Assembly (NCBI RefSeq): GCF_030770395.1
Contig: NZ_CP132480.1
Coordinates: 3,427,801 to 3,491,800 of the forward strand
Direction of reading: 5' to 3'
Source of the DNA: Telluria beijingensis
GTDB lineage: Bacteria > Pseudomonadota > Gammaproteobacteria > Burkholderiales > Burkholderiaceae_D
DNA: 64,000 bases
Shown: positions 1-64,000 of the stretch, in pieces
Layout: each line of letters starts with the position of its first letter
Position numbering within the stretch: position 1 is the first letter of the stretch
The notes under the pieces: model-generated
Told to the model about the DNA's origin: nothing
Database searches by the model: none
The model's input: the letters and a program-made list of their open reading frames with translations, nothing else
Position numbers and translations under genes: made by a program

Positions 1-423
1 ACTTCGTCGTCGCACGAGGAAGGCTGCGAGCGCGACTGGGCGGTGGCGACCAAGCGCCTGGAAGGCAAGGGCGGCAAGGTCGAGAAGCTGATCGCCTGCC
101 GCGTCGAGTGGAAGGACGGCAAGATGAGCGAAGTGCCGGACAGCGAATTCGAACTCAAGGCCGACCTGGTGTTCCTGGCCATGGGCTTCGTCTCGCCGGT
201 GCAGCAGGTGCTGGACGCCTTCGGCGTGCAGAAAGACCCGCGCGGCAATGCGCGCGCCACGACCGAGGGCGACAGCGCCTACCAGACCTCGAACCCGAAG
301 CTGTTCGCCGCCGGCGACATGCGCCGCGGCCAGTCGCTGGTGGTGTGGGCGATCCGCGAAGGCCGCCAGTGCGCACGCTCGGTGGACGAGTTCCTGATGG
401 GCGTCTCCAGCCTGCCGCGTTGA
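1..423 (+). CDS. gltD: Glutamate synthase small subunit, C-terminal part (5' truncated by window)
   Basis: The reading frame is open from base 1 to the TGA at 421-423; 140 residues are visible and the start lies outside the window. The C-terminal motif [20 protein letters not shown] is characteristic of the NADPH/FAD-binding small subunit of glutamate synthase, which passes electrons from NADPH to the large subunit for glutamine-to-glutamate conversion. The GDMRRG stretch is the FAD-contacting region of this oxidoreductase family. It converges with the MocR regulator gene downstream, with 4 bp between the stop codons. gltB would be expected upstream, outside the window. Confidence 0.93.
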
Positions 424-427
424 GAAC

Positions 428-1936
428 CTAACGGCGGCCGCGCAACGCGGCCGCCACCGCCTTTGCTCCCTGCTCGATCGCCGCCTCGTCGAAGGCGGCA
501 AATCCCATCACCAGCGATGGCGGCAATGTCGCCTGCGCGCAGTATCTCTCCAGCGGAAACGCCGTCAAGCCGGCTGCATTCAGCCGCTGCCAGGCATCGC
601 GTTCCTCATGCGCCAGCAGGCGCGTCACCACGTCCAGCCCCGCCGTCACCGGTGGCACCTCGATCAGGCCTTGCCAGTGACGTTGCGCCGCCTCTTCGAA
701 GGCCGCCGCGCGGCCCGCATACACGCGCCGCATGCGCCGCACGTGGCGGTCGAAGTGCCCATCGTCGATGAAGTCGGCCAGCACCGCCTGCGACAGCGCG
801 TTCGCATTGCGCGCCGCCAGCGACGCGGCCCGGATGAACGGGTCGACCAGTTGCCAGGGCAGGGCCACGAAGGCCAGCCGGATCGCCGGGAACAGCAGCT
901 TGCTGAAGGTGCCGGCCAGTACCACGTGCGATTCGGCCCCCTCCATGCTGCGCAGCGCCGGCACCGGTTTCGCGCCGAAGCGGTATTCGCTGTCGTAGTC
1001 GTCCTCGAACACGATGGCGCCGCGCGTTCGTGCCCAATGCAGCAGGGCCAGCCGGCGTTCCGGCGCCAGCGCCATCCCCAGCGGCGCCTGGCGCGCCGGC
1101 GTCACATAGGCCAGCCGCGCATCCGGCGCACGGTCCAATGCCTCGTGCACCCGCATGCCGTCGCCATCGAGCGCGACGTCGACCACCCGCGCGCCATGCG
1201 CCTGCATGGCCTGGCGCGCGCCGGGATAGCCCGGATCTTCCATCCACACCGCCTCGCCCGGTTGCACCAGCAGGCGCAGGCAGATGTCGAGGGCCTGCTG
1301 CACGCTGCCCAGGATCACGACCTGGTCGGGCGAGACCGCGACCCCGCGCGCCAGGTCGAGGTGGCGCGCGATCGCCACCCGCAGCGCGGCCAGGCCGGCG
1401 GCCTCGTTCTCGGACAGGATCGCCAGTTTCGACGAACGCAGGTGACGGCCATGGAGGCGCCGCCACAAGTCGATCGGAAAGCCGCGCACGTCGCAGCGGT
1501 GCGGGTGGAAGGCGGGCGGCAGGCCGCTGCCGGGCCGTAGCGGAAAGGCGGGCGCCTGGCCGCCGACGTTGCGCAGCCAGGGGCCGCCGGGCTCGAAGCG
1601 CGAGGGCGGGTCTTGCGGCGCGCGCGCCAACGCCGGCCCGGCCTGCAGGCTGGTGTCCGGCAGCACCCGGCTGACCCGGGTGCCGCTGCCGCGCAGCGCC
1701 TGCAGGTAACCCTCGGACAGCAGCTGGTCGTAGGCCAGTTGCACGGTGCCGCGCGCTAGCGCGTACTGCTGCGCCAGTGCGCGGGTGCCGGGCAGCAGCG
1801 CGCCTTCCGCCAGGCGGCCATCGAGGATGGCCTGGCGCAGGCTGCGGTACAGCCAGCGCTGCAGGGTCTCCCCCGCGGCTGGATCGCCGAGTGCCAGCGC
1901 GGTGCGGCTCGATCGTGTGGACGATGCCTCTGTCAT
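428..1936 (-). CDS. MocR/GabR-family PLP-dependent transcriptional regulator
   Basis: The 502-aa protein starts at ATG 1936 (MTEASS...). It has an N-terminal GntR-type winged helix (about residues 25-90, with [18 protein letters not shown]) and a C-terminal fold-type-I aminotransferase-like domain (about 130-495). The domain shows [10 protein letters not shown] at 311-320 and [10 protein letters not shown] at 342-351, where K346 is the expected PLP lysine. Length and architecture match MocR regulators such as GabR and PdxR, which usually control a divergent neighbour. Here the divergent neighbours are a flavoprotein, a membrane protein and an azoreductase, not a PLP or GABA pathway. The reading frame stays open far upstream of 1936, but that extension is antisense to the divergent gene and is not coding. 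The effector is unknown. Confidence 0.9.
433..455. other. Perfect GC hairpin between convergent gltD and mocR
   Basis: A 10-bp perfect inverted repeat (433-442 and 446-455) with a CAA loop lies just after the gltD stop, inside the last codons of the convergent MocR gene. There is no T-run on either side, so it is not a classical intrinsic terminator. It may still help to separate the two convergent transcripts. Confidence 0.4.
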
Positions 1937-1942
1937 GAGAAG

Positions 1943-1975
1943 TGGATCAATCGTTTGTAAGAGGACTGGATCAAT
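1943..1975. promoter_or_regulatory. Candidate MocR operator: direct repeat TGGATCAAT
   Basis: The 9-mer TGGATCAAT occurs at 1943-1951 and again at 1967-1975, identical and in the same orientation, 24 bp apart start to start. Both copies lie in the 96-bp region between the MocR start and the divergent oxidoreductase start. MocR proteins such as GabR and PdxR are known to bind direct repeats in such regions, so this is the obvious operator candidate. I did not find convincing -35/-10 pairs here. Confidence 0.55.
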
Positions 1976-2032
1976 ACATGAGGCCAGTCTACCCCCAGAA
2001 TGCAGCCATCGACAACCAACCGGGAGCACCCC

Positions 2033-3241
2033 ATGATCCAGAACGTCATCATCGCCGGCAGCGGCTTCGCAGGCCTGTGGGCCGCCATCTCCGCGGCGCG
2101 CGCCGCCCACGTGGCCGGCAAGTCGGACGAACTCGCGATCACAGTCGTTTCGCCGGTGGCCGAGCTGCACATCCGTCCGCGCCTGTACGAGGCGAAGCTG
2201 GAGAACATGGCGCCCGAACTGGGTCCGCTGTTCACCGCGGTCGGCGTACGCCATGTCGCCGGCCGCATCGAGAAGATCGATGCCCAGGGCCGCCAGATCA
2301 CGGTCGCGCTGAACAACGGCAGCCAGACCACCTTGCCGTACGACCGCTTCGTGCTGGCCGCCGGCAGCCAGGTGTTGACGCCGAACGTGCCGGGCCTGGC
2401 CGAGTATGCGTTCAACGTCGACCAGCTGCAACAGGCCGAAAGGCTGGAGCGGCACCTGCAAGGCCTGGCAGCCAGGCCGCAGAGCGAGGCGCGCGACACG
2501 GTGGTGGTGGTCGGCGCCGGCTTCACCGGCATCGAGACCGCGGCCGACATGCCGGAGCGCCTGCGCGCCATCCTCGGCCAGGATGCGAAGGTGCGGGTGC
2601 TGATGCTGGAACACGCGCCGGTGGTGGGCCCCGAACTGGGCGCCGGCCCGCGTCCCGTGATCGAGGAAGCGCTGCGCGAAGTCGGCGTCGAAACCTTCGT
2701 CTCGAGCGGCGTGGCCGCGATCGGCCCGGGCGGCGTGGTGACCTCGGACGGCCGCACCTTCGCCGCCGCCACCGTGATCTGGACCGCCGGCATGCGCGCC
2801 AATCCGCTGGCCGAGCAGGTCGGCGGCGAGATCGACCGCTTCGGCCGCGTGCACGCCGACCCCTACCTGCGCGCGCCAGGCGCGGACGGCATCTACGTCA
2901 CCGGCGACGTGGCGCGCGCCGCCACCGACGACCAGGGCAACGTGGCCGCGATGTCGTGCCAGCATGCGCTGAGCCTGGGCCGGGTGGCCGGCTACAACGC
3001 GGTGGCCGAACTGGTCGGCCTGCCGCTGCATGCCTACAGCCAGCCGAAATACGTCACCTGCCTGGATATCGGTCCGTGGGGCGCGTTGTACACCGAGGGC
3101 TGGGACCGTCAAGTCAGGCTGACCCGCGCCGAGGGCAAGGAACTCAAGCGCACCATCAACACCCAGTGGATCTATCCGCCGGCGCCGGACCGCGACGCCG
3201 CCTTCGCCCTGGCGCGCCCGGACCACGTGATCGTTCCATGA
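2033..3241 (+). CDS. NDH-2-like NAD(P)/FAD-dependent oxidoreductase
   Basis: A 402-aa flavoprotein. Two dinucleotide-binding motifs are visible: GSGFAG near the N-terminus (FAD) and VVVVGAGFTGIETAADM near residue 160 (NAD(P)H). A GDVARA-type FAD motif follows near residue 290. This is the layout of type II NADH dehydrogenases and related pyridine nucleotide-disulfide oxidoreductases that feed electrons to quinones. There is no redox-active CxxxxC pair. ATG 2033 is chosen because GGGAG at 2022-2026 is well spaced; an in-frame ATG at 2000 has no such site. The stop overlaps the start of the next gene by 4 bp (ATGA at 3238-3241), so the flavoprotein and the membrane protein are probably translationally coupled. 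The true electron donor and acceptor are not known. Confidence 0.85.
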   Translation: MIQNVIIAGSGFAGLWAAISAARAAHVAGKSDELAITVVSPVAELHIRPRLYEAKLENMAPELGPLFTAVGVRHVAGRIEKIDAQGRQITVALNNGSQTTLPYDRFVLAAGSQVLTPNVPGLAEYAFNVDQLQQAERLERHLQGLAARPQSEARDTVVVVGAGFTGIETAADMPERLRAILGQDAKVRVLMLEHAPVVGPELGAGPRPVIEEALREVGVETFVSSGVAAIGPGGVVTSDGRTFAAATVIWTAGMRANPLAEQVGGEIDRFGRVHADPYLRAPGADGIYVTGDVARAATDDQGNVAAMSCQHALSLGRVAGYNAVAELVGLPLHAYSQPKYVTCLDIGPWGALYTEGWDRQVRLTRAEGKELKRTINTQWIYPPAPDRDAAFALARPDHVIVP

Positions 3242-4254
3242 AGGCGCACTGGTTCGCGGCGCCGCTGGCGGCCGCCATCTATCCCTGGCTGCTGGCCCTG
3301 TATCACGGCGCGGCGAAGGCGGTCGAGCGCGGTGACGGCAGCGGCGCCTGGCTCGGCGCCGCCCTGGCCCTGGCGGCCGCGCTGGCGATGCCGGCGATCG
3401 CCTTCGGCGCCGCGCTGCGCCTTGGCCGCATCGCTGAACCCAGCCCCGCCGAACTGGCGGCGCGCCGCACCGCGCTGCTGGCGGTGGCGGCGCCGCCGAT
3501 GTTCACCCTGACCGGGGTCGTGGCCCTGCTGGCCGGCCATCCCGACTGGGACCGCGGCTTCCTGCTGCTGGTGTGGAGCGCGCTGGCGCTGCGCATCGCC
3601 AGCGCCGACCGGACGCCCCGGCGCCAGGCGGCGTCCGCGGCCGGCGCGCCGAGCGCCGGCTGGCGCAAGGCGCACGGCGTCGGCGCCGTGCTGGCGCTGC
3701 TGTTCCTGGCCTTCCACTTCAGTAACCACCTGGTCGGCCTGGTGGGGCCTGAAGCGCATAAAGCAGTGATGGACGTGCTGCGCGTCGCGTACCGCTCGCC
3801 GTTCGTGGAGCCGCTGCTGGTCGGCGTATTCGCCTTCATGATCGTGACCGGCCTGCGCCTGGCCTGGCGCTGGAGCGCGCGGCCGATGGACGCGGCGCGC
3901 ACCCTGCAGGTGGCCGGCGGCGTGTTCCTGACATGGGCCGTGATCAGCCACCTGAACGCGGTGCTGTACCTGGCGCGCGTGCATTTCGGGATCGACACCG
4001 ACTGGGGCTTCGCGATCGGCGCGCCCACCGGCATGCTGCTCGACCCGTGGAACATCCGCCTGCTGCCGTACTACCTGGGCGGGGTATTCTTCGTGGTGGT
4101 GCATGCCTTCTGCGGCCTGCGCATCGTGATGCTGGCGCACCATGCGCCGCGCGCCAACGCCGACCGCGTGCTGGCGGGCGGCATCGTGTTCGCCGCGCTG
4201 CTGGCCACCACCATCATCCTCGCGATGTGCGGCCTGCGCCTGCACTTCGCCTGA
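3238..4254 (+). CDS. Polytopic membrane protein, possibly cytochrome b-like
   Basis: A 338-aa protein with about eight or nine hydrophobic segments (roughly residues 6-22, 40-60, 83-103, 108-123, 148-170, 190-210, 225-245, 272-297 and 313-333). Histidines inside or at the ends of helices (FHFSNHLVG, ISHLNAVLYLARVHFG, VVVHAFCGLR) suggest heme or quinone binding in the manner of succinate-dehydrogenase-type cytochrome b subunits. This is inferred from the pattern, not from a firm family match. The start overlaps the flavoprotein stop by 4 bp, so it may be the membrane partner through which the flavoprotein passes electrons. The azoreductase follows 25 bp downstream. Confidence 0.65.
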   Translation: MKAHWFAAPLAAAIYPWLLALYHGAAKAVERGDGSGAWLGAALALAAALAMPAIAFGAALRLGRIAEPSPAELAARRTALLAVAAPPMFTLTGVVALLAGHPDWDRGFLLLVWSALALRIASADRTPRRQAASAAGAPSAGWRKAHGVGAVLALLFLAFHFSNHLVGLVGPEAHKAVMDVLRVAYRSPFVEPLLVGVFAFMIVTGLRLAWRWSARPMDAARTLQVAGGVFLTWAVISHLNAVLYLARVHFGIDTDWGFAIGAPTGMLLDPWNIRLLPYYLGGVFFVVVHAFCGLRIVMLAHHAPRANADRVLAGGIVFAALLATTIILAMCGLRLHFA

Positions 4255-4279
4255 CCGTAACATCGACACCGGAGCCACC

Positions 4280-4897
4280 ATGAACATCCTGCACATCAGC
4301 GCCAGCCCGCGCGGCGCGCAAGCGGCCAGCCGCGCACTGTCCAACCACGTGGTCGAACGGCTGCTGGCGCGCCATCCCGGCGCCAGCGTCACCATGCGCG
4401 AACTGGCCGGCGGCGACGACCAGGCCGCGCTGCCGCACATCGACGCCGGCTATACGCTGGCCCTGTCCAGCGCCGCCAACGAGCCGGGCGTCGATGGCGC
4501 GCAACTGCGCTCCGATGGCCTGATCGAGGAACTGGTGCGGGCCGACATCGTCGTGATCGGCACCCCGATGCACAACCTCACCGTGCCCTCGACCCTCAAG
4601 TCCTGGATCGACCACGTGGTGCGCATCAACCGCACCATGCGGCCGACGCCAGAGGGCAAGGTCGGCAACCTGCGCGACCGTCCGGTCTACCTGGCGCTGG
4701 CCAGCGGCGGCATCCGTACCGGCGAACGGGCGCGCCAGCCGGACTTCCTCGAGCCCTACCTGCGCGCCATCCTGGCCATGATCGGCCTGAAGGACGTGAC
4801 GGTGTTTTCGGCGGAAGGACTGGCGCTGGGCGCGGAGCGGGCGGCAGAGGGGAGGGCGCGCGCCTGGGCCGAGGTGGAGCGTCATTTCGGCGCCTGA
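4280..4897 (+). CDS. azoR: FMN-dependent NADH:quinone oxidoreductase / azoreductase (AzoR family)
   Basis: A 205-aa flavodoxin-fold protein. The N-terminal ILHISASPRGAQAASRALS is the FMN phosphate-binding loop, and GTPMHNLTVPSTLKSWID at about residues 94-111 is the typical AzoR central motif. Members reduce quinones by two electrons and cleave azo bonds using NADH, in the cytoplasm. ATG 4280 is preceded by GGAG at 4271-4274. The gene is 25 bp downstream of the membrane protein and is probably the third gene of the MocR-linked redox operon, which fits a role in quinone handling or electrophile stress. Confidence 0.88.
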   Translation: MNILHISASPRGAQAASRALSNHVVERLLARHPGASVTMRELAGGDDQAALPHIDAGYTLALSSAANEPGVDGAQLRSDGLIEELVRADIVVIGTPMHNLTVPSTLKSWIDHVVRINRTMRPTPEGKVGNLRDRPVYLALASGGIRTGERARQPDFLEPYLRAILAMIGLKDVTVFSAEGLALGAERAAEGRARAWAEVERHFGA

Positions 4898-5257
4898 ACC
4901 GGCGTTGACAATTCGGCGACAAACTATTGCATATATTGTCACTTGTTATTTCAGCATTGCGCCCCATATCATGCTGCGGTGCAAAAAACCGTTAACACGC
5001 GGCGCAGTAATTAGGAAGAGCTTAAAGTCGCTCTTCCGGCCGTTTCAACGAGGCACTTGTTGATACAATTCAACAATCGCAATATTGTGAAACATACATA
5101 TCTCAACAAAAACAATCACTTATGGGTTGAAATTGCTGACCCAATAGTTATTAGTGTTGTAATAGTACGTCGCCACCTGGGGGTAAAATCGGGTCCCTCA
5201 AGCAGGTAAATAGCTTTCTGCACTACAATACCGGATTCCCCAAACATTAATTACGCT
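4898..5257. promoter_or_regulatory. 360-bp AT-rich leader/promoter region upstream of mlaF with several dyads
   Basis: There is no convincing gene. The region is much more AT-rich than its surroundings. It holds a perfect 8-bp dyad GGAAGAGC/GCTCTTCC with an 8-nt loop (5014-5037), a perfect 7-bp dyad TTGTTGA/TCAACAA with a 6-nt loop (5057-5076), and a 5-bp dyad TGGGT/ACCCA (5123-5143). A TTGACA hexamer is at 4905-4910, without a good -10 at normal spacing. A weak sigma-70-like pair (CTGACC 5136-5141, TAATAG 5160-5165, spacer 18) could drive mla. None of the hairpins is followed by a T-run. Confidence 0.45.
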
Positions 5258-6061
5258 GTGTCGAACCTAGTCGAAATCCGCGATCTGCATTTTGCTTACG
5301 GTGAGCGTTCCATCCTGTCGAATCTCCGTATGGACTTTCCACGTGGCAAGCTTATTGCTGTCATGGGCGGGTCGGGTTGCGGCAAGACCACGGTGCTGCG
5401 CCTGATCGGCGGCCAGATCCGTCCCCAGCGCGGCGAAGTCCGCATCGGTGGCGAAGTCGTGCACCGGCTCGACACCGAAGGCCTGTACCGCCTGCGCCGC
5501 CGCATGGGCATGCTGTTCCAGTTCGGCGCCCTGTTCACCGACCTGTCGGTATTCGACAACGTCGCCTTTCCGCTGCGCGAACACACCGACCTGCCTGAAG
5601 AACTGATCCGCGACCTGGTGCTCATGAAGCTCAACGCCGTCGGCCTGCGCAATGCGCACCGCCTGAAACCGGCCGAGATCTCGGGCGGCATGGCGCGCCG
5701 GGTGGCCGTGGCGCGCGCGGTGGCGCTCGATCCCGAACTGATCATGTACGACGAGCCCTTCGCCGGCCTTGATCCGATCTCGATGGGCGTGACCGCCAAC
5801 CTGATCCGCAACCTGAACGACGCGCTGGGCTCGACCTCGATCCTCGTCTCGCACGACGTGCACGAATGCTTCGCGATCGCCGACTATGTATACTTCATGT
5901 CGGCCGGCAAGATCGTGGCCGAGGGCACGCCGGACGACTTGCGTGTCTCGGAAGATCCTTACGTGAAACAATTCGTCAATGCCGCCCCGGACGGTCCGGT
6001 GCCGTTCCACTATCCCGGCAAGTCGCTGGCCGACGACCTGGGCCTGGGAGCGCGCAAATGA
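5258..6061 (+). CDS. mlaF: Phospholipid ABC transporter ATP-binding protein MlaF
   Basis: A 267-aa ATPase of the Mla system, which moves phospholipids between the inner and outer membranes to keep the outer membrane asymmetric. Walker A is GGSGCGKT at 37-44, the signature ISGGMARR begins at 141, and Walker B IMYDEPFAGLD is at 162-172. The GTG at 5258 is the only plausible start, because the conserved N-terminus SNLVEIRDLHFAYG follows at once. No Shine-Dalgarno sequence is visible before it. It is the first gene of a six-gene operon in the order F-E-D-A-C-B, and its stop overlaps mlaE by 4 bp. Confidence 0.95.
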   Translation: MSNLVEIRDLHFAYGERSILSNLRMDFPRGKLIAVMGGSGCGKTTVLRLIGGQIRPQRGEVRIGGEVVHRLDTEGLYRLRRRMGMLFQFGALFTDLSVFDNVAFPLREHTDLPEELIRDLVLMKLNAVGLRNAHRLKPAEISGGMARRVAVARAVALDPELIMYDEPFAGLDPISMGVTANLIRNLNDALGSTSILVSHDVHECFAIADYVYFMSAGKIVAEGTPDDLRVSEDPYVKQFVNAAPDGPVPFHYPGKSLADDLGLGARK

Positions 6062-6840
6062 TCGCCCGCGTCCTCGGCCTGGTCGGCTGCACCGTGCGCG
6101 AAGCCTTCGCCGGCCTCGGCTTTGCCGTGCGTTCCTTCTTCAACCTGCTGGGTGTGTCGCCGGGCGCGTTCCGCCGTCCTGGCCTGATTTCCGAGCAGAT
6201 TCACTTCATCGGCAACTATTCGCTGGTGATCATCGCCGTGTCCGGCCTGTTCGTCGGCATGGTGCTGGGTCTGCAGGGGTATTACACGCTGAACCAGTAC
6301 GGCGCCGAGCAGATGCTGGGCCAGGTCGTGGCGCTGGCGCTGGTGCGCGAACTGGGGCCGGTGGTCACGGCGCTGCTGTTCGCCGGCCGCGCCGGTACCT
6401 CGCTCACCGCCCAGATCGGCCTGATGAAAGCCGGCGAACAATTGTCTGCCATGGAAATGATGGCCATCAACCCGGTGCAACGGGTGCTGGCGCCGCGTTT
6501 CTGGGCCGGCGTGATCGCCATGCCGGTGCTGGCTACCGTGTTCTCGGCGGTGGGTGTGCTCGGTGGCTATATTGTTGGCGTCAAACTGATCGGCGTCGAC
6601 GAAGGCTCGTTCTGGTCGCAGATGCAGTCCGGCGTCGATGTGCGAGATGACGTACTGAACGGCGTGATTAAAAGCTTTATCTTTGGCATCGCAGTGACCT
6701 TTACCGCCCTGTTCCAGGGCTACCAGGCCCAGCCGACGCCGGAAGACGTGTCGCGCGCAACCACGCGCACCGTTGTGATCGCATCGTTGCTGGTCTGGGG
6801 ACTGAACTTCGTCATGACCGCCTTGATGTTCAATAAATAA
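6058..6840 (+). CDS. mlaE: Phospholipid ABC transporter permease MlaE
   Basis: A 260-aa integral membrane permease with the MlaE family core: IGNYSLVIIAVSGLFVGMVLGLQGYYTL, then ELGPVVTALLFAGRAGTSLTAQIG in the middle, and several more hydrophobic helices. It forms the channel of the MlaFEDB complex in the inner membrane. The start ATG 6058 lies in the ATGA overlap with mlaF, so the two are likely translationally coupled. mlaD follows after 38 bp. Confidence 0.95.
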   Translation: MIARVLGLVGCTVREAFAGLGFAVRSFFNLLGVSPGAFRRPGLISEQIHFIGNYSLVIIAVSGLFVGMVLGLQGYYTLNQYGAEQMLGQVVALALVRELGPVVTALLFAGRAGTSLTAQIGLMKAGEQLSAMEMMAINPVQRVLAPRFWAGVIAMPVLATVFSAVGVLGGYIVGVKLIGVDEGSFWSQMQSGVDVRDDVLNGVIKSFIFGIAVTFTALFQGYQAQPTPEDVSRATTRTVVIASLLVWGLNFVMTALMFNK

Positions 6841-6878
6841 TTAATAAACGGTTAACTCGGTTACTGTAGGGTATTCAA

Positions 6879-7352
6879 ATGCATCGCAAAACTATCGACG
6901 TCTGGGTTGGCCTGTTCGTTCTGCTGGGTCTGGCCGCGCTGCTGTTCCTGGCCTTCCAGGCAGGAAACATGAGAACGCTGTCGTTCGGCCAGACCTATTC
7001 GGTCACGGGCCGCTTCGACAATATCGGTGGACTCAAGCCGCAGGCGCCGGTCAAGAGCGCCGGTGTGGTGGTCGGTCGCGTGGGTGACATCTCCTTCGAC
7101 GACAAGAGCTTCCAGGCATCGGTGCGCCTTGATATGGAGTCTGAATATAAATTCCCTAAAGACAGCTCGTTGAAAATATTGACTGCTGGCTTGTTGGGCG
7201 AGCAATACATCGGCATCGAAGCCGGTGGTGACGAAAAGAACCTGGCGGAAGGCGATCGCATCGTTCGCACCCAGTCGGCGACAGTCCTGGAAGACTTGAT
7301 TAATCAATTTATCTATAACAGCGCTGCTGAAGGAAAGGAAGGTAGTCAATGA
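6879..7352 (+). CDS. mlaD: Outer membrane lipid asymmetry substrate-binding protein MlaD (MCE domain)
   Basis: A 157-aa protein with one N-terminal membrane anchor (about residues 8-28) and an MCE domain (about 38-120, with GLKPQAPVKSAGVVVGRV and LLGEQYIGIEAGG). MlaD forms the periplasmic ring of the MlaFEDB complex and passes lipids to or from MlaC. The length is normal for a single-MCE MlaD. Its stop overlaps the mlaA start by 4 bp. Confidence 0.94.
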   Translation: MHRKTIDVWVGLFVLLGLAALLFLAFQAGNMRTLSFGQTYSVTGRFDNIGGLKPQAPVKSAGVVVGRVGDISFDDKSFQASVRLDMESEYKFPKDSSLKILTAGLLGEQYIGIEAGGDEKNLAEGDRIVRTQSATVLEDLINQFIYNSAAEGKEGSQ

Positions 7353-8077
7353 ACTACGCCGTGACGCTCTCGCACCTGCGCCTGTGCGCCGCTGCCGCCG
7401 CTGTACTGATCCTGACTGGCTGTGCAACCACCGCATCCAACCCCCAGGATCCGCTGGAAGGTTATAACCGCGCCATGTTCAGCTTCAACGACGCGGTCGA
7501 CCGCACCGTGCTCAAGCCGGTGGCCACCGGCTACAAGAAAGTCGTGCCGGGCTTTGCCCAGACCGGTGTCGGTAATTTCTTCGGCAACCTGTCGGATGCC
7601 TGGAGCTCGGTCAACAACTTGTTGCAAGGTAAGCCGGAGCAAGCCGGCACCGATTTCGGCCGCGTTGCGCTGAACTCGACCTTCGGTATCTTCGGCCTGC
7701 TCGACATCGCTTCCGAAGCGGGCATGCAGAAAAGCGACGAAGACTTTGGCCAGACCCTGGGCAAGTGGGGCGTGCCAAGCGGCCCCTACTTGATTTTGCC
7801 GCTGCTGGGCCCATCTACCGTGCGTGATACCGCGGCCTTGCCGGCCGATATCGGCGGCGACATCTGGAAATACAAGGAACCGGCCAACTGGCGCAATATC
7901 GGCGCCGCGGTGCGGGTGGTCGATACCCGCGCCTCGCTGCTCGACGCATCGAGCCTGCTCGAAGACGCCGCCCTGGACCGCTACGAGTTCCTGCGCGACG
8001 GCTACCTGCAGCGCCGCGAGAGCCAGGTCTACGACGGCGACGTGCCGCGCAAGGTCGACGACGACGCCGGGCAGTAA
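7349..8077 (+). CDS. mlaA: Outer membrane lipoprotein MlaA (VacJ)
   Basis: A 242-aa lipoprotein with the lipobox LTGC (C25 lipidated) and the VacJ/MlaA family sequence DPLEGYNRAMFSFNDAVD directly after it. MlaA removes mislocalised phospholipids from the outer leaflet and gives them to MlaC. Many gammaproteobacteria encode mlaA away from mlaFEDCB; here it sits inside the operon between mlaD and mlaC. The start is in the ATGA overlap with mlaD. The C-terminal 20 residues are acidic and probably flexible. Confidence 0.94.
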   Translation: MNYAVTLSHLRLCAAAAAVLILTGCATTASNPQDPLEGYNRAMFSFNDAVDRTVLKPVATGYKKVVPGFAQTGVGNFFGNLSDAWSSVNNLLQGKPEQAGTDFGRVALNSTFGIFGLLDIASEAGMQKSDEDFGQTLGKWGVPSGPYLILPLLGPSTVRDTAALPADIGGDIWKYKEPANWRNIGAAVRVVDTRASLLDASSLLEDAALDRYEFLRDGYLQRRESQVYDGDVPRKVDDDAGQ

Positions 8078-8127
8078 CAAGATCAACCGTGCGTGCGGCC
8101 TTCGCCGCCGCCAACCGAAAGGAAACT

Positions 8128-8775
8128 ATGAAGCCATTCATGCACCTGGTAGCCGCTGCCGCCACCATGGCATTCTCCACCGTCCTGGTCGCCGCGCCGG
8201 TGGCCGCCGCCGAAGCGCCGGACGCGCTGGTCAAGCGCATCAGCAATGAAGTGATCGACAGCGTCAAGGCCGACAAGGACATCCAGGCCGGCAACCGCGC
8301 CAAGATCATGGACCTGGTCAACGCCAAGATCCTGCCCTACGTCGACGCCGAGAAGATGACCCAGCAGGCGGCCGGCCGCCACTGGCGTGCAGCCACCCCG
8401 GAGCAGAAGCAGAAGCTGACGAAAGAGTTCCGCGACCTGCTGGTGTACACCTACGCCGGCGCGCTGTCGACCATCAAGAACGAAACCGTCGAGTTCAAGC
8501 CGATGCGCGGTTCGCCGACCGATACCGACGTCGAAGTGCGCTCGCAGGTGAACGTCACCCGCGGCGAGCCGATCACCCTGAACTACCGCCTGAGCAACGA
8601 GAAGGGCAGCTGGAAGATCTATGACGTGAACGTGCTGGGCGCCTGGCTGGTCCAGACCTATACCAGCACCTTCAACAGCGAGATCAGCAAGAGCGGCGTC
8701 GATGGCCTGATCAAGCGCCTGGCCGACCGCAACGCGCAGCTGGCGTCCAAGCCGCTGGCGGCGCCGGCCAAGTGA
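8128..8775 (+). CDS. mlaC: Periplasmic phospholipid-binding protein MlaC
   Basis: A 215-aa protein with an N-terminal signal peptide (MKPFMHLVAAAATMAFSTVL..., cleavage near residue 28) followed by the Tol-Tol/Ttg2-like lipid-binding fold. Typical segments are ILPYVDAEKMTQQAAGRHW and the C-terminal SWKIYDVNVLGAWLVQTY. It shuttles phospholipids across the periplasm between MlaA and MlaD. ATG 8128 follows the purine-rich site AAAGGA, and the in-frame start further upstream at 8089 would spoil the signal peptide. Confidence 0.93.
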   Translation: MKPFMHLVAAAATMAFSTVLVAAPVAAAEAPDALVKRISNEVIDSVKADKDIQAGNRAKIMDLVNAKILPYVDAEKMTQQAAGRHWRAATPEQKQKLTKEFRDLLVYTYAGALSTIKNETVEFKPMRGSPTDTDVEVRSQVNVTRGEPITLNYRLSNEKGSWKIYDVNVLGAWLVQTYTSTFNSEISKSGVDGLIKRLADRNAQLASKPLAAPAK

Positions 8776-8784
8776 TCGACGCAC

Positions 8785-9060
8785 ATGGCTGAATCCAATC
8801 CGATGCTGTCGATCGACGCCCTGACCTTCCTCACCGCCCCCCAGGCGCTGGAGCAGGGTGCGGCGGCGATCCGCGCCGGCGAGACCGTGTTCGATCTCGG
8901 CGGCGTGCAGGCCGCCGATTCGTCCGGCGTGGCCCTGCTGCTGGCCTGGCAGCGCCGCGCGCTGGACGCCGGCCACCGCCTCACATTTGTGAACGTGCCC
9001 GACAACGTGCAAAAGCTGGCGGCCCTGTACGGGGTCGATACGCTGCTGCCGCAAGCTTGA
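8785..9060 (+). CDS. mlaB: STAS-domain protein MlaB
   Basis: A 91-aa cytoplasmic STAS-domain protein. The segment VFDLGGVQAADSSGVALLLAWQRRA matches the conserved STAS helix with the D-S-S/T-G-x-A/L-L motif. MlaB binds MlaF and is needed for assembly and activity of the MlaFEDB complex. The gene starts 9 bp after mlaC and is the last of the operon; a strong hairpin terminator follows immediately. Confidence 0.9.
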   Translation: MAESNPMLSIDALTFLTAPQALEQGAAAIRAGETVFDLGGVQAADSSGVALLLAWQRRALDAGHRLTFVNVPDNVQKLAALYGVDTLLPQA

Positions 9061-9062
9061 CC

Positions 9063-9092
9063 ATCGGCGGCCACTGGCCGCCGATTGCTTTT
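9063..9092 (+). terminator. Rho-independent terminator after mlaB
   Basis: A perfect 10-bp GC-rich stem (9063-9072 / 9076-9085) with a 3-nt loop is followed by TGCTTTT (T-run 9089-9092). It starts 3 bp after the mlaB stop and closes the mla operon. Confidence 0.85.
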
Positions 9093-9137
9093 CAGCCTAC
9101 CTCCCAGGCCGTCCGGCCGAATCTCCCCACTGCCGGC

Positions 9138-9162
9138 TTGACATGGCGATTTCACCTATAAT
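9138..9162 (+). promoter_or_regulatory. Candidate promoter of the yadGH-bolA-murA-his run
   Basis: A consensus -10 hexamer TATAAT lies at 9157-9162, 65 bp before the ABC ATPase start. A consensus TTGACA lies at 9138-9143, but the gap between them is only 13 bp, too short for normal sigma-70 spacing. Either the -10 works with a different -35, or the TTGACA match is chance. Its position right after the mla terminator supports a real promoter. Confidence 0.5.
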
Positions 9163-9227
9163 GGACTGTTTCACCGCACGGTCCTTTCGGTGCGCTTTCC
9201 ACCTTGCGCGCCGCGCCATCCACAAGC

Positions 9228-10139
9228 ATGACAGCAATCCAGATTGATAGCGTCGAGAAGAGCTACAAGGGCTTCAAGGCCCTGAAGGGCGTCTCCCTGG
9301 ACATCCAGGAAGGCGAGTTCTTCGGCCTGCTGGGCCCGAACGGCGCCGGCAAGACCACCCTGATCTCCACCATCGCGGGCCTGATCCGGCCCGATGCCGG
9401 CAGCGTGCGCATCCACGGCCACGACGTCGTGACGGACTTCCGCGAAGCGCGCAAGCGCCTGGGCGTGGTGCCGCAGGAGCTGGTGTTCGATCCCTTCTTC
9501 ACCGTGCGCGAGACGCTGCGCCTGCAGTCGGGCTACTTCGGCATCCGCAACAACGATGCCTGGATCGACGAAGTGATGCACAACCTCGACCTGACCGACA
9601 AGGCCGACGTGAACATGCGCGCGCTGTCGGGCGGCATGAAGCGGCGCGTGCTGGTGGCGCAAGCCCTGGTGCACCGCCCGCCCGTGATCGTGCTCGACGA
9701 GCCGACCGCCGGCGTCGACGTCGAACTGCGCCAGACCCTGTGGAAGTTCATCGCGCGCCTGAACCGCGAGGGCGGCCACACCGTGGTGCTCACTACCCAC
9801 TACCTCGAAGAAGCGCAAGCCATGTGCCAGCGCGTGGCCATGCTCCGGCGCGGCAATGTGGTGGCGCTGGACAGCATGAGCGCATTGCTGCGACGGGTGT
9901 CAGGCTCGCAGCTGGTGGTCCATTTGAAATCGGGCGACCTGCCGGAAAGCCTGCGGCCCCTGGTTTCGCACGACGAGCACACCAATGGCAACAAGTACAC
10001 GCTGCGCGTGAACGAGGTAAGCGAGGTGGAGCCGATCCTGGCGCGCCTGCGCGAGAACGGCGCCGTCATCGACGAGATGCAGCTGGAGCAGGCCGACCTC
10101 GAGGACATCTTCATCCAGATCATGGAGGAGGGTAAATAA
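9228..10139 (+). CDS. yadG: ABC-2 type exporter ATP-binding protein (YadG-like)
   Basis: A 303-aa ATPase with Walker A GPNGAGKT near residue 44, signature LSGGMKRR, Walker B VIVLDEPTAGVD and a C-terminal regulatory segment of about 80 residues typical of the YadG/CcmA-like group. It powers the ABC-2 permease encoded next, with which it overlaps (TAATG, 10137-10141). ATG 9228 is preferred; an in-frame TTG at 9204 would add eight residues. Neither has a clear ribosome site. The substrate is unknown. The position between mla and bolA-murA hints at envelope biogenesis, but that is only inference. Confidence 0.88.
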   Translation: MTAIQIDSVEKSYKGFKALKGVSLDIQEGEFFGLLGPNGAGKTTLISTIAGLIRPDAGSVRIHGHDVVTDFREARKRLGVVPQELVFDPFFTVRETLRLQSGYFGIRNNDAWIDEVMHNLDLTDKADVNMRALSGGMKRRVLVAQALVHRPPVIVLDEPTAGVDVELRQTLWKFIARLNREGGHTVVLTTHYLEEAQAMCQRVAMLRRGNVVALDSMSALLRRVSGSQLVVHLKSGDLPESLRPLVSHDEHTNGNKYTLRVNEVSEVEPILARLRENGAVIDEMQLEQADLEDIFIQIMEEGK

Positions 10140-10900
10140 TGTTCTCGATCGGTTTCCGCACCCTGTTCTACAAGGAGTCGCTGCGCTTCTGGAAGGTCGC
10201 GACCCAGACCGTGGCCGCGCCGGTGGTCACCGCCATGCTCTACCTGCTGATCTTCGGCCACGTGCTCGACGGCCGGGTCGAGATGCTCGACGGCGTCGCG
10301 TACACCTCCTTCCTGGTCCCGGGCCTGGTGATGATGAGCGTGCTGCAGAACGCCTTCGCCAACTCGTCCTCGTCGCTGATCCAGTCCAAGATCAGCGGCA
10401 ACCTGGTGTTCATCCTGCTGCCGCCGCTGTCGCATGCCGAGATCCTGTCGGCCTATGTGCTGGCCTCGATGCTGCGCGGGATCGCGGTCGGCGCCGGCGT
10501 GTTCATCATCACCGCCTGGTTTACCCACCTGGAGTTCGTGGCGCCGGTATGGATCCTGGTCTTCGCCCTGCTGGGCGCGGCCATCCTCGGCACCATGGGC
10601 ACGATCGCCGGCATCTGGGCCGAGAAGTTCGACCAGCTGGCGGCGTTCCAGAACTTCTTGATCATGCCGGCGACCTTCCTGGCCGGTGTGTTCTATTCCG
10701 TCCAAAAACTGCCGCCTTTCTGGCTGACCGTCTCGCATTTCAACCCGTTCTTTTATATGATTGACGGGTTCCGCTATGGGTTCTTCGGCCAGTCCGACGT
10801 TTCGCCATGGACCAGCCTGGCCGTCGTGACCGTGTTCTTCGCGGTGCTGACGGCCGTGGCGATCAATCTGCTCAAGCGCGGCTACAATCTGCGCCATTAA
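10139..10900 (+). CDS. yadH: ABC-2 type exporter permease (YadH-like)
   Basis: A 253-aa integral membrane protein with six hydrophobic helices and the ABC-2 membrane domain, including FLVPGLVMMSVLQNAFANSS and the C-terminal PPFWLTVSHFNPFFYMIDGFRYG, which is strongly typical of the YadH family. It overlaps the ATPase gene by one base (shared A at 10139), so the pair is probably translated in step. bolA follows 28 bp downstream. Confidence 0.9.
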   Translation: MFSIGFRTLFYKESLRFWKVATQTVAAPVVTAMLYLLIFGHVLDGRVEMLDGVAYTSFLVPGLVMMSVLQNAFANSSSSLIQSKISGNLVFILLPPLSHAEILSAYVLASMLRGIAVGAGVFIITAWFTHLEFVAPVWILVFALLGAAILGTMGTIAGIWAEKFDQLAAFQNFLIMPATFLAGVFYSVQKLPPFWLTVSHFNPFFYMIDGFRYGFFGQSDVSPWTSLAVVTVFFAVLTAVAINLLKRGYNLRH

Positions 10901-10928
10901 GAATACAAGTATTTACTCTGGAGTTAAC

Positions 10929-11165
10929 GTGGCGACCACACCCGAACTGATCCACGGCTATATCAGCGCCGGCCTCGAATGCACCCACCTCGACGTGAAG
11001 GGCGACGGCCATCACTTCGAGGCCGTGATCGTCTCCCCGGCCTTTGCCGGCAAACGTCCCATCCAGCGTCACCAGATCGTGTACGCGGCGCTGGGCGACC
11101 GCATGCGCGAGGAAATCCACGCGCTGTCGATGAAAACCCTGACCCCTGAAGAATTCAAAGGATAA
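10929..11165 (+). CDS. BolA/IbaG family iron-sulfur-related regulator
   Basis: A 78-aa BolA-fold protein containing the family core [32 protein letters not shown], with the histidine of HHF and the RHQ motif that ligates a shared iron-sulfur cluster with monothiol glutaredoxins. It resembles IbaG, whose gene lies next to murA in other proteobacteria. The start is GTG 10929, preceded by CTGGAG at 10918-10923. The stop is 2 bp before the murA start, and the ribosome site for murA (AGGA, 11159-11162) is within the end of this gene. Confidence 0.9.
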
Positions 11166-11167
11166 GC

Positions 11168-12418
11168 ATGGACAAGCTCCAGATCGTCGGCGGCAAACGC
11201 CTGCAAGGTGAGATTCCGGTTTCCGGCGCCAAGAACGCGGCGCTGCCCATCCTGTGCGCCGGCCTGCTCACCGCCGGCGACCTGCAGCTGTCGAACGTGC
11301 CGCGCCTGCACGACGTGCGCACCATGCTCAAGCTCCTGGAAAAGACCGGCCTCAAGGTCGTGCAGGACAACGAAAAGGTGACGCTCAACGGCGGCGCCAT
11401 CGACACGCTCGAGGCGCCGTACGAGCTGGTCAAGACCATGCGCGCCTCGATCCTGGTGCTGGGCCCCCTGCTGGCGCGCTTCGGCGAAGCCAAGGTCTCG
11501 CTGCCGGGCGGCTGCGCCATCGGCTCGCGGCCGGTCGACCAGCACATCAAGGGCCTGCGTGCGATGGGCGCCGAGATCACGATCGAGGGCGGCTACATCT
11601 ACGCGAAAGCGAAGAAGCTGAAAGGTGCGCGCATCCACACCGACATGATCACCGTGACCGGCACCGAGAACCTGCTCATGGCCGCGACCCTGGCCGAAGG
11701 CGAGACGGTGCTCGAGAACGCGGCGCGCGAGCCGGAAGTGACCGACCTGGCCAACCTGCTGGTGGCCATGGGCGCGAAGATCGAAGGCATCGGCACCGAC
11801 CGCCTGGTGATCCAGGGCGTCGATGAACTGCACGGCGCGCAGCATGCGGTGATCTCGGACCGCATCGAGGCCGCGACCTTCCTGTGCGCGGTGGCGGCCA
11901 CCGGCGGCGACATCGTGCTGACCAATACCCGCACCGACATCTTCGACGTGGCGCTCGAGAAGCTGCGCGAGATCGGCCTGCAGCTGACGGTCGGCGGCGA
12001 CACCATCCGCGCGAAAATGGATGGCCGTGCGCATCCGGTCTCGTTCCGCACTACCGAATATCCCGGCTTCCCGACCGATATGCAGGCCCAGTTCATGGCC
12101 GTGAACACGATCGCCGACGGTCCGTCGAAGGTCACCGAGACCATCTTCGAAAACCGCTTCATGCACGTGCAGGAGATGAACCGCCTGGGCGCCCAGATCT
12201 CGACCGAGGGCAATACCGCCTTCATCAAGGGCGTGAACCGCCTGGTCGGCGCGCCGGTGATGGCGACCGACCTGCGCGCCTCGGCGTCGCTGGTGATCGC
12301 CGGCATGGCGGCCGAGGGCACGACCCTGATCGACCGCATCTACCACCTCGATCGCGGCTATGACCGGATGGAAGTGAAGCTGTCGGCGGTTGGCGCCGAC
12401 ATCGTACGTATCAAGTAA
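11168..12418 (+). CDS. murA: UDP-N-acetylglucosamine 1-carboxyvinyltransferase MurA
   Basis: A 416-aa enzyme that transfers enolpyruvate from PEP to UDP-GlcNAc, the first committed step of peptidoglycan synthesis. The catalytic loop [19 protein letters not shown] contains the nucleophile C116, the residue targeted by fosfomycin, so the fosfomycin-sensitive form is expected. The N-terminal [10 protein letters not shown] substrate motif is intact and the length is normal. The gene lies between bolA (2 bp) and hisG (9 bp), the usual arrangement in betaproteobacteria. Confidence 0.96.
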
Positions 12419-12427
12419 GCGAATCAA

Positions 12428-13102
12428 ATGACATTCAATGGCGTAAACGGGGAGCCCCAGCTGATTTTGGCGCTGTCCAAGGGCCGCATCTTCGAAGACA
12501 CCTTGCCGCTGCTGGCAGCGGCAGGGATCGAAGTGACGGAAAACCCCGAAACCTCGCGCAAGCTGATCCTCGCGACCAACGATCCCGGCGTGCGGGTGCT
12601 GATCGTGCGCGCTTCCGACGTGCCGACCTATGTCCAGCATGGCGCCGCCGACTTCGGCGTGGCCGGCAAGGACGTGCTGCTCGAGCACGGCGGGGAAGGG
12701 CTGTACCAGCCGATCGACCTGCGTATCGCCCAGTGCCGCATGTCGGTCGCGGTCAATGCCGGCTTCGACTACGACACCGCCGTGCGCCAGGGCGCGCGCC
12801 TGCGGGTGGCGACCAAGTTCGTCAACACCGCGCGCGAGCATTTCGCCAGCAAGGGCGTGCACGTCGACCTGATCAAGCTGTATGGCTCGATGGAGCTGGC
12901 GCCACTGGTCGGCCTGTCGGACGCCATCGTCGACGTGGTCTCGACCGGCGGCACCCTGCGCGCCAACAACCTGGTCGAAGTCGAGAAAATCATGGACATC
13001 TCGTCGCGCCTGGTGGTGAACCAGGCCGCGCTCAAGCTCAAGCGCGAGCGCCTGAAACCGATCCTGGAAGCGTTTGAACGCGCCTCCCAACGACAAGGCT
13101 GA
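12428..13102 (+). CDS. hisG: ATP phosphoribosyltransferase catalytic subunit, short form
   Basis: A 224-aa HisG that condenses ATP with PRPP in the first step of histidine synthesis. It has [16 protein letters not shown] at the start and the PRPP-binding segment [13 protein letters not shown] near residue 175. It lacks the C-terminal regulatory domain of the long form. Short HisG proteins need the HisRS-like subunit HisZ for activity and feedback control; no hisZ is in this window. hisD follows after 8 bp. Confidence 0.95.
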
Positions 13103-13110
13103 CTCACATC

Positions 13111-14448
13111 ATGGCAGTACAGATCCGCAAGCTAGACTCCTCCGCGCCCGACTTCAAGAACACCCTCGACGCCCTGCTGGCGTTCGAAGCGGAAACCGAT
13201 GACGCCATCGAGACCGCGGTCGCGCATATCCTGCGCGACGTGAAGGCGCGCGGCGATGCGGCTGTGCTGGAATACACGAATAAATTCGATCGTATCCCGA
13301 ATGGTGGCGCGCAGTCGATGGCGGCCTTCGATATTGGCCAGGCTGAGCTCGAGACGGCGTTGGCTTCCTTGCCGGAAGCCCAGCGCGCCGCGCTGCAGGT
13401 GGCGGCGGAGCGCGTGCGCGTGTTCCACGAGCGCCAGAAAGAAGCCTCGACCGGATTCACCTTCACCGAACCCGATGGCACGGTGCTGGGCCAGCGCGTG
13501 ACCCCGCTCGACCGTGTCGGCATCTATGTCCCGGGCGGCAAGGCGGCGTATCCGTCGTCGGTGCTGATGAACGCGATCCCGGCCCACGTCGCCGGCGTGA
13601 AAGAAATCATCATGGTCGTGCCGACCCCGGACGGCGTGAAGAACCAGATGGTGCTGGCCGCCGCCGCGATCGCCGGCGTGACGCGCGTGATCACCATCGG
13701 CGGCGCGCAAGCCGTCGGCGCCCTGGCCTACGGCACCGAAACCATCCAGCCGGTCGACAAGATCGTCGGCCCCGGCAACGCCTATGTGGCCGCCGCCAAG
13801 CGCCGCGTGTTCGGCACGGTCGGCATCGACATGATCGCGGGACCATCGGAAATCCTGGTGCTGTGCGACGGCACCACCGACCCGGACTGGGTGGCGATGG
13901 ACCTGTTCTCGCAGGCCGAGCACGACGAGTTGGCGCAGGCCATCCTGCTGTGCCCGGACGCCGACTACATCGCCAGGGTGGAGCAGAGCATCCACAAGCT
14001 GCTGCCGACCATGCCGCGCCAGGAAGTCATCACCACGTCGCTCACCGACCGCGGCGCGCTGATCCTCGTGCGCGACATGGATGAGGCATGCGAGATCGCC
14101 AGCTCGATCGCCGCCGAACACCTGGAAATCTCGGCCGTCGAACCAATGCAATGGGCCGATAAAATCCGCCACGCCGGCGCCATGTTCCTCGGACGCTTTT
14201 CGTCCGAATCGCTGGGCGACTACTGCTGCGGTCCGAACCACGTGCTGCCGACTTCGCGCACGGCGCGCTTCTCGTCGCCGCTGGGCGTCTACGATTTCCA
14301 GAAACGCTCGTCGATCATCCAGGTCAGCGAAGCCGGCGCCCAGACGCTGGGCAAGGTCGCCGCGACCCTCGCGTATGGCGAAGGCCTGCAGGCGCACGCC
14401 CGCAGCGCCGAACTGCGTCTGAACCCCGTGCCGCCGCAGCAATCATGA
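13111..14448 (+). CDS. hisD: Histidinol dehydrogenase
   Basis: A 445-aa zinc- and NAD-dependent enzyme that oxidises L-histidinol to L-histidine, the last step of the pathway. Family segments seen are [31 protein letters not shown], the [10 protein letters not shown] motif, LFSQAEHDE (zinc and catalytic residues) and [15 protein letters not shown]. Length is normal. The last four bases are shared with the start of the DNA methyltransferase gene (ATGA, 14445-14448), an unusual neighbour inside a his operon. Confidence 0.97.
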
Positions 14449-15272
14449 CGTCCTGGGTCAACCAGGTATTCTGCGAGGATGCGCTGGCCGGCCTGGCGCG
14501 CATCCCGGACGGTTCCATCGACCTGATCCTGACCGACCCGCCCTACAACCTGGGCAAGGACTATGGCAATGCCTCGGACCAGCAGAGCGTCGAAGCCTAC
14601 CTGGCCTGGACCGAGCAGTGGATCGACGCGGCCGTGCCGAAGCTCAAACCCAACGGCAGCCTGTACATCTTCCTCACCTGGCGCTTCGCGCCCGAGATCT
14701 TCGTGATGCTGAAAAAACGCATGACGATGATGAACGAGATCATCTGGGACCGCCGGGTGCCATCGATGGGCGGCAGCGTGCGCAGCTTCTCGTCGGTGCA
14801 CGACACCATCGGCTTTTTCGCAAAGCGCAAGGATTACTACTTCGACCTGGATGCGGTGCGCATCCCGTACGACGCCGAGACCAAGAAGGCGCGCTCGCGC
14901 TCGATCTTCGTCGGCGCAAAATGGCTCGAAGTCGGCTACAACCCGAAGGACGTGTGGAGCGTGTCGCGCCTGCACCGCGAGCATCCGGAGCGGGCGGATC
15001 ACCCGACCCAGAAGCCGCTCGAGATCATCGAGCGCATGGTCAAGGCGTCCTGTCCGCCGGGCGGCATCGTGCTCGACCCCTTCATGGGCAGTGGCACCAC
15101 GGCGATTGCCGCCAGGCGCCTGGGCCGCCACTACACCGGCTTCGAACTGAATCCCGACTACTGCGCCATCATCGCCGAGCGCCTGGCCGCGCCCGAGGTC
15201 CCGGTGACGGGGGCGAAAGCCAAGAAACTACGCAAGGCCGCCAAGGCCGCCATTACGGAAGAAACATCATGA
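14445..15272 (+). CDS. DNA adenine methyltransferase (beta-type, YhdJ-like) inserted between hisD and hisC
   Basis: A 275-aa S-adenosylmethionine-dependent DNA methyltransferase. The catalytic motif DPPY is at 31-34 and the SAM-binding motif DPFMGSGTT at 211-219. The order DPPY, target-recognition region, FxGxG places it in the beta class of N6-adenine (or N4-cytosine) enzymes. [22 protein letters not shown] before the SAM motif resembles E. coli YhdJ. The C-terminal tail (about 255-272) is rich in lysine and alanine and may contact DNA. It overlaps hisD by 4 bp and hisC by 3 bp, so it is translated as part of the histidine operon. No restriction enzyme gene is nearby, so it looks like an orphan methyltransferase. 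The target sequence cannot be read from the protein. Confidence 0.9.
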
Positions 15273-16360
15273 CCGACATCGCCAAACTGATCGAGAACAC
15301 CATCCGCGCCGACGTGCGCGCCGTGGGCAGTTATCACGTGCCGGACTCGATCGGCTACGTCAAGCTCGACTCGATGGAAAACCCGTACCAGCTGCCGCAG
15401 GAACTACGCGCCGAGTTGGGCGCGCGCCTGGCCGAGGCGGCGCTGAACCGCTATCCGGTGCCGTCGTACAGCACGCTCAAGAGCCGCATTTGCAGCAAGC
15501 TGGGCGTCCCGGAAGGCTACGACGTCCTGCTCGGCAACGGCTCGGACGAGCTGATCGCGATCCTGGCGACCGCGATCGCGCGCCAGGACGGCCCGCGCGC
15601 CGTCGTCATGGCCCCGGTGCCGGCCTTCGTGATGTTCTCCCGCTCGGCCCAGTTCGCGGGGGCGGATTTCGTCGGCGTGCCGATCAAGTCCGATTTCTCG
15701 CTCGACCTGCCGGCCATGCTGGCCGCGATCGACGAGCGCAAGCCATCGCTCGTGTTCCTGGCCTATCCGAACAACCCGACCGGCAACCTGTACGACGCCG
15801 ACGACATGGTGCAAATCATCGAGGCCTGCGGCGAGCACGGCATCGTGGTGGTCGACGAGGCCTATCAACCGTTCGCCCGCGTCAGCTTCATGGAGCGCCT
15901 GCCGCGCCATCCGAACCTGGTCGTGATGCGCACCCTGTCCAAGCTGGGCCTGGCCGGCATCCGGCTCGGCTATATGTCGGCCGCGGCGCCGCTGCTGGCG
16001 GAATTCGAGAAAGTGCGCCCGCCGTACAACGTCAATGTGCTGACCCAGGTGGCGGCCGAGTTCGCGCTGGACCACCTGGATGTGCTGGACCGCCAGGCGG
16101 GCCTGCTCAACGAGGAACGCACGCGCCTGGCCGCCGCCTTGGCGGCGCTGCCGGGCGTGGAAGTGTTCCCGTCGGCCGCCAATTTCATCTCGCTGCGCGT
16201 GCCGGATGCCGAGCGCGCCTGCGCGATTCTCCACGGGGAGAAGGTGTTGATCAAAAATTTGAGTAAAATGCATAAATTGCTGGCCAACTGCATCCGGGTC
16301 ACGGTCAGCACCCCCGAAGAGAACGACCAGTTCCTGGCAGCCCTGAAGACGTCGCTGTAA
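15269..16360 (+). CDS. hisC: Histidinol-phosphate aminotransferase
   Basis: A 363-aa PLP-dependent fold-type-I aminotransferase converting imidazole acetol phosphate and glutamate to histidinol phosphate. It contains [39 protein letters not shown] and the PLP-lysine motif [14 protein letters not shown]. Start ATG 15269 lies within the end of the methyltransferase gene, so translation is probably coupled. A 77-bp gap separates it from hisB. Confidence 0.96.
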
Positions 16361-16437
16361 TCCAGCGGCCCGGACGGACACCATTAATGTTGCGGGCCTC
16401 CCCCAAGCGGGAGACCGCCTGAATAGCATCCTTTGCA

Positions 16438-17028
16438 ATGACCCGCACCGCCGACATCACGCGCAACACCAACGAGACCCAGATCCGCGTCTCGATCAAC
16501 CTCGACGGCACCGGCCGCCAGAAGCTCAATACCGGCGTCCCCTTCCTCGACCACATGCTCGACCAGATCGCGCGCCATGGCATGTTCGACCTCGAGGTCG
16601 AGGCCGTGGGCGACCTGCACATCGACGCCCACCACACGGTGGAAGACGTCGGCATCACGCTCGGCATGGCGGTGGCCAAGGCGATCGGCGACAAGAAGGG
16701 CATCGTGCGCTACGGCCACTCCTACGTGCCGCTGGACGAAGCGCTGTCGCGCGTGGTGATCGATTTCTCGGGCCGTCCCGGCCTGGAACTGCATGTGCCA
16801 TGGACGCGCGCCATGATCGGCGCCTTCGACGTCGACCTGACGGGCGAATTCTTCCGCGGCTTCGTGAACCACGCGGCCGTGACCCTGCACATCGACAACC
16901 TGCGCGGCGTGAACGCCCACCACCAGTGCGAGACCGTGTTCAAGGCCTTCGGCCGCGCACTGCGCATGGCCACCGAACTGGACCCGCGCGCGGCCGGCAT
17001 CATCCCGTCGACGAAGGGCAGCCTGTAA
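16438..17028 (+). CDS. hisB: Imidazoleglycerol-phosphate dehydratase (monofunctional)
   Basis: A 196-aa HisB that dehydrates imidazole glycerol phosphate using manganese. The metal-binding motifs [11 protein letters not shown] and [13 protein letters not shown] and the repeat-like [12 protein letters not shown] / [13 protein letters not shown] are present. There is no fused histidinol-phosphatase domain, so that activity must come from elsewhere. hisH starts 2 bp after the stop. Confidence 0.96.
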
Positions 17029-17030
17029 TC

Positions 17031-17672
17031 ATGGCCAACAAGATTGTCGTCGTCGATGGACTCGGTAACCTGCGCTCGGTGGCGCAGGCGCTGCGCGCCG
17101 CCGCGCCCGAGGCCGACGTGGTGATTTCCAGCTCGGCCGCGGACCTCGACCGCGCCGACCGCATCGTGCTGCCGGGCCAGGGCGCCATGCGCGACTGCAT
17201 GAATTCCCTGCGCGAATCCGGCCTTGAAGAAGCATTGCTGCGCGCCGCGAAGACCCGTCCGATCATGGGCGTCTGCGTGGGCGAGCAGATGTTGTTCGAC
17301 GAGAGCGAAGAAAACGAAGGCACGCCCGGTCTCGGCCTGTTGCCCGGCAAGGTGGTGCGCTTCCAGCTCGACGGCAAGCTGCAGCAGGATGGCTCGCGCT
17401 TCAAGGTGCCGCAGATGGGCTGGAACCGCGTCCGGCAATCGCGCGCCCACCCATTGTGGGAAGGCGTCGAGGACGGCAGCTATTTCTACTTCGTGCACAG
17501 CTATTACGCGGCGCCCGGGAATCGCGACGATGTGATCGGCGAGACCGACTACGGCGCGCCGTTCTGCTGCGCCGTGGGCCGCGATAATATCGTCGCCACC
17601 CAGTTCCACCCCGAAAAGAGCGCCGCCGCCGGGCTGCGCCTGTACCGCAATTTCATTCACTGGAATCCGTGA
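17031..17672 (+). CDS. hisH: Imidazole glycerol phosphate synthase, glutaminase subunit
   Basis: A 213-aa class I glutamine amidotransferase. The nucleophile elbow [13 protein letters not shown] holds the catalytic cysteine, and QFHPEKS near the C-terminus holds the histidine and glutamate of the triad. HisH releases ammonia from glutamine and channels it to HisF. It starts 2 bp after hisB and is followed by 50 bp before hisA. Confidence 0.96.
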
Positions 17673-17722
17673 TTCCACGGTTTTAGTTTCCGACACAACC
17701 CGTCAACCAACCGACAACGACC

Positions 17723-18499
17723 ATGCTGCTGATCCCCGCCATCGACCTGAAAGACGGTCACTGCGTTCGCCTCAAACAGGGCGATATGGACCTCGCCACC
17801 GTGTTTTCCGAAGATCCCGCCGAAATGGCGCTGCATTGGCTGAAGAAAGGCGCGCGCCGCCTGCACCTGGTCGACCTGAACGGCGCTTTTGCGGGCAAAC
17901 CGAAGAACGAGAGCGCCATCAAATCGATCCTGCAGGTAGTGCAGGAATACGCCGAAGACAACGACCTGGACGAGATCCCGGTCCAGTTGGGCGGCGGCAT
18001 CCGCGACCTCGACACCATCGAGCGCTATCTGGACGACGGCATCAGCTATATCATCGTCGGCACCGCCGCCGTCAAGAACCCGGGCTTCCTGCACGATGCC
18101 TGCGGCGCCTTCCCGGGCCACATCATCGTTGGCCTGGACGCCAAGGATGGCAAGGTCGCGACCGATGGCTGGAGCAAGATGTCGGGCCACGAAGTCATCG
18201 ACCTGGCCAAGAAGTTCGAAGGCTATGGCGTCGAATCGATCATCTACACCGACATCGGCCGTGACGGCATGATGGCCGGCGTGAACATCGAGGCGACCGT
18301 CAAGCTGGCGCGCGCGGTGAAGATTCCCGTGATCGCCTCGGGCGGCGTGCACGTGCTGGCCGACGTCGAAGCGCTGTGCGCGGTGCAGGACGAAGGCATC
18401 GAAGGCGTGATCTGCGGCCGTTCGATCTACGAAGGCACGCTCGACCTGGCCTCGGCCCAGGAACGCGCAGATGAACTGACTGAAGGGACGCAGGCCTGA
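17723..18499 (+). CDS. hisA: ProFAR isomerase (HisA)
   Basis: A 258-aa TIM-barrel enzyme that isomerises the ribosyl chain of ProFAR to PRFAR. It has [18 protein letters not shown], the phosphate-binding LGGGIRD and [11 protein letters not shown] motifs, and the catalytic aspartates of the half-barrel repeats (LLIPAID and [10 protein letters not shown]). Directly after the stop lies an inverted pair of palindromic repeats that separates it from hisF. Confidence 0.96.
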
Positions 18500-18500
18500 G

Positions 18501-18592
18501 CACGTCGTTCCCGCGCAGGCGGGAACCCAAGTTCTGCTTGCTGAGTCGATATGCAAGCAAACTTGGGTCCCCGCCTTCGCGGGGACGACGTT
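18501..18592. repeat. Inverted pair of REP-like palindromic elements between hisA and hisF
   Basis: Two copies of a roughly 32-bp unit face each other. Unit A is at 18502-18532, with the core TTCCCGC/GCGGGAA hairpin and a 4-nt loop. Unit B is at 18561-18592, with the core TCCCCGC/GCGGGGA hairpin and loop CTTC. The reverse complement of unit B differs from unit A at only a few positions. Such units occur in many proteobacteria as REP/BIME-type intergenic repeats. A related pair lies at 48730-48842. This pair sits inside the his operon and could stabilise or partly terminate the transcript; neither hairpin has a T-run. Confidence 0.8.
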
Positions 18593-18615
18593 CATATGCT
18601 AACGCAGAGATTCTT

Positions 18616-19377
18616 ATGCTAGCCAAACGCATCATCCCCTGCCTGGACGTCACCGGCGGCCGTGTGGTCAAGGGCGTCAACTTCACCGAGCTGCGCGATG
18701 CCGGCGACCCGGTCGAGATCGCGCGCCGCTACGATGGCCAGGGCGCCGACGAGATCACCTTCCTCGACATCACCGCCTCGAGCGACGGGCGCGACCTGAT
18801 CCTGCCGATCATCGAGGCCGTCGCTTCGACCGTGTTCATCCCGCTCACCGTCGGTGGCGGCGTGCGCAAGGTCGAGGACGTGCGCCGGCTGCTCAATGCC
18901 GGCGCCGACAAGGTCAGCATGAACACCTCGGCCGTCACCAATCCGCAACTGGTGTTCGACGCCGCCAACAAGCACGGCTCGCAGTGCATCGTGGTGGCGA
19001 TCGACGCCAAAGAGACCCGTCCCGGCAAGTGGGAAGTGTTTACCCATGGCGGGCGCAATGCCACCGGCCTCGATGCCGTGGAATGGGCGCGCAAGATGGA
19101 AAGCCTTGGCGCCGGTGAGTTGCTGCTCACTTCGATGGACCGCGATGGCACGAAAATCGGCTTCGACCTGGGCCTGACCCGCGCCGTCTCGGACGCCGTG
19201 GGCATCCCGGTGATCGCCTCGGGCGGCGTCGGCGGCCTGCAAGACCTCGCCGACGGCGTGCTCGAAGGCCATGCCGATGCGGTGCTGGCAGCCAGCATCT
19301 TCCACTACGGGCAGCACACGGTCGGCGAGGCCAAGCGCTTCATGGCCGAGCGTGGCATTCCCATGCGCCTCGATTAA
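18616..19377 (+). CDS. hisF: Imidazole glycerol phosphate synthase, cyclase subunit
   Basis: A 253-aa TIM-barrel partner of HisH that joins ammonia to PRFAR, giving imidazole glycerol phosphate and AICAR. It has the N-terminal [19 protein letters not shown] with the catalytic aspartate, [13 protein letters not shown], and [15 protein letters not shown] with the second catalytic aspartate. ATG 18616 gives the conserved [12 protein letters not shown] start; the frame is open further upstream only through the repeat element, which is not coding. hisI follows after 9 bp. Confidence 0.96.
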
Positions 19378-19386
19378 GGAAGCAGC

Positions 19387-19797
19387 ATGCCGACCAATGC
19401 CAAGTGGCTGAACAAGGTGCGCTGGGACGAGCACGGCCTGGTGCCGGTGATCGCCCAGGAAGCGGCGACCGGCGACATATTGATGTTCGCCTGGATGAAC
19501 CGCGAAGCGCTGGCCCGCACCGTCGAGACGGGCGAGGCGGTGTACTGGAGCCGTTCGCGCAAGAAACTGTGGCACAAGGGCGAAGAGTCCGGCCATATCC
19601 AGAAGGTGAGCGAGATCCGCCTCGACTGCGACGAAGACGTCGTGCTGCTCAGGATCGAGCAGGTGGGCGGCATCGCCTGCCACACCGGCCGCCATTCCTG
19701 CTTCTTCCAGAAATACGACAACGGCGACTGGCACAGCGTGGAGCCGGTGCTGCAGGATCCCGACACCATTTATCCAGACAAGAAGAAAAATCCATGA
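19387..19797 (+). CDS. hisI: Phosphoribosyl-AMP cyclohydrolase
   Basis: A 136-aa enzyme opening the adenine ring of phosphoribosyl-AMP. It has [27 protein letters not shown], the metal-binding [10 protein letters not shown] and the [11 protein letters not shown] motif with the catalytic cysteines. It is a separate protein from HisE, unlike the fused enterobacterial form. Its stop overlaps the hisE start by 4 bp. Confidence 0.95.
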
Positions 19798-20132
19798 GCA
19801 TTACCCTGGCCCGCGTCGCAAGCGTGATCGAATCGCGCAAGCCCGAACATGGCGGCGACCCCGCGACTTCCTACGTCGCCAAGCTGTTCGCCAAGGGCGA
19901 CGACGCCATCCTCAAGAAGATCGGCGAGGAAGCCACCGAGCTGGTGATGGCCGCCAAGGATGCGCGCGTTCTAGGTGATCCGTCGAAGGTGCTGTATGAA
20001 TGCGCCGACCTGTGGTTCCATTCGATGGTGCTGCTGGCCAAGTTCGACCTGACGCCGCAACAGGTGCTGGACGAACTGGCCAGGCGCGAAGGCGTGTCCG
20101 GCATCGACGAAAAAGCGGCGCGCAAGGAATAG
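19794..20132 (+). CDS. hisE: Phosphoribosyl-ATP pyrophosphatase
   Basis: A 112-aa all-alpha NTP pyrophosphohydrolase of the MazG superfamily that hydrolyses phosphoribosyl-ATP in the second pathway step. It shows [30 protein letters not shown] with the EExxE-type metal ligands, and [14 protein letters not shown]. The start is in the ATGA overlap with hisI. A 168-bp gap with a short GTGAGC/GCTCAC hairpin (20153-20168, no T-run) separates it from the HIT gene. Confidence 0.94.
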
Positions 20133-20300
20133 TTCTTTCCACGGGGTTGCAAGTGAGCACGCGCTCACTGTGCGTGGCGCAGCGTCCGGTGTCATAATCG
20201 GCTGCTGAAATTCATACCGATGTCATGCGTCGCTGATACGATGCCTCGGCTTCATGGAGCGCTCTCGCCCCTGAAGCGCTGTAACAAACCTGGAGACAAG

Positions 20301-20675
20301 ATGGATAACTGCATTTTTTGCAAGATCGTCGCCAAGCAGATTCCGGCTGCCGTCGTCTATGAGGACGACGAGGTGCTGGCGTTCAAGGACATCAATCCGG
20401 CGGCGCCGGTCCACCTGCTGGTGATCCCGAAGCAGCACGTGTCCACCCTGTCCGATTGCACCGACGAACACGCGGCCGTGCTGGGCAAGATGCTGGCGCT
20501 GGCGCCGAAGCTTGCAAAAGAGAATGGTATTGACGTCAAAACCGGCGCCGATGGCAAGCCGAGCGGCGGTTTCAAGACGCTGATCAATGCCGGCCCGGAC
20601 GGCGGTCAAGAGGTGTATCACCTGCATTTGCATATGTACGGCGGGCCGCGTCCGTGGCGCGGGCTAGGTTTATAA
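20301..20675 (+). CDS. HIT-family nucleotide hydrolase (HinT-like)
   Basis: A 124-aa histidine-triad protein. The N-terminus CIFCKIVAKQIPAAVVYEDD is typical of HinT, and the triad is in YHLHLHMYGG near the C-terminus. HinT proteins hydrolyse purine nucleoside phosphoramidates and aminoacyl-adenylates. ATG 20301 is supported by TGGAG at 20291-20295. A HIT gene between hisE and tatA is a usual betaproteobacterial arrangement. Confidence 0.93.
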   Translation: MDNCIFCKIVAKQIPAAVVYEDDEVLAFKDINPAAPVHLLVIPKQHVSTLSDCTDEHAAVLGKMLALAPKLAKENGIDVKTGADGKPSGGFKTLINAGPDGGQEVYHLHLHMYGGPRPWRGLGL

Positions 20676-20779
20676 GCTACAGCTAAGTTTCAAAGGGGGC
20701 AGGCCGCCCCCGCATCGCGTATACTGTGGTAGACGCTTTCCCGATTTTTCAGGCGCATGCGCCTTGCTAGGAGAACAAC

Positions 20780-21016
20780 ATGGGTGGTTTGAGTATTTGG
20801 CACTGGGTCATCGTGCTGGTGGTCGTGATGCTGATCTTCGGCACCAAGAAGATCAGCAATATGGGTTCCGACCTGGGCAAGGCCGTCAAGGGCTTCAAGG
20901 ATGGCGTGAAGGGCGACGAAGAAAAGGCGGCCGAAGCCAATCCGGCCCAGCCGACCCAGCAGGTGGCCGACAAGTCGACCATCGACGTGGAAGCCCGCGA
21001 CAAGACCCGCCTGTAA
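20780..21016 (+). CDS. tatA: Sec-independent protein translocase protein TatA
   Basis: A 78-aa protein with one N-terminal membrane helix ([22 protein letters not shown]) followed by an amphipathic helix ([21 protein letters not shown]) and an acidic, flexible tail. TatA oligomers form the pore of the twin-arginine export pathway. A clear ribosome site (AGGAG) precedes ATG 20780. tatB begins 12 bp later. A GGGGGC/GCCCCC hairpin (20695-20711) and a palindrome (20752-20763) lie upstream; neither is an evident terminator. Confidence 0.95.
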
Positions 21017-21028
21017 GCGGCGCGTCCC

Positions 21029-21550
21029 ATGATCGATCTCGGACTGTCGAAAATCGCGATCATCGGCGTGGTCGCCCTGATCGTGATCGGCCCTGAAAAG
21101 CTGCCCAAGGTGGCGCGCATGGCGGGCACGCTGTATGGCCGCGCCCAGCGCTACCTGCACGACGTCAAGTCCGAGGTCAGCCGCGAGATCGAGCTCGACG
21201 AACTGCGCAACCTGCACAAAGAGGTGCAAGAGAAGGCGCAATCGTTCAAGAACGAGGTCGAGTCGGCCACCAGCGATTTCGAGTCGTCCGTCACCAGCCA
21301 CGTCGACGAAGTCGAGGCGCTGTGGGACGGGCGCGCGGCGCATGATGCCGGCAACACGATCGCCCCCACCGCGGCCGACATCGACCGCAAGGCCAAGGAT
21401 TTCCGGCGCAAGAAGCTGGTGCGCACCTCGAGCGTGCCGGCCTGGTACAAGAACCGCCATGGCACCAAGCGCCATGTGATGTCGGGCGCCGCCCGGGTGC
21501 GCAAGTTCCGCCCCGGCAGCGCCAGCAAACCCCATTCCTCCTTCTTCTAA
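21029..21550 (+). CDS. tatB: Sec-independent protein translocase protein TatB
   Basis: A 173-aa protein with the TatB N-terminal helix (MIDLGLSKIAIIGVVALIVIGPEKLPKVAR), including the GPEKLP hinge, a long amphipathic and charged helix region (about 30-100) and a basic C-terminus. TatB works with TatC as the receptor for twin-arginine signal peptides. The stop codon directly abuts the tatC ATG. Confidence 0.94.
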   Translation: MIDLGLSKIAIIGVVALIVIGPEKLPKVARMAGTLYGRAQRYLHDVKSEVSREIELDELRNLHKEVQEKAQSFKNEVESATSDFESSVTSHVDEVEALWDGRAAHDAGNTIAPTAADIDRKAKDFRRKKLVRTSSVPAWYKNRHGTKRHVMSGAARVRKFRPGSASKPHSSFF

Positions 21551-22306
21551 ATGACTGAGCAAGCCGCCGGCGAAGACACCTTCATCTCGCACCTGGTCGA
21601 GCTGCGCGATCGCCTGGTCAAGGCCTCGATCGGGATCGCGATCATGTGCGCCGCGCTGATGGCGTGGCCGGGGCCGTCGCATATCTACGACCTGATCGCC
21701 GCGCCGATGATTGCCTCGATGCCGCCCGGCTCGACCATGATCGCCACCGGCGTCATCTCGCCCTTCCTGGTGCCCATGAAGGTCACCCTGCTGCTGGCTT
21801 TCATCCTGGCGCTGCCCTGGGTGTTCTACCAGGCCTGGGCCTTCATCGCGCCCGGCCTGTACGCCCACGAGAAGCGCCTGGTGCTGCCGCTGGTGATTTC
21901 GTCCTCGCTGCTGTTCATCGCCGGCGTGGCGTTCTGCTATTTCTTCGTGTTCGGCCGCGTGTTCCACTTCATCGGCGAGTTCGCGCCGACCTCGATCGCG
22001 GTCATGCCCGATATCGAGAACTACCTCGACTTCGTCATGTCGATGTGCCTGGCCTTCGGCGCCTCGTTCGAGGTGCCGGTGGTGGTCGTGATCCTGGTGC
22101 GCATGGGCGTGGTCAGCCTCGAGAAGCTGCGCGCGATCCGTTCCTACGTGATCGTCGGCGCCTTCGTGATCGCCGCCATCGTCACCCCGCCTGACGTGGT
22201 CAGCCAGCTGGCCCTGGCCATCCCGATGTGCCTGCTCTACGAGCTGGGCCTGCTGGTAGCGCCGATGTTCGCGCGCGCCACCCGCGCGCCGGAAGAAACG
22301 GCCTGA
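21551..22306 (+). CDS. tatC: Sec-independent protein translocase protein TatC
   Basis: A 251-aa protein with six membrane helices. The N-terminal FISHLVELRDRLVKAS and the first periplasmic loop with PFLVPMKVTLLLAFILALP are family hallmarks; the YQAWAFIAPGLYAHEKR cytoplasmic loop binds the twin-arginine motif. The start immediately follows the tatB stop. A strong terminator lies about 90 bp downstream and closes the long his-tat run. Confidence 0.96.
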   Translation: MTEQAAGEDTFISHLVELRDRLVKASIGIAIMCAALMAWPGPSHIYDLIAAPMIASMPPGSTMIATGVISPFLVPMKVTLLLAFILALPWVFYQAWAFIAPGLYAHEKRLVLPLVISSSLLFIAGVAFCYFFVFGRVFHFIGEFAPTSIAVMPDIENYLDFVMSMCLAFGASFEVPVVVVILVRMGVVSLEKLRAIRSYVIVGAFVIAAIVTPPDVVSQLALAIPMCLLYELGLLVAPMFARATRAPEETA

Positions 22307-22394
22307 AAAAAATAGCGCCGGGCATTCGCCCCGGCGGCTTACCTGGCGGGCCTGTGCGACCTGCCGACTTTCATCATGGTGCGGGGGACAAGGC

Positions 22395-22433
22395 GCACAA
22401 GCGGGCGTGCGAGCACGCCGCTTGTGCGTTTTT
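22395..22433 (+). terminator. Rho-independent terminator after tatC
   Basis: A long stem (GCACAAGCGG(G)CGTGC at 22395-22410 pairing with GCACGCCGCTTGTGC at 22413-22427, one bulged G) with a very short loop is followed by GTTTTT (22428-22433). It serves the plus-strand tat transcript; the convergent DUF885 gene ends 33 bp further on. Confidence 0.88.
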
Positions 22434-22465
22434 GCACGGCCTGGATGGCCATGCAGGCGGGATGA

Positions 22466-24352
22466 TTACTGCATCAGTTCCGAGATCATCTTGACCGGCG
22501 CATTGCCGTAGCTGAGGAACTGGTCGTGGAATTCCTTCAGCTTGAACCGGTCGCCCAGCTGCTGCTTGCGGCGTTCGCGCAATTCCATGATCTGGTGGTA
22601 GCCGCTGAAGTAGCTGGTCAGCTGCACCGAGGTCAGGGTCACGCGGCGCCATTTTTCGTCGGCTTCCTGGCGCGTCTGGAAGGCCTGGCGCGTCAGCAGG
22701 TCGATCGCCGCCTCTTGCCCCATGCCGTTCACGTGCACGCTGTAGTCGAGGATGGTGTTGGTCACGCTGCGCAGGTTCCACTTCGAGTACATCAGCCACA
22801 TCTCGGGCGCGTTGTCGCCATAGCCCGATTCGAGCATCATGCGCTCGCCGTACACGGCCCAGCCCTCGACCATGGCGCCATTGCCGAATAGCGACTTGAT
22901 CAAGGACGGCGAGCGGTTGGCGTGCACCAGCTGCGCATAGTGGCCGGGAATCGCTTCGTGGATGTTCAGGATCTGCAGGATCCACTCGTTGTACTCGCGC
23001 AGGCTGCTCTCGGCCTGTTCCGGCGTGAGATTGTCCATCGGCGTGACGTTGTAGTACGTCTTGTCCTTGGAGCGGTAAGGGCCGGGCGCGTCGATGCTGG
23101 CGCCGGCCACGCCGCGCTGGTACATCGGGGTCTCGCGCACCTCGAGCGGCTTGCTCGGGTCCAGCGTCAACAGGTCGTGCTTGATCACCCAGTCCTGCAG
23201 CAGCGGGATCTGGCGCCGGATCTCGGCGAAGAAGTTCTCGCGCGCGACGTGGCGTGCGGAGAGTTTGTCGATCATCATGCCGATCTTCTGGAAGCGGTCC
23301 GCCGGCCTGGTGACGCCCGCCATATAGCGCGGCCACAGCTCGTCCGAGATCTTGTCCATATTCGACAGCAGTTCCTCGCGCGTGACCAGGGCCTTGCGGA
23401 AGGTCTCTTCGGCGCTGGAGGACGACTGGATGTCGAGCGCAAACTTCTGTTCATACAGCGCCTTGCCGGCGCGGAAAGGCCGCGCCTTGCCGCTGGCCGC
23501 CTGGCGCTGCTCGACCCCGTTCAGGAAGTCGACATAGCCCAGCACCGCCGTGCCGGCATTGGCGATGCGCTGGGCGAAGATCGCCTTTTCTTGCGGCGTC
23601 AGGATCGATTCCTCGGCCGCCTTGCCCAGGTCGGCCAGCACCGCCAGCGTGCCCGGCGCCTGGCCGATCGCGAGCTGGGTGTGCTCGCGCGTCGGCGTCG
23701 TGATCGACGCTTGCGCCGCCGCGTAATAGGCCGGCACGTCGGCCAGGCGCTTGAGGATGGTGCGCAGGCGCTGCGGCTTGGCCGCGTAGTCGGTGTTCAG
23801 GATCAGGTCGAGCGGCGCGGCGACGTTGTACTGCGCCGGGTTCCATTCGAATTCGCGCCAGGTCGTCAGGCGGAAGCGGTCTTTTTCCAGCTTGTTGACC
23901 AGGAGGGCCAGGTCGGTGCGGTAGCGCGGCGACAGCTGCCTGGGATCGAGCTTGCCGAACTTCTCGAGCCATTCGTTGGCGAAGGCCAGCTGCTTGGCGC
24001 GCGTGTCGGCGTCCGGGATGGTCAGGTTGGCGGCGTGGTCGAACTTGCCGACATAGATACCGCCTTCGGGGTCGTTGCGCCACAGGGCGGTCAGGTACTG
24101 CATGCTCAGGGTCGACATGCGGCGGTCGAGGCGCATTTCGGCGGCGCTGGCGCTTGCGGCGCCCGCGGCGGCTGCGGTGGCGCCGACGGCGGCCGCGCCG
24201 ATCAGGGCTTTCTTGCCCTTGCTGGAAGCCTTCTTCTTGACGACCTTCGAGGATTTGGCCTTGCCCTTGGCCGGTTTGGAGGTGGCGGCGACGGCCGGCG
24301 TCAGCGCGAAACACGCCAGCAGTGCCGCCAGCGCGATTTTCGTTTTCATCAT
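22466..24352 (-). CDS. DUF885 family protein (putative exported zinc peptidase)
   Basis: A 628-aa protein. An N-terminal signal peptide (MMKTKIALAALLACFALTPAVAA) is followed by a low-complexity Lys/Ser/Ala region (about 24-70), then the DUF885 domain. The motif NIHEAIPGHYAQL contains H465, E466 and H471, a zinc-site-like pattern typical of this family, which is thought to include carboxypeptidase-type enzymes. It is on the minus strand, 138 bp downstream of the SNF2 helicase gene. Substrate is unknown. The start may equally be the second methionine (24349). Confidence 0.8.
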   Translation of the reverse strand: MMKTKIALAALLACFALTPAVAATSKPAKGKAKSSKVVKKKASSKGKKALIGAAAVGATAAAAGAASASAAEMRLDRRMSTLSMQYLTALWRNDPEGGIYVGKFDHAANLTIPDADTRAKQLAFANEWLEKFGKLDPRQLSPRYRTDLALLVNKLEKDRFRLTTWREFEWNPAQYNVAAPLDLILNTDYAAKPQRLRTILKRLADVPAYYAAAQASITTPTREHTQLAIGQAPGTLAVLADLGKAAEESILTPQEKAIFAQRIANAGTAVLGYVDFLNGVEQRQAASGKARPFRAGKALYEQKFALDIQSSSSAEETFRKALVTREELLSNMDKISDELWPRYMAGVTRPADRFQKIGMMIDKLSARHVARENFFAEIRRQIPLLQDWVIKHDLLTLDPSKPLEVRETPMYQRGVAGASIDAPGPYRSKDKTYYNVTPMDNLTPEQAESSLREYNEWILQILNIHEAIPGHYAQLVHANRSPSLIKSLFGNGAMVEGWAVYGERMMLESGYGDNAPEMWLMYSKWNLRSVTNTILDYSVHVNGMGQEAAIDLLTRQAFQTRQEADEKWRRVTLTSVQLTSYFSGYHQIMELRERRKQQLGDRFKLKEFHDQFLSYGNAPVKMISELMQ

Positions 24353-24490
24353 CGTATTCAGCCCTGTAACTTAAGGAGATGTCTTGACGCGCGCATGCGC
24401 GAAGGCGTGCAGATTAGCATCAATTGCATCATTTGCGGGCAGCTGAAACATTCCGACACGCATGAATGTCAACGTTGACTGGAATGCAAA

Positions 24491-27400
24491 TCAGCGTCCA
24501 AGACCCGTGCGCAGCATCTCCAGCATATCGCCCGGCGACATGCGCGCCGCCATTTCCGTCCCTTCCAGCAGGCTGTCGGCCAGGTCGCGCTTGTGGCGGT
24601 GCAGGTCGACGATGCCTTCCTCGATCGTGCCGCGCGCCACCAGCCGGTAGATCGTCACCGGCCGCTGCTGGCCCATGCGGTGGGCGCGGTCCGAGGCCTG
24701 GTCTTCGACCGCCGGGTTCCACCACGGGTCCATGTGGATCACGTAGTCGGCCGCCGTCAGGTTGATGCCGACGCCGCCCGCCTTCAGGCTGATGAGGAAC
24801 AGGTCGCCCTCGCCGGCCTGGAAGGCATCCACGCGCCGCTTGCGTTCCTGGATCGGCGTCGAACCATCGAGGTACTGGTAATGGATGCCTTGCGCATCGA
24901 GGTAGTGCCGGATCAGGGTCAGGTGGTCGACGAACTGGCTGAACACCAGCACCTTGTGCCGGTTCTCGAGCAGGTCGGCGGTCAGGCGCGCAAAGGTCGC
25001 CAGCTTGCTGCTGGCGATGCCGGCGCCGGGCGCGACCAGCTCGGGATTGCAGCAGGCGCGCCGCAGCCGCATCATCTCGGCCAGGATCTCGATCGCCTTC
25101 TGTCCTTCGGGTGCCTCGAGCGCGGCCAGCTTGTCGAGGGCCTGGCGGCGCAGCGATTCGTACAGCGCGTTTTCTTCGGCGCTGAGTTCCACCGGCACCA
25201 CGATCTCGGTGCGCGGCGGCAGTTCGGACAGCACCTGCGCCTTGGTCCTGCGCAGGATGAAGGGCGCGGTCAGGCGCCGCAGGCGGGCCCGCGCGCCGGC
25301 CTCGGCGCGTTTGTCCTGGGCTTTCTCGATCGGGCCGGCGAAGCGCAGCTGGAACTGGTCGGCGCTGCCCAGCAGGCCAGGATTGATGAAGCGGAACAGG
25401 TTCCACAACTCGCCCAGGTGGTTTTCCAGCGGGGTGCCGGTGGCCGCCATGCGGAAGTCGCCCTGCAGCGCCATCACCGCCTGCGAGCGCTTGGTGTGCA
25501 TATTCTTGATCGCCTGCGCTTCGTCGAGCACGATGCTGTGCCAGCGCCGGCCCTTGAAGCGCGCCGCTTCCAGCTGCAGCAGGCCATAGCTGACCACGAC
25601 CACGTCGAATGGGCCGGCATTGTCGATCGTCGCGGCGCGCTCGCCGGGACCGAACAGGTGCAGCCGCAAGGTCGGCGCGAAGCGCGCGGCCTCGTCGATC
25701 CAGTTCAGGCACACCGTGGTCGGGGCCACCACCAGCGCCGGGCCGTCCTTGGCGCGCGTGAGGAGCAGCGCCAGCGCCTGCAGCGTCTTGCCGAGGCCCA
25801 TATCGTCGGCCAGGCAGGCGCCCACGCCCCAGTGGGCCAGGCGCGCCAGCCACTGGAAACCGTCGACCTGGTAATCGCGCAGCTCGGCCTGCAGCGTGGA
25901 CGGCAGCGCCGGCGTGAAGGCGGCGTTGTCCGCCATGCGCTGCAGGTGGCCCTGCCAGGCCTTGTCGGCATCGACGCTGCCCGCCTCGCGTGCGAAGTCG
26001 TCCAGCGCGAAGCTGGCCAGCGCGTGGGTGCGGATGCCGTCGCCATGCAGCTCGCCATAGGCGCCAAGCTCCGTCAGGCGCCGGTGCAGCTCGTCGGACA
26101 GGGCCAGGTATTCGTTCTCGCCCAGCGCGACGAAGTGGCTGCCGCTCTCCTGGATCTTTTCCAGCAGGGTGCGCAGGTTCATCACGCGGCCCTCGTCGAT
26201 CACGACGTCGCCGCTGGCCGCGAACCAGTCGCGCTCGCGCCGGATCTGCACCCGCACCGATTTCGACGTGGCCTTTTTAGTGACGCGGAATTTCTCGCCC
26301 TCGGGCCAGCCCACCACGATGGCGTCGCTGTCGAGCGCGCGCAGCTGGTCGACCAATTCGAGCGCCAGCAGCGGCTGGCCGAGCAGCCATTCGCCGTGCT
26401 CAAGCTCCGCGTGTTCGAGCGCCTGGCATTTGCCGATCAACTGGCGCTCGGCTTCGCGTTCCGCGTTCAGGTCGCGTTGCGCTTCGGTGCGCACGCCTTC
26501 CACGTCGGCGATCACGCTGGCGGCGCCTTCGCCGGGACCGTAATAGGCGCCGCCGGGCAGGGGCCGCACCAGCAGCTGCATGCGCATGCCCTGCTGGTAG
26601 GGACGCAGCAGCACGTGCAGGCGCGGGTCGGCCGCCACGGTCTCGATATCGCCGCTGCTGGCGCCGATGTCCGATTGCACGGTGACGACCGACGACACCG
26701 CGCCGATCGCGCGCAGCACGCGGCGTTCGGCCGCCAAGGGCACGTCGAGGCCGGCGCCGACGATGGCGGCGATGCGGCGGTGTTCGTCCTTGATCTGCAC
26801 CAGGCGCAGGCGGGTCGGCGTCTCGCGTGTGACCACCACGTCGCCGTTGCTGTCGTCGAGCGGCGGGTGCAGCACGATCGATACCAGGTCGCCATGCTTC
26901 TTCACCAGCAGTTCCGGCTCGCCCGGCAGCAGCTCGACCCGGGTGCCGGGCGAGTCCATCCAGAACAGCAGCGGGTGGCCGACCAGGGCGGCCAGCGCCT
27001 TGTGCACTTCGAGCTCGAAGCGGATGCCGCTGCCGGCGTAGTAGCGGCGGCCGGCGATCGCGTTCACCGCCTGCAGGTCTTGCGCGGTCAGGAAGTCGAG
27101 CCCGGCGCCTTCTTCGGCCAGGCGCTTGAGGCCCATGGCCCGGCCGCGGCTCCAGCCGCCCTGTGCGTCGCGCTTCTGTTCGCGCGGCTCGATTTCCTGC
27201 ACGCCCAGGTGCGGGTCATGGCGGATCAGCCAGACCAGGCGCGATTCGCGCACGTTCTCCACGTTCGCCGCCGGCTGCAGGTTGATCAGGGCGTTCAACT
27301 GGCGTTCCCACGGCTCTTCGCGCGTGAACCAGCCGGCCATGTCGGGCAGGCGGCGGCGGCGCAGCTCGCTCGCGCGCTGTTCGTGGGCCAGGTGGCCGGC

Positions 27401-28627
27401 TTGCCCCATCTGCGCCAGCACGCCGGCCAGCTGGGCCGACCACAGGTCGAAGCCGGCCGCCTCGGACTGGACCAGCATCTCTTCCAGGCGCGCGCGCTGG
27501 CTGCTCAATGCCGGCAGCGCCAGCCAGTAGTGGATCAGGGCGCGGAACACGGTCGGCTCCAGCGACAGCTCCCAGCTGCGGGTGGCGAACAGCGCGGCGT
27601 CGACGGTGCCGCGCTGGATCTCGTGCAGCATGCCGAGCTGGAACCAGACCGCATTGTCGGGCCGCTGCACTGCGCGCGTCTCGATCTCGAGCCAGCTGTC
27701 CGCCAGCTTGCGATGGCCGGGATCGCTGCTGCGCAGCAGGGCGGCCATCGCGATGTGCGCGCAATGGCCATCGAATACCGCCTTGCGCTTGCCGGTCTCG
27801 CGCCGCAATTGCTTGATCGACGCATCGATGCCGGCCAGGCCCGTCTCCGGATCGTCGCGCAATACCTGCACCACGCTGCGCAGGAACAGGCCGGGCGAAT
27901 CGCTCATCTCGTTCACCAGCAGCAGGGCGTCGTCCAGGCGGCCGCACAGGATGTAGTGCTCGCCCAGCGAGCGGCGCAGCGGGCTTTCGGGGCTGCTGCG
28001 CGGGATCAGGCGCTCGGCGTACTCGCGCACGGCCGGCGCGAGCAGGGGTTCGCTGCGCGCATGCATGACCAGGATGTGCAGGATGCCTTCGCGCAGGCGC
28101 GGGTGGATGCGCTCCATCAGCGCCGCCGCGAATGGACGCGCGCAGACGTCGACCAGCGGATGCAGGTAGCTGGCCTCGTGGCAGCGCTGGCAGGCATCCA
28201 GCAGGGGCGAGACGACGTCGTATTCCTGTCCGGTGAGCAGGGCGATGCGCAGCAGGGCCAGGCCCTGGCGGTAGCTGCGCAGCATCAGGTTGCCCTGCCA
28301 GTCGCGGCGCACGGTCGAGACCTGGGCATAGGCGGCGGCCACGCCGTCGAACAGGCCGTCGTCGAGGGCCGCGTCCAGCACCGGCCAGGCCAGTTCCGGC
28401 GCGATGCCGGTGCCGCGTTCGCCCATGTCGGCCACCAGGCCCCGCTCGCGCAGGCGCGCCAGTTCATCGACCCATTGCGCGATCGGCAGCGCCACGCCCA
28501 GCGCCCGCATATGCTCCAGGATGCGCTGGCGGCCCATCGGCTCGCCCGCGATCGCCAGCACCACCAGCAGCGCGCGCTCTTCCGCCGTGCAGGCGGCCAG
28601 GCGCGCGTTCACGTCCACTACCGTCAT
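24491..28627 (-). CDS. SNF2-family DEAD/DEAH-box helicase, 1378 aa
   Basis: A very large ATP-dependent DNA translocase. The C-terminal third is a SNF2 motor: DDMGLGKT with Walker lysine K947, LDEAQAIKN with D1035-E1036, then the helicase C lobe with [32 protein letters not shown] and the [26 protein letters not shown] block that is diagnostic of SNF2. The first 900 or so residues have no domain I can name; they look helical and leucine/arginine-rich in the first 450 residues, perhaps TPR-like. It starts at ATG 28627 inside the end of the S9 peptidase gene (4-bp overlap), so the two are probably co-translated. Role unknown: chromatin remodelling, transcription recycling or DNA repair are all possible for bacterial SNF2 proteins. 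Confidence 0.88.
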   Translation of the reverse strand: [1378 protein letters not shown]

Positions 28628-30555
28628 CCGAGGTTCTCGATCGTTACTTCAGGCAGGTCTGCCGGCACCGGAATGCCGAACACGCGCAGGTAGAACACCA
28701 GCTCCGCTTCCAGCGTGCGCACCACGCTCTCCGCCTTGCGGAAGCCGTGGCCTTCGCCCTCGAGCGTCAGGTAGGCCACCGGCAGCTTGCGCGCGCGCAG
28801 TGCCTCGACCACGCTTTCGGATTGCTGCGGCGGCACCACCTTGTCGTCCAGGCCCTGGAAGAAGATCATCGGCTGCCGCAATTTGTCGGTGTGGTGGATC
28901 GGCGAGCGTGCGCGGTAGGCCTCGGCGGCGGTGTCCGGCGGCGCGATCAGGTACTGGTTGTAGTGCGACTCGAACTTGTGCGAGTCGGCGTCCAGGCCGG
29001 CCAGGTCGGACACGCCATAGTAGCTGGCGCCGGCCTTGAACACGTCGTGGAAGGCGAGGCTCGATAACACCGTCAGGCCGCCGGCGCTGCTGCCGCGGAT
29101 CAAAAGGCGATCGGGATCGACGATGCCTTGCGCCGCCAGGTGGCGCGCGCCGGCCACGCAATCCTCGACGTCCACCACGCCCCACTGGTGCTTGAGCAGG
29201 TTGCGGTAGTCGCGCCCGAAGCCGGTGCTGCCGCCATAGTTCACGTCGAGCACGGCGAAGCCACGGCTGGTCCAGTATTGGGTGGACAGCTTGAGGGTGC
29301 TGGCCGCCATGCCGGTCGGGCCGCCATGGCCGATCACGATCAGCGGCGGCAGTTCATCGGCCAGCGGCACATGGTCGGCATTGGCCGGCGCATAGTAGAA
29401 CGCATGCGCCACGCGGCCGTTCCCGCTCGGGTAGTCGATCGCCAGCGGCACCGACAGGTAGCCGGCGGCCGGCGGTTGCGGGATCGAGTGGGCCAATACC
29501 TCGGTAACACTGCTTTCCAGGTCGATCCGCGCCAGCTCGGGCGCGATGGTCGGCGCGCCGCCCAGCACGGCCACGACGTCGCCCTGCACGCGCAGTTCGC
29601 GGATCTCTTCATACGGCGATTCGAGCGGCACCAGGTTGCCGTGCGAAAGGCGCGCCAGGTAGCTGACACCTTTTTCGATGTATGCGCACACGATCTCGTC
29701 GTCGGAGCGGAAGCCGTACAGCGAGCCGCCGAAGCTCCAGTGCGGGCCGCCGAATTCGGCCGCGCGCGGGCACAGCGCATGCACCACGCCATGGTCGAAG
29801 CGGTACAGGTTCCACCAGCCGCTGCGGTCGGATACGAAGTGCAGCACGCCGCCGGGCGACCATTCGGGCTGGCAGATCGATTCTTCCGGGCCGCCTGCAA
29901 CCAGGCGGCCGTTCACCAGGCTGCCGTCGTCCGCCACGTCGGCCAGCCACAATTCCGTGCCTTCCCACGGCATGCGCGGATGGTCCCAGCACAGCCAGGC
30001 CAGCTGGCGGCCATCGGGCGACAGTCGCGGCGCCGCATAGAAGTCGTTGCCGTCGACCAGCACGGTCTCGACGCCGTCGAAGCCGACCGCGGCCAGGGTG
30101 TTGACCGGGTAGGTGGCGCCGGCGGAATGATCCTCGCGCACCGCCACCAGGCGCCGGCGCGCGCCATCGAGCACGAAGTCGGCAAAGCGGTGGCCCGTGG
30201 CCTCGGCGGTCACGGCTACTGGCTGGCCGCCGGCCTCGACCCGGTACAGGCGGTTGTCCACATGGTGCGAGAACCAGGCCACGCCACCGGCCAGCAGGCA
30301 GGCGCCGCCGCCGTATTCGTGGACGCGGCTGCGCACATTGAACGGCGCCGGGGTCAGTTCGCGCGTGCCGCTGCCATCGTGGACCATGAGCGTCGTGCGT
30401 CCTGCCTCGCTGGCGCGGCCTTCGAGCCAGCCGAGATACGGGCCGTCGAGCATCAACTGCGCCAGCGGCACCGCGCCGGCGGCGACCACCGCGGCGCTGA
30501 TCGGGGAAGGCCAGGCGCCGCACGGCGCCGGTTGTTTGCTAGTGGCAATCGTCAT
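28624..30555 (-). CDS. S9 family prolyl oligopeptidase-type peptidase
   Basis: A 643-aa protein without an obvious signal peptide. The N-terminal two thirds form a beta-propeller-like region (repeated SPDG and W-N-LYR type strands). The C-terminal alpha/beta-hydrolase has the nucleophile motif GSSAGG (S490), the aspartate in GLDDKVVPPQQSE and the histidine in EGEGHGF. This is the acylaminoacyl-peptidase/dipeptidyl-peptidase subfamily. ATG 30555 is preceded by GGAAAGAG; upstream in-frame starts would run over the hemE promoter region. A perfect TATAAT on this strand at 30586-30591 fits a start site about 30 bp upstream. It is the first gene of the minus-strand S9-SNF2-DUF885 set. Confidence 0.88.
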   Translation of the reverse strand: MTIATSKQPAPCGAWPSPISAAVVAAGAVPLAQLMLDGPYLGWLEGRASEAGRTTLMVHDGSGTRELTPAPFNVRSRVHEYGGGACLLAGGVAWFSHHVDNRLYRVEAGGQPVAVTAEATGHRFADFVLDGARRRLVAVREDHSAGATYPVNTLAAVGFDGVETVLVDGNDFYAAPRLSPDGRQLAWLCWDHPRMPWEGTELWLADVADDGSLVNGRLVAGGPEESICQPEWSPGGVLHFVSDRSGWWNLYRFDHGVVHALCPRAAEFGGPHWSFGGSLYGFRSDDEIVCAYIEKGVSYLARLSHGNLVPLESPYEEIRELRVQGDVVAVLGGAPTIAPELARIDLESSVTEVLAHSIPQPPAAGYLSVPLAIDYPSGNGRVAHAFYYAPANADHVPLADELPPLIVIGHGGPTGMAASTLKLSTQYWTSRGFAVLDVNYGGSTGFGRDYRNLLKHQWGVVDVEDCVAGARHLAAQGIVDPDRLLIRGSSAGGLTVLSSLAFHDVFKAGASYYGVSDLAGLDADSHKFESHYNQYLIAPPDTAAEAYRARSPIHHTDKLRQPMIFFQGLDDKVVPPQQSESVVEALRARKLPVAYLTLEGEGHGFRKAESVVRTLEAELVFYLRVFGIPVPADLPEVTIENLG

Positions 30556-30585
30556 GGTCTGAACTCTTTCCTTGGTCGGACGGGC

Positions 30586-30614
30586 ATTATAGTGTTTGCC
30601 CAAGAATGCGATAA
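30586..30614 (-). promoter_or_regulatory. Candidate promoter of the S9-SNF2 transcript
   Basis: On the minus strand, TATAAT (30586-30591) is preceded at 17-bp spacing by TTATCG (30609-30614), a weak -35 match. The divergent hemE gene also shows a -10-like GATAAT at 30610-30615, so the two promoters would overlap in this 91-bp intergenic region. Confidence 0.5.
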
Positions 30615-30646
30615 TAGCCGTTTCCCTATCGACGCCCTTGTCAGCC

Positions 30647-31729
30647 ATGCCACAATTTGCCCCGCTCCAGAACGACACCTTCCTGCGTGCGCTGTTGCGC
30701 CAGCCGACCGACTACACCCCGGTGTGGCTGATGCGCCAGGCGGGCCGCTACCTGCCGGAATACCGCGCCACCCGCGCGCGCGCCGGCTCGTTCCTGGGGC
30801 TGGCGAAGAATCCCGACTACGCCACCGAAGTCACCTTGCAGCCGATCGACCGCTATCCGCTGGACGCGTCGATCCTGTTCTCGGACATCCTGACGGTGCC
30901 GGATGCGATGGGCCTGGGCCTGTATTTCGCCGACGGCGAAGGCCCGAAATTCGAGCGTCCGCTGCGTACCGAAGCCGAAGTGAATGCCCTCGCCGTGCCC
31001 GACATGGCCTCGCTCGACTACGTGTTCAAGGCCGTGACCTCGATCCGCAGCGCGCTGAATGGCCGCGTGCCGCTGATCGGTTTCTCGGGCAGCCCGTGGA
31101 CGCTGGCCTGCTATATGGTCGAAGGCGGCGGCTCGCGCGAGTTCCACACGGTGAAAAAGATGCTGTACAGCCGTCCCGACCTGATGCACCGCATCCTCGA
31201 CATCAATGCGCAGTCCGTGACCGCCTACCTGAACGCCCAGATCGACGCCGGCGCCCAGGCCGTGATGATCTTCGATTCCTGGGGCGGCGCGCTGGCCGAT
31301 GGCGCCTACCAGGCATTCTCGCTGGATTACATGCGCAAGATCGTGGCGGGCCTGAAGCGGGAACACGACGGCGTGCGCATCCCCGCCATCGTGTTCACCA
31401 AGGGCGGCGGCATCTGGCTGGACGAGATGGCCGACATCGGCGCCGATGCGCTGGGCCTGGACTGGACCGTGAACCTGGGCCGCGCGCGCAGCCTGGTGGG
31501 CGACCGCGTGGCGCTGCAGGGCAACCTCGATCCGGCCATCCTGTTCGCCGAGCCGGAGCAGATCCGCGCCGAGGTCGAGCGTTCGCTCTCCGCCTACGGC
31601 GCGCCGTCGAACGGCCATGGCCATGTCTTCAACCTGGGCCACGGCATCTCGCAATTCACGCCGCCGGAATCGGTCAGCGCCATGGTCGAGGCCGTGCACG
31701 GTTTCAGCCGCAAGCAGCGCGCCGCCTGA
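30647..31729 (+). CDS. hemE: Uroporphyrinogen decarboxylase
   Basis: A 360-aa HemE, which removes four carboxyl groups from uroporphyrinogen III to give coproporphyrinogen III in heme synthesis. The N-terminal [19 protein letters not shown] carries the essential arginines and the central [16 protein letters not shown] and FDSWGG motifs are intact; HVFNLGHGI is near the C-terminus. ATG 30647 gives a normal length; an in-frame TTG at 30596 is possible but would extend the protein over the promoter. Downstream is an unusually long 548-bp gap to priA. Confidence 0.96.
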
Positions 31730-31785
31730 GTCATCCCCCACGACTGGCGGCGCCTCTTGACAAGACCGCCAGCTCGACCCCTCAC

Positions 31786-32268
31786 TTGTTCACAACTTCC
31801 TAAAAGCGGGTAAAAATTCCTGTGGACATCTCGGAACTTGCTGAATCAAGCTACAAGGCTGATTTATAAGCGTTTTTTGATTCGGTATCCTGCTGAGTGC
31901 CTCGCGCACCACAAGGTTGTCCAGTAGAATTCAGCCATGTCGGGCTCCTTGTTCACAAAGTTATCAACAGACGATTTGGCAATGGGGAAAAGTGCTTGGT
32001 TTACCGTGACTTAGCGCGCTTCTTCAAGTGTTGCCTTAAGTTTGTGATGCAATGCGGCGAGTTTTCCACGTCCGGCACCCTACTTATGCACAACGCGGGA
32101 AATGTGCCCCAGCTTGTTAACAGCTCTCAAGACGAATATGCAAGCTATTGATTCATAAGCGAAAAATTGTCTTGAATTTGAGAATTATCGATAATGACTT
32201 GATCTAACGTAAACCTTTGACAGGGTCAAGTCCCACGCTATTCACAAAGTTTTCCACAGATTTGCACA
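31786..32268. promoter_or_regulatory. Cluster of DnaA-box-like motifs in the hemE-priA intergenic region
   Basis: The 548 bp between hemE and priA (31730-32277) hold no convincing gene and are more AT-rich than the flanks. Against the DnaA box TTATNCACA I see one perfect copy (32084-32092). Five copies have one mismatch: 31786-31794, 31949-31957, 31961-31969, 32238-32246 and 32250-32258. All six read in the plus direction, and two pairs are spaced exactly 12 bp start to start. Further copies with two mismatches occur at 32062, 32114 and 32260. A perfect 12-bp palindrome ATTATCGATAAT (32184-32195) lies in an AT-rich stretch (32150-32220) between the boxes. The layout resembles a replication origin or another DnaA-controlled region. 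Confidence 0.6.
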
Positions 32269-32277
32269 GGGCCCAGA

Positions 32278-34308
32278 TTGTCCACCAGCACCGATAGCAC
32301 CCGCGCGCACTGCTTTCTCGAAGTCGTGCTCGATACCCCGCTGAACAGCAGCTTCGATTACCGCTGGCCTTGCCAACCGGGCGAGGAGCCGCTGCCCGGC
32401 CAGCTGGCGCTGGTGCCGTTCGCGCGGCGCGAGGTGATGGCCCTGATCGTCGCGGTCAAGCACGAGAGCGCGATCGCGCCCGACAAGCTGAAAGATGCGC
32501 TGGCCGTGCGCAGCCAGCTGTCGCCCCTGCCGGAACGCTGGATCGCCCTGGCGCGCTTCGCCGCCGATTATTATCAACGGCCGCTGGGCGAGGTGGCGCT
32601 GCCCGGCCTGCCCAAGAACCTGCGCGTGCCCAAGACCGTGGCGCTGGACCGCGCCCTCAAGAAGCTGGGCAAGCTCGATCCGCAGCAGGATGCGACGGCG
32701 GTCGACATGCCGGTGCTGAACGCCGCCCAGCAGCAGGCCGCCGATGCCATCGGCGGCGCCGCCGGCTTCACGCCGCTGCTGCTATGGGGCGTGACCGGCA
32801 GCGGCAAGACCGAGGTCTACCTCCAGGCCTGCGCCCAGGTCTTGCAACGCGACCCGCAGGCGCAGATCCTGATCCTGGTCCCCGAGATCAACCTGACGCC
32901 CCAGCTGGAAGGGAATATCCGGGCCCGCTTCCCGGGCATGATGCTGGCGACCCTGCACAGCAGCCTGTCCGAGGGCGAGCGCATGCTGCACTGGCTGGCC
33001 GCGCACGGCGGCCAGGCGCGCATCGTGCTCGGCACCCGGCTGGCGATCCTGGCCTCGATGCCGAACCTGCGCCTGATCGTGATCGACGAAGAGCACGACC
33101 CTTCGTACAAGCAGCAGGAAGGGCTGCGCTATTCGGCGCGCGACCTGGCCGTGTGGCGCGCCCACCAGCTGGGCATCCCGATCGTGCTGGGCTCGGCCAC
33201 GCCGTCGCTCGAATCCTGGCATCACGCGCGTTCGGGGCGCTACCGGCGGCTGGACCTGCGCGAGCGCGCCGTGCGCGACGCCGTCCTGCCCAAGGTGCGC
33301 CTGGTGGACATGGAGCGCGACCGCGCGCGCGACGGCTTGACGAGCGAGATGCTGGCGGCACTGCGCGGCCGCCTGGAACGCGGCGAGCAATCGCTGCTGT
33401 TCCTGAACCGGCGTGGCTATGCCCCGGTGATATCTTGCGATGCTTGCGGCTGGATCAGCAACTGCACCCGCTGCACCGCCTTCATGGTGCTGCACAAGCC
33501 CGAGCATCGGCTGCGCTGTCATCACTGCAGCCTCGAATTGCGTATTCCGCGCCATTGCCCCACCTGCGGCAACGTCGACCTGCAGCCGCTGGGACGCGGC
33601 ACCCAGCGCGTGGAAGAAGGATTGCAGGCGCTGTTCCCCGAGGCGCGCATCCTGCGCATCGACGCCGACTCCACGCGCCTGAAGGGCAGCGCGCAAGCCG
33701 CCTTCGACAGCGTGCACCGGGGCGAAGTCGATATTCTGATCGGCACGCAGATGGTCGCCAAGGGCCACGACTTCAAGAAGCTGACCCTGGTCGGGATCCT
33801 GAACCCGGATACCGCGCTGTTCTCGCAGGACTACCGCGCCAGCGAGCGCCTGTTCGCGCAGCTGATGCAGGTGGCGGGACGGGCGGGGCGGGCCGGCCTG
33901 GCATCCGAGGTGCTGGTGCAGACGCGCTATGTGCAGCATCCGTTGTACGGCGCGGTGATGCGCCACGACTACGAGCGCTTCGCCGGCCAGTTGCTGGACG
34001 AGCGCCAGGAGGCCGGCCTGCCGCCCTTCATGTACCAGGCCTTGCTGCGGGCCGAGGCGAAGGAGCTGCCGATCGCGATCGACTTCCTGGAAGCGGCGCG
34101 CGACTGCCTGCCGGCCGATGGCATCCTGATCAACGACCCGATCCCGATGACGATGACGCGGGTCCACAACGTGGACCGCGCCCAGCTGCTGGTCGAGTCC
34201 AGCTCGCGGCCTGCGCTGCAGGCCTTCCTGCGGGTCTGGGTCGAGCAGCTGCGGGCCATGAAGGCCCGCGTCAAGTGGTCGCTCGAGGTCGACCCGCTCG
34301 ATATTTAA
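32278..34308 (+). CDS. priA: Primosomal protein N' (replication restart helicase PriA)
   Basis: A 676-aa PriA, which recognises stalled forks and loads the replisome. The N-terminal DNA-binding domain (CFLEVVLDTPLNSSFDYRW...) is followed by Walker A GVTGSGKTEVY (K177), DEEH at 270-273, and the zinc-binding region with paired cysteines CDACGW, CTRC, CHHC and CPTCG between motifs IV and V, then the helicase C lobe with GTQMVAKGHDF. The start is TTG 32278: AGGG at 32268-32271 is well placed, and the PriA N-terminus begins right here with no ATG available. The DnaA-box-like motifs end about 10-20 bp before the start. The stop codon overlaps the stop of the convergent PEP-CTERM gene. Confidence 0.93.
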   Translation: MSTSTDSTRAHCFLEVVLDTPLNSSFDYRWPCQPGEEPLPGQLALVPFARREVMALIVAVKHESAIAPDKLKDALAVRSQLSPLPERWIALARFAADYYQRPLGEVALPGLPKNLRVPKTVALDRALKKLGKLDPQQDATAVDMPVLNAAQQQAADAIGGAAGFTPLLLWGVTGSGKTEVYLQACAQVLQRDPQAQILILVPEINLTPQLEGNIRARFPGMMLATLHSSLSEGERMLHWLAAHGGQARIVLGTRLAILASMPNLRLIVIDEEHDPSYKQQEGLRYSARDLAVWRAHQLGIPIVLGSATPSLESWHHARSGRYRRLDLRERAVRDAVLPKVRLVDMERDRARDGLTSEMLAALRGRLERGEQSLLFLNRRGYAPVISCDACGWISNCTRCTAFMVLHKPEHRLRCHHCSLELRIPRHCPTCGNVDLQPLGRGTQRVEEGLQALFPEARILRIDADSTRLKGSAQAAFDSVHRGEVDILIGTQMVAKGHDFKKLTLVGILNPDTALFSQDYRASERLFAQLMQVAGRAGRAGLASEVLVQTRYVQHPLYGAVMRHDYERFAGQLLDERQEAGLPPFMYQALLRAEAKELPIAIDFLEAARDCLPADGILINDPIPMTMTRVHNVDRAQLLVESSSRPALQAFLRVWVEQLRAMKARVKWSLEVDPLDI

Positions 34309-34919
34309 GCGGCGAGCTTGCCGGCGCGGCGGCGGCGGCCGGCGTAGCCCAGCATGGCCAGGCCGGCGCCCATCAGCAGGGTGGTGGCGGGCTCGGGGAC
34401 TTCGCCAGGCTCTTCGATGTCGACCGTGTCGTAGCCGAAGGTGAAGGAGCCGAAGTTCCACATGCCGTCTGGATTGACCGCCAAGTCATCGAAGCGGTCG
34501 ATGAATTCCAGGCGCAGGATGCCGTCGGCGCCGACGGCGAAGCTTCGGCCGACGGCGACCAGGTCGAGCGATTCCGAGTAGCTTGCCGTGCCGGGGAACT
34601 CGTCAAACAGGCCGGGTACCAGGGTAACGCCTGGACCCTGGTCCTTGGCCGAGGTCTCGATCACGACGCCTATTTCCAACAGATAGCTTGGGTCGTAGGC
34701 AGTGAGGTTGACGGTATAGTCCAGGCTGGTAATGACCGAATTGGCGCCAACGTTGAATGTCAGCACCGTATTGCGTTCATCGTCCACCGGGCCAAAGCTT
34801 TCGATCCCAGCCACGTCGACGACCAGTGTCATCGGGGCTGCGGACAGCGAGGTGCAGGCGAGCAAGGACAGGCCGGCAATGAACTTCTTGGTAATGTTAT
34901 GAACAACGGATAATGTCAT
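34305..34919 (-). CDS. PEP-CTERM sorting-domain protein
   Basis: A 204-aa exported protein. An N-terminal signal peptide (about residues 1-27) leads a beta-rich region of about 140 residues without a recognisable domain. The C-terminal PEP-CTERM signal VPEPATTLLMGAGLAMLGYA is followed by a basic tail RRRR. Such proteins are processed by an exosortase and are typically surface or exopolysaccharide-linked; no exosortase gene is in the window. ATG 34919 is chosen because GGGGGA lies 5 bp before it. It converges with priA, and the two stop codons overlap (34305-34308). Confidence 0.88.
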   Translation of the reverse strand: MTLSVVHNITKKFIAGLSLLACTSLSAAPMTLVVDVAGIESFGPVDDERNTVLTFNVGANSVITSLDYTVNLTAYDPSYLLEIGVVIETSAKDQGPGVTLVPGLFDEFPGTASYSESLDLVAVGRSFAVGADGILRLEFIDRFDDLAVNPDGMWNFGSFTFGYDTVDIEEPGEVPEPATTLLMGAGLAMLGYAGRRRRAGKLAA

Positions 34920-35014
34920 GAGATTCCCCCATATAGTGTCTAGGTTTAAGGGACGCAAAAATCGTGCCGAAAATTCGTATCTGCGTAATCGATTGATTTA
35001 AAACATCAAATCAA

Positions 35015-35034
35015 ATATGGTCAATTTGCCATAT
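35015..35034. other. Inverted repeat ATATGG/CCATAT upstream of the lpd-like gene
   Basis: A perfect 6-bp dyad with 8-bp spacer lies in the 246-bp AT-rich region between the divergent PEP-CTERM and dihydrolipoyl-dehydrogenase-like genes. It has the size of a transcription-factor site, but no regulator is encoded next to it. Confidence 0.3.
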
Positions 35035-35165
35035 GACAAAGTGTAAATTTTCTCGACATCGGTAGAGCTGAGAGAAGGTTACCGCTGGTATCGCTAAAGG
35101 GCTGCATTGCCCACCGGGCGCGGCAAAATAGCGTATCGTCTTGCCAGGCTATCGTGGAGAGCAAC

Positions 35166-36611
35166 ATGAAACAAATGAACGTGGACGTCGCCATCATCGG
35201 CACCGGCACCGCCGGCATGACGGCCTACCGCGCCGCCAAGGCGCAAGGCGCCCGGACGGTGGTGATCGAGAGCGGGCAATACGGCACCACCTGCGCCCGG
35301 GTCGGCTGCATGCCGAGCAAGCTCCTGATCGCCGCGGCCGAGGCGTCCCACGCGATCGATCATTCAGGCCCGTTCGGCGTGCACGCCAGCGATAAACGCA
35401 TCGACGGCCGCGCCGTCATGGAGCGGGTCCGGCGCGAGCGCGACCGCTTCGTCGGCTTCGTGCTGGAAGGGGTCGAGGCGATGCCGGTGCAGGACCGCCT
35501 GCAGGGCCGCGCGCGCTTCACCGGCCCCTGCAACCTGGTGGTCGACGACCATACCGAGATCGTGGCCGGCCGCATCGTGATCGCCACCGGCTCCACCCCG
35601 CTGCGCCTGCCGCAGCTGGAAAACGTCGGCCCCGGCATCGTCACCAGCGACGACGTGTTCTATTGGGACGACCTGCCGCGCTCGGTGGCCGTGATCGGCA
35701 CCGGCGTCATCGGCCTCGAACTGGGCCAGGCCCTGGCGCGGCTCGGGGTCCGGGTGCGCTTCTACGCGCGCGGCGGCAGCATCGCCAACATCACCGATCC
35801 CGAAGTGCTGCGCAACGCGGTGCAGGTGCTGGGCGAGGAACTCGACATCGCCTTCCAGACCGAGGTGGTCAGCGCGGTGCAGGACAGCGCCGATGCCGAG
35901 GTGGCGCTGACGGTGCGCGATGCCCTGGGCAAGGAAAGCACCGAGCGCTTCCAGTATGTGTTGATGACGGCCGGCCGCACGCCCAATGTGCACGACCTGG
36001 GACTGGAACATACGGGCCTGGAGCGGGGGCCGGACGGCATCCCTTGTTTTGATGCGCGCACGATGCAGTGCGGGACCAGCCATATCTTCATCGCGGGCGA
36101 CGCCAACAACGAGCGCCCGCTGCTGCACGACGCCGCCGACCACGGCAAGATCGCCGGCGACAACGCGGGCCGTTATCCGGACGTGCGCCCGGGCCTGCGC
36201 CGCGCGCCGATCGCGGTGGCCTTCACCGAACCGAATATCGCCACCCTGGGCAAGAACTACAAGACCCTGTGCGCCGGCGGCCAGCGCAAGTTCGCGGTGG
36301 GCGGCGTGTCCTTCGCCAACCAGGGCCGCAGCCGCGTCATGTTGCAGAACAAGGGGATGCTGCGGGTGTATGGCGAATATGGCACCCGGCTGTTCCTGGG
36401 CGCCGAGATGATTGCGCCGCGCGCCGAGCACCTGGCCCATCTGCTGTCATGGGCATTCCAGATGCGCCTGACGGTCGACCAGATGCTCGAGATGCCGTTC
36501 TACCACCCGGTGATCGAGGAGGGCGTGCGCACCGCCCTGCGCGACCTGGCCATCAACCTGTCGAAGGGTGAGAGCCAGACCGACCCGGCCGATACCGAGC
36601 CGGGGACCTGA
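35166..36611 (+). CDS. Dihydrolipoyl dehydrogenase-like pyridine nucleotide-disulfide oxidoreductase
   Basis: A 481-aa class I flavoprotein. GTGTAGMTAYRAA binds FAD, and the redox-active pair is in TTCARVGCMPSK (C43 and C48). VIGTGVIGLELGQALARLG binds NAD, and the FAD motif FIAGDAN and the C-terminal FYHPVIEEGVRTALRDL with the active-site His-Glu region are all present. It thus keeps all catalytic features of dihydrolipoyl dehydrogenase. No pyruvate or 2-oxoglutarate dehydrogenase E1/E2 genes are nearby, so the real partner may be another disulfide substrate. ATG 35166 is preceded by GTGGAGAGC. Confidence 0.87.
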   Translation: MKQMNVDVAIIGTGTAGMTAYRAAKAQGARTVVIESGQYGTTCARVGCMPSKLLIAAAEASHAIDHSGPFGVHASDKRIDGRAVMERVRRERDRFVGFVLEGVEAMPVQDRLQGRARFTGPCNLVVDDHTEIVAGRIVIATGSTPLRLPQLENVGPGIVTSDDVFYWDDLPRSVAVIGTGVIGLELGQALARLGVRVRFYARGGSIANITDPEVLRNAVQVLGEELDIAFQTEVVSAVQDSADAEVALTVRDALGKESTERFQYVLMTAGRTPNVHDLGLEHTGLERGPDGIPCFDARTMQCGTSHIFIAGDANNERPLLHDAADHGKIAGDNAGRYPDVRPGLRRAPIAVAFTEPNIATLGKNYKTLCAGGQRKFAVGGVSFANQGRSRVMLQNKGMLRVYGEYGTRLFLGAEMIAPRAEHLAHLLSWAFQMRLTVDQMLEMPFYHPVIEEGVRTALRDLAINLSKGESQTDPADTEPGT

Positions 36612-36615
36612 CGCA

Positions 36616-37101
36616 TCAATTCAACAACGTGGTATTCAGCTTGCCCTCGCTGGCAAGCTTGCGCAGGATGCGGACCGTGTCGAGGTCGGCCTCTTCATAG
36701 GCCGATTTCTTGAATTCGTCATACATGGCGTTTGCCGGGTCGACGTGCTCGCCGGTGCCATCGTCGTAGCAGAAGCGCACCAGCAGCATCGCACTGGTCG
36801 GCGCCTCGATGATCATGCGCAGGCTCGAGGCCGCGATCTCGCCCTGGGCCGGCACTTCATAGCGCACTTCCTGCAGCGGGGTCAGGAAGACCTGGTCTTC
36901 GATCACCAGCTCGCCAAAGGTCAGGCGGCGGCGGAAGGCGCCAGCTTCGCGCTCGACGATCTCGCTGGCGTCCAGGTGCGGGATGAACATCTTCGGGTCT
37001 TCCGCGCGCAAGACCAGGCCATGCCATACCTGTTCGCGGGTGAGGGTGTCGATCAGCGGGTTCATCGGATCGTTGATCTCGACGAGATGTTCGAATTTCA
37101 T
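36616..37101 (-). CDS. SRPBCC family protein (AtaL-like / DUF1857)
   Basis: A 161-aa small protein. The start MKFEHLVEINDPMNPLIDTLTREQVWHGLVLRAEDP and the repeated beta-strand pattern match the AtaL-like (DUF1857) branch of the START/SRPBCC hydrophobic-ligand fold. Function unknown. It is divergent from rep (203-bp gap) and convergent with the lpd-like gene (4 bp between stops). No signal peptide is seen. Confidence 0.75.
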   Translation of the reverse strand: MKFEHLVEINDPMNPLIDTLTREQVWHGLVLRAEDPKMFIPHLDASEIVEREAGAFRRRLTFGELVIEDQVFLTPLQEVRYEVPAQGEIAASSLRMIIEAPTSAMLLVRFCYDDGTGEHVDPANAMYDEFKKSAYEEADLDTVRILRKLASEGKLNTTLLN

Positions 37102-37304
37102 GGGCAAGTATCCGGTCAATGGGAGCCGCGGCGTCGCGCGCCGCAAAGGACGCATGTTACTCGATTGCGCGTTGGTGCGCCGGTCCGCTCCCGTTCGCAG
37201 CCATGCTCGCACGGTGTTGCAATCTGGTACGCGCGGCATGCGCATCGCCCGCTCGACGCGCCGGATTGCTACAATCGATGCCTGTCCCTCCAGAAATAAT
37301 TCCC

Positions 37305-39374
37305 ATGTCCAATGCACCAAAATTCGGCCTCAACGGGCCGCAGAGCGAAGCCGCGCTATATCTCGACGGCCCTTGCCTGGTGCTGGCCGGCGCCGGTTCC
37401 GGCAAGACGCGCGTGATCACGCAAAAGATCGCCTACATGATCGAGCATTGCGGCTATGACCCGCGCACCATTGCCGCCCTGACCTTTACCAACAAGGCGG
37501 CGCTCGAGATGCAGGAGCGGATCGCCAAGCTGCTCAAGCAGCCCAAGCAGGCCAAGCAATTGACGGTGTCCACCTTCCACTCGCTGGGCGTCAAGATCCT
37601 GCGCCAGGAAGCGGCCGGGGTCGGCCTGAAGGACAAGTTCTCGATCATGGATAGCGACGATTGCTACACCATCGTGTCCGACCTGGCCCTGACCACGGAC
37701 AAGCAGGAAATCCGCGGCATCCAGAACGCGATCTCGCTGTGGAAGAACGGCCTGGTCGACCCGGAAGACGCGATCAAGGCCGCGCGCGACGAGGACGAAG
37801 CCCTGGCCGGCCGCGTCTACCGCAGCTATGTGGCGACCTTGCAAGCCTACCAGGCGGTCGATTTCGACGACTTGATCCGCTTGCCGGTGGAATTGTTCCG
37901 CAATAATGAGCCGATCCGCGACCGCTGGCAGCGGCGCCTGCGTTATTTGCTGATGGACGAGTATCAGGACACCAATACCTGCCAGTATGAATTGGTCAAG
38001 CTGCTGGTGACGGGCCTGGGCAAGAAACCGATGTTCACCGCGGTGGGCGACGACGACCAGGCGATCTATGCCTGGCGCGGCGCCTCGGTCGAGAACCTCA
38101 AGACGCTTGGCGACGATTTCCCCGACCTGAAGGTGATCAAGCTCGAGCAGAATTACCGCTCCACAACCCGCATCCTGCAGGCGGCCAACGCCGTCATCGG
38201 CAATAACCCGAAGCTGTTCGAGAAATCGCTGTGGTCCGAGCACGGCCTGGGCGAGCCGATCAAGGTGCTGGGCATGCAGAACGACGACCAGGAAGCCGAC
38301 CAGGTCGCGATCATGATCTCGAGCGAGCATTTCCAGCGCAAGAATAAATGGTCGGATTACGCCATCCTGTACCGCGGCAACCACCAGGCGCGCGTGATCG
38401 AGCAGGCGCTGCGCAAGGAGCGCATCCCGTACACGATGTCGGGCGGCCAGAGCTTCTTCGATAAGGCCGAGATCAAGGACATCATTGCCTACCTGCGCCT
38501 GATCGCCAACCAGGACGACGACCCGGCCTTCATCCGCGCCGTGACGACTCCGAAGCGCGGGGTCGGCATGGCCACGCTGGAGGTGCTGGGCGAGTTTTCC
38601 AAGCAGTGGAACTGCTCGCTGTTCGAGGCGGCCAGGAAGAACGGGCTCGAGGCCAGGCTGGCCGAGCGTCAGCTGGGTCCGCTGCGCGATTTCTGCCGCT
38701 TCATCGCCGAACTCGAAGACCGCGCCACCCGCCCCGGCCCCCAGGGCAGCGGCGACCATGCGGCCGAGGTGCTCGACGATATGATGAAGGAGATGAACTA
38801 CGAGCATTATTTGTACGAAAACTTCGACGACCGCGCGGCCCAGGCCAAGTGGCAGAACGTGCTCGAGTTCAATAACTGGCTGAAGGATCGCGGCCGTGGC
38901 GGACGCGACCGCGATGGCGAAGAAAAGAACTTGCTGGAACTGACGCAAATGGTGGCCCTGATGTCGATGCTCGAGGGCGCCGATGAAGAACAGGATGCGG
39001 TGCGCATGTCGACCCTGCACGCGTCGAAGGGCCTGGAATATCCGCACGTCTACCTGGTCGGGGTGGAAGAAGGCATCCTGCCGCACAAGGGCGATCCGGA
39101 CGCCTCGGTCGAGTCGATCGCGGCGCGCATCCAGGAAGAGCGGCGCCTGATGTATGTCGGCATCACGCGCGCCCAGCGCACGCTGCATGTGAGCTGGTGC
39201 AAGCGTCGCAAGCGTGCGGGCGAGCTCGTCAATTGCGACCCGTCGCGCTTCATCAAGGAAATGGCGCTGGACGTCGGCGAGGCGGCGCCGATGGAAAGCG
39301 AAATCCTGAGCCCGAAGGAAAGATTGGCAAATCTAAAAGCTTTGTTGGCAACGCCGAGGCCGGTTCCTGAGTAA
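37305..39374 (+). CDS. rep: ATP-dependent DNA helicase Rep
   Basis: A 689-aa superfamily 1A helicase. The start LNGPQSEAALYLDGPCLVLAGAGSGKTRV (Walker lysine K34) and IAALTFTNKAALEMQERI match Rep more closely than UvrD. Further motifs are VGDDDQAIYAWRGASVENL, LEQNYRSTTRIL, MSTLHASKGLEYPHVYLVGVEEG and RRLMYVGITRAQ. Rep removes proteins ahead of the replication fork. Length is close to the 673 aa of E. coli Rep. A TACAAT hexamer at 37270-37275 could be its -10. Confidence 0.92.
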   Translation: MSNAPKFGLNGPQSEAALYLDGPCLVLAGAGSGKTRVITQKIAYMIEHCGYDPRTIAALTFTNKAALEMQERIAKLLKQPKQAKQLTVSTFHSLGVKILRQEAAGVGLKDKFSIMDSDDCYTIVSDLALTTDKQEIRGIQNAISLWKNGLVDPEDAIKAARDEDEALAGRVYRSYVATLQAYQAVDFDDLIRLPVELFRNNEPIRDRWQRRLRYLLMDEYQDTNTCQYELVKLLVTGLGKKPMFTAVGDDDQAIYAWRGASVENLKTLGDDFPDLKVIKLEQNYRSTTRILQAANAVIGNNPKLFEKSLWSEHGLGEPIKVLGMQNDDQEADQVAIMISSEHFQRKNKWSDYAILYRGNHQARVIEQALRKERIPYTMSGGQSFFDKAEIKDIIAYLRLIANQDDDPAFIRAVTTPKRGVGMATLEVLGEFSKQWNCSLFEAARKNGLEARLAERQLGPLRDFCRFIAELEDRATRPGPQGSGDHAAEVLDDMMKEMNYEHYLYENFDDRAAQAKWQNVLEFNNWLKDRGRGGRDRDGEEKNLLELTQMVALMSMLEGADEEQDAVRMSTLHASKGLEYPHVYLVGVEEGILPHKGDPDASVESIAARIQEERRLMYVGITRAQRTLHVSWCKRRKRAGELVNCDPSRFIKEMALDVGEAAPMESEILSPKERLANLKALLATPRPVPE

Positions 39375-39443
39375 TCCTGCCATAAAACGTTGCGTGTAAG
39401 CCTTGGCGGGGTGGCAATACCTGCGCACGATTGAAAACGCCGT

Positions 39444-39476
39444 TTGACTTGAACTGTCGGGCAAGAAATACTTGCC
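39444..39476 (+). promoter_or_regulatory. Candidate promoter with overlapping dyad, serralysin-like protease gene
   Basis: TTGACT at 39444-39449 and AATACT at 39467-39472 form a sigma-70-like pair with a 17-bp spacer, 80 bp before the protease start. A perfect inverted repeat GGCAAG-AAATA-CTTGCC (39460-39476) covers the -10, so a repressor or activator bound there could control transcription. Confidence 0.55.
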
Positions 39477-39551
39477 GAGATGCGAGCTTTTCGATAGCGA
39501 AATTCCCACGGTATTTTCCGTGTCGCAACGTGCAACGTTTTCTCCCAAGCC

Positions 39552-41699
39552 ATGGCCACCGTTTCCGACATTACTGCAATCCCGTTTTCCGGGCTGAACC
39601 ATATCGACGCCCTGCTGGACAAGGGGCCGGACTGGAACTTCCTCAGCAATTCCAACGCCAACGTCCTGTACTACACATTTTCGACGGCCTCGGGCAATGA
39701 ACCCGGCAAGTTTGGACAGGAAATGTTCAGCTTCGCCCAGCAGGCAGCAGCGCGCACCGCCTTCGACTATCTGCAACAGGTGACGGGCATCGCATTCGTC
39801 GAGACGAATGCGGGCACGGCAGCCCAGATCCACCTGGCGAAGATGGATCTCGCGGGCCAATACACGACCGGCTTGTGCAGCTGGCTGGCGGGCTATCGTT
39901 CCTATCCGGACGGCACCCTGACCGAGTACACGGCCAATGCCTATGTGTACCTGGACCATATTGACTGGGGCCATATCACCAACAACCTGACGCCTGGCAC
40001 CCAGGGCTATGAAACCCTGCTGCACGAGCTGGGGCATGCCATCGGCCTCAAGCACCCGTTCGCGGAGAGCGCCGGCGACGTCGCGTTGCCCGGGCATGAA
40101 GACAACACCGCCAACACCATCATGTCGTACACCAACGTCGGCGGCCCGTACAGCACCTTCCAGCCCTACGACATCGCGGCGCTGAACTGGCTGTATGGCG
40201 GCGACGGCCTGCGCGGCGCGCTGGGCATGAATGGCAGCGGAGCACGTTACCTCACGGGCACGTCCAAGTCGGAGACCCTGGTGGGGACCGGCTTCAACGA
40301 TATTTTTCAAGGTAATGGAGGTAACGACATGATCCACGGAGGAGAAGGCAGGGATACGGCGATCTTCGGTGGCAACTACGGTAACTACCGTTTCACCAAC
40401 CTCGCCAATGGCGACCTGGCGGTGATCGGCGCCGAAGGCGAGACAACGCTGAACCAGATCGATGTGCTGCAGTTTGCCGACATGCGCGTCGAGCGCGCGG
40501 ATGTCGCGGCATCGGACACCGCGGCGCCGGCGGCGCCCGTGATCTCGGTGACGCAGAATGCGGCCGGCTATACCTCCGGCAACCGGCCGATCTTCACCGG
40601 CGCCGCCGAAGCAGGCGCTACCGTCAAGGTCTATATCGGCCAGCAACTGGTGGCCAGCGCCGTGGCCGACGCCAACGGTCTGTGGAGCGCACGGCCGCCC
40701 GAGAATGCGCCCCTGGCCGATCGCATGGGGTATAGCGCCACGGCGTCGGCGACCGATGCCGCCGGCAATGTGTCGTCGCTGAGTACCCCGATCGTGTTCA
40801 ATGTCGATGCGACGCCGCCGGCGGCGCCGACCGTGACGGCGAATTTGATCTCCGGCGGCAACCAGCCGGTATTCGCGGGGACCGGCGAGGCCGGCAGCAC
40901 GATCCAGATCATCAAGGCGGGCGACTGGATCGAGATCGGTCGCGCCACGGTTGGCGCCAATGGCCAGTGGCAGCTGAACTCGGCGCCGCTGCCGAACGGC
41001 AACTACCAGGTGACCGTGTCCTCGGTCGACCGCGCCGACAATGCGACCAGCGCCCAGCAGTCGGTCACCCTGGCCATCAACAACGCGCTGAACCAGACCG
41101 GCACCGCGGGCAACGACACCTTCGCGATGGCCCCGGGCAGCGCCGCGATCCAGGGCGGCGCCGGCCTCGACACCGCCGTCTACAGCGGCGTGAGCGACAG
41201 CTTCGTGCTCGAGCGCGGCGTGTATGGCTTCATGGTGCGCGACAGCGCGGGCGCGGTGGATAACCTGATCAATGTCGAGCGCATCAAGTTCGACGACACC
41301 ATGGTGGCGCTGGACATCAACGGTTCGGCTGGCCAGATCTACCGCCTGTACCAGGCCGCGTTCGACCGTGTACCGGATGGCGGCGGGCTGGCGTTCTGGA
41401 TCAACCGGACCGACCAGGGCGATTCGCTGATGCAGATCGCCAAGTACTTCGCAATGAACCAGGAGTACATCGACCTGTATGCCAACACCAGCAACGAGCA
41501 GTTCGTGACCAAGCTGTACGAGCACGTGCTGGACCGCGCTCCCGAAGGCGGCGGCTACGACTTCTGGGTCGGCAACCTGAACACGGGCGCCACCAACCGC
41601 GACGAAGTCCTGACCCTGTTCTCGGAAAGCCCCGAGAACCAGGCCCAGGTGATCGGCAGCATCGTCAACGGCATCGAGTATCCGTTCCCGCTCGCCTGA
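39552..41699 (+). CDS. Serralysin-type metalloprotease with RTX, Ig-like and DUF4214 regions
   Basis: A 715-aa protein, probably secreted by a type I system since it has no N-terminal signal peptide. Residues 1-220 form a metzincin catalytic domain: HELGHAIGLKH (H158, E159, H162, G165, H168) binds zinc, and NTIMSY with M191 is the Met-turn of serralysins. A short RTX-like calcium stretch (GNGGNDMIHGGEGRD) lies near 254-268. Two Ig-like repeats of about 90 residues follow (about 325-510), both containing a TPPAAP/AAPAAP-type entry and GxxxAGxTV. A second RTX-like segment (TAGNDTFAM) is followed by a C-terminal DUF4214 domain (about 590-700, AGQIYRLYQAAFDRVPDGGG). Many serralysins end after the RTX domain, so this layout is unusual. 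T1SS genes are not in the window. Confidence 0.85.
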   Translation: MATVSDITAIPFSGLNHIDALLDKGPDWNFLSNSNANVLYYTFSTASGNEPGKFGQEMFSFAQQAAARTAFDYLQQVTGIAFVETNAGTAAQIHLAKMDLAGQYTTGLCSWLAGYRSYPDGTLTEYTANAYVYLDHIDWGHITNNLTPGTQGYETLLHELGHAIGLKHPFAESAGDVALPGHEDNTANTIMSYTNVGGPYSTFQPYDIAALNWLYGGDGLRGALGMNGSGARYLTGTSKSETLVGTGFNDIFQGNGGNDMIHGGEGRDTAIFGGNYGNYRFTNLANGDLAVIGAEGETTLNQIDVLQFADMRVERADVAASDTAAPAAPVISVTQNAAGYTSGNRPIFTGAAEAGATVKVYIGQQLVASAVADANGLWSARPPENAPLADRMGYSATASATDAAGNVSSLSTPIVFNVDATPPAAPTVTANLISGGNQPVFAGTGEAGSTIQIIKAGDWIEIGRATVGANGQWQLNSAPLPNGNYQVTVSSVDRADNATSAQQSVTLAINNALNQTGTAGNDTFAMAPGSAAIQGGAGLDTAVYSGVSDSFVLERGVYGFMVRDSAGAVDNLINVERIKFDDTMVALDINGSAGQIYRLYQAAFDRVPDGGGLAFWINRTDQGDSLMQIAKYFAMNQEYIDLYANTSNEQFVTKLYEHVLDRAPEGGGYDFWVGNLNTGATNRDEVLTLFSESPENQAQVIGSIVNGIEYPFPLA

Positions 41700-41713
41700 G
41701 GCCCGCACGGCCG

Positions 41714-41750
41714 CCTGCGCAAGACTGGCATAATGCCTCTTTTGCGCAGG
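41714..41750 (+). promoter_or_regulatory. Nested hairpin covering the slyX ribosome-binding site
   Basis: A perfect 9-bp dyad CCTGCGCAA (41714-41722) / TTGCGCAGG (41742-41750) encloses a second dyad GGCAT/ATGCC (41727-41737). The slyX ribosome site AGGA (41748-41751) lies in the 3' arm, 8 bp before the GTG start. If transcribed, the stem would hide the ribosome site. There is no T-run after it, so it is unlikely to be only a terminator. Confidence 0.5.
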
Positions 41751-41758
41751 ATGCCGCC

Positions 41759-41962
41759 GTGAACCAGGAAGACCGTTTCGTCAATCTAGAAATCAAGCTC
41801 GCCCAGCAGGAAGACCTGCTCGATGAGCTGAACAAGACCATCTACCGCCAGGAACGCCGCATCGACCAGCTCGAGGCGATGGTGGCCAAGCTGGCCGACC
41901 ATGTGCGCACCCTGCGCGACGCCGGCCAGGCCCCGCTCAACGAGCGTCCCCCGCATTATTGA
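41759..41962 (+). CDS. slyX: SlyX family protein
   Basis: A 67-aa coiled-coil protein: LEIKLAQQEDLLDELNKTIYRQERRIDQLEAMVAKLADHVRTL is a continuous heptad pattern, and the C-terminal ERPPHY is the conserved SlyX ending. Its biochemical role is not established. The start is GTG 41759 with AGGA at 41748-41751 inside a hairpin. Confidence 0.88.
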   Translation: MNQEDRFVNLEIKLAQQEDLLDELNKTIYRQERRIDQLEAMVAKLADHVRTLRDAGQAPLNERPPHY

Positions 41963-42053
41963 CATGCATACGCCGTGCCTACGCCCGTAAACACGGGCGC
42001 GCAGCGCTGATACATTGCAATACTTTTTAATTCTTACGGTAGAGATGCAAGCC

Positions 42054-42062
42054 TGCTATGAT
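42054..42062 (+). promoter_or_regulatory. Extended -10 promoter before the first M3 peptidase gene
   Basis: TGC-TATGAT (42054-42062) is an extended -10 element about 60 bp before the start of the first M3 peptidase gene. No good -35 is present, as is common for extended -10 promoters. A GTCGGG/CCCGAC hairpin (42078-42093) lies in the leader, and a CGCCCGT/ACGGGCG hairpin (41982-41999) lies upstream after slyX. Confidence 0.5.
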
Positions 42063-42124
42063 CTTTAGCGCACTGCTGTCGGGGTAGCCCGACGGCACCT
42101 TCCCTAGTGTTCGCGAAAGATCCC

Positions 42125-44287
42125 ATGACCCGTCCACAACTGCTCCTCATTGCAGCCAGCGTGGCGCTGGCGCATGCAAGCGCCATTGCCGCGCCCACCG
42201 CCCCCGTGCTCGACGCCTCCAACCCCTTCGCCAAGCCCAGCACCCTGCCGCTGAACTACCCGGCCTTCGACAAGATCAAGGACGCGCACTTCCTGCCCGC
42301 CTTCAAGGCCGGCATGCGCGAGCAGCTGCGCGAAGTCGAGGCGATCGCGAACGACAAGGCCGCGCCGACGTTCGAGAACACCATCGTGGCGCTGGAGCGC
42401 TCCGGCCAGATGCTGGCGCGCGTGCATGCAACCTTCGCCAACCTGCAGGGCGCCAATACCAACGATACGCTGGACGCGGTCGACCGCGAGATGTCGCCCA
42501 GGCTGGCGGCCCATTCCGATGCGATCGACCTGAATCCGAAGCTGTTCGCGCGCGTGAAAGCGCTGCACGACAAGCGCGCTTCGCTTGGCCTGGACGCCGA
42601 GTCGAACCACCTGCTCGAGCGCTACTACAAGGAATTCGTGCGCGCCGGCGCCAACCTGTCGAAGGCCGACCAGGCCAAGCTGAAGAAATTCAACGGCGAG
42701 ATCGCCTCGCTGCAGTCGGACTTCTCGCAGCGCGTGCTGAAAGGCGCCAACGCCGCCGCGCTGATCGTGAACACCCGCGCCGAACTGGCCGGCATGAGCG
42801 ATGCGCAGATCAGCGCCGCCGCCGACGAAGCAGCCAAGCGCGGCCAGAAGGGGAAGTTCGCGATCCCGATCATGAACACCTCGAGCCAGCCGGCGCTGGC
42901 GGTCCTGACCGACCGCGCGACCCGCGAGCGCCTGATGAAGGCCTCGCTCGAACGCGGCACCCATGGCGGCCAGTTCGACACCACCAAACAGGTGCTGCGC
43001 CTGGCCAAGCTGCGCGCCGAGCGCGCCATGCTGCTGGGGTATCCGAACTTCGCGGCCTATTCGCAGGAACTGGAAACCGCGCGCAACCCGGCCGCCGTCA
43101 ACAAGCTGCTGGGCGACCTGGCCGCGCCGGCCGTCAACAACGCCAGGAAGGAAGCCGCCGAGATCCAGCAGGTGATCGATAAAGAGGGCGGCAAATTCCA
43201 GGTCGCGTCCTGGGACTGGCCGATGTACCAGGACAAGGTGCGCGCCGCGACCTTCAATTTCGACGAGAGCCAGCTGCGCCCCTATTTCGAGCTGAACCGG
43301 GTGCTGGTCGACGGCGTGTTCTTCGCCGCCACCAAGGAATTCGGCATCACCTTCAAGCAGCGCACCGACCTGCCGGTGTACGACCCGGACGTGACGGTGT
43401 ACGACATCTTCGACGTCGACGGCAAGCTGCTGGCGATCTTCATCTTCGACCCTTACGCCCGCGGCAACAAGCAGGGCGGCGCCTGGATGAACGAGTACGT
43501 CTCGCAATCGCACCTGCTGAATCAGAAACCGGTGATCGGCAACCACCTGAACATTCCGAAGCCGCCGAAGGGCGAGCCGACCCTGCTGACCTACGATGAA
43601 GTGGTCACCACCTTCCACGAATTCGGCCACGCGCTGCACGGCATGTTCTCGGATGTAAAGTATCCGAAGTTCTCGGGCACCAATGTGCCGCGCGACTTCG
43701 TCGAGTATCCGTCGCAGGTCAACGAGATGTGGGTGACCTATCCGGAAGTGCTGGCCAACTACGCGAAGCACCACGAGACCGGCGCGCCGATGCCGAAGGA
43801 GCTGCTCGATAAGGTCGTCGCATCGAAGAAGTTCGCCCAGGGCTACCGCACCACCGAGTACCTGGCCGCGGCCTTGCTCGACCAGCGCTGGCACCAGCTG
43901 ACTCCAGCACAGGTGCCGACGGACGTGCTGTCGTTCGAAGCCAAGGCGCTGCAGGACGCCGGCGTGGCCTATCCGCCGGTGCCGCCGCGCTACCGCACCG
44001 GCTACTTCTCGCACTCGATGGGCGGCGGCTATTCGGCCGGCTACTACGCCTACCTGTGGAGCGAGCGCCTGGACGCCGAGACCGTCAAGTGGTTCACCGA
44101 GAGCGGCGGCCTGACCCGCAAGAATGGCGACCATTTCCGCAAGACCCTGCTGTCGCGCGGCGGCACCGCGGAAGCGATGGACCTGTTCCGCAACTTCCGC
44201 GGCCGCGATCCGGAAATCGAACCGCTGCTCGAACGCCGCGGCCTTACGCGGCCCGGCCTCCTCGAGACCAAGCCGGCCGCCAACTGA
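42125..44287 (+). CDS. M3 family metallopeptidase (exported Dcp-like), copy 1
   Basis: A 720-aa zinc peptidase related to peptidyl-dipeptidase Dcp and oligopeptidase A. A signal peptide (MTRPQLLLIAASVALAHASA, cleavage near residue 22) leads the helical M3 fold. The zinc motif TFHEFGHALHGMFS has HEFGH at 498-502, and the substrate-binding end PPRYRTGYFSHSMGGGYSAG is intact. The enzyme probably acts in the periplasm on short peptides. ATG 42125 rather than 42107 begins the signal peptide. It is the first of three tandem paralogues and is separated from copy 2 by a terminator-like hairpin. Confidence 0.9.
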   Translation: MTRPQLLLIAASVALAHASAIAAPTAPVLDASNPFAKPSTLPLNYPAFDKIKDAHFLPAFKAGMREQLREVEAIANDKAAPTFENTIVALERSGQMLARVHATFANLQGANTNDTLDAVDREMSPRLAAHSDAIDLNPKLFARVKALHDKRASLGLDAESNHLLERYYKEFVRAGANLSKADQAKLKKFNGEIASLQSDFSQRVLKGANAAALIVNTRAELAGMSDAQISAAADEAAKRGQKGKFAIPIMNTSSQPALAVLTDRATRERLMKASLERGTHGGQFDTTKQVLRLAKLRAERAMLLGYPNFAAYSQELETARNPAAVNKLLGDLAAPAVNNARKEAAEIQQVIDKEGGKFQVASWDWPMYQDKVRAATFNFDESQLRPYFELNRVLVDGVFFAATKEFGITFKQRTDLPVYDPDVTVYDIFDVDGKLLAIFIFDPYARGNKQGGAWMNEYVSQSHLLNQKPVIGNHLNIPKPPKGEPTLLTYDEVVTTFHEFGHALHGMFSDVKYPKFSGTNVPRDFVEYPSQVNEMWVTYPEVLANYAKHHETGAPMPKELLDKVVASKKFAQGYRTTEYLAAALLDQRWHQLTPAQVPTDVLSFEAKALQDAGVAYPPVPPRYRTGYFSHSMGGGYSAGYYAYLWSERLDAETVKWFTESGGLTRKNGDHFRKTLLSRGGTAEAMDLFRNFRGRDPEIEPLLERRGLTRPGLLETKPAAN

Positions 44288-44295
44288 TGACATGT

Positions 44296-44339
44296 CGCCC
44301 CATGGACCGCCACAAGCGGACCATGGGGCGTCGTGTTTT
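44296..44339 (+). terminator. Terminator-like hairpin between M3 copies 1 and 2
   Basis: A perfect 10-bp stem CGCCCCATGG (44296-44305) / CCATGGGGCG (44321-44330) extends inward through an A-A mismatch into CCGC/GCGG. It is followed by TCGTGTTTT (44331-44339). The T-run is short and 5 nt away, so termination may be partial. Confidence 0.65.
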
Positions 44340-44373
44340 GCATTACCCTTTCCCACAACGCACAAAAGACACA

Positions 44374-46497
44374 ATGAACCGTCCACAACTGCTGCTGATC
44401 GCAGCCAGCGTCGCCATGGCCACCTTCTCCTTCGCCCAACCGGCCGAGGCAGCGCTGGCGGCCTCGAACCCGTTCGCCAAGCCGAGCACCCTGCAATACG
44501 GCTACCCGGCCTTCGACAAGATCAAGAACGAGCACTTCGCGCCGGCCTTCGCCGAAGGCATGCGCCTGGAAGCGCTCGAGGTCGCGAAGATCGCCGACAA
44601 CAAGGCGGCGCCGACTTTCGAGAACACGATCGTGGCGATGGAACGTTCGGGCGAACTGCTGACGCGCGTGCGCTCGGTGTTCTACACGTTGACCGGTTCG
44701 TACACCAACGACACCCTGCAGGCCCTGCAAAAAGACCTGGCGCCGAAATTCGCCGCCCACGGCGATGCGATCCGCCTGAACCCGAAGCTGTTCGCACGCA
44801 TCAAGACCCTGCACGACAAGCGTGACTCGCTGGGCCTGGACGCCGAATCGAAACTCCTGCTCGAGCGCTACTACAAGGACTTCGTGCGTTCCGGCGCCAA
44901 CCTGTCGGATGCAGACAAGACCAGGCTGAAAGGCTACAACGCCCAGCTGGCCGCGCTGCAGACCCAGTTCAGCCAGAACGTGCTGCGCGAAGTGAACGCC
45001 TCGGCCTTCGTGGTCGACACCCGCGAAGAACTGGCCGGCCTGCCCGAGAAAGCGATCGAAGCGGCGGCGAATGAAGCGAAGAAGCGCGGCCTGGACGGCA
45101 AGTTCGTGATCCCGGTGGTGAACACCACCCAGCAGGCGCCGCTGGCGCAGTTGACCAACCGCGGAACCCGCGAAAAGCTGCTGACCACTTCGATGATCCG
45201 CGGCAGCCGCGGCGGCGAATTCGACAACCGCAACGTCGTGCTGCAACTGGCCAAGCTGCGCGCCGAGCGCGCCGAACTGCTGGGCTACGACAGCTACGCC
45301 GCCTATTCGCTCGAGGACCAGACCGCCAAGGACACCGCCTCGGTCAACAAGCTGCTGGGCGACCTGACCGGCCCGGCAGTGCGCAATGCGAAGAAGGAAG
45401 CGGCCGAGATCCAGGCCGTGATCGATGCCGAGAAGGGTGGCTTCCAACTGGCCGCCTACGACTGGAGCATGTACAGCGACAAGGTGCGCGCCGCCAAGTA
45501 CGCCTTCGATGCCAACCAGCTCAAGCCGTACTTCGAGTTCAACAACGTGCTGGAGAAGGGCGCCTTCTTCGCCGCCACCCAGCTGTGGGGCATCACCTTC
45601 AAGCAGCGCACCGATCTGCCGACCTACGACGCCGACGTGCGCGTGTACGACGTGTTCGAAGAGAATGGCGAGCACCTGGCGATCTTCGTGATCGACCCGT
45701 ATGCGCGTCCGAACAAGCGCGGCGGCGCCTGGATGGGCTCCCTGGTCGAGCAGAGCTTCCTGCTGAACCAGAAGCCGGTCATCACCAATAACCTCAACCT
45801 GACCAAGCCGGCCGCCGGCGAACCGACTCTGCTGACCTGGGACGAGGTACGCACCACCTTCCATGAACTGGGCCACGCCACCCACGGCTGGTTCTCGAAG
45901 GTGAAATACCCGCGCTTCTCGGGCACCAGCGTGCCGCGCGACTACGTCGAACTGCCGTCGCAGGTCTACGAGATGTGGATGGCCTGGCCGGAAGTGATGG
46001 CCAACTACGCCAAGCACTACCAGACCGGCGAAGCGATGCCGAAGGAATTGCTGGACAAGCTGCGCGCGGCCCAGCGCTTCAACGAAGGCTACCGCACCAC
46101 CGAATACCTGGCTGCGGCCGTGCTGGACCAGAAATGGCACCAGCTGGGTTCCAAGGCGATGCCGAGCGACGTGATCGCGTTCGAACAGCAGGCCTTGAAA
46201 GAAGCGGGCCTGGACTTCGCGCCGGTGCCGCCACGCTACCGCAGCACCTACTTCTCGCACGCCATGGGCGGCGGCTATTCGGCCGGCTACTACAGCTACC
46301 TGTGGGCCGAGCGCCTGGACGCCGATGCCGGCGAGTGGTTCAAGGAAAACGGCGGCCTGCTGCGCAAGAACGGCGACGTGTTCCGCGAGAAGGTGCTGTC
46401 GAAGGGCGGCACCATGGATGCGGTCGAGATGTACCGCAGCTTCCGCGGCCGCGATCCGGTCATCGAGCCGCTGCTGGAACGCCGCGGCCTGAATTAA
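44374..46497 (+). CDS. M3 family metallopeptidase (exported Dcp-like), copy 2
   Basis: A 707-aa paralogue of copy 1 with a signal peptide (MNRPQLLLIAASVAMATFSFAQPAEA). The zinc motif is TFHELGHATHGWFS with HELGH at 497-501; leucine replaces phenylalanine and threonine replaces leucine relative to copies 1 and 3. Likewise EYPSQVNEMW (copy 1) becomes ELPSQVYEMW here, so substrate preference may differ. The substrate loop PPRYRSTYFSHAMGGGYSAG is intact. Copy 3 follows after only 20 bp, so copies 2 and 3 are likely co-transcribed. Confidence 0.9.
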   Translation: MNRPQLLLIAASVAMATFSFAQPAEAALAASNPFAKPSTLQYGYPAFDKIKNEHFAPAFAEGMRLEALEVAKIADNKAAPTFENTIVAMERSGELLTRVRSVFYTLTGSYTNDTLQALQKDLAPKFAAHGDAIRLNPKLFARIKTLHDKRDSLGLDAESKLLLERYYKDFVRSGANLSDADKTRLKGYNAQLAALQTQFSQNVLREVNASAFVVDTREELAGLPEKAIEAAANEAKKRGLDGKFVIPVVNTTQQAPLAQLTNRGTREKLLTTSMIRGSRGGEFDNRNVVLQLAKLRAERAELLGYDSYAAYSLEDQTAKDTASVNKLLGDLTGPAVRNAKKEAAEIQAVIDAEKGGFQLAAYDWSMYSDKVRAAKYAFDANQLKPYFEFNNVLEKGAFFAATQLWGITFKQRTDLPTYDADVRVYDVFEENGEHLAIFVIDPYARPNKRGGAWMGSLVEQSFLLNQKPVITNNLNLTKPAAGEPTLLTWDEVRTTFHELGHATHGWFSKVKYPRFSGTSVPRDYVELPSQVYEMWMAWPEVMANYAKHYQTGEAMPKELLDKLRAAQRFNEGYRTTEYLAAAVLDQKWHQLGSKAMPSDVIAFEQQALKEAGLDFAPVPPRYRSTYFSHAMGGGYSAGYYSYLWAERLDADAGEWFKENGGLLRKNGDVFREKVLSKGGTMDAVEMYRSFRGRDPVIEPLLERRGLN

Positions 46498-46517
46498 TTT
46501 CAAACGAAAAGCACAAC

Positions 46518-48677
46518 ATGAAACGTACCCACTTCCTGCTGGCCGCCGCCGTGAGCGCGGCCGTCCTGAACATCGCCCACGCGGCGCCCGCGGCACAAGC
46601 CGGCGCGCCGGTGGCCGCGTCGGCCAAGTTCGATGCATCGAACCCGTTCGCCAAAGAGAGCACCCTGCCGTTCAACTTCCCGGCCTGGGACAAGATCCGC
46701 AACGAGCACTTTGCGCCGGCCTATGCCGAAGCGATGCGTCAGCATGTCGCGGAGATCGACAAGATCGCCAACAACAAGGCCGCCCCGACCTTCGAGAACA
46801 CGATCGTCGCGATGGAACGCGCCGGCCGCATGCTGTCGCGCGTCAGCACCGCCTTCGGCACGCTGTCGGGCTCCTACACCAACGACACCCTGATCGCCCT
46901 GGGCCGCGAGATGGCGCCGAAGCTGTCGCAGCACAGCGACGCGATCCGCCTCAACGGCAAGTTGTACCAGCGCATCAAGACCCTGTACGACAAGCGCGAC
47001 ACCCTCAAGCTGGATGCCGAATCGGCCTACCTGCTGGACCGCTACAACAACGACTTCGAACGCGCGGGCGCCAAGCTGTCCGATGCGGATAAAGAGAAGC
47101 TGAAGGACTACAACAGCAAGCTGGCCGCCCTGCAGACCCAGTTCGCCCAGAACACGCTGAAGGAAGCCAATGCCTCTGCGCTGGTGGTCGACACCCGCGC
47201 AGAGCTGGCCGGCATGAGCGACAAGGCGATCGATGCCGCAGCAGTGGAAGCGAAGAAACGCGGCCTGGAAGGGAAGTTCGTGATCCCGGTCGTGAACACC
47301 ACCCAGCAAGCCGCGCTGTCGGTATTGACCCACCGCGACACCCGCGCCAAGCTGCTGTCGGCCTCGATGGCGCGCGGCAGCCGCGGCGGCGAGTTCGACA
47401 CCCGCCAGATCGTGCTGCAGATCGCGAAGCTGCGCGCCGAACGCGCCGTGCTGCTGGGCTTCCCGAACCACGCCGCCTACAACCTCGAAGAGCAGACCGC
47501 GAAGACCACCGACGCCGTCAACAGCCTGCTGGCCGAGCTGGCCCCGCCGGCGGTCAACAACGCCAGGAAAGAGGCAGCCGACATCCAGAAGGTGATCGAT
47601 GCCGAAAAGGGTGGCTTCAAGGCCGCCGCACATGACTGGGCCTTCTACAGCGACAAGGTACGCGCCCAGCGCTACGCCTTCGACGCCGGCCAGCTGCGTC
47701 CTTACTTCGAGATCAACCGCGTGCTGGTCGACGGCGTGTTCTTCGCCGCCAACAAGGAATTCGGCCTGACCTTCAAGGAGCGCAAGGACCTGCCGGGCTA
47801 CAACGAAGACGTGCGCATGTTCGACGTGTTCGATGCCGACGGCAGCCAGCTGGCGATCTTCACCTTCGACCCGTATGCGCGTTCGAACAAGCGCGGCGGC
47901 GCCTGGGCCAATGCCTGGGTCCCGCAGACCAAGCTGCTGGGCACCAAGCCGGTCATCGCCAACAACCTGAACGTGGCCAAGCCGGCCGCGGGCGAACCGA
48001 CCCTGCTGACCTACGACGAAGTGCGCACCACCTTCCACGAGTTCGGCCACGCGCTGCACGGCATGTTCTCGAACGTGCAGTACCCGCGCTTCTCCGGTTC
48101 GCGCGTGCCGCGCGACTACGTCGAGTTCCCGTCGCAGGTGAACGAGATGTGGATGGCCTGGCCTGAAGTGCTGGCCAACTACGCCAAGCACTACCAGACC
48201 GGCGAGCCGATGCCGAAGGAGCTGCTGGACAAGGTGCAGGCTTCGTCGCAGTTCAACGAAGGCTTCCGCACCACCGAGTACCTGGCCGCGGCGCTGCTGG
48301 ACCAGGCCTGGCACCAGCTGGCGCCGAACCAGATCCCGCAGGACGTGCTGGCCTTCGAGGCTGAGGCATTGAAGAAGGCCGGCGTCGACTTCGCCCTGGT
48401 GCCGCCGCGTTATCGCAGCACCTACTTCTCGCACACCTTCTCGGGCGGCTACTCGGCCGGCTACTACGGTTACCTGTGGGCCGAGAAGCTGGACGCCGAC
48501 ACCGTCGAGTGGTTCAAGGCCAACGGCGGCCTGACCCGCAAGAACGGCGACCACTTCCGCAACACGCTGCTGTCGCGCGGCGGCACGCTGGATGCGATGC
48601 AGATGTACCGCAACTTCCGCGGCAAGGATGCGGATATCAAGCCGTTGCTGGAGCGTCGTGGCTTGACGGGCGAGTGA
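46518..48677 (+). CDS. M3 family metallopeptidase (exported Dcp-like), copy 3
   Basis: A 719-aa paralogue with a signal peptide (MKRTHFLLAAAVSAAVLNIAHA). HEFGH is at 507-511. Differences from the others include FSHTFSGGYSAGYYGY in place of FSHSMGGGYSAGYYAY. All zinc-binding and substrate-binding motifs are intact in the three copies, so none looks like a pseudogene. A pair of inverted palindromic repeats follows downstream. Confidence 0.9.
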   Translation: MKRTHFLLAAAVSAAVLNIAHAAPAAQAGAPVAASAKFDASNPFAKESTLPFNFPAWDKIRNEHFAPAYAEAMRQHVAEIDKIANNKAAPTFENTIVAMERAGRMLSRVSTAFGTLSGSYTNDTLIALGREMAPKLSQHSDAIRLNGKLYQRIKTLYDKRDTLKLDAESAYLLDRYNNDFERAGAKLSDADKEKLKDYNSKLAALQTQFAQNTLKEANASALVVDTRAELAGMSDKAIDAAAVEAKKRGLEGKFVIPVVNTTQQAALSVLTHRDTRAKLLSASMARGSRGGEFDTRQIVLQIAKLRAERAVLLGFPNHAAYNLEEQTAKTTDAVNSLLAELAPPAVNNARKEAADIQKVIDAEKGGFKAAAHDWAFYSDKVRAQRYAFDAGQLRPYFEINRVLVDGVFFAANKEFGLTFKERKDLPGYNEDVRMFDVFDADGSQLAIFTFDPYARSNKRGGAWANAWVPQTKLLGTKPVIANNLNVAKPAAGEPTLLTYDEVRTTFHEFGHALHGMFSNVQYPRFSGSRVPRDYVEFPSQVNEMWMAWPEVLANYAKHYQTGEPMPKELLDKVQASSQFNEGFRTTEYLAAALLDQAWHQLAPNQIPQDVLAFEAEALKKAGVDFALVPPRYRSTYFSHTFSGGYSAGYYGYLWAEKLDADTVEWFKANGGLTRKNGDHFRNTLLSRGGTLDAMQMYRNFRGKDADIKPLLERRGLTGE

Positions 48678-48729
48678 TGATTGCTTGCGTCGGTCGCGGG
48701 CTGCGATCGGCGCATGTAGTTGGCTGAAA

Positions 48730-48842
48730 ACTTGGGCTCCCGCCTTCGCGGGAGCGACGTTGTTTGATGGTGAGAAGAGTTGACTCCAGCGCTTTAGCCA
48801 CCAACTCATGCACGTCGCTCCCGCGGAGGCGGGAGCCCAAGT
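48730..48842. repeat. Second inverted pair of REP-like palindromic elements
   Basis: Unit C (48730-48761) has the core CTCCCGC/GCGGGAG hairpin with loop CTTC. Unit D (48812-48842) has the core CTCCCGC/GCGGGAG with loop GGAG in the opposite orientation. They belong to the same family as the hisA-hisF pair, with the same CTTGGG and ACGTCG flanks, but the two units point the other way relative to each other. They are separated by 50 bp and lie between the M3 cluster and the DUF4404 gene. Confidence 0.78.
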
Positions 48843-48930
48843 GCCTTGCAGGCCACCTGCCTATACAGCCGTGTTCCTCCTCCCGCCCCCCATGGCTTAC
48901 AATGAAATCGAGCCAACCCCGGAGACCACG

Positions 48931-49215
48931 ATGCAACCCGAACACGATGCCGACCTGAAGGCACGCCTGAAAGCCCTGCACCGCGAGCTGCAAGAGACGG
49001 GCGACACCGATGTCGAACTGGAAACCCTACTGCGCCAGCTCGATGGCGATATCGAAAAAGTGCTCGAGCGCCGCGCCGAGCAGCAGCTCGACGCCAATAC
49101 CTATGGCCTGGGCTCGCGCACCCAGGAACTGGCGGCCCGCTTCGCCGCGCGCCACCCGCGCGTGGAGTCCGGACTGCGCGAACTTGGGCAGATTCTCTCG
49201 AACATGGGCATCTGA
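48931..49215 (+). CDS. DUF4404 family small protein
   Basis: A 94-aa acidic, mostly helical protein with DLKARLKALHRELQETGDTDVELETLLRQLDGDIEKVLERR, a pattern typical of the DUF4404 family. Function is unknown. ATG 48931 has GGAG at 48921-48924. An in-frame ATG at 48892 is also possible, but starts beyond that would lie in the repeat. A terminator follows. Confidence 0.75.
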   Translation: MQPEHDADLKARLKALHRELQETGDTDVELETLLRQLDGDIEKVLERRAEQQLDANTYGLGSRTQELAARFAARHPRVESGLRELGQILSNMGI

Positions 49216-49250
49216 CGTAGGCATCCACACCACAAGTCATTGATTTTAAG

Positions 49251-49289
49251 CCATTTTCCGGGGCAGTCGCATGCCCCGAAAATGGTTTT
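49251..49289 (+). terminator. Rho-independent terminator after the DUF4404 gene
   Basis: A long stem (CCATTTTC(C)GGGGCA 49251-49265 pairing with TGCCCCGAAAATGG 49272-49285, one bulged C) with a 6-nt loop is followed by TTTT (49286-49289). It overlaps the region just upstream of the ygiQ-like gene. Confidence 0.8.
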
Positions 49290-49307
49290 CCGGTACAATG
49301 CCGGCCA

Positions 49308-51578
<2,271 letters not shown>

Positions 51579-52769
51579 TCATTCCTTGGACGTCGCGTTC
51601 GGCGTAGGCGCCCCACGCCGCTCGCGCGCGATGTCCAGGTCGACGCTGGCCTGCCTGGTCCGCAACGCCCGCGCATACCGATGCCGTGCCCGCAACCGCG
51701 GATTGGTCACCAGCGTTCCCAGTGTCTCGCCAATCACCATCACCACCCCCAGCAAGGGCAGCACCAGCATCAACCCGACCACCCCCGCCAGCATCCCGCC
51801 AATAAAAATCATCAGCACCGTCACCAGCGGATGAATATGCAGGCTGCGCCCCAGGGTCAGCGGCATGAACAGGAAATCGTCCAGCAGCCTCACCAGCACG
51901 AACACCCCGATCGCCCCATACGCCATCAGCGGATTGCCCGGCGCATCGGTCGAGGCCACGATCACCACCAGCACACAGCCGGCGATCGAGCCGACGAACG
52001 GCACCCAGGCCAGCACCGCCGAGATCAGGCCCAGCAACAAGGGCGACGATACGCCAATCACCCACAGCCCCAGCGCCAGCACCAGCGTGTCGAGCACGGT
52101 CAGTTTCAGCAAGCCTTCGAAATAGCGGCGCGCGGTCTGGTCGACTTCGTGCAGCAGGTAGAGCGCGCGTTCGAAATACGCATTCGGCACCGCCCGCGCC
52201 AGGAACTTCTTGAAGCGCCCCCCATCGCGCAGCAGGAAGAAGGTGAGGAAAGGCGCCAGCAATAACGACGGTACCCAGGTCACGACGCCGACCACGATGT
52301 CGCCCAGGTGGTTCTGCGCGAAGTCATTCATATAGGTAGTAAACGCCATGTCGACGGTCGACGTCAGGCGCATCTCGGCCAGCAGCGGGAAACGCGCCTC
52401 GAGCATGGCCATCGAGTTGCGGACAAACGCCACGCCGCCATCCAGATACAGGCCGATGGTCGCTTCCCACGAATCTTCTTCCGGTCCGTCGCTCCAGCTC
52501 AGGGCCGCCGCCAGCAGCAGCGCGGCCAGGGCGAAGAACAGCGTGCACACCCAGCTCGTCGCAGCATTGCGGCTGAAGCCGGCGCGCACCATGCGCTGCG
52601 TCGGTCCCAGCAGGATGTAGTACAGCACGGTGCCGAAGATGAAGGGCAGGAACAACCACAGCAGTTCCTTGACGACCAGCAGCAGCAGGCAGGTGGCGGC
52701 GACGATCCCTGTCCAGACGACCGGGCCGGCGCGCTCGGGGCCGTTGACGATGCCCGGCACCGGACTCAT
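51579..52769 (-). CDS. AI-2E family transporter (putative permease)
   Basis: A 396-aa membrane protein with about eight hydrophobic segments. The end region VRLLDDFLFMPLTLGRSLHIHPLVTVLMIFIGGMLAGVVGLMLVLPLLGV is the signature of the AI-2E (PerM/TqsA) family. Substrates in this family range from autoinducer-2 to sodium ions; nothing here decides between them. The start overlaps the stop of the cyclic-nucleotide-binding gene by 4 bp, so expression is coupled. Confidence 0.85.
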   Translation of the reverse strand: MSPVPGIVNGPERAGPVVWTGIVAATCLLLLVVKELLWLFLPFIFGTVLYYILLGPTQRMVRAGFSRNAATSWVCTLFFALAALLLAAALSWSDGPEEDSWEATIGLYLDGGVAFVRNSMAMLEARFPLLAEMRLTSTVDMAFTTYMNDFAQNHLGDIVVGVVTWVPSLLLAPFLTFFLLRDGGRFKKFLARAVPNAYFERALYLLHEVDQTARRYFEGLLKLTVLDTLVLALGLWVIGVSSPLLLGLISAVLAWVPFVGSIAGCVLVVIVASTDAPGNPLMAYGAIGVFVLVRLLDDFLFMPLTLGRSLHIHPLVTVLMIFIGGMLAGVVGLMLVLPLLGVVMVIGETLGTLVTNPRLRARHRYARALRTRQASVDLDIARERRGAPTPNATSKE

Positions 52770-53251
52770 AGCGCTTCCAGTTGCGGCCGCCCGGTACCCA
52801 TCCATTCGCGCAGGCGCAGGCCAATGTGGCGCGCCAGCGCCAGCGAAATCTTGTAGCCGAGGACGGCGTCGGTTTCCATCAGCCCCAGGAAGTCGGCGCG
52901 GAAGAACACCGCCACCTCGCACGGCTCCATGGCGCGCGCCTGGGCATTGCGCGGCGAGTTGTCGAGCAGGGCCAGGTCGCCGAAGAAGCCGCCCGGCTCC
53001 AGCTCGGCCACCACTTGGGTCGTGCCTTCGTGCAGGCGGCTGATGCGCACCCGGCCGCTCATCAGGAGGTAGAGCGCCTGGCCTTCCTCGCCCTCGTCGA
53101 ACACGATCTCATCCTTCAGATAGCGGCGCTCGTGCAGTAATCCGTCGACAATCTTCAATTCCAGCGGCGTCAGTGTGCTGAACAGCGAAGAACTCTTCAG
53201 CCGGTGCAGGCGCGGCGACATCCGAGGGGGTTTGAGGAAACGAAAAATCAC
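52766..53251 (-). CDS. Cyclic nucleotide-binding (Crp-like) domain protein without DNA-binding domain
   Basis: A 161-aa protein made almost only of a cNMP-binding beta-barrel: LKDEIVFDEGEEGQALYLLMSGRVRISR, then GGFFGDLALLDNSPRNAQARA in the position of the phosphate-binding cassette. There is no helix-turn-helix domain, so it is not a Crp-type regulator. The start is GTG 53251, with GGAG six bases before it; the later ATG 53221 has no ribosome site. Overlap with the AI-2E-type permease gene suggests that the domain senses a nucleotide and acts on that permease. Whether cAMP, cGMP or nothing is bound cannot be told. Confidence 0.78.
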   Translation of the reverse strand: MIFRFLKPPRMSPRLHRLKSSSLFSTLTPLELKIVDGLLHERRYLKDEIVFDEGEEGQALYLLMSGRVRISRLHEGTTQVVAELEPGGFFGDLALLDNSPRNAQARAMEPCEVAVFFRADFLGLMETDAVLGYKISLALARHIGLRLREWMGTGRPQLEAL

Positions 53252-53498
53252 GCGATGCTCCGGCTTGGTGCGGTGTGTTGTCTGTTTGATTATCCCCGAT
53301 CGGATGCTGCTGCGCATCAAAAAGCTGCAGCCGTGCACGGCAGTGTGGCAACTTGTCCATACATCCGCCAAACGTGCGCCCAAAACCGCTGGAAAGCGTG
53401 TAACATAAATTCTTTAATGCAACATATTTTGCCTTGTTGATATTGGCACATGAGCCGTCGCATGGGCCATGCCTAAGGTTCCCGATAGAGGACAGGCA

Positions 53499-54650
53499 AT
53501 GATCGATATACAGACTTTTCTTCTTGCCCTAGGGATCGGTAACGTCGGCTTTGCGATCTTGATGGCAGGATATACCCACGGCGCAGAGCGCAATCCGGGC
53601 TTGCAGCTGTGGATGTGGGCGCGCCTGGGCATGGGGCTGAGCCAGCTGGTCGGCTGGGCCCGTCCCTTCCTGGGCTTGCCCTTCCTCGGTGGGCTGGAAG
53701 GCATCGGCTGGATCTTCGCGGTGTCGCTCGAGATGGCGGCCTACTGCGTGTTTTTCGGTTTCACGCGCTGGGGCCGGCTGCTGTTGCCGATCGCCGTGCT
53801 GTCGTCCGCGGTGGTGATCGCGGCCGGCAGCCACGGCGCCAGCAACGCCCAGCTGAGCGCGCTGGTGGCGGGCGTGGTCGCCCTGTTCGCCGCCGCCATG
53901 GCCTGGGTCTTGCTGCGCCGGCGCCATGCTTCCCTGCTGCAGCGGATCATTGGCATCAACGATGCGCTGTTCGCCGTCGCGGTCACGCTGTGGGCCGGCT
54001 CGACCCTGCTGGGCAAGGGGCCGTTCGACCACACGCTCGCGCGCGAAGCGGCCTACCTGGCCGGCTACCTGCTCATGATCGTCAACGGCTTCGGCTTCCT
54101 GTTGCTGTGCAAGCAGAAAGACGATGCGCGCATGGCCAGGCTGGCCTCCACCGATTGCCTCACTGGCCTGCCCAATCGCCATGCCTTCCTGGAACGCGCC
54201 GAGCGCGCGCGCCTGGGCGCCCAGCGCCAGCGCCATCCGCTGGCGCTGATGATGATCGATATCGACCACTTCAAGCAGATCAACGACCGCTGGGGCCATG
54301 CCAGCGGCGACGATGCCCTCCAGGTCTTCGCCCGCACCGCGCGCGACGTGATGCGCGAGCACGAGACCATCGGCCGCCTGGGCGGCGAGGAATTCGCGAT
54401 GATGCTGCCGGGCGCCGACATCGACGCCGCGGTGCAGGCCGCCCAGCGCCTGCGCCTGGCCGTGCGCGCCGCCAATGTGATCACCAGCGGGCCGAGCTAC
54501 ACGATGACGGTCAGTATCGGGGTGGTGGTGCTCGATCCGAACGAGGATTTGAGTGCGGCGCTGGCGCGCGCCGACCATGCGCTGTATGCGGCCAAGCGCG
54601 CAGGACGCGATCGGGTGGAAGTCGGGGATCCGGTACGCCGCCGTGCGTGA
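53499..54650 (+). CDS. Membrane-bound diguanylate cyclase (GGDEF)
   Basis: A 383-aa protein. The first 210 residues contain about six membrane helices. The C-terminal GGDEF domain begins STDCLTGLPNRHAFLERAER and has the active-site motif GGEEF at 295-299, so it should make c-di-GMP from GTP. The autoinhibitory I-site, normally RxxD five residues before GGEEF, is R286-E-H-E289, so product inhibition may be weakened. ATG 53499 is supported by GAGG at 53488-53491. It is divergent from the cyclic-nucleotide-binding gene across 247 bp. Confidence 0.88.
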   Translation: MIDIQTFLLALGIGNVGFAILMAGYTHGAERNPGLQLWMWARLGMGLSQLVGWARPFLGLPFLGGLEGIGWIFAVSLEMAAYCVFFGFTRWGRLLLPIAVLSSAVVIAAGSHGASNAQLSALVAGVVALFAAAMAWVLLRRRHASLLQRIIGINDALFAVAVTLWAGSTLLGKGPFDHTLAREAAYLAGYLLMIVNGFGFLLLCKQKDDARMARLASTDCLTGLPNRHAFLERAERARLGAQRQRHPLALMMIDIDHFKQINDRWGHASGDDALQVFARTARDVMREHETIGRLGGEEFAMMLPGADIDAAVQAAQRLRLAVRAANVITSGPSYTMTVSIGVVVLDPNEDLSAALARADHALYAAKRAGRDRVEVGDPVRRRA

Positions 54651-54681
54651 CGTCAAACATCGACTACGCAAGCGGAACCCG

Positions 54682-54713
54682 GAAAAAGAAAAAGGGTCCG
54701 ACGAATCGGACCC
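54682..54713 (-). terminator. Terminator of the tRNA transcript
   Basis: A perfect 8-bp stem GGGTCCGA/TCGGACCC (54694-54713) with a 4-nt loop is followed on the minus strand by TTTTTCTTTTTC (54693-54682). It terminates the minus-strand tRNA transcript and, with a weaker T-rich tail on the plus side, may also serve the diguanylate cyclase gene. Confidence 0.82.
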
Positions 54714-54727
54714 TTCTTCCTTGATGC

Positions 54728-54804
54728 TGGCGGAGCGGACGGGGCTCGAACCCGCGACCCCCGGCGTGACAGGCCGGTATTCTAACCAACTGAACTACCG
54801 CTCC
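54728..54804 (-). tRNA. tRNA-Asp (GTC)
   Basis: A 77-nt tRNA on the minus strand with a 7-bp acceptor stem (GGAGCGG/CCGCTCC), discriminator G, encoded CCA, D-loop with AGTTGGTTAGAA, TPsiC segment GGTTCGAACCC and anticodon loop CTGTCAC, giving anticodon GTC for Asp. It lies 40 nt downstream of tRNA-Val in the same transcript. Confidence 0.96.
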
Positions 54805-54844
54805 GTTTACTCTGATCGTACCTTCGATCAACCATCGAGATGCT

Positions 54845-54920
54845 TGGTGGGCGCTGAGAGGCTCGAACTCCCGACCTAATCCTTGTAAGGGATCCGCTCT
54901 ACCAACTGAGCTAAGCGCCC
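54845..54920 (-). tRNA. tRNA-Val (TAC)
   Basis: A 76-nt tRNA on the minus strand with acceptor stem GGGCGCT/AGCGCCC, discriminator A, encoded CCA, D-loop AGTTGGTAGAG, TPsiC segment AGTTCGAGCCT and anticodon loop CTTACAA, giving anticodon TAC for Val. It is first in the Val-Asp pair. Confidence 0.96.
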
Positions 54921-54970
54921 ATCTCGGTGGTTTCTATCTGAAGCTTGTCATTGCTTCCGAAGAGGCCCGA

Positions 54971-55000
54971 ATTATAGAGGCTGGCTTTCATGGTCTGCAA
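54971..55000 (-). promoter_or_regulatory. Promoter of the tRNA-Val/tRNA-Asp transcript
   Basis: On the minus strand, TTGCAG (55000-54995) and a perfect TATAAT (54976-54971) are 18 bp apart. TCGGGCC follows, a GC-rich discriminator typical of stringently controlled stable-RNA promoters. Transcription would start about 45 bp before tRNA-Val. Confidence 0.75.
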
Positions 55001-55314
55001 GGGTTTTTCGAAAAAAATTCAAAAACTTGATATGCGGCCCAAAACGGATGGCCGGAAGGCAGAGCCCGAACCGGCACATCTGCATGTGTTGTAATCAAGA
55101 CGTCACACGCGATATTTACTTGCCGTCGTATGGACCATTCACGGACAATACCGCCTTTGACAAGTCGGCAACCTTGAAAACATCGCAAAGATGAGCGCCT
55201 CAGATGCGCATTGCCGAGGGCGGGTCATATCCGCTCGCGCACCCGGCGGGGGTAGCGTCCATAAGAAGAGGAACGGGGACATCGGTTCTTTTTTTAATCA
55301 CCAGGAAACACTCC
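55001..55314. other. Intergenic region before the TonB receptor gene
   Basis: This 314-bp stretch contains no convincing gene. I see only short A- and T-rich tracts (55009-55026, 55287-55297) and no clear promoter pair or operator. Reading frames through it have no family resemblance. Confidence 0.5.
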
Positions 55315-57543
55315 ATGACCAAGATGTCCAAGATGCACAAGCGCGTTACCCGCGCGCATGGCGCAATGCTGGCGCTGTCCGCCGCGTTGCCGATCGCACC
55401 GGCGATGGCCCAGGCCACCACCGAGACCGCCCAACCCCTGCAACTGCAATCCGTCACCGTGACGGCCCAGCGCCGCACCGAGAACATCCGCGACGTGCCG
55501 GTCTCCGTCACCGCGCTCAAGGGCGATAAACTCGACGTGCTGGTGTCCGGCGGCGACGATATCCGCCTGCTGGCCGGCAAGGTGCCGAGCCTGAACGTCG
55601 AATCGTCGAACGGCCGTACCTTCCCGCGCTTCTATATCCGCGGCTATGGCAATACCGACTTCAACACCTTCGCGTCGCAACCGGTCTCGCTGGTGTACGA
55701 CGACATCGTGCAGGAAAACCCGATCCTCAAGGGCTTCCCGATCTTCGACCTGGCCAGCGTCGAAGTGCTGCGCGGTCCGCAAGGCACCCTGTTCGGCCGC
55801 AACACCCCGGCCGGCGTCGTGAAATTCGAATCCGAGAAGCCGAACCTGAAGAAGGTCGAGGGCTACTACAACCTGTCGGCCGCCTCGCACTACACGATGA
55901 ATGCCGAAGGCGCCGTCAACGTGCCTCTGTCGACCAATGTGGCGATGCGCGTGTCGGCCGTCGGCCAGCACCGCGACGACTACGTCAACAACTTCAGCGA
56001 CGTCGCCAAGACCCAGAAGCGCGGTGAACTCGACGGCTATAACGAGCACGCCGAACGCGTCCAGTTCTTGTACAGCAAGGACGGCTTCAGCGGCCTGCTG
56101 GGCTTCCACCAGCGCCAGACCAATGGCAGCGCACGCCTGTTCCGTGCCAACCTGATCAAGAAGGGCAGCAACACCTTCGCCGACGGCACCGACCTGGACG
56201 ACATCGTCACCAACGCCCAGAACTTCCAGAGCCTCAAGACCAACGGCATCAACCTGCGCCTGCAATGGGACCTGGGCAACTACAAGCTGCACTCGATCAC
56301 CGGCTACGAGCACATCATCGATTACTCGAGCCGCGGCGACATCGACGGCGGCACGCCTGCCGGCCCGGGCTTCATCCCGTTCCAGGTCGAGACCAATGGC
56401 TATATCGAGAACCTGGACCAGTACACGCAAGAATTCCGCCTCGAGTCGCAATACACCGGCCCGTTCAACTGGCAGGCCGGCCTGTACTTCTTCGACGAAG
56501 ACGTGACTGGCGGCAGCGACAACTTCAACAGCACCACCTATGCGCGTACTTCGCGCCTGCGCTCGACCCAGAAGAACGAAGCCTGGGCCGCCTTCGCATC
56601 GGCGAGCTACGACCTGACCCCCGACTGGACCATCCGCGGCGGCCTGCGCTACACCAAGGACGAGAAGGAATTCCGCACCATCGAAGCGACCAACGTCGTC
56701 CAGATCGGCCCGTCGTCGGTGGAAGAAAGCAAGGACAAGATCAACTGGGACGTGTCGGCCACCTACAAGCTGACCCCGACCGTGAACGTGTACGGCCGCG
56801 CCGCCACCGGCTTCCGCGCGCCGAGCATCGCCGCCGCCTCGGCCGAAGTGCCGATCACCGTCGCCGATTCCGAGACCATCAAGTCGTTCGAACTGGGCGT
56901 GAAGGCCGACCTGTTCGACCGCCGCGCGCGCTCGTCGTTCTCGATCTATGACTACACGATCGAAGACCAGCAGCTGACCGTGGTGGGCGGCAACTCCAAC
57001 GTCAACCGCCTGATCAATGCCGACAAGACCAAGGGCCGCGGCGCCGAGTTCGACTTCGAAGCGGCCGTCAGCACCGCCCTGCGCGTGAGCGCCGGCGCCA
57101 GCTACAACTACACGCAGATCCGCGACGGCAGCCTGTCGGTGAACAAGTGCGCGCAGTGCACCATCACCAATCCGCTGAACGCCGTCGGCCGCGTGATCAT
57201 CGACGGCAACCCGCTGCCGCAGGCGCCGCGCTGGACCTTCAACGCGACCGCCCGCTACGGCGTGCCGTTCCGCGATGGCGAGCTGTACGTCTTCACCGAC
57301 TGGTCGTACCGCAGCAAGATCAACTTCTTCCTGTACGAGGCGACCGAGTTCACCGGCGCGCCACTGACCGAAGGCGGCGTGCGCGTCGGCTATATCTTCG
57401 GCAACGGCAAGTACGAAGTCGCTGCATTCGGCCGCAATATCCTCGACCAGCGCCGTATCACCGGCGCCATCGACTTCAACAACCTGACCGGCTTCACCAA
57501 CGAGCCGCGCCAGTGGGGCATGCAGTTCAAGGGCAATTTCTGA
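55315..57543 (+). CDS. TonB-dependent outer membrane receptor
   Basis: A 742-aa receptor. A signal peptide (MLALSAALPIAPAMAQ, ending near residue 33) is followed by a TonB box-like LQSVTVTAQRR (about 44-54). Then comes the plug domain with VPSLNVESSNGRTFPRFYIRGYG and SVEVLRGPQGTLFGRNTPAGVVKFES, and a beta-barrel ending in the aromatic terminal NEPRQWGMQFKGNF. The sequence resembles the broad group of TonB receptors for siderophores or carbohydrates. Substrate cannot be told and no transporter genes lie beside it. The ribosome site AGGA at 55303-55306 supports ATG 55315. Confidence 0.93.
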   Translation: MTKMSKMHKRVTRAHGAMLALSAALPIAPAMAQATTETAQPLQLQSVTVTAQRRTENIRDVPVSVTALKGDKLDVLVSGGDDIRLLAGKVPSLNVESSNGRTFPRFYIRGYGNTDFNTFASQPVSLVYDDIVQENPILKGFPIFDLASVEVLRGPQGTLFGRNTPAGVVKFESEKPNLKKVEGYYNLSAASHYTMNAEGAVNVPLSTNVAMRVSAVGQHRDDYVNNFSDVAKTQKRGELDGYNEHAERVQFLYSKDGFSGLLGFHQRQTNGSARLFRANLIKKGSNTFADGTDLDDIVTNAQNFQSLKTNGINLRLQWDLGNYKLHSITGYEHIIDYSSRGDIDGGTPAGPGFIPFQVETNGYIENLDQYTQEFRLESQYTGPFNWQAGLYFFDEDVTGGSDNFNSTTYARTSRLRSTQKNEAWAAFASASYDLTPDWTIRGGLRYTKDEKEFRTIEATNVVQIGPSSVEESKDKINWDVSATYKLTPTVNVYGRAATGFRAPSIAAASAEVPITVADSETIKSFELGVKADLFDRRARSSFSIYDYTIEDQQLTVVGGNSNVNRLINADKTKGRGAEFDFEAAVSTALRVSAGASYNYTQIRDGSLSVNKCAQCTITNPLNAVGRVIIDGNPLPQAPRWTFNATARYGVPFRDGELYVFTDWSYRSKINFFLYEATEFTGAPLTEGGVRVGYIFGNGKYEVAAFGRNILDQRRITGAIDFNNLTGFTNEPRQWGMQFKGNF

Positions 57544-57572
57544 TCATTCAGATCGCCTGATCCCGAACCGAG

Positions 57573-57599
57573 AGGCCGCGCATTGCGCGGCCTTTTTTT
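57573..57599 (+). terminator. Rho-independent terminator after the TonB receptor gene
   Basis: A perfect 9-bp stem AGGCCGCGC/GCGCGGCCT (57573-57581 / 57585-57593) with loop ATT is followed by seven Ts (57593-57599), 30 bp after the receptor stop. Confidence 0.92.
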
Positions 57600-57930
57600 C
57601 GTTCTGAGGGCCTGGATGTGACAAAAATGCCGTAAGTGTGACATGAACGATGATCTACTAATTACCTTATTCGCAATGCATATGTGTTCAATATCTTAAT
57701 CGTGGCATGAAATATTCTGTGTAATTAAAAAATCGCCGAACAAATCATGTATTTGAAAAAATCGACGATTTAACCGTTGTATGCACGCCGAAAACGGTTG
57801 GAAATTGCGCTGACGACTCTTCCTTTCGCGCTACGCTGGGCTCGCCGCAATCAGACGGCACCGGCACTGCCGGTTCACAACGACACAAGCAAACCATCGC
57901 TTGACGGAAAATCTTGGATAAGGAAGAACC
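57600..57930. other. AT-rich intergenic region upstream of the S8 protease gene
   Basis: The 331-bp gap has no gene. It contains a direct repeat TGTGACA at 57617-57623 and 57637-57643, exactly 20 bp apart (two helical turns), and an AT-rich stretch (57640-57770) with several possible -10 elements. The spacing suggests two sites for one regulator on the same face of the helix. Confidence 0.4.
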
Positions 57931-59742
57931 ATGAAGCAAACGCATTCGATTCGTCCGACCGTATTGAAGATGTGTGCAGCGCTCGCGCTCGCGCTGGGTT
58001 CCGCCTCGGCCTTCGCGGCCGCAGGCGATGCCGGCGCCGGCGCACCGCAGTTCATCGTGGAGACCGACCGCATCATCGTGAAGTACCGCGATTCCAAGGC
58101 CGCCGCCAACGGCGCCATGGCGAAAGTCGCCGCCCTGAGCAGCGACCGCAAATCGAAGCTCGACCGCGCCGGCCAGCAGTTCGGCGTGGTGGTGAGGGAA
58201 AGCCATGCCATCTCGACCGGAGCCCAGGTGTTCAAGCTCGATCGCAAGCGCCACCTGAAGGAAGTGCAGTCGCTGGCGGCCGAGATGATGGCGCGCGACC
58301 CGGCCATCGAGTACGCCGAGCCGGACCGCATCATGACCCATATGGCGACGCCGACCGACCCGCGCTATACCGACCAGTGGCACTACTTTGAGGCCGCCGG
58401 CGGCCTGCGCCTGCCGACCGCCTGGGACAAGTCGACCGGCAGCGGCGTGGTGGTGGCGGTGATCGATACCGGCTACCGGCCGCACGCCGACCTGTCCGGC
58501 CAGCTGCTGGCCGGCTATGACTTCATCAGCACCGCCGCCATCGGCAACGACGGCAATGGCCGCGACAGCGATGCCAGCGATCCGGGCGACGCCGTGGTGG
58601 CAGGCGAATGCGGCGGCGGCCAGCCGACGCGCGACCAGGGCTCGAGCTGGCACGGCACCCACGTCGCCGGCACGGTGGCGGCGCGCACCAACAACGGCGC
58701 CGGCGTCGCCGGCGTGGCGTACAACGCCAAGGTCGTCCCGGTGCGCGTGCTGGGCAAGTGCGGCGGCTATACCTCGGACATCGCCGACGCCATCACCTGG
58801 TCGTCGGGCGGCAGCGTGTCGGGCGTGCCGGCCAATGCCAACAAGGCGCGCGTGCTGAACCTGTCGCTGGGCGGCGGCGGCGCCTGCGACTCGACCACCC
58901 AGAACGCGATCAACGGCGCGCGCTCGCGCGGTGCGGTGGTGGTGGTCGCGGCCGGCAACGACGCCGTCAACGTCAGCAACGCCAGCCCGGCCAACTGCTC
59001 GGGCGTGATCGCGGTGGCGGCCACCGGCCGCACCGGCGGGCGCGCTTCCTACTCGAACTACGGCAACCTGGTCGACGTGGCGGCGCCGGGCGGCGACGGT
59101 GCGTATGGCGTGCTGTCGACGCTCAACACCGGCACCGGCGCGCCGGCCTCGGACAGCTATGCGGCCTACCAGGGCACCTCGATGGCCACCCCGCACGTGG
59201 CCGGCGTGGCGGCGCTGATGCTGGCGCTGAACGCCAACCTGACGCCGGACGACATCGAGAGCAAGCTGAAGTCGACCGCGCGCGCCTTCCCGGCCAGCTG
59301 CTCGGGCTGCGGCACCGGCATCGTGGACGCCACCGCGGCGGTCAACTCGGCCAGCACCGGCGGCACGCCCGCCACGACCCTGGCCGAGAGCGAGTCGAAC
59401 AACACGATCGCCACCGCCAACCTCGTCAGCTCGGGCAATACGACGGTGAACGGCAATATGGGCTCGACCAGCGATACGGATTACTTCCGCGTCGACCTGC
59501 CGGCGGGTAAGACGCTGAGCGCGATCCTGACCCCGGGCCTGGGCAGCGCCGACTACGACCTGTATGTGTACAACAGTTCGGGCACGCAGCTGGGGACCAG
59601 CCAGAACGGGGCGGGCGCGGTCGATAGCGTCAGCTCGGCCAACACCGGCAGCAGCACGGCGACCCGCTATGTGCGCGTGACCTACTACAGCGGCGGCACC
59701 GGCGCTACCAATGGCAAGTACGCGCTGAAGCTCAGCTGGTAA
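57931..59742 (+). CDS. S8 family serine protease (subtilisin-like) with PPC domain
   Basis: A 603-aa secreted protease. It has a signal peptide (about residues 1-30), an I9-like propeptide (about 40-135), and a subtilisin catalytic domain. The triad is D179 (VVAVIDTGY), H241 (HGTHVAG) and S417 (GTSMATPHVAG). Cysteines in GECGGG, GKCGGY, GGACDS, PANCSG and SCSGCG suggest disulfides as in exported proteases. The C-terminal region (about 485-603, ESNNTIATANLV...DTDYFRVDLPAGKTL) is a bacterial pre-peptidase C-terminal domain that is often removed after export. The 3' end overlaps the convergent AraC-type gene by 11 bp. Confidence 0.93.
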   Translation: MKQTHSIRPTVLKMCAALALALGSASAFAAAGDAGAGAPQFIVETDRIIVKYRDSKAAANGAMAKVAALSSDRKSKLDRAGQQFGVVVRESHAISTGAQVFKLDRKRHLKEVQSLAAEMMARDPAIEYAEPDRIMTHMATPTDPRYTDQWHYFEAAGGLRLPTAWDKSTGSGVVVAVIDTGYRPHADLSGQLLAGYDFISTAAIGNDGNGRDSDASDPGDAVVAGECGGGQPTRDQGSSWHGTHVAGTVAARTNNGAGVAGVAYNAKVVPVRVLGKCGGYTSDIADAITWSSGGSVSGVPANANKARVLNLSLGGGGACDSTTQNAINGARSRGAVVVVAAGNDAVNVSNASPANCSGVIAVAATGRTGGRASYSNYGNLVDVAAPGGDGAYGVLSTLNTGTGAPASDSYAAYQGTSMATPHVAGVAALMLALNANLTPDDIESKLKSTARAFPASCSGCGTGIVDATAAVNSASTGGTPATTLAESESNNTIATANLVSSGNTTVNGNMGSTSDTDYFRVDLPAGKTLSAILTPGLGSADYDLYVYNSSGTQLGTSQNGAGAVDSVSSANTGSSTATRYVRVTYYSGGTGATNGKYALKLSW

Positions 59743-60730
59743 TCGCCTCGTCCGGATGACGGGCACGCGCGGCGTCGGTCGCGCGTTTTTTTTGCCGGTA
59801 CATCCCCGGCGCGCAACCGCTGCTGCGCTTGAACGCGGCGCTGAACGCGCTCTCGGACGCGTAGCCGAGACGCCAGGCGATCGTCGCCACCGGCGTGTCT
59901 TCCGCGCGCAGCGCCTGGCGCGCCAGCCGCATGCGCCAGGCCTGCAGGTACTGCAGCGGCGCCATGCCGACCAGCTGGCGGAAACGCAGCGCCAGCGCCG
60001 AGCGCGACATCGCGACTTCCTGCGCCAGTGCCTCGACGCTCCAGCGCCGTTCGGGCGCGCCGTGCAGCAGGCGCAATGCGGCGCCGATCTTCTGGTCGGC
60101 CAGGGCGGCGAGCCAGCCGTGTTGGGCGCTGCCTGGCTCACGCAGGGCCTGCACCAGCGCGATGCGCGCCAGCCCGTCGGTGACCAGGCGCGCTCCCGCA
60201 TCCGGCGCATTCGCTTCCTTGCCATACAACGCCAGCAGCGCGCGCAACGCCGGCGCGGCCTGCGCATCGGCGCGGATGTGCAGCTCGGGCGGCACCACCT
60301 GCTCCAGCAGGTCGCGTTGCAAAGCGTCGAATTCGAAGCGGCCGGCGATCATGTCCATGCGATCCGCTCCATCCGGATCGCCCCACATCATGGTATCGCC
60401 GCGCAGCGCCGCGAAATGGGCCACGCCATCCTGCGCCGGCAGTGCCGGATCGGTGGCGGCGATATATGGCCGGCCGCTGCGCATCAGCAGACAGTCGCCG
60501 GCCTCGAGCCGGTAGGGCTGCGCGTCGCCCTCGACCTGCACGTACAAGTCGCCGCGCAGCAGGGCGATGAATTTCAGGTAGGGATAGGCCGGAAAGCGCA
60601 GCGCCCACGGGCCGCCGGCCGTCATGCGCAATGCCGCGCCGCTGCGGACCTCGAGCAGGGCCAGCACGTCGGAAAGGGGATCGGAAGCGGGTTCTGGACG
60701 GTCGCGCATGAACGGTGGAGGACGCAGCAT
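59732..60730 (-). CDS. AraC family transcriptional regulator
   Basis: A 332-aa regulator. The N-terminal cupin-like sensing domain is of the AraC_binding_6 type (about 20-190: LKFIALLRGDLYVQVEG, LEAGDCLLMRSGRPY). Two helix-turn-helix motifs follow at the C-terminus (WSVEALAQEVAMSRSALALRF and TPVATIAWRLGYASESAFSAAFKR). It is divergent from an aldo/keto reductase gene with 60 bp between starts, which is the obvious target. An alternative start is M8 (60709). The 3' end overlaps the S8 protease gene by 11 bp. Confidence 0.88.
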   Translation of the reverse strand: MLRPPPFMRDRPEPASDPLSDVLALLEVRSGAALRMTAGGPWALRFPAYPYLKFIALLRGDLYVQVEGDAQPYRLEAGDCLLMRSGRPYIAATDPALPAQDGVAHFAALRGDTMMWGDPDGADRMDMIAGRFEFDALQRDLLEQVVPPELHIRADAQAAPALRALLALYGKEANAPDAGARLVTDGLARIALVQALREPGSAQHGWLAALADQKIGAALRLLHGAPERRWSVEALAQEVAMSRSALALRFRQLVGMAPLQYLQAWRMRLARQALRAEDTPVATIAWRLGYASESAFSAAFKRSSGCAPGMYRQKKRATDAARARHPDEAITS

Positions 60731-60790
60731 GGTGGGCCGCGCCGCCCGATTCTACACTGGCCCCATCGCTTCGTTTAAAAGGTCCCCCTC

Positions 60791-61819
60791 ATGCAATACC
60801 GACGACTCGGCAACTCCGGCATCATCGTCTCGCGCCTGTGCCTGGGCGCCATGACCTTCGGCGGCGCCGCCACGCCGCCCTACGACAAGGTCGGCGGCCT
60901 CGACCTGGCCGCCACCGAGCGCCTGGTGGGTTCGGCGCTGGACGCCGGCATCAACTTCATCGACACCGCCGACGTGTATGCCGACGGCGAATCCGAAAGC
61001 CTGCTAGGGCAGGCGCTGGCAGGGCGGCGCGAGCAGGTGGTGCTGGCCACCAAATTCCACGCGCCGATGGGCAAGGGTCCGAACGACGCCGGCCAATCGC
61101 GCCTGCACTTGACGCGCGCGCTCGAGGCCAGCCTGCGGCGCCTGCGCACCGACCACATCGACCTGTACCAGATCCATAACGTCGACGAACTCACGCCGAT
61201 GGAAGAAACCCTGCGCGCGCTCGACGACGCGGTGCGGGCCGGGAAGATCCGCTACATCGGCTGCTCGAATTTATCGAGCTGGCAGACCGCCAAGGCGCTC
61301 GGCCTGTCGCAGTTGCACGGCTGGTCGTCGTATGTGTCGGTGCAGGCCTGCTATTCGCTGGCGGTGCGCGACGTCGAGCGCGAGATCCTGCCGCAGGTGC
61401 AGGACGCGAACCTCGGCCTGATGGCCTGGAGCCCGCTGGCCGGCGGCCTGTTGTCCGGCAAATTCGACCGCGCCGGCAGCAGCGATCGGGATGCACGCCG
61501 CATCCATATCGACTTTCCGCCGATCGCGCCGGAGCACGGCTACACCGTGATCGATGCCGTCAGGCGCGTGGCGGCCCGGGTCGACGCCACGCCGGCCCAG
61601 GTGGCGCTGGCCTGGCTGCTGGGGCGGCCCGGCGTGACCACCGCCATCGTCGGCGCGCGTCGGCCGGCGCAGTTGCAGGACAACCTGGGGGCGCTCGAGC
61701 TGGCGCTGTCAGGCCAGGACCTGCAGGAACTCGACGCCGCCAGCAGCCTGCCGGCCTTCTATCCGGGCTGGGTGCAGGCGCTGACCAACGTCCACCGCAA
61801 CGGCTACCTGGCGCGCTAG
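60791..61819 (+). CDS. Aldo/keto reductase
   Basis: A 342-aa NADPH-dependent oxidoreductase with a TIM barrel. The catalytic tetrad is visible: D and Y in FIDTADVYADGESE, K in VLATKFHAP, and H in DLYQIHNVDE. The cofactor end LLGRPGVTTAIVGARRPAQL is intact. It belongs to the large Tas/YajO-like group; the natural substrate is unknown. Its divergent AraC neighbour suggests control by a small aldehyde or sugar-like inducer, which is inference only. Confidence 0.9.
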   Translation: MQYRRLGNSGIIVSRLCLGAMTFGGAATPPYDKVGGLDLAATERLVGSALDAGINFIDTADVYADGESESLLGQALAGRREQVVLATKFHAPMGKGPNDAGQSRLHLTRALEASLRRLRTDHIDLYQIHNVDELTPMEETLRALDDAVRAGKIRYIGCSNLSSWQTAKALGLSQLHGWSSYVSVQACYSLAVRDVEREILPQVQDANLGLMAWSPLAGGLLSGKFDRAGSSDRDARRIHIDFPPIAPEHGYTVIDAVRRVAARVDATPAQVALAWLLGRPGVTTAIVGARRPAQLQDNLGALELALSGQDLQELDAASSLPAFYPGWVQALTNVHRNGYLAR

Positions 61820-61848
61820 CGGCTTGCGCCAAACGGGATTTCGGACGA

Positions 61849-61868
61849 TACTGTATGCAATTACAGTA
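61849..61868. promoter_or_regulatory. LexA (SOS) box upstream of dinB
   Basis: TACTGTATGCAATTACAGTA contains CTGT-N8-ACAG (61851-61866) with consensus TA flanks, an almost ideal SOS box, 28 bp before the dinB start. It makes dinB the expected LexA target here. Confidence 0.88.
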
Positions 61869-61896
61869 GTCCTCCCCACGCGGGGCGGTCTCTAAG

Positions 61897-62985
61897 GTGA
61901 ATGCCCCGGTCCGAAAAATCATCCACTGCGATTGCGATTGCTTTTATGCGTCGGTCGAGATGCGCGACGACCCGTCGTTGCGCGGCCGTCCGCTGGCGGT
62001 CGGCGGCCGTCCCGACCAACGCGGCGTGGTCGCGACCTGCAACTACGAGGCGCGCCGCTACGGCATCCATTCGGCGATGGCCACCGCCACCGCCATCAAG
62101 CTGTGTCCCGACCTGCTGGTGATTCCGCCGGCGATGGAGAAGTACCGCATCGCCTCGCGCCAGATCATGGACATCTACCAGGACTATACCGAGCTGGTAG
62201 AACCGCTCTCGCTCGACGAAGCCTATCTCGATGTCACCGATTCGCCGCACTGCAAGGGCAGCGCGACCCTGATTGCGCAAGAGATCCGGCGCCGCATCTT
62301 CGAGATCGTCGGCATCACCGCCTCGGCCGGCGTGGCGCCGAACAAGTTCGTGGCCAAGATCGCCAGCGACTGGAACAAGCCCGACGGGCTGTTCCTGGTG
62401 CGGCCCGATGAAGTCGACGCCTTCGTCGCGGCGCTGCCGGTCAAGAAGCTGCATGGCGTGGGCAAGGTGACGGCCGAAAAGATGAACCGGCTCGGCCTGC
62501 AGACCTGCGCCGACCTGCGCACGTGGAGCATGGACAGGCTGCAGGAACACTTCGGCAGCTTCGGGGCGCGGCTGCATGATCTCAGCCGCGGCATCGATCA
62601 CCGCGAAGTGAACGTGTCGCGCGAGCGCAAGTCGATCAGCACCGAAGAAACCTATACGCCCGACGTACCCGACCTGGCCGCCTGCCTGGCCCTGCTGCCC
62701 GATCTGCACGAACACCTGCTGGGCCGCATCAAGCGGGCGAATGCCGAAAAATTCATCAACAAGCTGTTCGTAAAAATTAAATTTTCGGACTTCCAGCAGA
62801 CGACGGTCGAGTGCGTGGGTTACGCGCCACATATTCCGACCTATGCGCGACTGATGGAAACCGGCTGGGCCCGCGCCAGCCGCCCCGTGCGTCTGCTGGG
62901 CGTGGGCGTGCGCCTGGGCGACACCGAAATAGTCGAGCAATTGCGGCTGTTCGACGATGTTCTGGACGAATCGACAAGGTCCTGA
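61897..62985 (+). CDS. dinB: DNA polymerase IV
   Basis: A 362-aa Y-family translesion polymerase. The N-terminal IIHCDCDCFYASVEMRD has the catalytic aspartate D12 and Y17 at the steric-gate position, where E. coli DinB has phenylalanine. SLDEAYLDVT carries the second acidic pair. The helix-hairpin-helix region KLHGVGKVTAEKMNRLGLQ and the little-finger domain follow. The C-terminal EQLRLF is a beta-clamp-binding motif. The start is GTG 61897; no ATG is available before the conserved block. Transcription should be under LexA control. Confidence 0.95.
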   Translation: MNAPVRKIIHCDCDCFYASVEMRDDPSLRGRPLAVGGRPDQRGVVATCNYEARRYGIHSAMATATAIKLCPDLLVIPPAMEKYRIASRQIMDIYQDYTELVEPLSLDEAYLDVTDSPHCKGSATLIAQEIRRRIFEIVGITASAGVAPNKFVAKIASDWNKPDGLFLVRPDEVDAFVAALPVKKLHGVGKVTAEKMNRLGLQTCADLRTWSMDRLQEHFGSFGARLHDLSRGIDHREVNVSRERKSISTEETYTPDVPDLAACLALLPDLHEHLLGRIKRANAEKFINKLFVKIKFSDFQQTTVECVGYAPHIPTYARLMETGWARASRPVRLLGVGVRLGDTEIVEQLRLFDDVLDESTRS

Positions 62986-63059
62986 GCTTTTTATGCGACG
63001 TTGCCATGTAGCAGCGTAGAATATCGATCCTTTGAAATACTGACACAACCGGAAAACCT

Positions 63060-63956
63060 ATGTGGTTCAAGAATCTACAGATTTACCGTCTGCCGGCCCC
63101 ATGGGCCTACACCCCTGAACAACTGGAAAAAGCCCTCGAGCCGCAGAGCTTCGTGCCTGCCACCAGCAATGAATTGCTGCGCCAGGGCTGGGACAAACCG
63201 CGCCCGAACGGCGGCCTGGTGCACGTGGTGAACAAGCAGATGCTGATCATGCTGGGCACCGAAAAGAAACTGCTGCCGGCATCGGTCATCAACCAGGTGG
63301 CCAAGGCCAAGGCGGCCGAGCTGGAAGAGCAGCAGGGTTTCCCGCCTGGTAAGAAGGCGATGAAGGAACTGAAAGAGCGCGTGGCCGACGAACTGCTGCC
63401 GCGCGCGTTTACCCTGCGCAGCAATGTCTGGACCTGGATCGACCCGGTCAATGGCTGGCTGGTGGTCGATGCCGCGAGCCCGGCCAAGGCCGACGACATC
63501 GTGAAAATGCTGCTCAAGGCCGTCGACAAGATGCCGCTCGAATCGCTGCGCGTGCAGAAATCGCCGGTGGCCGTGATGACCGGCTGGCTGGAAGCCGATG
63601 AAGCGCCATACGGCTTCACGATCGACCAGGACACCGAGCTGCGCGCGACCGGCGAAAGCCGCGCCGCCGTGCGCTATGTGAAGCACACGCTGGAACCGGA
63701 CGATATTCGTCGCCACATCGCCGCCGGCAAGCAGTGCACCCGCTTGGCCATGACCTGGAACGACCGCGTCAGCTTCGTGCTGACCGAATCGCTGGCGATC
63801 AAGGGCATCAAGCCGCTGGACGTGATCAAGGAAGGCGAGAGCCCGACGTATAACGATGATGAGCGGTTCGATAACGACATCATGTTGATGACGGGTGAGC
63901 TGGCCAAGTTGCTGGCCGATGTGGTTGACGCACTGGGCGGCGAAGCCAAGGCGTAA
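63060..63956 (+). CDS. rdgC: Recombination-associated protein RdgC
   Basis: A 298-aa RdgC, a ring-shaped DNA-binding protein that limits RecA loading. The start MWFKNLQIYRL and the segments FVPATSNELLRQGWDKP, DELLPRAFTLRSNVWTWIDP and WNDRVSFVLTESLAIKGIKPLDV are characteristic, and the length is normal. GGAAA precedes the ATG, and a -10-like TAGAAT is at 63017-63022. It is the last gene in the window. Confidence 0.95.
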   Translation: MWFKNLQIYRLPAPWAYTPEQLEKALEPQSFVPATSNELLRQGWDKPRPNGGLVHVVNKQMLIMLGTEKKLLPASVINQVAKAKAAELEEQQGFPPGKKAMKELKERVADELLPRAFTLRSNVWTWIDPVNGWLVVDAASPAKADDIVKMLLKAVDKMPLESLRVQKSPVAVMTGWLEADEAPYGFTIDQDTELRATGESRAAVRYVKHTLEPDDIRRHIAAGKQCTRLAMTWNDRVSFVLTESLAIKGIKPLDVIKEGESPTYNDDERFDNDIMLMTGELAKLLADVVDALGGEAKA

Positions 63957-63982
63957 TCCGTTTACCCCTGGTGCGATGTTGT

Positions 63983-63997
63983 GGGGGGGGGGGGGGG
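63983..63997. other. 15-G homopolymer at the end of the window (likely artefact)
   Basis: The last 18 bases are 15 consecutive G followed by CCC. No other homopolymer of this length is present in the window. Poly-G tails are a known artefact of two-colour sequencing chemistry at read or contig ends, so the real sequence after about 63982 is uncertain. Confidence 0.7.
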
Positions 63998-64000
63998 CCC

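What the first reader, a model, noticed from the sequence alone, without database searches (positions are those of the whole stretch)
31786..32258. Cluster of six DnaA-box-like motifs between hemE and priA, possibly an origin or DnaA-regulated locus
One perfect and five single-mismatch copies of TTATNCACA lie in 548 bp, all in the same orientation, two pairs with exact 12-bp spacing, around an AT-rich stretch with a perfect palindrome. A uniform-base estimate gives about 0.4 such matches expected on both strands. In Caulobacter the origin lies beside hemE, and here the other flank is the replication-restart gene priA. Against it: dnaA, dnaN and gyrB are not in the window, and gene directions do not switch clearly at this point. 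It could instead be a DnaA-titrating or priA-regulating site.
Basis: partly seen in the sequence, partly recalled or inferred. Interest (0 to 1): 0.75.

Follow-up and report, generated by a model that had tools for sequence, protein, structure and literature searches.

The report
DnaA-control site beside priA
The cluster looks not like a replication origin but like a conserved control site beside the gene priA in the bacterial order Burkholderiales, built much like the E. coli sites that recharge the replication starter DnaA, and in this strain's lineage it has lost one key part.

Summary
The six DnaA-box-like motifs are real and above chance (6 against 0.6 expected). They form two tandem copies of one module: [single box] - IHF-type site - [two boxes 12 bp apart]. 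All 77 named Burkholderiales-type loci with hemE readable, plus the window, carry the pair between hemE and priA, in one to three copies. The IHF-to-pair distance is nearly fixed; the distal-box distance falls into classes about one helical turn apart. In 50 of 78 gaps a reversed box at +26 completes the three-box geometry of the E. [quoted passage not shown] It is probably not the origin: an oriC candidate with parS, DnaA-trio-like repeats and DnaA boxes lies beyond mnmG, about 930 kb away, and in 400 kb read of a relative, GC skew bottoms beside mnmG. In the window both copies have lost the reversed box I, while intact cores flank a uvrD-like gene elsewhere. Best reading: a DARS-derived DnaA-IHF loop site that has lost recharging and more likely binds, titrates or inactivates DnaA. 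Function is inferred from sequence only.

The parts
31730..32277 (+). hemE-priA gap holding two tandem modules
31786..31794 (+). module 1 distal single DnaA box TTGTTCACA, 163 bp upstream of pair 1
31852..31864 (-). module 1 IHF-type site, degenerate (2 mismatches), 97 bp upstream of pair 1
31949..31957 (+). module 1 pair, first box (DARS box III position) TTGTTCACA
31961..31969 (+). module 1 pair, second box (DARS box II position) TTATCAACA
31975..31983 (-). module 1 position of DARS box I, not recognisable (4 mismatches)
32084..32092 (+). module 2 distal single DnaA box TTATGCACA (perfect), 154 bp upstream of pair 2
32141..32153 (-). module 2 IHF-type site CAAGCTATTGATT (0 mismatches), 97 bp upstream of pair 2
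32238..32246 (+). module 2 pair, first box CTATTCACA
32250..32258 (+). module 2 pair, second box TTTTCCACA
32264..32272 (-). module 2 position of DARS box I, not recognisable (8 mismatches)
30596..31729 (+). hemE, uroporphyrinogen decarboxylase (flank)
32278..34308 (+). priA, replication restart helicase (flank)

Best explanation
The gap is a DnaA-control site, not an origin. It carries two tandem copies of a DnaA-IHF loop module: a distal DnaA box, an IHF site, and a head-to-tail box pair 12 bp apart. IHF is inferred to bend the DNA so that DnaA on the distal box meets DnaA on the pair. In 47 of 53 gaps of the Oxalobacteraceae-like group the pair is completed by a reversed box at +26, giving the DARS core of E. 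coli (boxes III, II, I), so there the site is inferred to release ADP from DnaA and so recharge it. In the window's own lineage box I is gone from both copies, so canonical recharging is not expected; the remaining box-IHF-pair loop most likely binds DnaA in a way that titrates or inactivates it, as datA does with a similar set of parts. SHOWN by sequence: module, spacing, conservation, DARS-core geometry, absence of box I. INFERRED: binding by DnaA (about 0.9) and IHF (about 0.8), looping (0.7), DARS activity in relatives that keep box I (0.55), loss of it here (0.6).
For: All 78 gaps (77 named loci plus the window) hold the pair, expected at most 0.05 per gap in shuffles; 126 modules were scored. 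An IHF-type site with at most 1 mismatch lies 95-99 bp upstream of the pair in 115 of 126. A distal box with at most 1 mismatch is found in 123 of 126. In the 113 modules with both, distal-box-to-IHF distances are 55-57, 65-69 or 75-79 bp, none between. Little of the sequence between the elements is conserved. The E. coli loci at the published DARS1 and DARS2 positions have boxes at 0, +12 and reversed +26; 50 of 78 gaps match this at 4 mismatches or fewer in total (47 of 53 in my Oxalobacteraceae-like group, 3 of 25 in the rest, counted from its rows). A review states that box spacing is the same in DARS1 and DARS2 and that box I is reversed (PMC5742627, passages). A strict module scan of 1.664 Mb of this genome finds 3 hits, two of them this gap, and 0 in the reversed control. 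The third, beside a uvrD-like gene, has the same -97 and -163 offsets plus box I.
Against: The window's two copies fail the DARS box I test, and copy 1's IHF site has 2 mismatches. A whole-genome search for DARS cores gives 5 hits, none at hemE-priA. Outside the Oxalobacteraceae-like group only 3 of 25 modules have a reversed box at +26, so DARS function may not be ancestral; in some short gaps there the plain box count is not above chance (8 of 60 shuffles reach it in L189 and L195). The sequences are related by descent, and the distance classes partly follow lineage and copy, so the number of independent shifts may be small; a few raw distal-box distances (Advenella, Paraburkholderia, Pollutimonas) lie off the classes, and periods of 10 to 11.5 bp fit about equally well (R 0.57-0.68). 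The E. coli DARS2 region does not share the -97 and -164 offsets. No binding, transcription or nucleotide-exchange data; Fis sites not examined.
Confidence: 0.66

Rival explanations
1. The module is a transcription-control region: DnaA and IHF regulate priA (or hemE read-through), and effects on DnaA activity are incidental.
For: A both-strand scan of the 80 named loci found 121 modules, 119 in the gap and 2 outside it, all on the priA strand. Other DARS-type cores in this genome flank a uvrD-like gene and precede xseA; the E. coli DARS1 core precedes uvrB and the DARS2 core lies between rppH and ygdT, about 0.5 kb from mutH, so several sit near repair or restart genes. Two promoter-like matches on the + strand are in the region.
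Against: The distance from the pair nearest priA to the first aligned PriA residue varies from about 40 to 314 bp while internal spacing is nearly fixed. Tandem copies with a box-IHF-pair layout are more than a simple promoter needs (judgement). No promoter was mapped.
Confidence: 0.18
2. A decaying relic: the window's lineage moved DnaA control to the uvrD-like and xseA loci and the gap is losing its sites.
For: Box I is gone in both copies, copy 1's IHF site is degenerate, and DARS cores exist elsewhere in the genome.
Against: Two modules persist in 30 of 30 same-genus loci read, and for the more divergent relatives the matching blocks of the gap are mainly the box pairs.
Confidence: 0.1
3. 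Chromosomal replication origin (oriC), alone or as a second origin.
For: DnaA boxes, AT-rich gap, hemE neighbour as in Caulobacter (recalled), and only about 13-31 kb from mnmG in 4 of the 13 one-contig genomes where both were located.
Against: No trio-like ACTATCA or TTGTATACA in the gap, three of each at the mnmG-side locus; the only two exact parS places are at the mnmG side; skew bottoms beside mnmG in the 400 kb read of G107. In the window's own genome GC skew is too weak to decide, and no whole chromosome was profiled.
Confidence: 0.03

Closest known systems
E. coli DARS1 / DARS2 (DnaA-reactivating sequences)
   Same: Box pair 12 bp apart plus reversed box at +26 in 50 of 78 gaps; an IHF-type site nearby, as published for DARS2 (PMC5742627); intergenic, near a DNA repair gene.
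   Different: Window copies lack box I. The IHF and distal-box offsets (-97, -164) were not found in the E. coli regions; tandem copies; Fis sites not examined.
E. coli datA (DDAH site)
   Same: [quoted passage not shown] which box is which is my inference.
   Different: In datA the pair lies 5' of the IHF site; here it lies 3' of it. datA lies by glyVXY and queG. ATP hydrolysis not testable here.
oriC candidate of the same chromosome (beyond mnmG, C1:4389.68-4390.78 kb)
   Same: TTATCCACA-type boxes in a non-coding stretch.
   Different: It has three repeats with trio-like ACTATCA and TTGTATACA and parS about 2 kb away; the hemE-priA gap has neither motif.

Membership tests
DARS | Core of boxes III-II-I at 0, +12, reversed +26 (window copies) | tested here: not met
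   0 cores in the window gap; the reversed box has 4 and 8 mismatches
DARS | Same core in orthologous gaps of relatives | tested here: met
   50 of 78 gaps at 4 mismatches or fewer in total, 2 or fewer per box
DARS | IHF site in the regulatory region (DARS2 type) | tested here: met
   IHF-type site 95-99 bp upstream in 115 of 126 modules; in the window 0 mismatches in copy 2, 2 in copy 1; sequence match only
DARS | Fis sites (DARS2) | not tested
   No Fis scan was made
DARS | Promotes ADP release from DnaA | not testable with these tools
   Needs biochemistry
datA | Single IHF site with a box pair on one side and a box on the other | tested here: met
   Window copy 2 has all three; copy 1 with a weak IHF site
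[quoted passage not shown]
   The pair lies on the other side of the IHF site relative to its direction
datA | Stimulates DnaA-ATP hydrolysis | not testable with these tools
   Needs biochemistry
oriC | DnaA-trio-like repeats / unwinding element | tested here: not met
   No ACTATCA in the gap, three at the mnmG-side locus
oriC | GC-skew minimum | tested here: inconclusive
   Own genome too noisy; in the 400 kb read of relative G107 the minimum is beside mnmG

The most novel reading that the evidence does not exclude
The hemE-priA site is an evolvable DnaA switch: the same IHF-bent loop recharges DnaA when box I is present and holds or inactivates DnaA when box I is lost, and species of one genus sit on both sides of that change (12 of 30 loci with a perfect box I in copy 1, 18 with 3 or more mismatches). 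DARS-type sites near uvrB, mutH, priA, a uvrD-like gene and xseA would also link the state of the initiator to repair and restart genes.
Probability: 0.25. Interest if true: 0.82.

Novelty: new variant of a known kind. Interest (0 to 1): 0.66.

Why it matters
DnaA recharging and inactivation sites are worked out mainly in E. coli (general knowledge). One paper says the DARS2 core is conserved specifically among gamma-proteobacteria related to E. coli (PMC4245941, passages), while a review says DARS-like sequences occur in many proteobacteria (PMC10380432, passages and section 10). Here is a positionally conserved site of this type across Burkholderiales, with its far box spaced in steps of about a helical turn, tandem copies, and natural variants with and without box I. 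It gives a ready test of how such sites work, and warns that a DnaA-box cluster beside hemE need not be an origin.

Tried and rejected
Origin: rejected (see rivals). RNA element: Rfam at E up to 1 gave 0 matches in 31600-32400. Terminator: 0 found there. Plasmid origin: no similar DNA in the plasmid collection, distant mode. GC skew of the window's own chromosome: sampled at 20 kb per 100 kb, and in full over 3.37-3.79 and 4.34-4.44 Mb; weak and mixed, it decides nothing. The turn of skew nearest the window, around 3.49-3.51 Mb, matches neither hemE-priA nor mnmG and stays unexplained. In G061 there are several local skew minima in the 400 kb read; the deepest is at 5.41-5.42 Mb (mnmG), but it is shallow. 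Palindrome: dropped, absent in M. niastensis. Three named loci (L175, L181, L197) had no readable hemE and were left out of the 78 gaps: L175 holds a module, L181 none with 4 kb upstream, and L197 has only 120 bp upstream of priA, too little to test. Gap ends are the first aligned PriA residue, not a proven start codon. Pairs with less than 165 bp of gap upstream were not scored as modules. The Oxalobacteraceae-like group is my own split of the locus list (L132-L183, L202, L209 and the window), not a taxonomy call.

Papers: PMC10380432, PMC5742627, PMC4245941 and PMC4585315 were seen as find passages (PMC10380432 also section 10); PMC12371093 as outline and section 6; others in search listings only. 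Searches for print on this locus; judged by titles and abstract starts, none listed a paper on hemE-priA as a DnaA site. They cover open-licence PMC papers only.

Full report
Observation. The six boxes, their orientation, the two 12-bp pairs and the palindrome are all there. The gap is 548 bp between hemE and priA. Shuffling the gap gives 0.6 boxes on average and 0 of 60 shuffles reach six. In 1.664 Mb of the 6.017-Mb chromosome that I fetched, this gap is the third densest box region, after a locus beyond mnmG and one upstream of xseA; those two were fetched because one search had shown boxes there. Perfect TTATNCACA occurs only 28 times in the whole chromosome, against 51 for the pattern read backwards.

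Not the origin. dnaA is at 3.600 Mb. The only two exact parS places are at 4.3878 Mb, just beyond mnmG, next to rsmG and parA- and parB-like genes. About 2 kb further, between an alpha/beta-hydrolase-like gene and a methylthioadenosine/adenosylhomocysteine nucleosidase gene, lies a stretch with boxes and three repeats that each hold ACTATCA and TTGTATACA; that is the oriC candidate, about 930 kb from the window's gap. The hemE-priA gap has neither motif. In G107, another genus of the family, I read the first 400 kb: cumulative GC skew falls to about 350-370 kb and then rises; mnmG is at 376 kb and hemE-priA at 107 kb. In the window's own genome skew is too weak to use. Of 16 one-contig genomes searched, 13 had both priA and mnmG located: the gap pair lies about 13-31 kb from mnmG in 4, about 184-474 kb in 8, and 926 kb in the window's genome.

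The module. I took 80 named PriA loci (the tool kept the best 80 of 588), of which 77 had hemE readable upstream, plus the window: 78 gaps of 289-1191 bp. All 78 hold a head-to-tail pair of boxes 12 bp apart, nearly always with the spacer AAG. The expected number of such pairs is at most 0.05 per gap. Scoring 126 pairs with enough upstream DNA: a distal box with at most one mismatch in 123, and an IHF-type site (YAANNNNTTGATW, recalled consensus, at most one mismatch) 95-99 bp upstream in 115. In the 113 modules with both, distal-box-to-IHF distances fall in three classes, 55-57, 65-69 and 75-79 bp, with none between. Against this: the classes partly follow lineage and copy, so independent shifts may be few; a few raw distal-box distances (Advenella, Paraburkholderia, Pollutimonas) lie off the classes; and periods from 10 to 11.5 bp fit about equally. 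Little of the sequence between elements is conserved. Nearly fixed length with free sequence, changing by about a helical turn, is what a bent loop with two contact points would demand; that is inference. Copies per gap: 32 gaps with one, 44 with two, 2 with three; one of the latter (Janthinobacterium 337R) counts two overlapping matches, so only Herminiimonas fonticola has three clear copies among the 78. A both-strand scan of all 80 loci (770 kb) found 119 modules in the gap and 2 outside, all on the priA strand.

Match to DARS. I fetched the E. coli K-12 bioD-uvrB, rppH-mutH and glyVXY-queG regions, which hold DARS1, DARS2 and datA by their published positions (0.81 Mb, 2.97 Mb and the glyVXY-queG gap). 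The first two hold boxes at 0, +12 and reversed +26; the third has a 12-bp pair without the reversed box. A review says DARS1 and DARS2 share box spacing and that box I is reversed (PMC5742627, passages), and another that the head-to-head boxes I and II are functionally essential (PMC10380432 section 10). In the gaps, 50 of 78 have the full geometry. The reversed box is present at 2 mismatches or fewer in 73 of 101 modules of my Oxalobacteraceae-like group and in 3 of 25 of the others. Genome-wide, a DARS-core pattern at 1 mismatch or fewer is in 54 of 80 genomes drawn from the order, with no hit for the pattern read backwards in any of the 80. A looser pattern at 2 mismatches is in 16 of 16 one-contig genomes, with 2 control hits in all.

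The window's lineage. In the window both copies lack box I. Across 30 same-genus loci (the window's own included; 30 of the 37 genomes matched; nearest named record Massilia timonae), all have two modules; copy 1 keeps a perfect box I in 12 and has three or more mismatches in 18; copy 2 has three or more in all 30. The window's genome has five DARS-core hits elsewhere: two with no mismatch flanking a UvrD/PcrA-like helicase gene, and three in an array upstream of xseA. Both helicase-side cores have the IHF-type site at -97, and one also has the distal box at -163. The xseA units lack the -97 IHF site. So the module is re-used at least once in this genome.

Reading. Identity as a DnaA-IHF regulatory site is well supported by sequence. 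DARS function in relatives is likely but untested. For the window itself, a DARS membership claim fails on box I. The remaining parts resemble datA's set with reversed polarity, so titration or inactivation of DnaA is the better guess. Regulation of priA is not excluded.

Noticed in passing
G000 C1:3130970-3131850 (L119:10970-11850): Array of DARS-core-like units upstream of xseA: five box pairs scored, a sixth seen by eye. Matching DNA in 22 of 22 same-genus relatives. Clusters of 3 to 7 same-strand core hits also in G129, G107, G027, G061 and G164, neighbouring genes not read.
   Followed up: partly
G000 C1:2803594-2806108 (L032): Two DARS cores flank a UvrD/PcrA-like helicase gene, each with an IHF-type site at -97; same-strand core hits 1.1-3.4 kb apart also in G027, G129, G107 and G164, with the gene between not read.
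   Followed up: partly
G000 C1:4389680-4390780 (L118:9680-10780): oriC candidate built of three repeats about 340 bp apart, each with a DnaA box, trio-like ACTATCA and TTGTATACA; dnaA itself is about 790 kb away.
   Followed up: partly
window:31822-31830: Reversed box-like TGTGGACAT (2 mismatches by eye), in a block that several same-genus relatives match, which does not fit the module geometry.
   Followed up: no
G000 C1:3.49-3.51 Mb: Local turn of GC skew that matches neither mnmG nor hemE-priA.
   Followed up: no
L172:2232: A module-like match on the + strand outside the hemE-priA gap in an uncultured Oxalobacteraceae contig.
   Followed up: no
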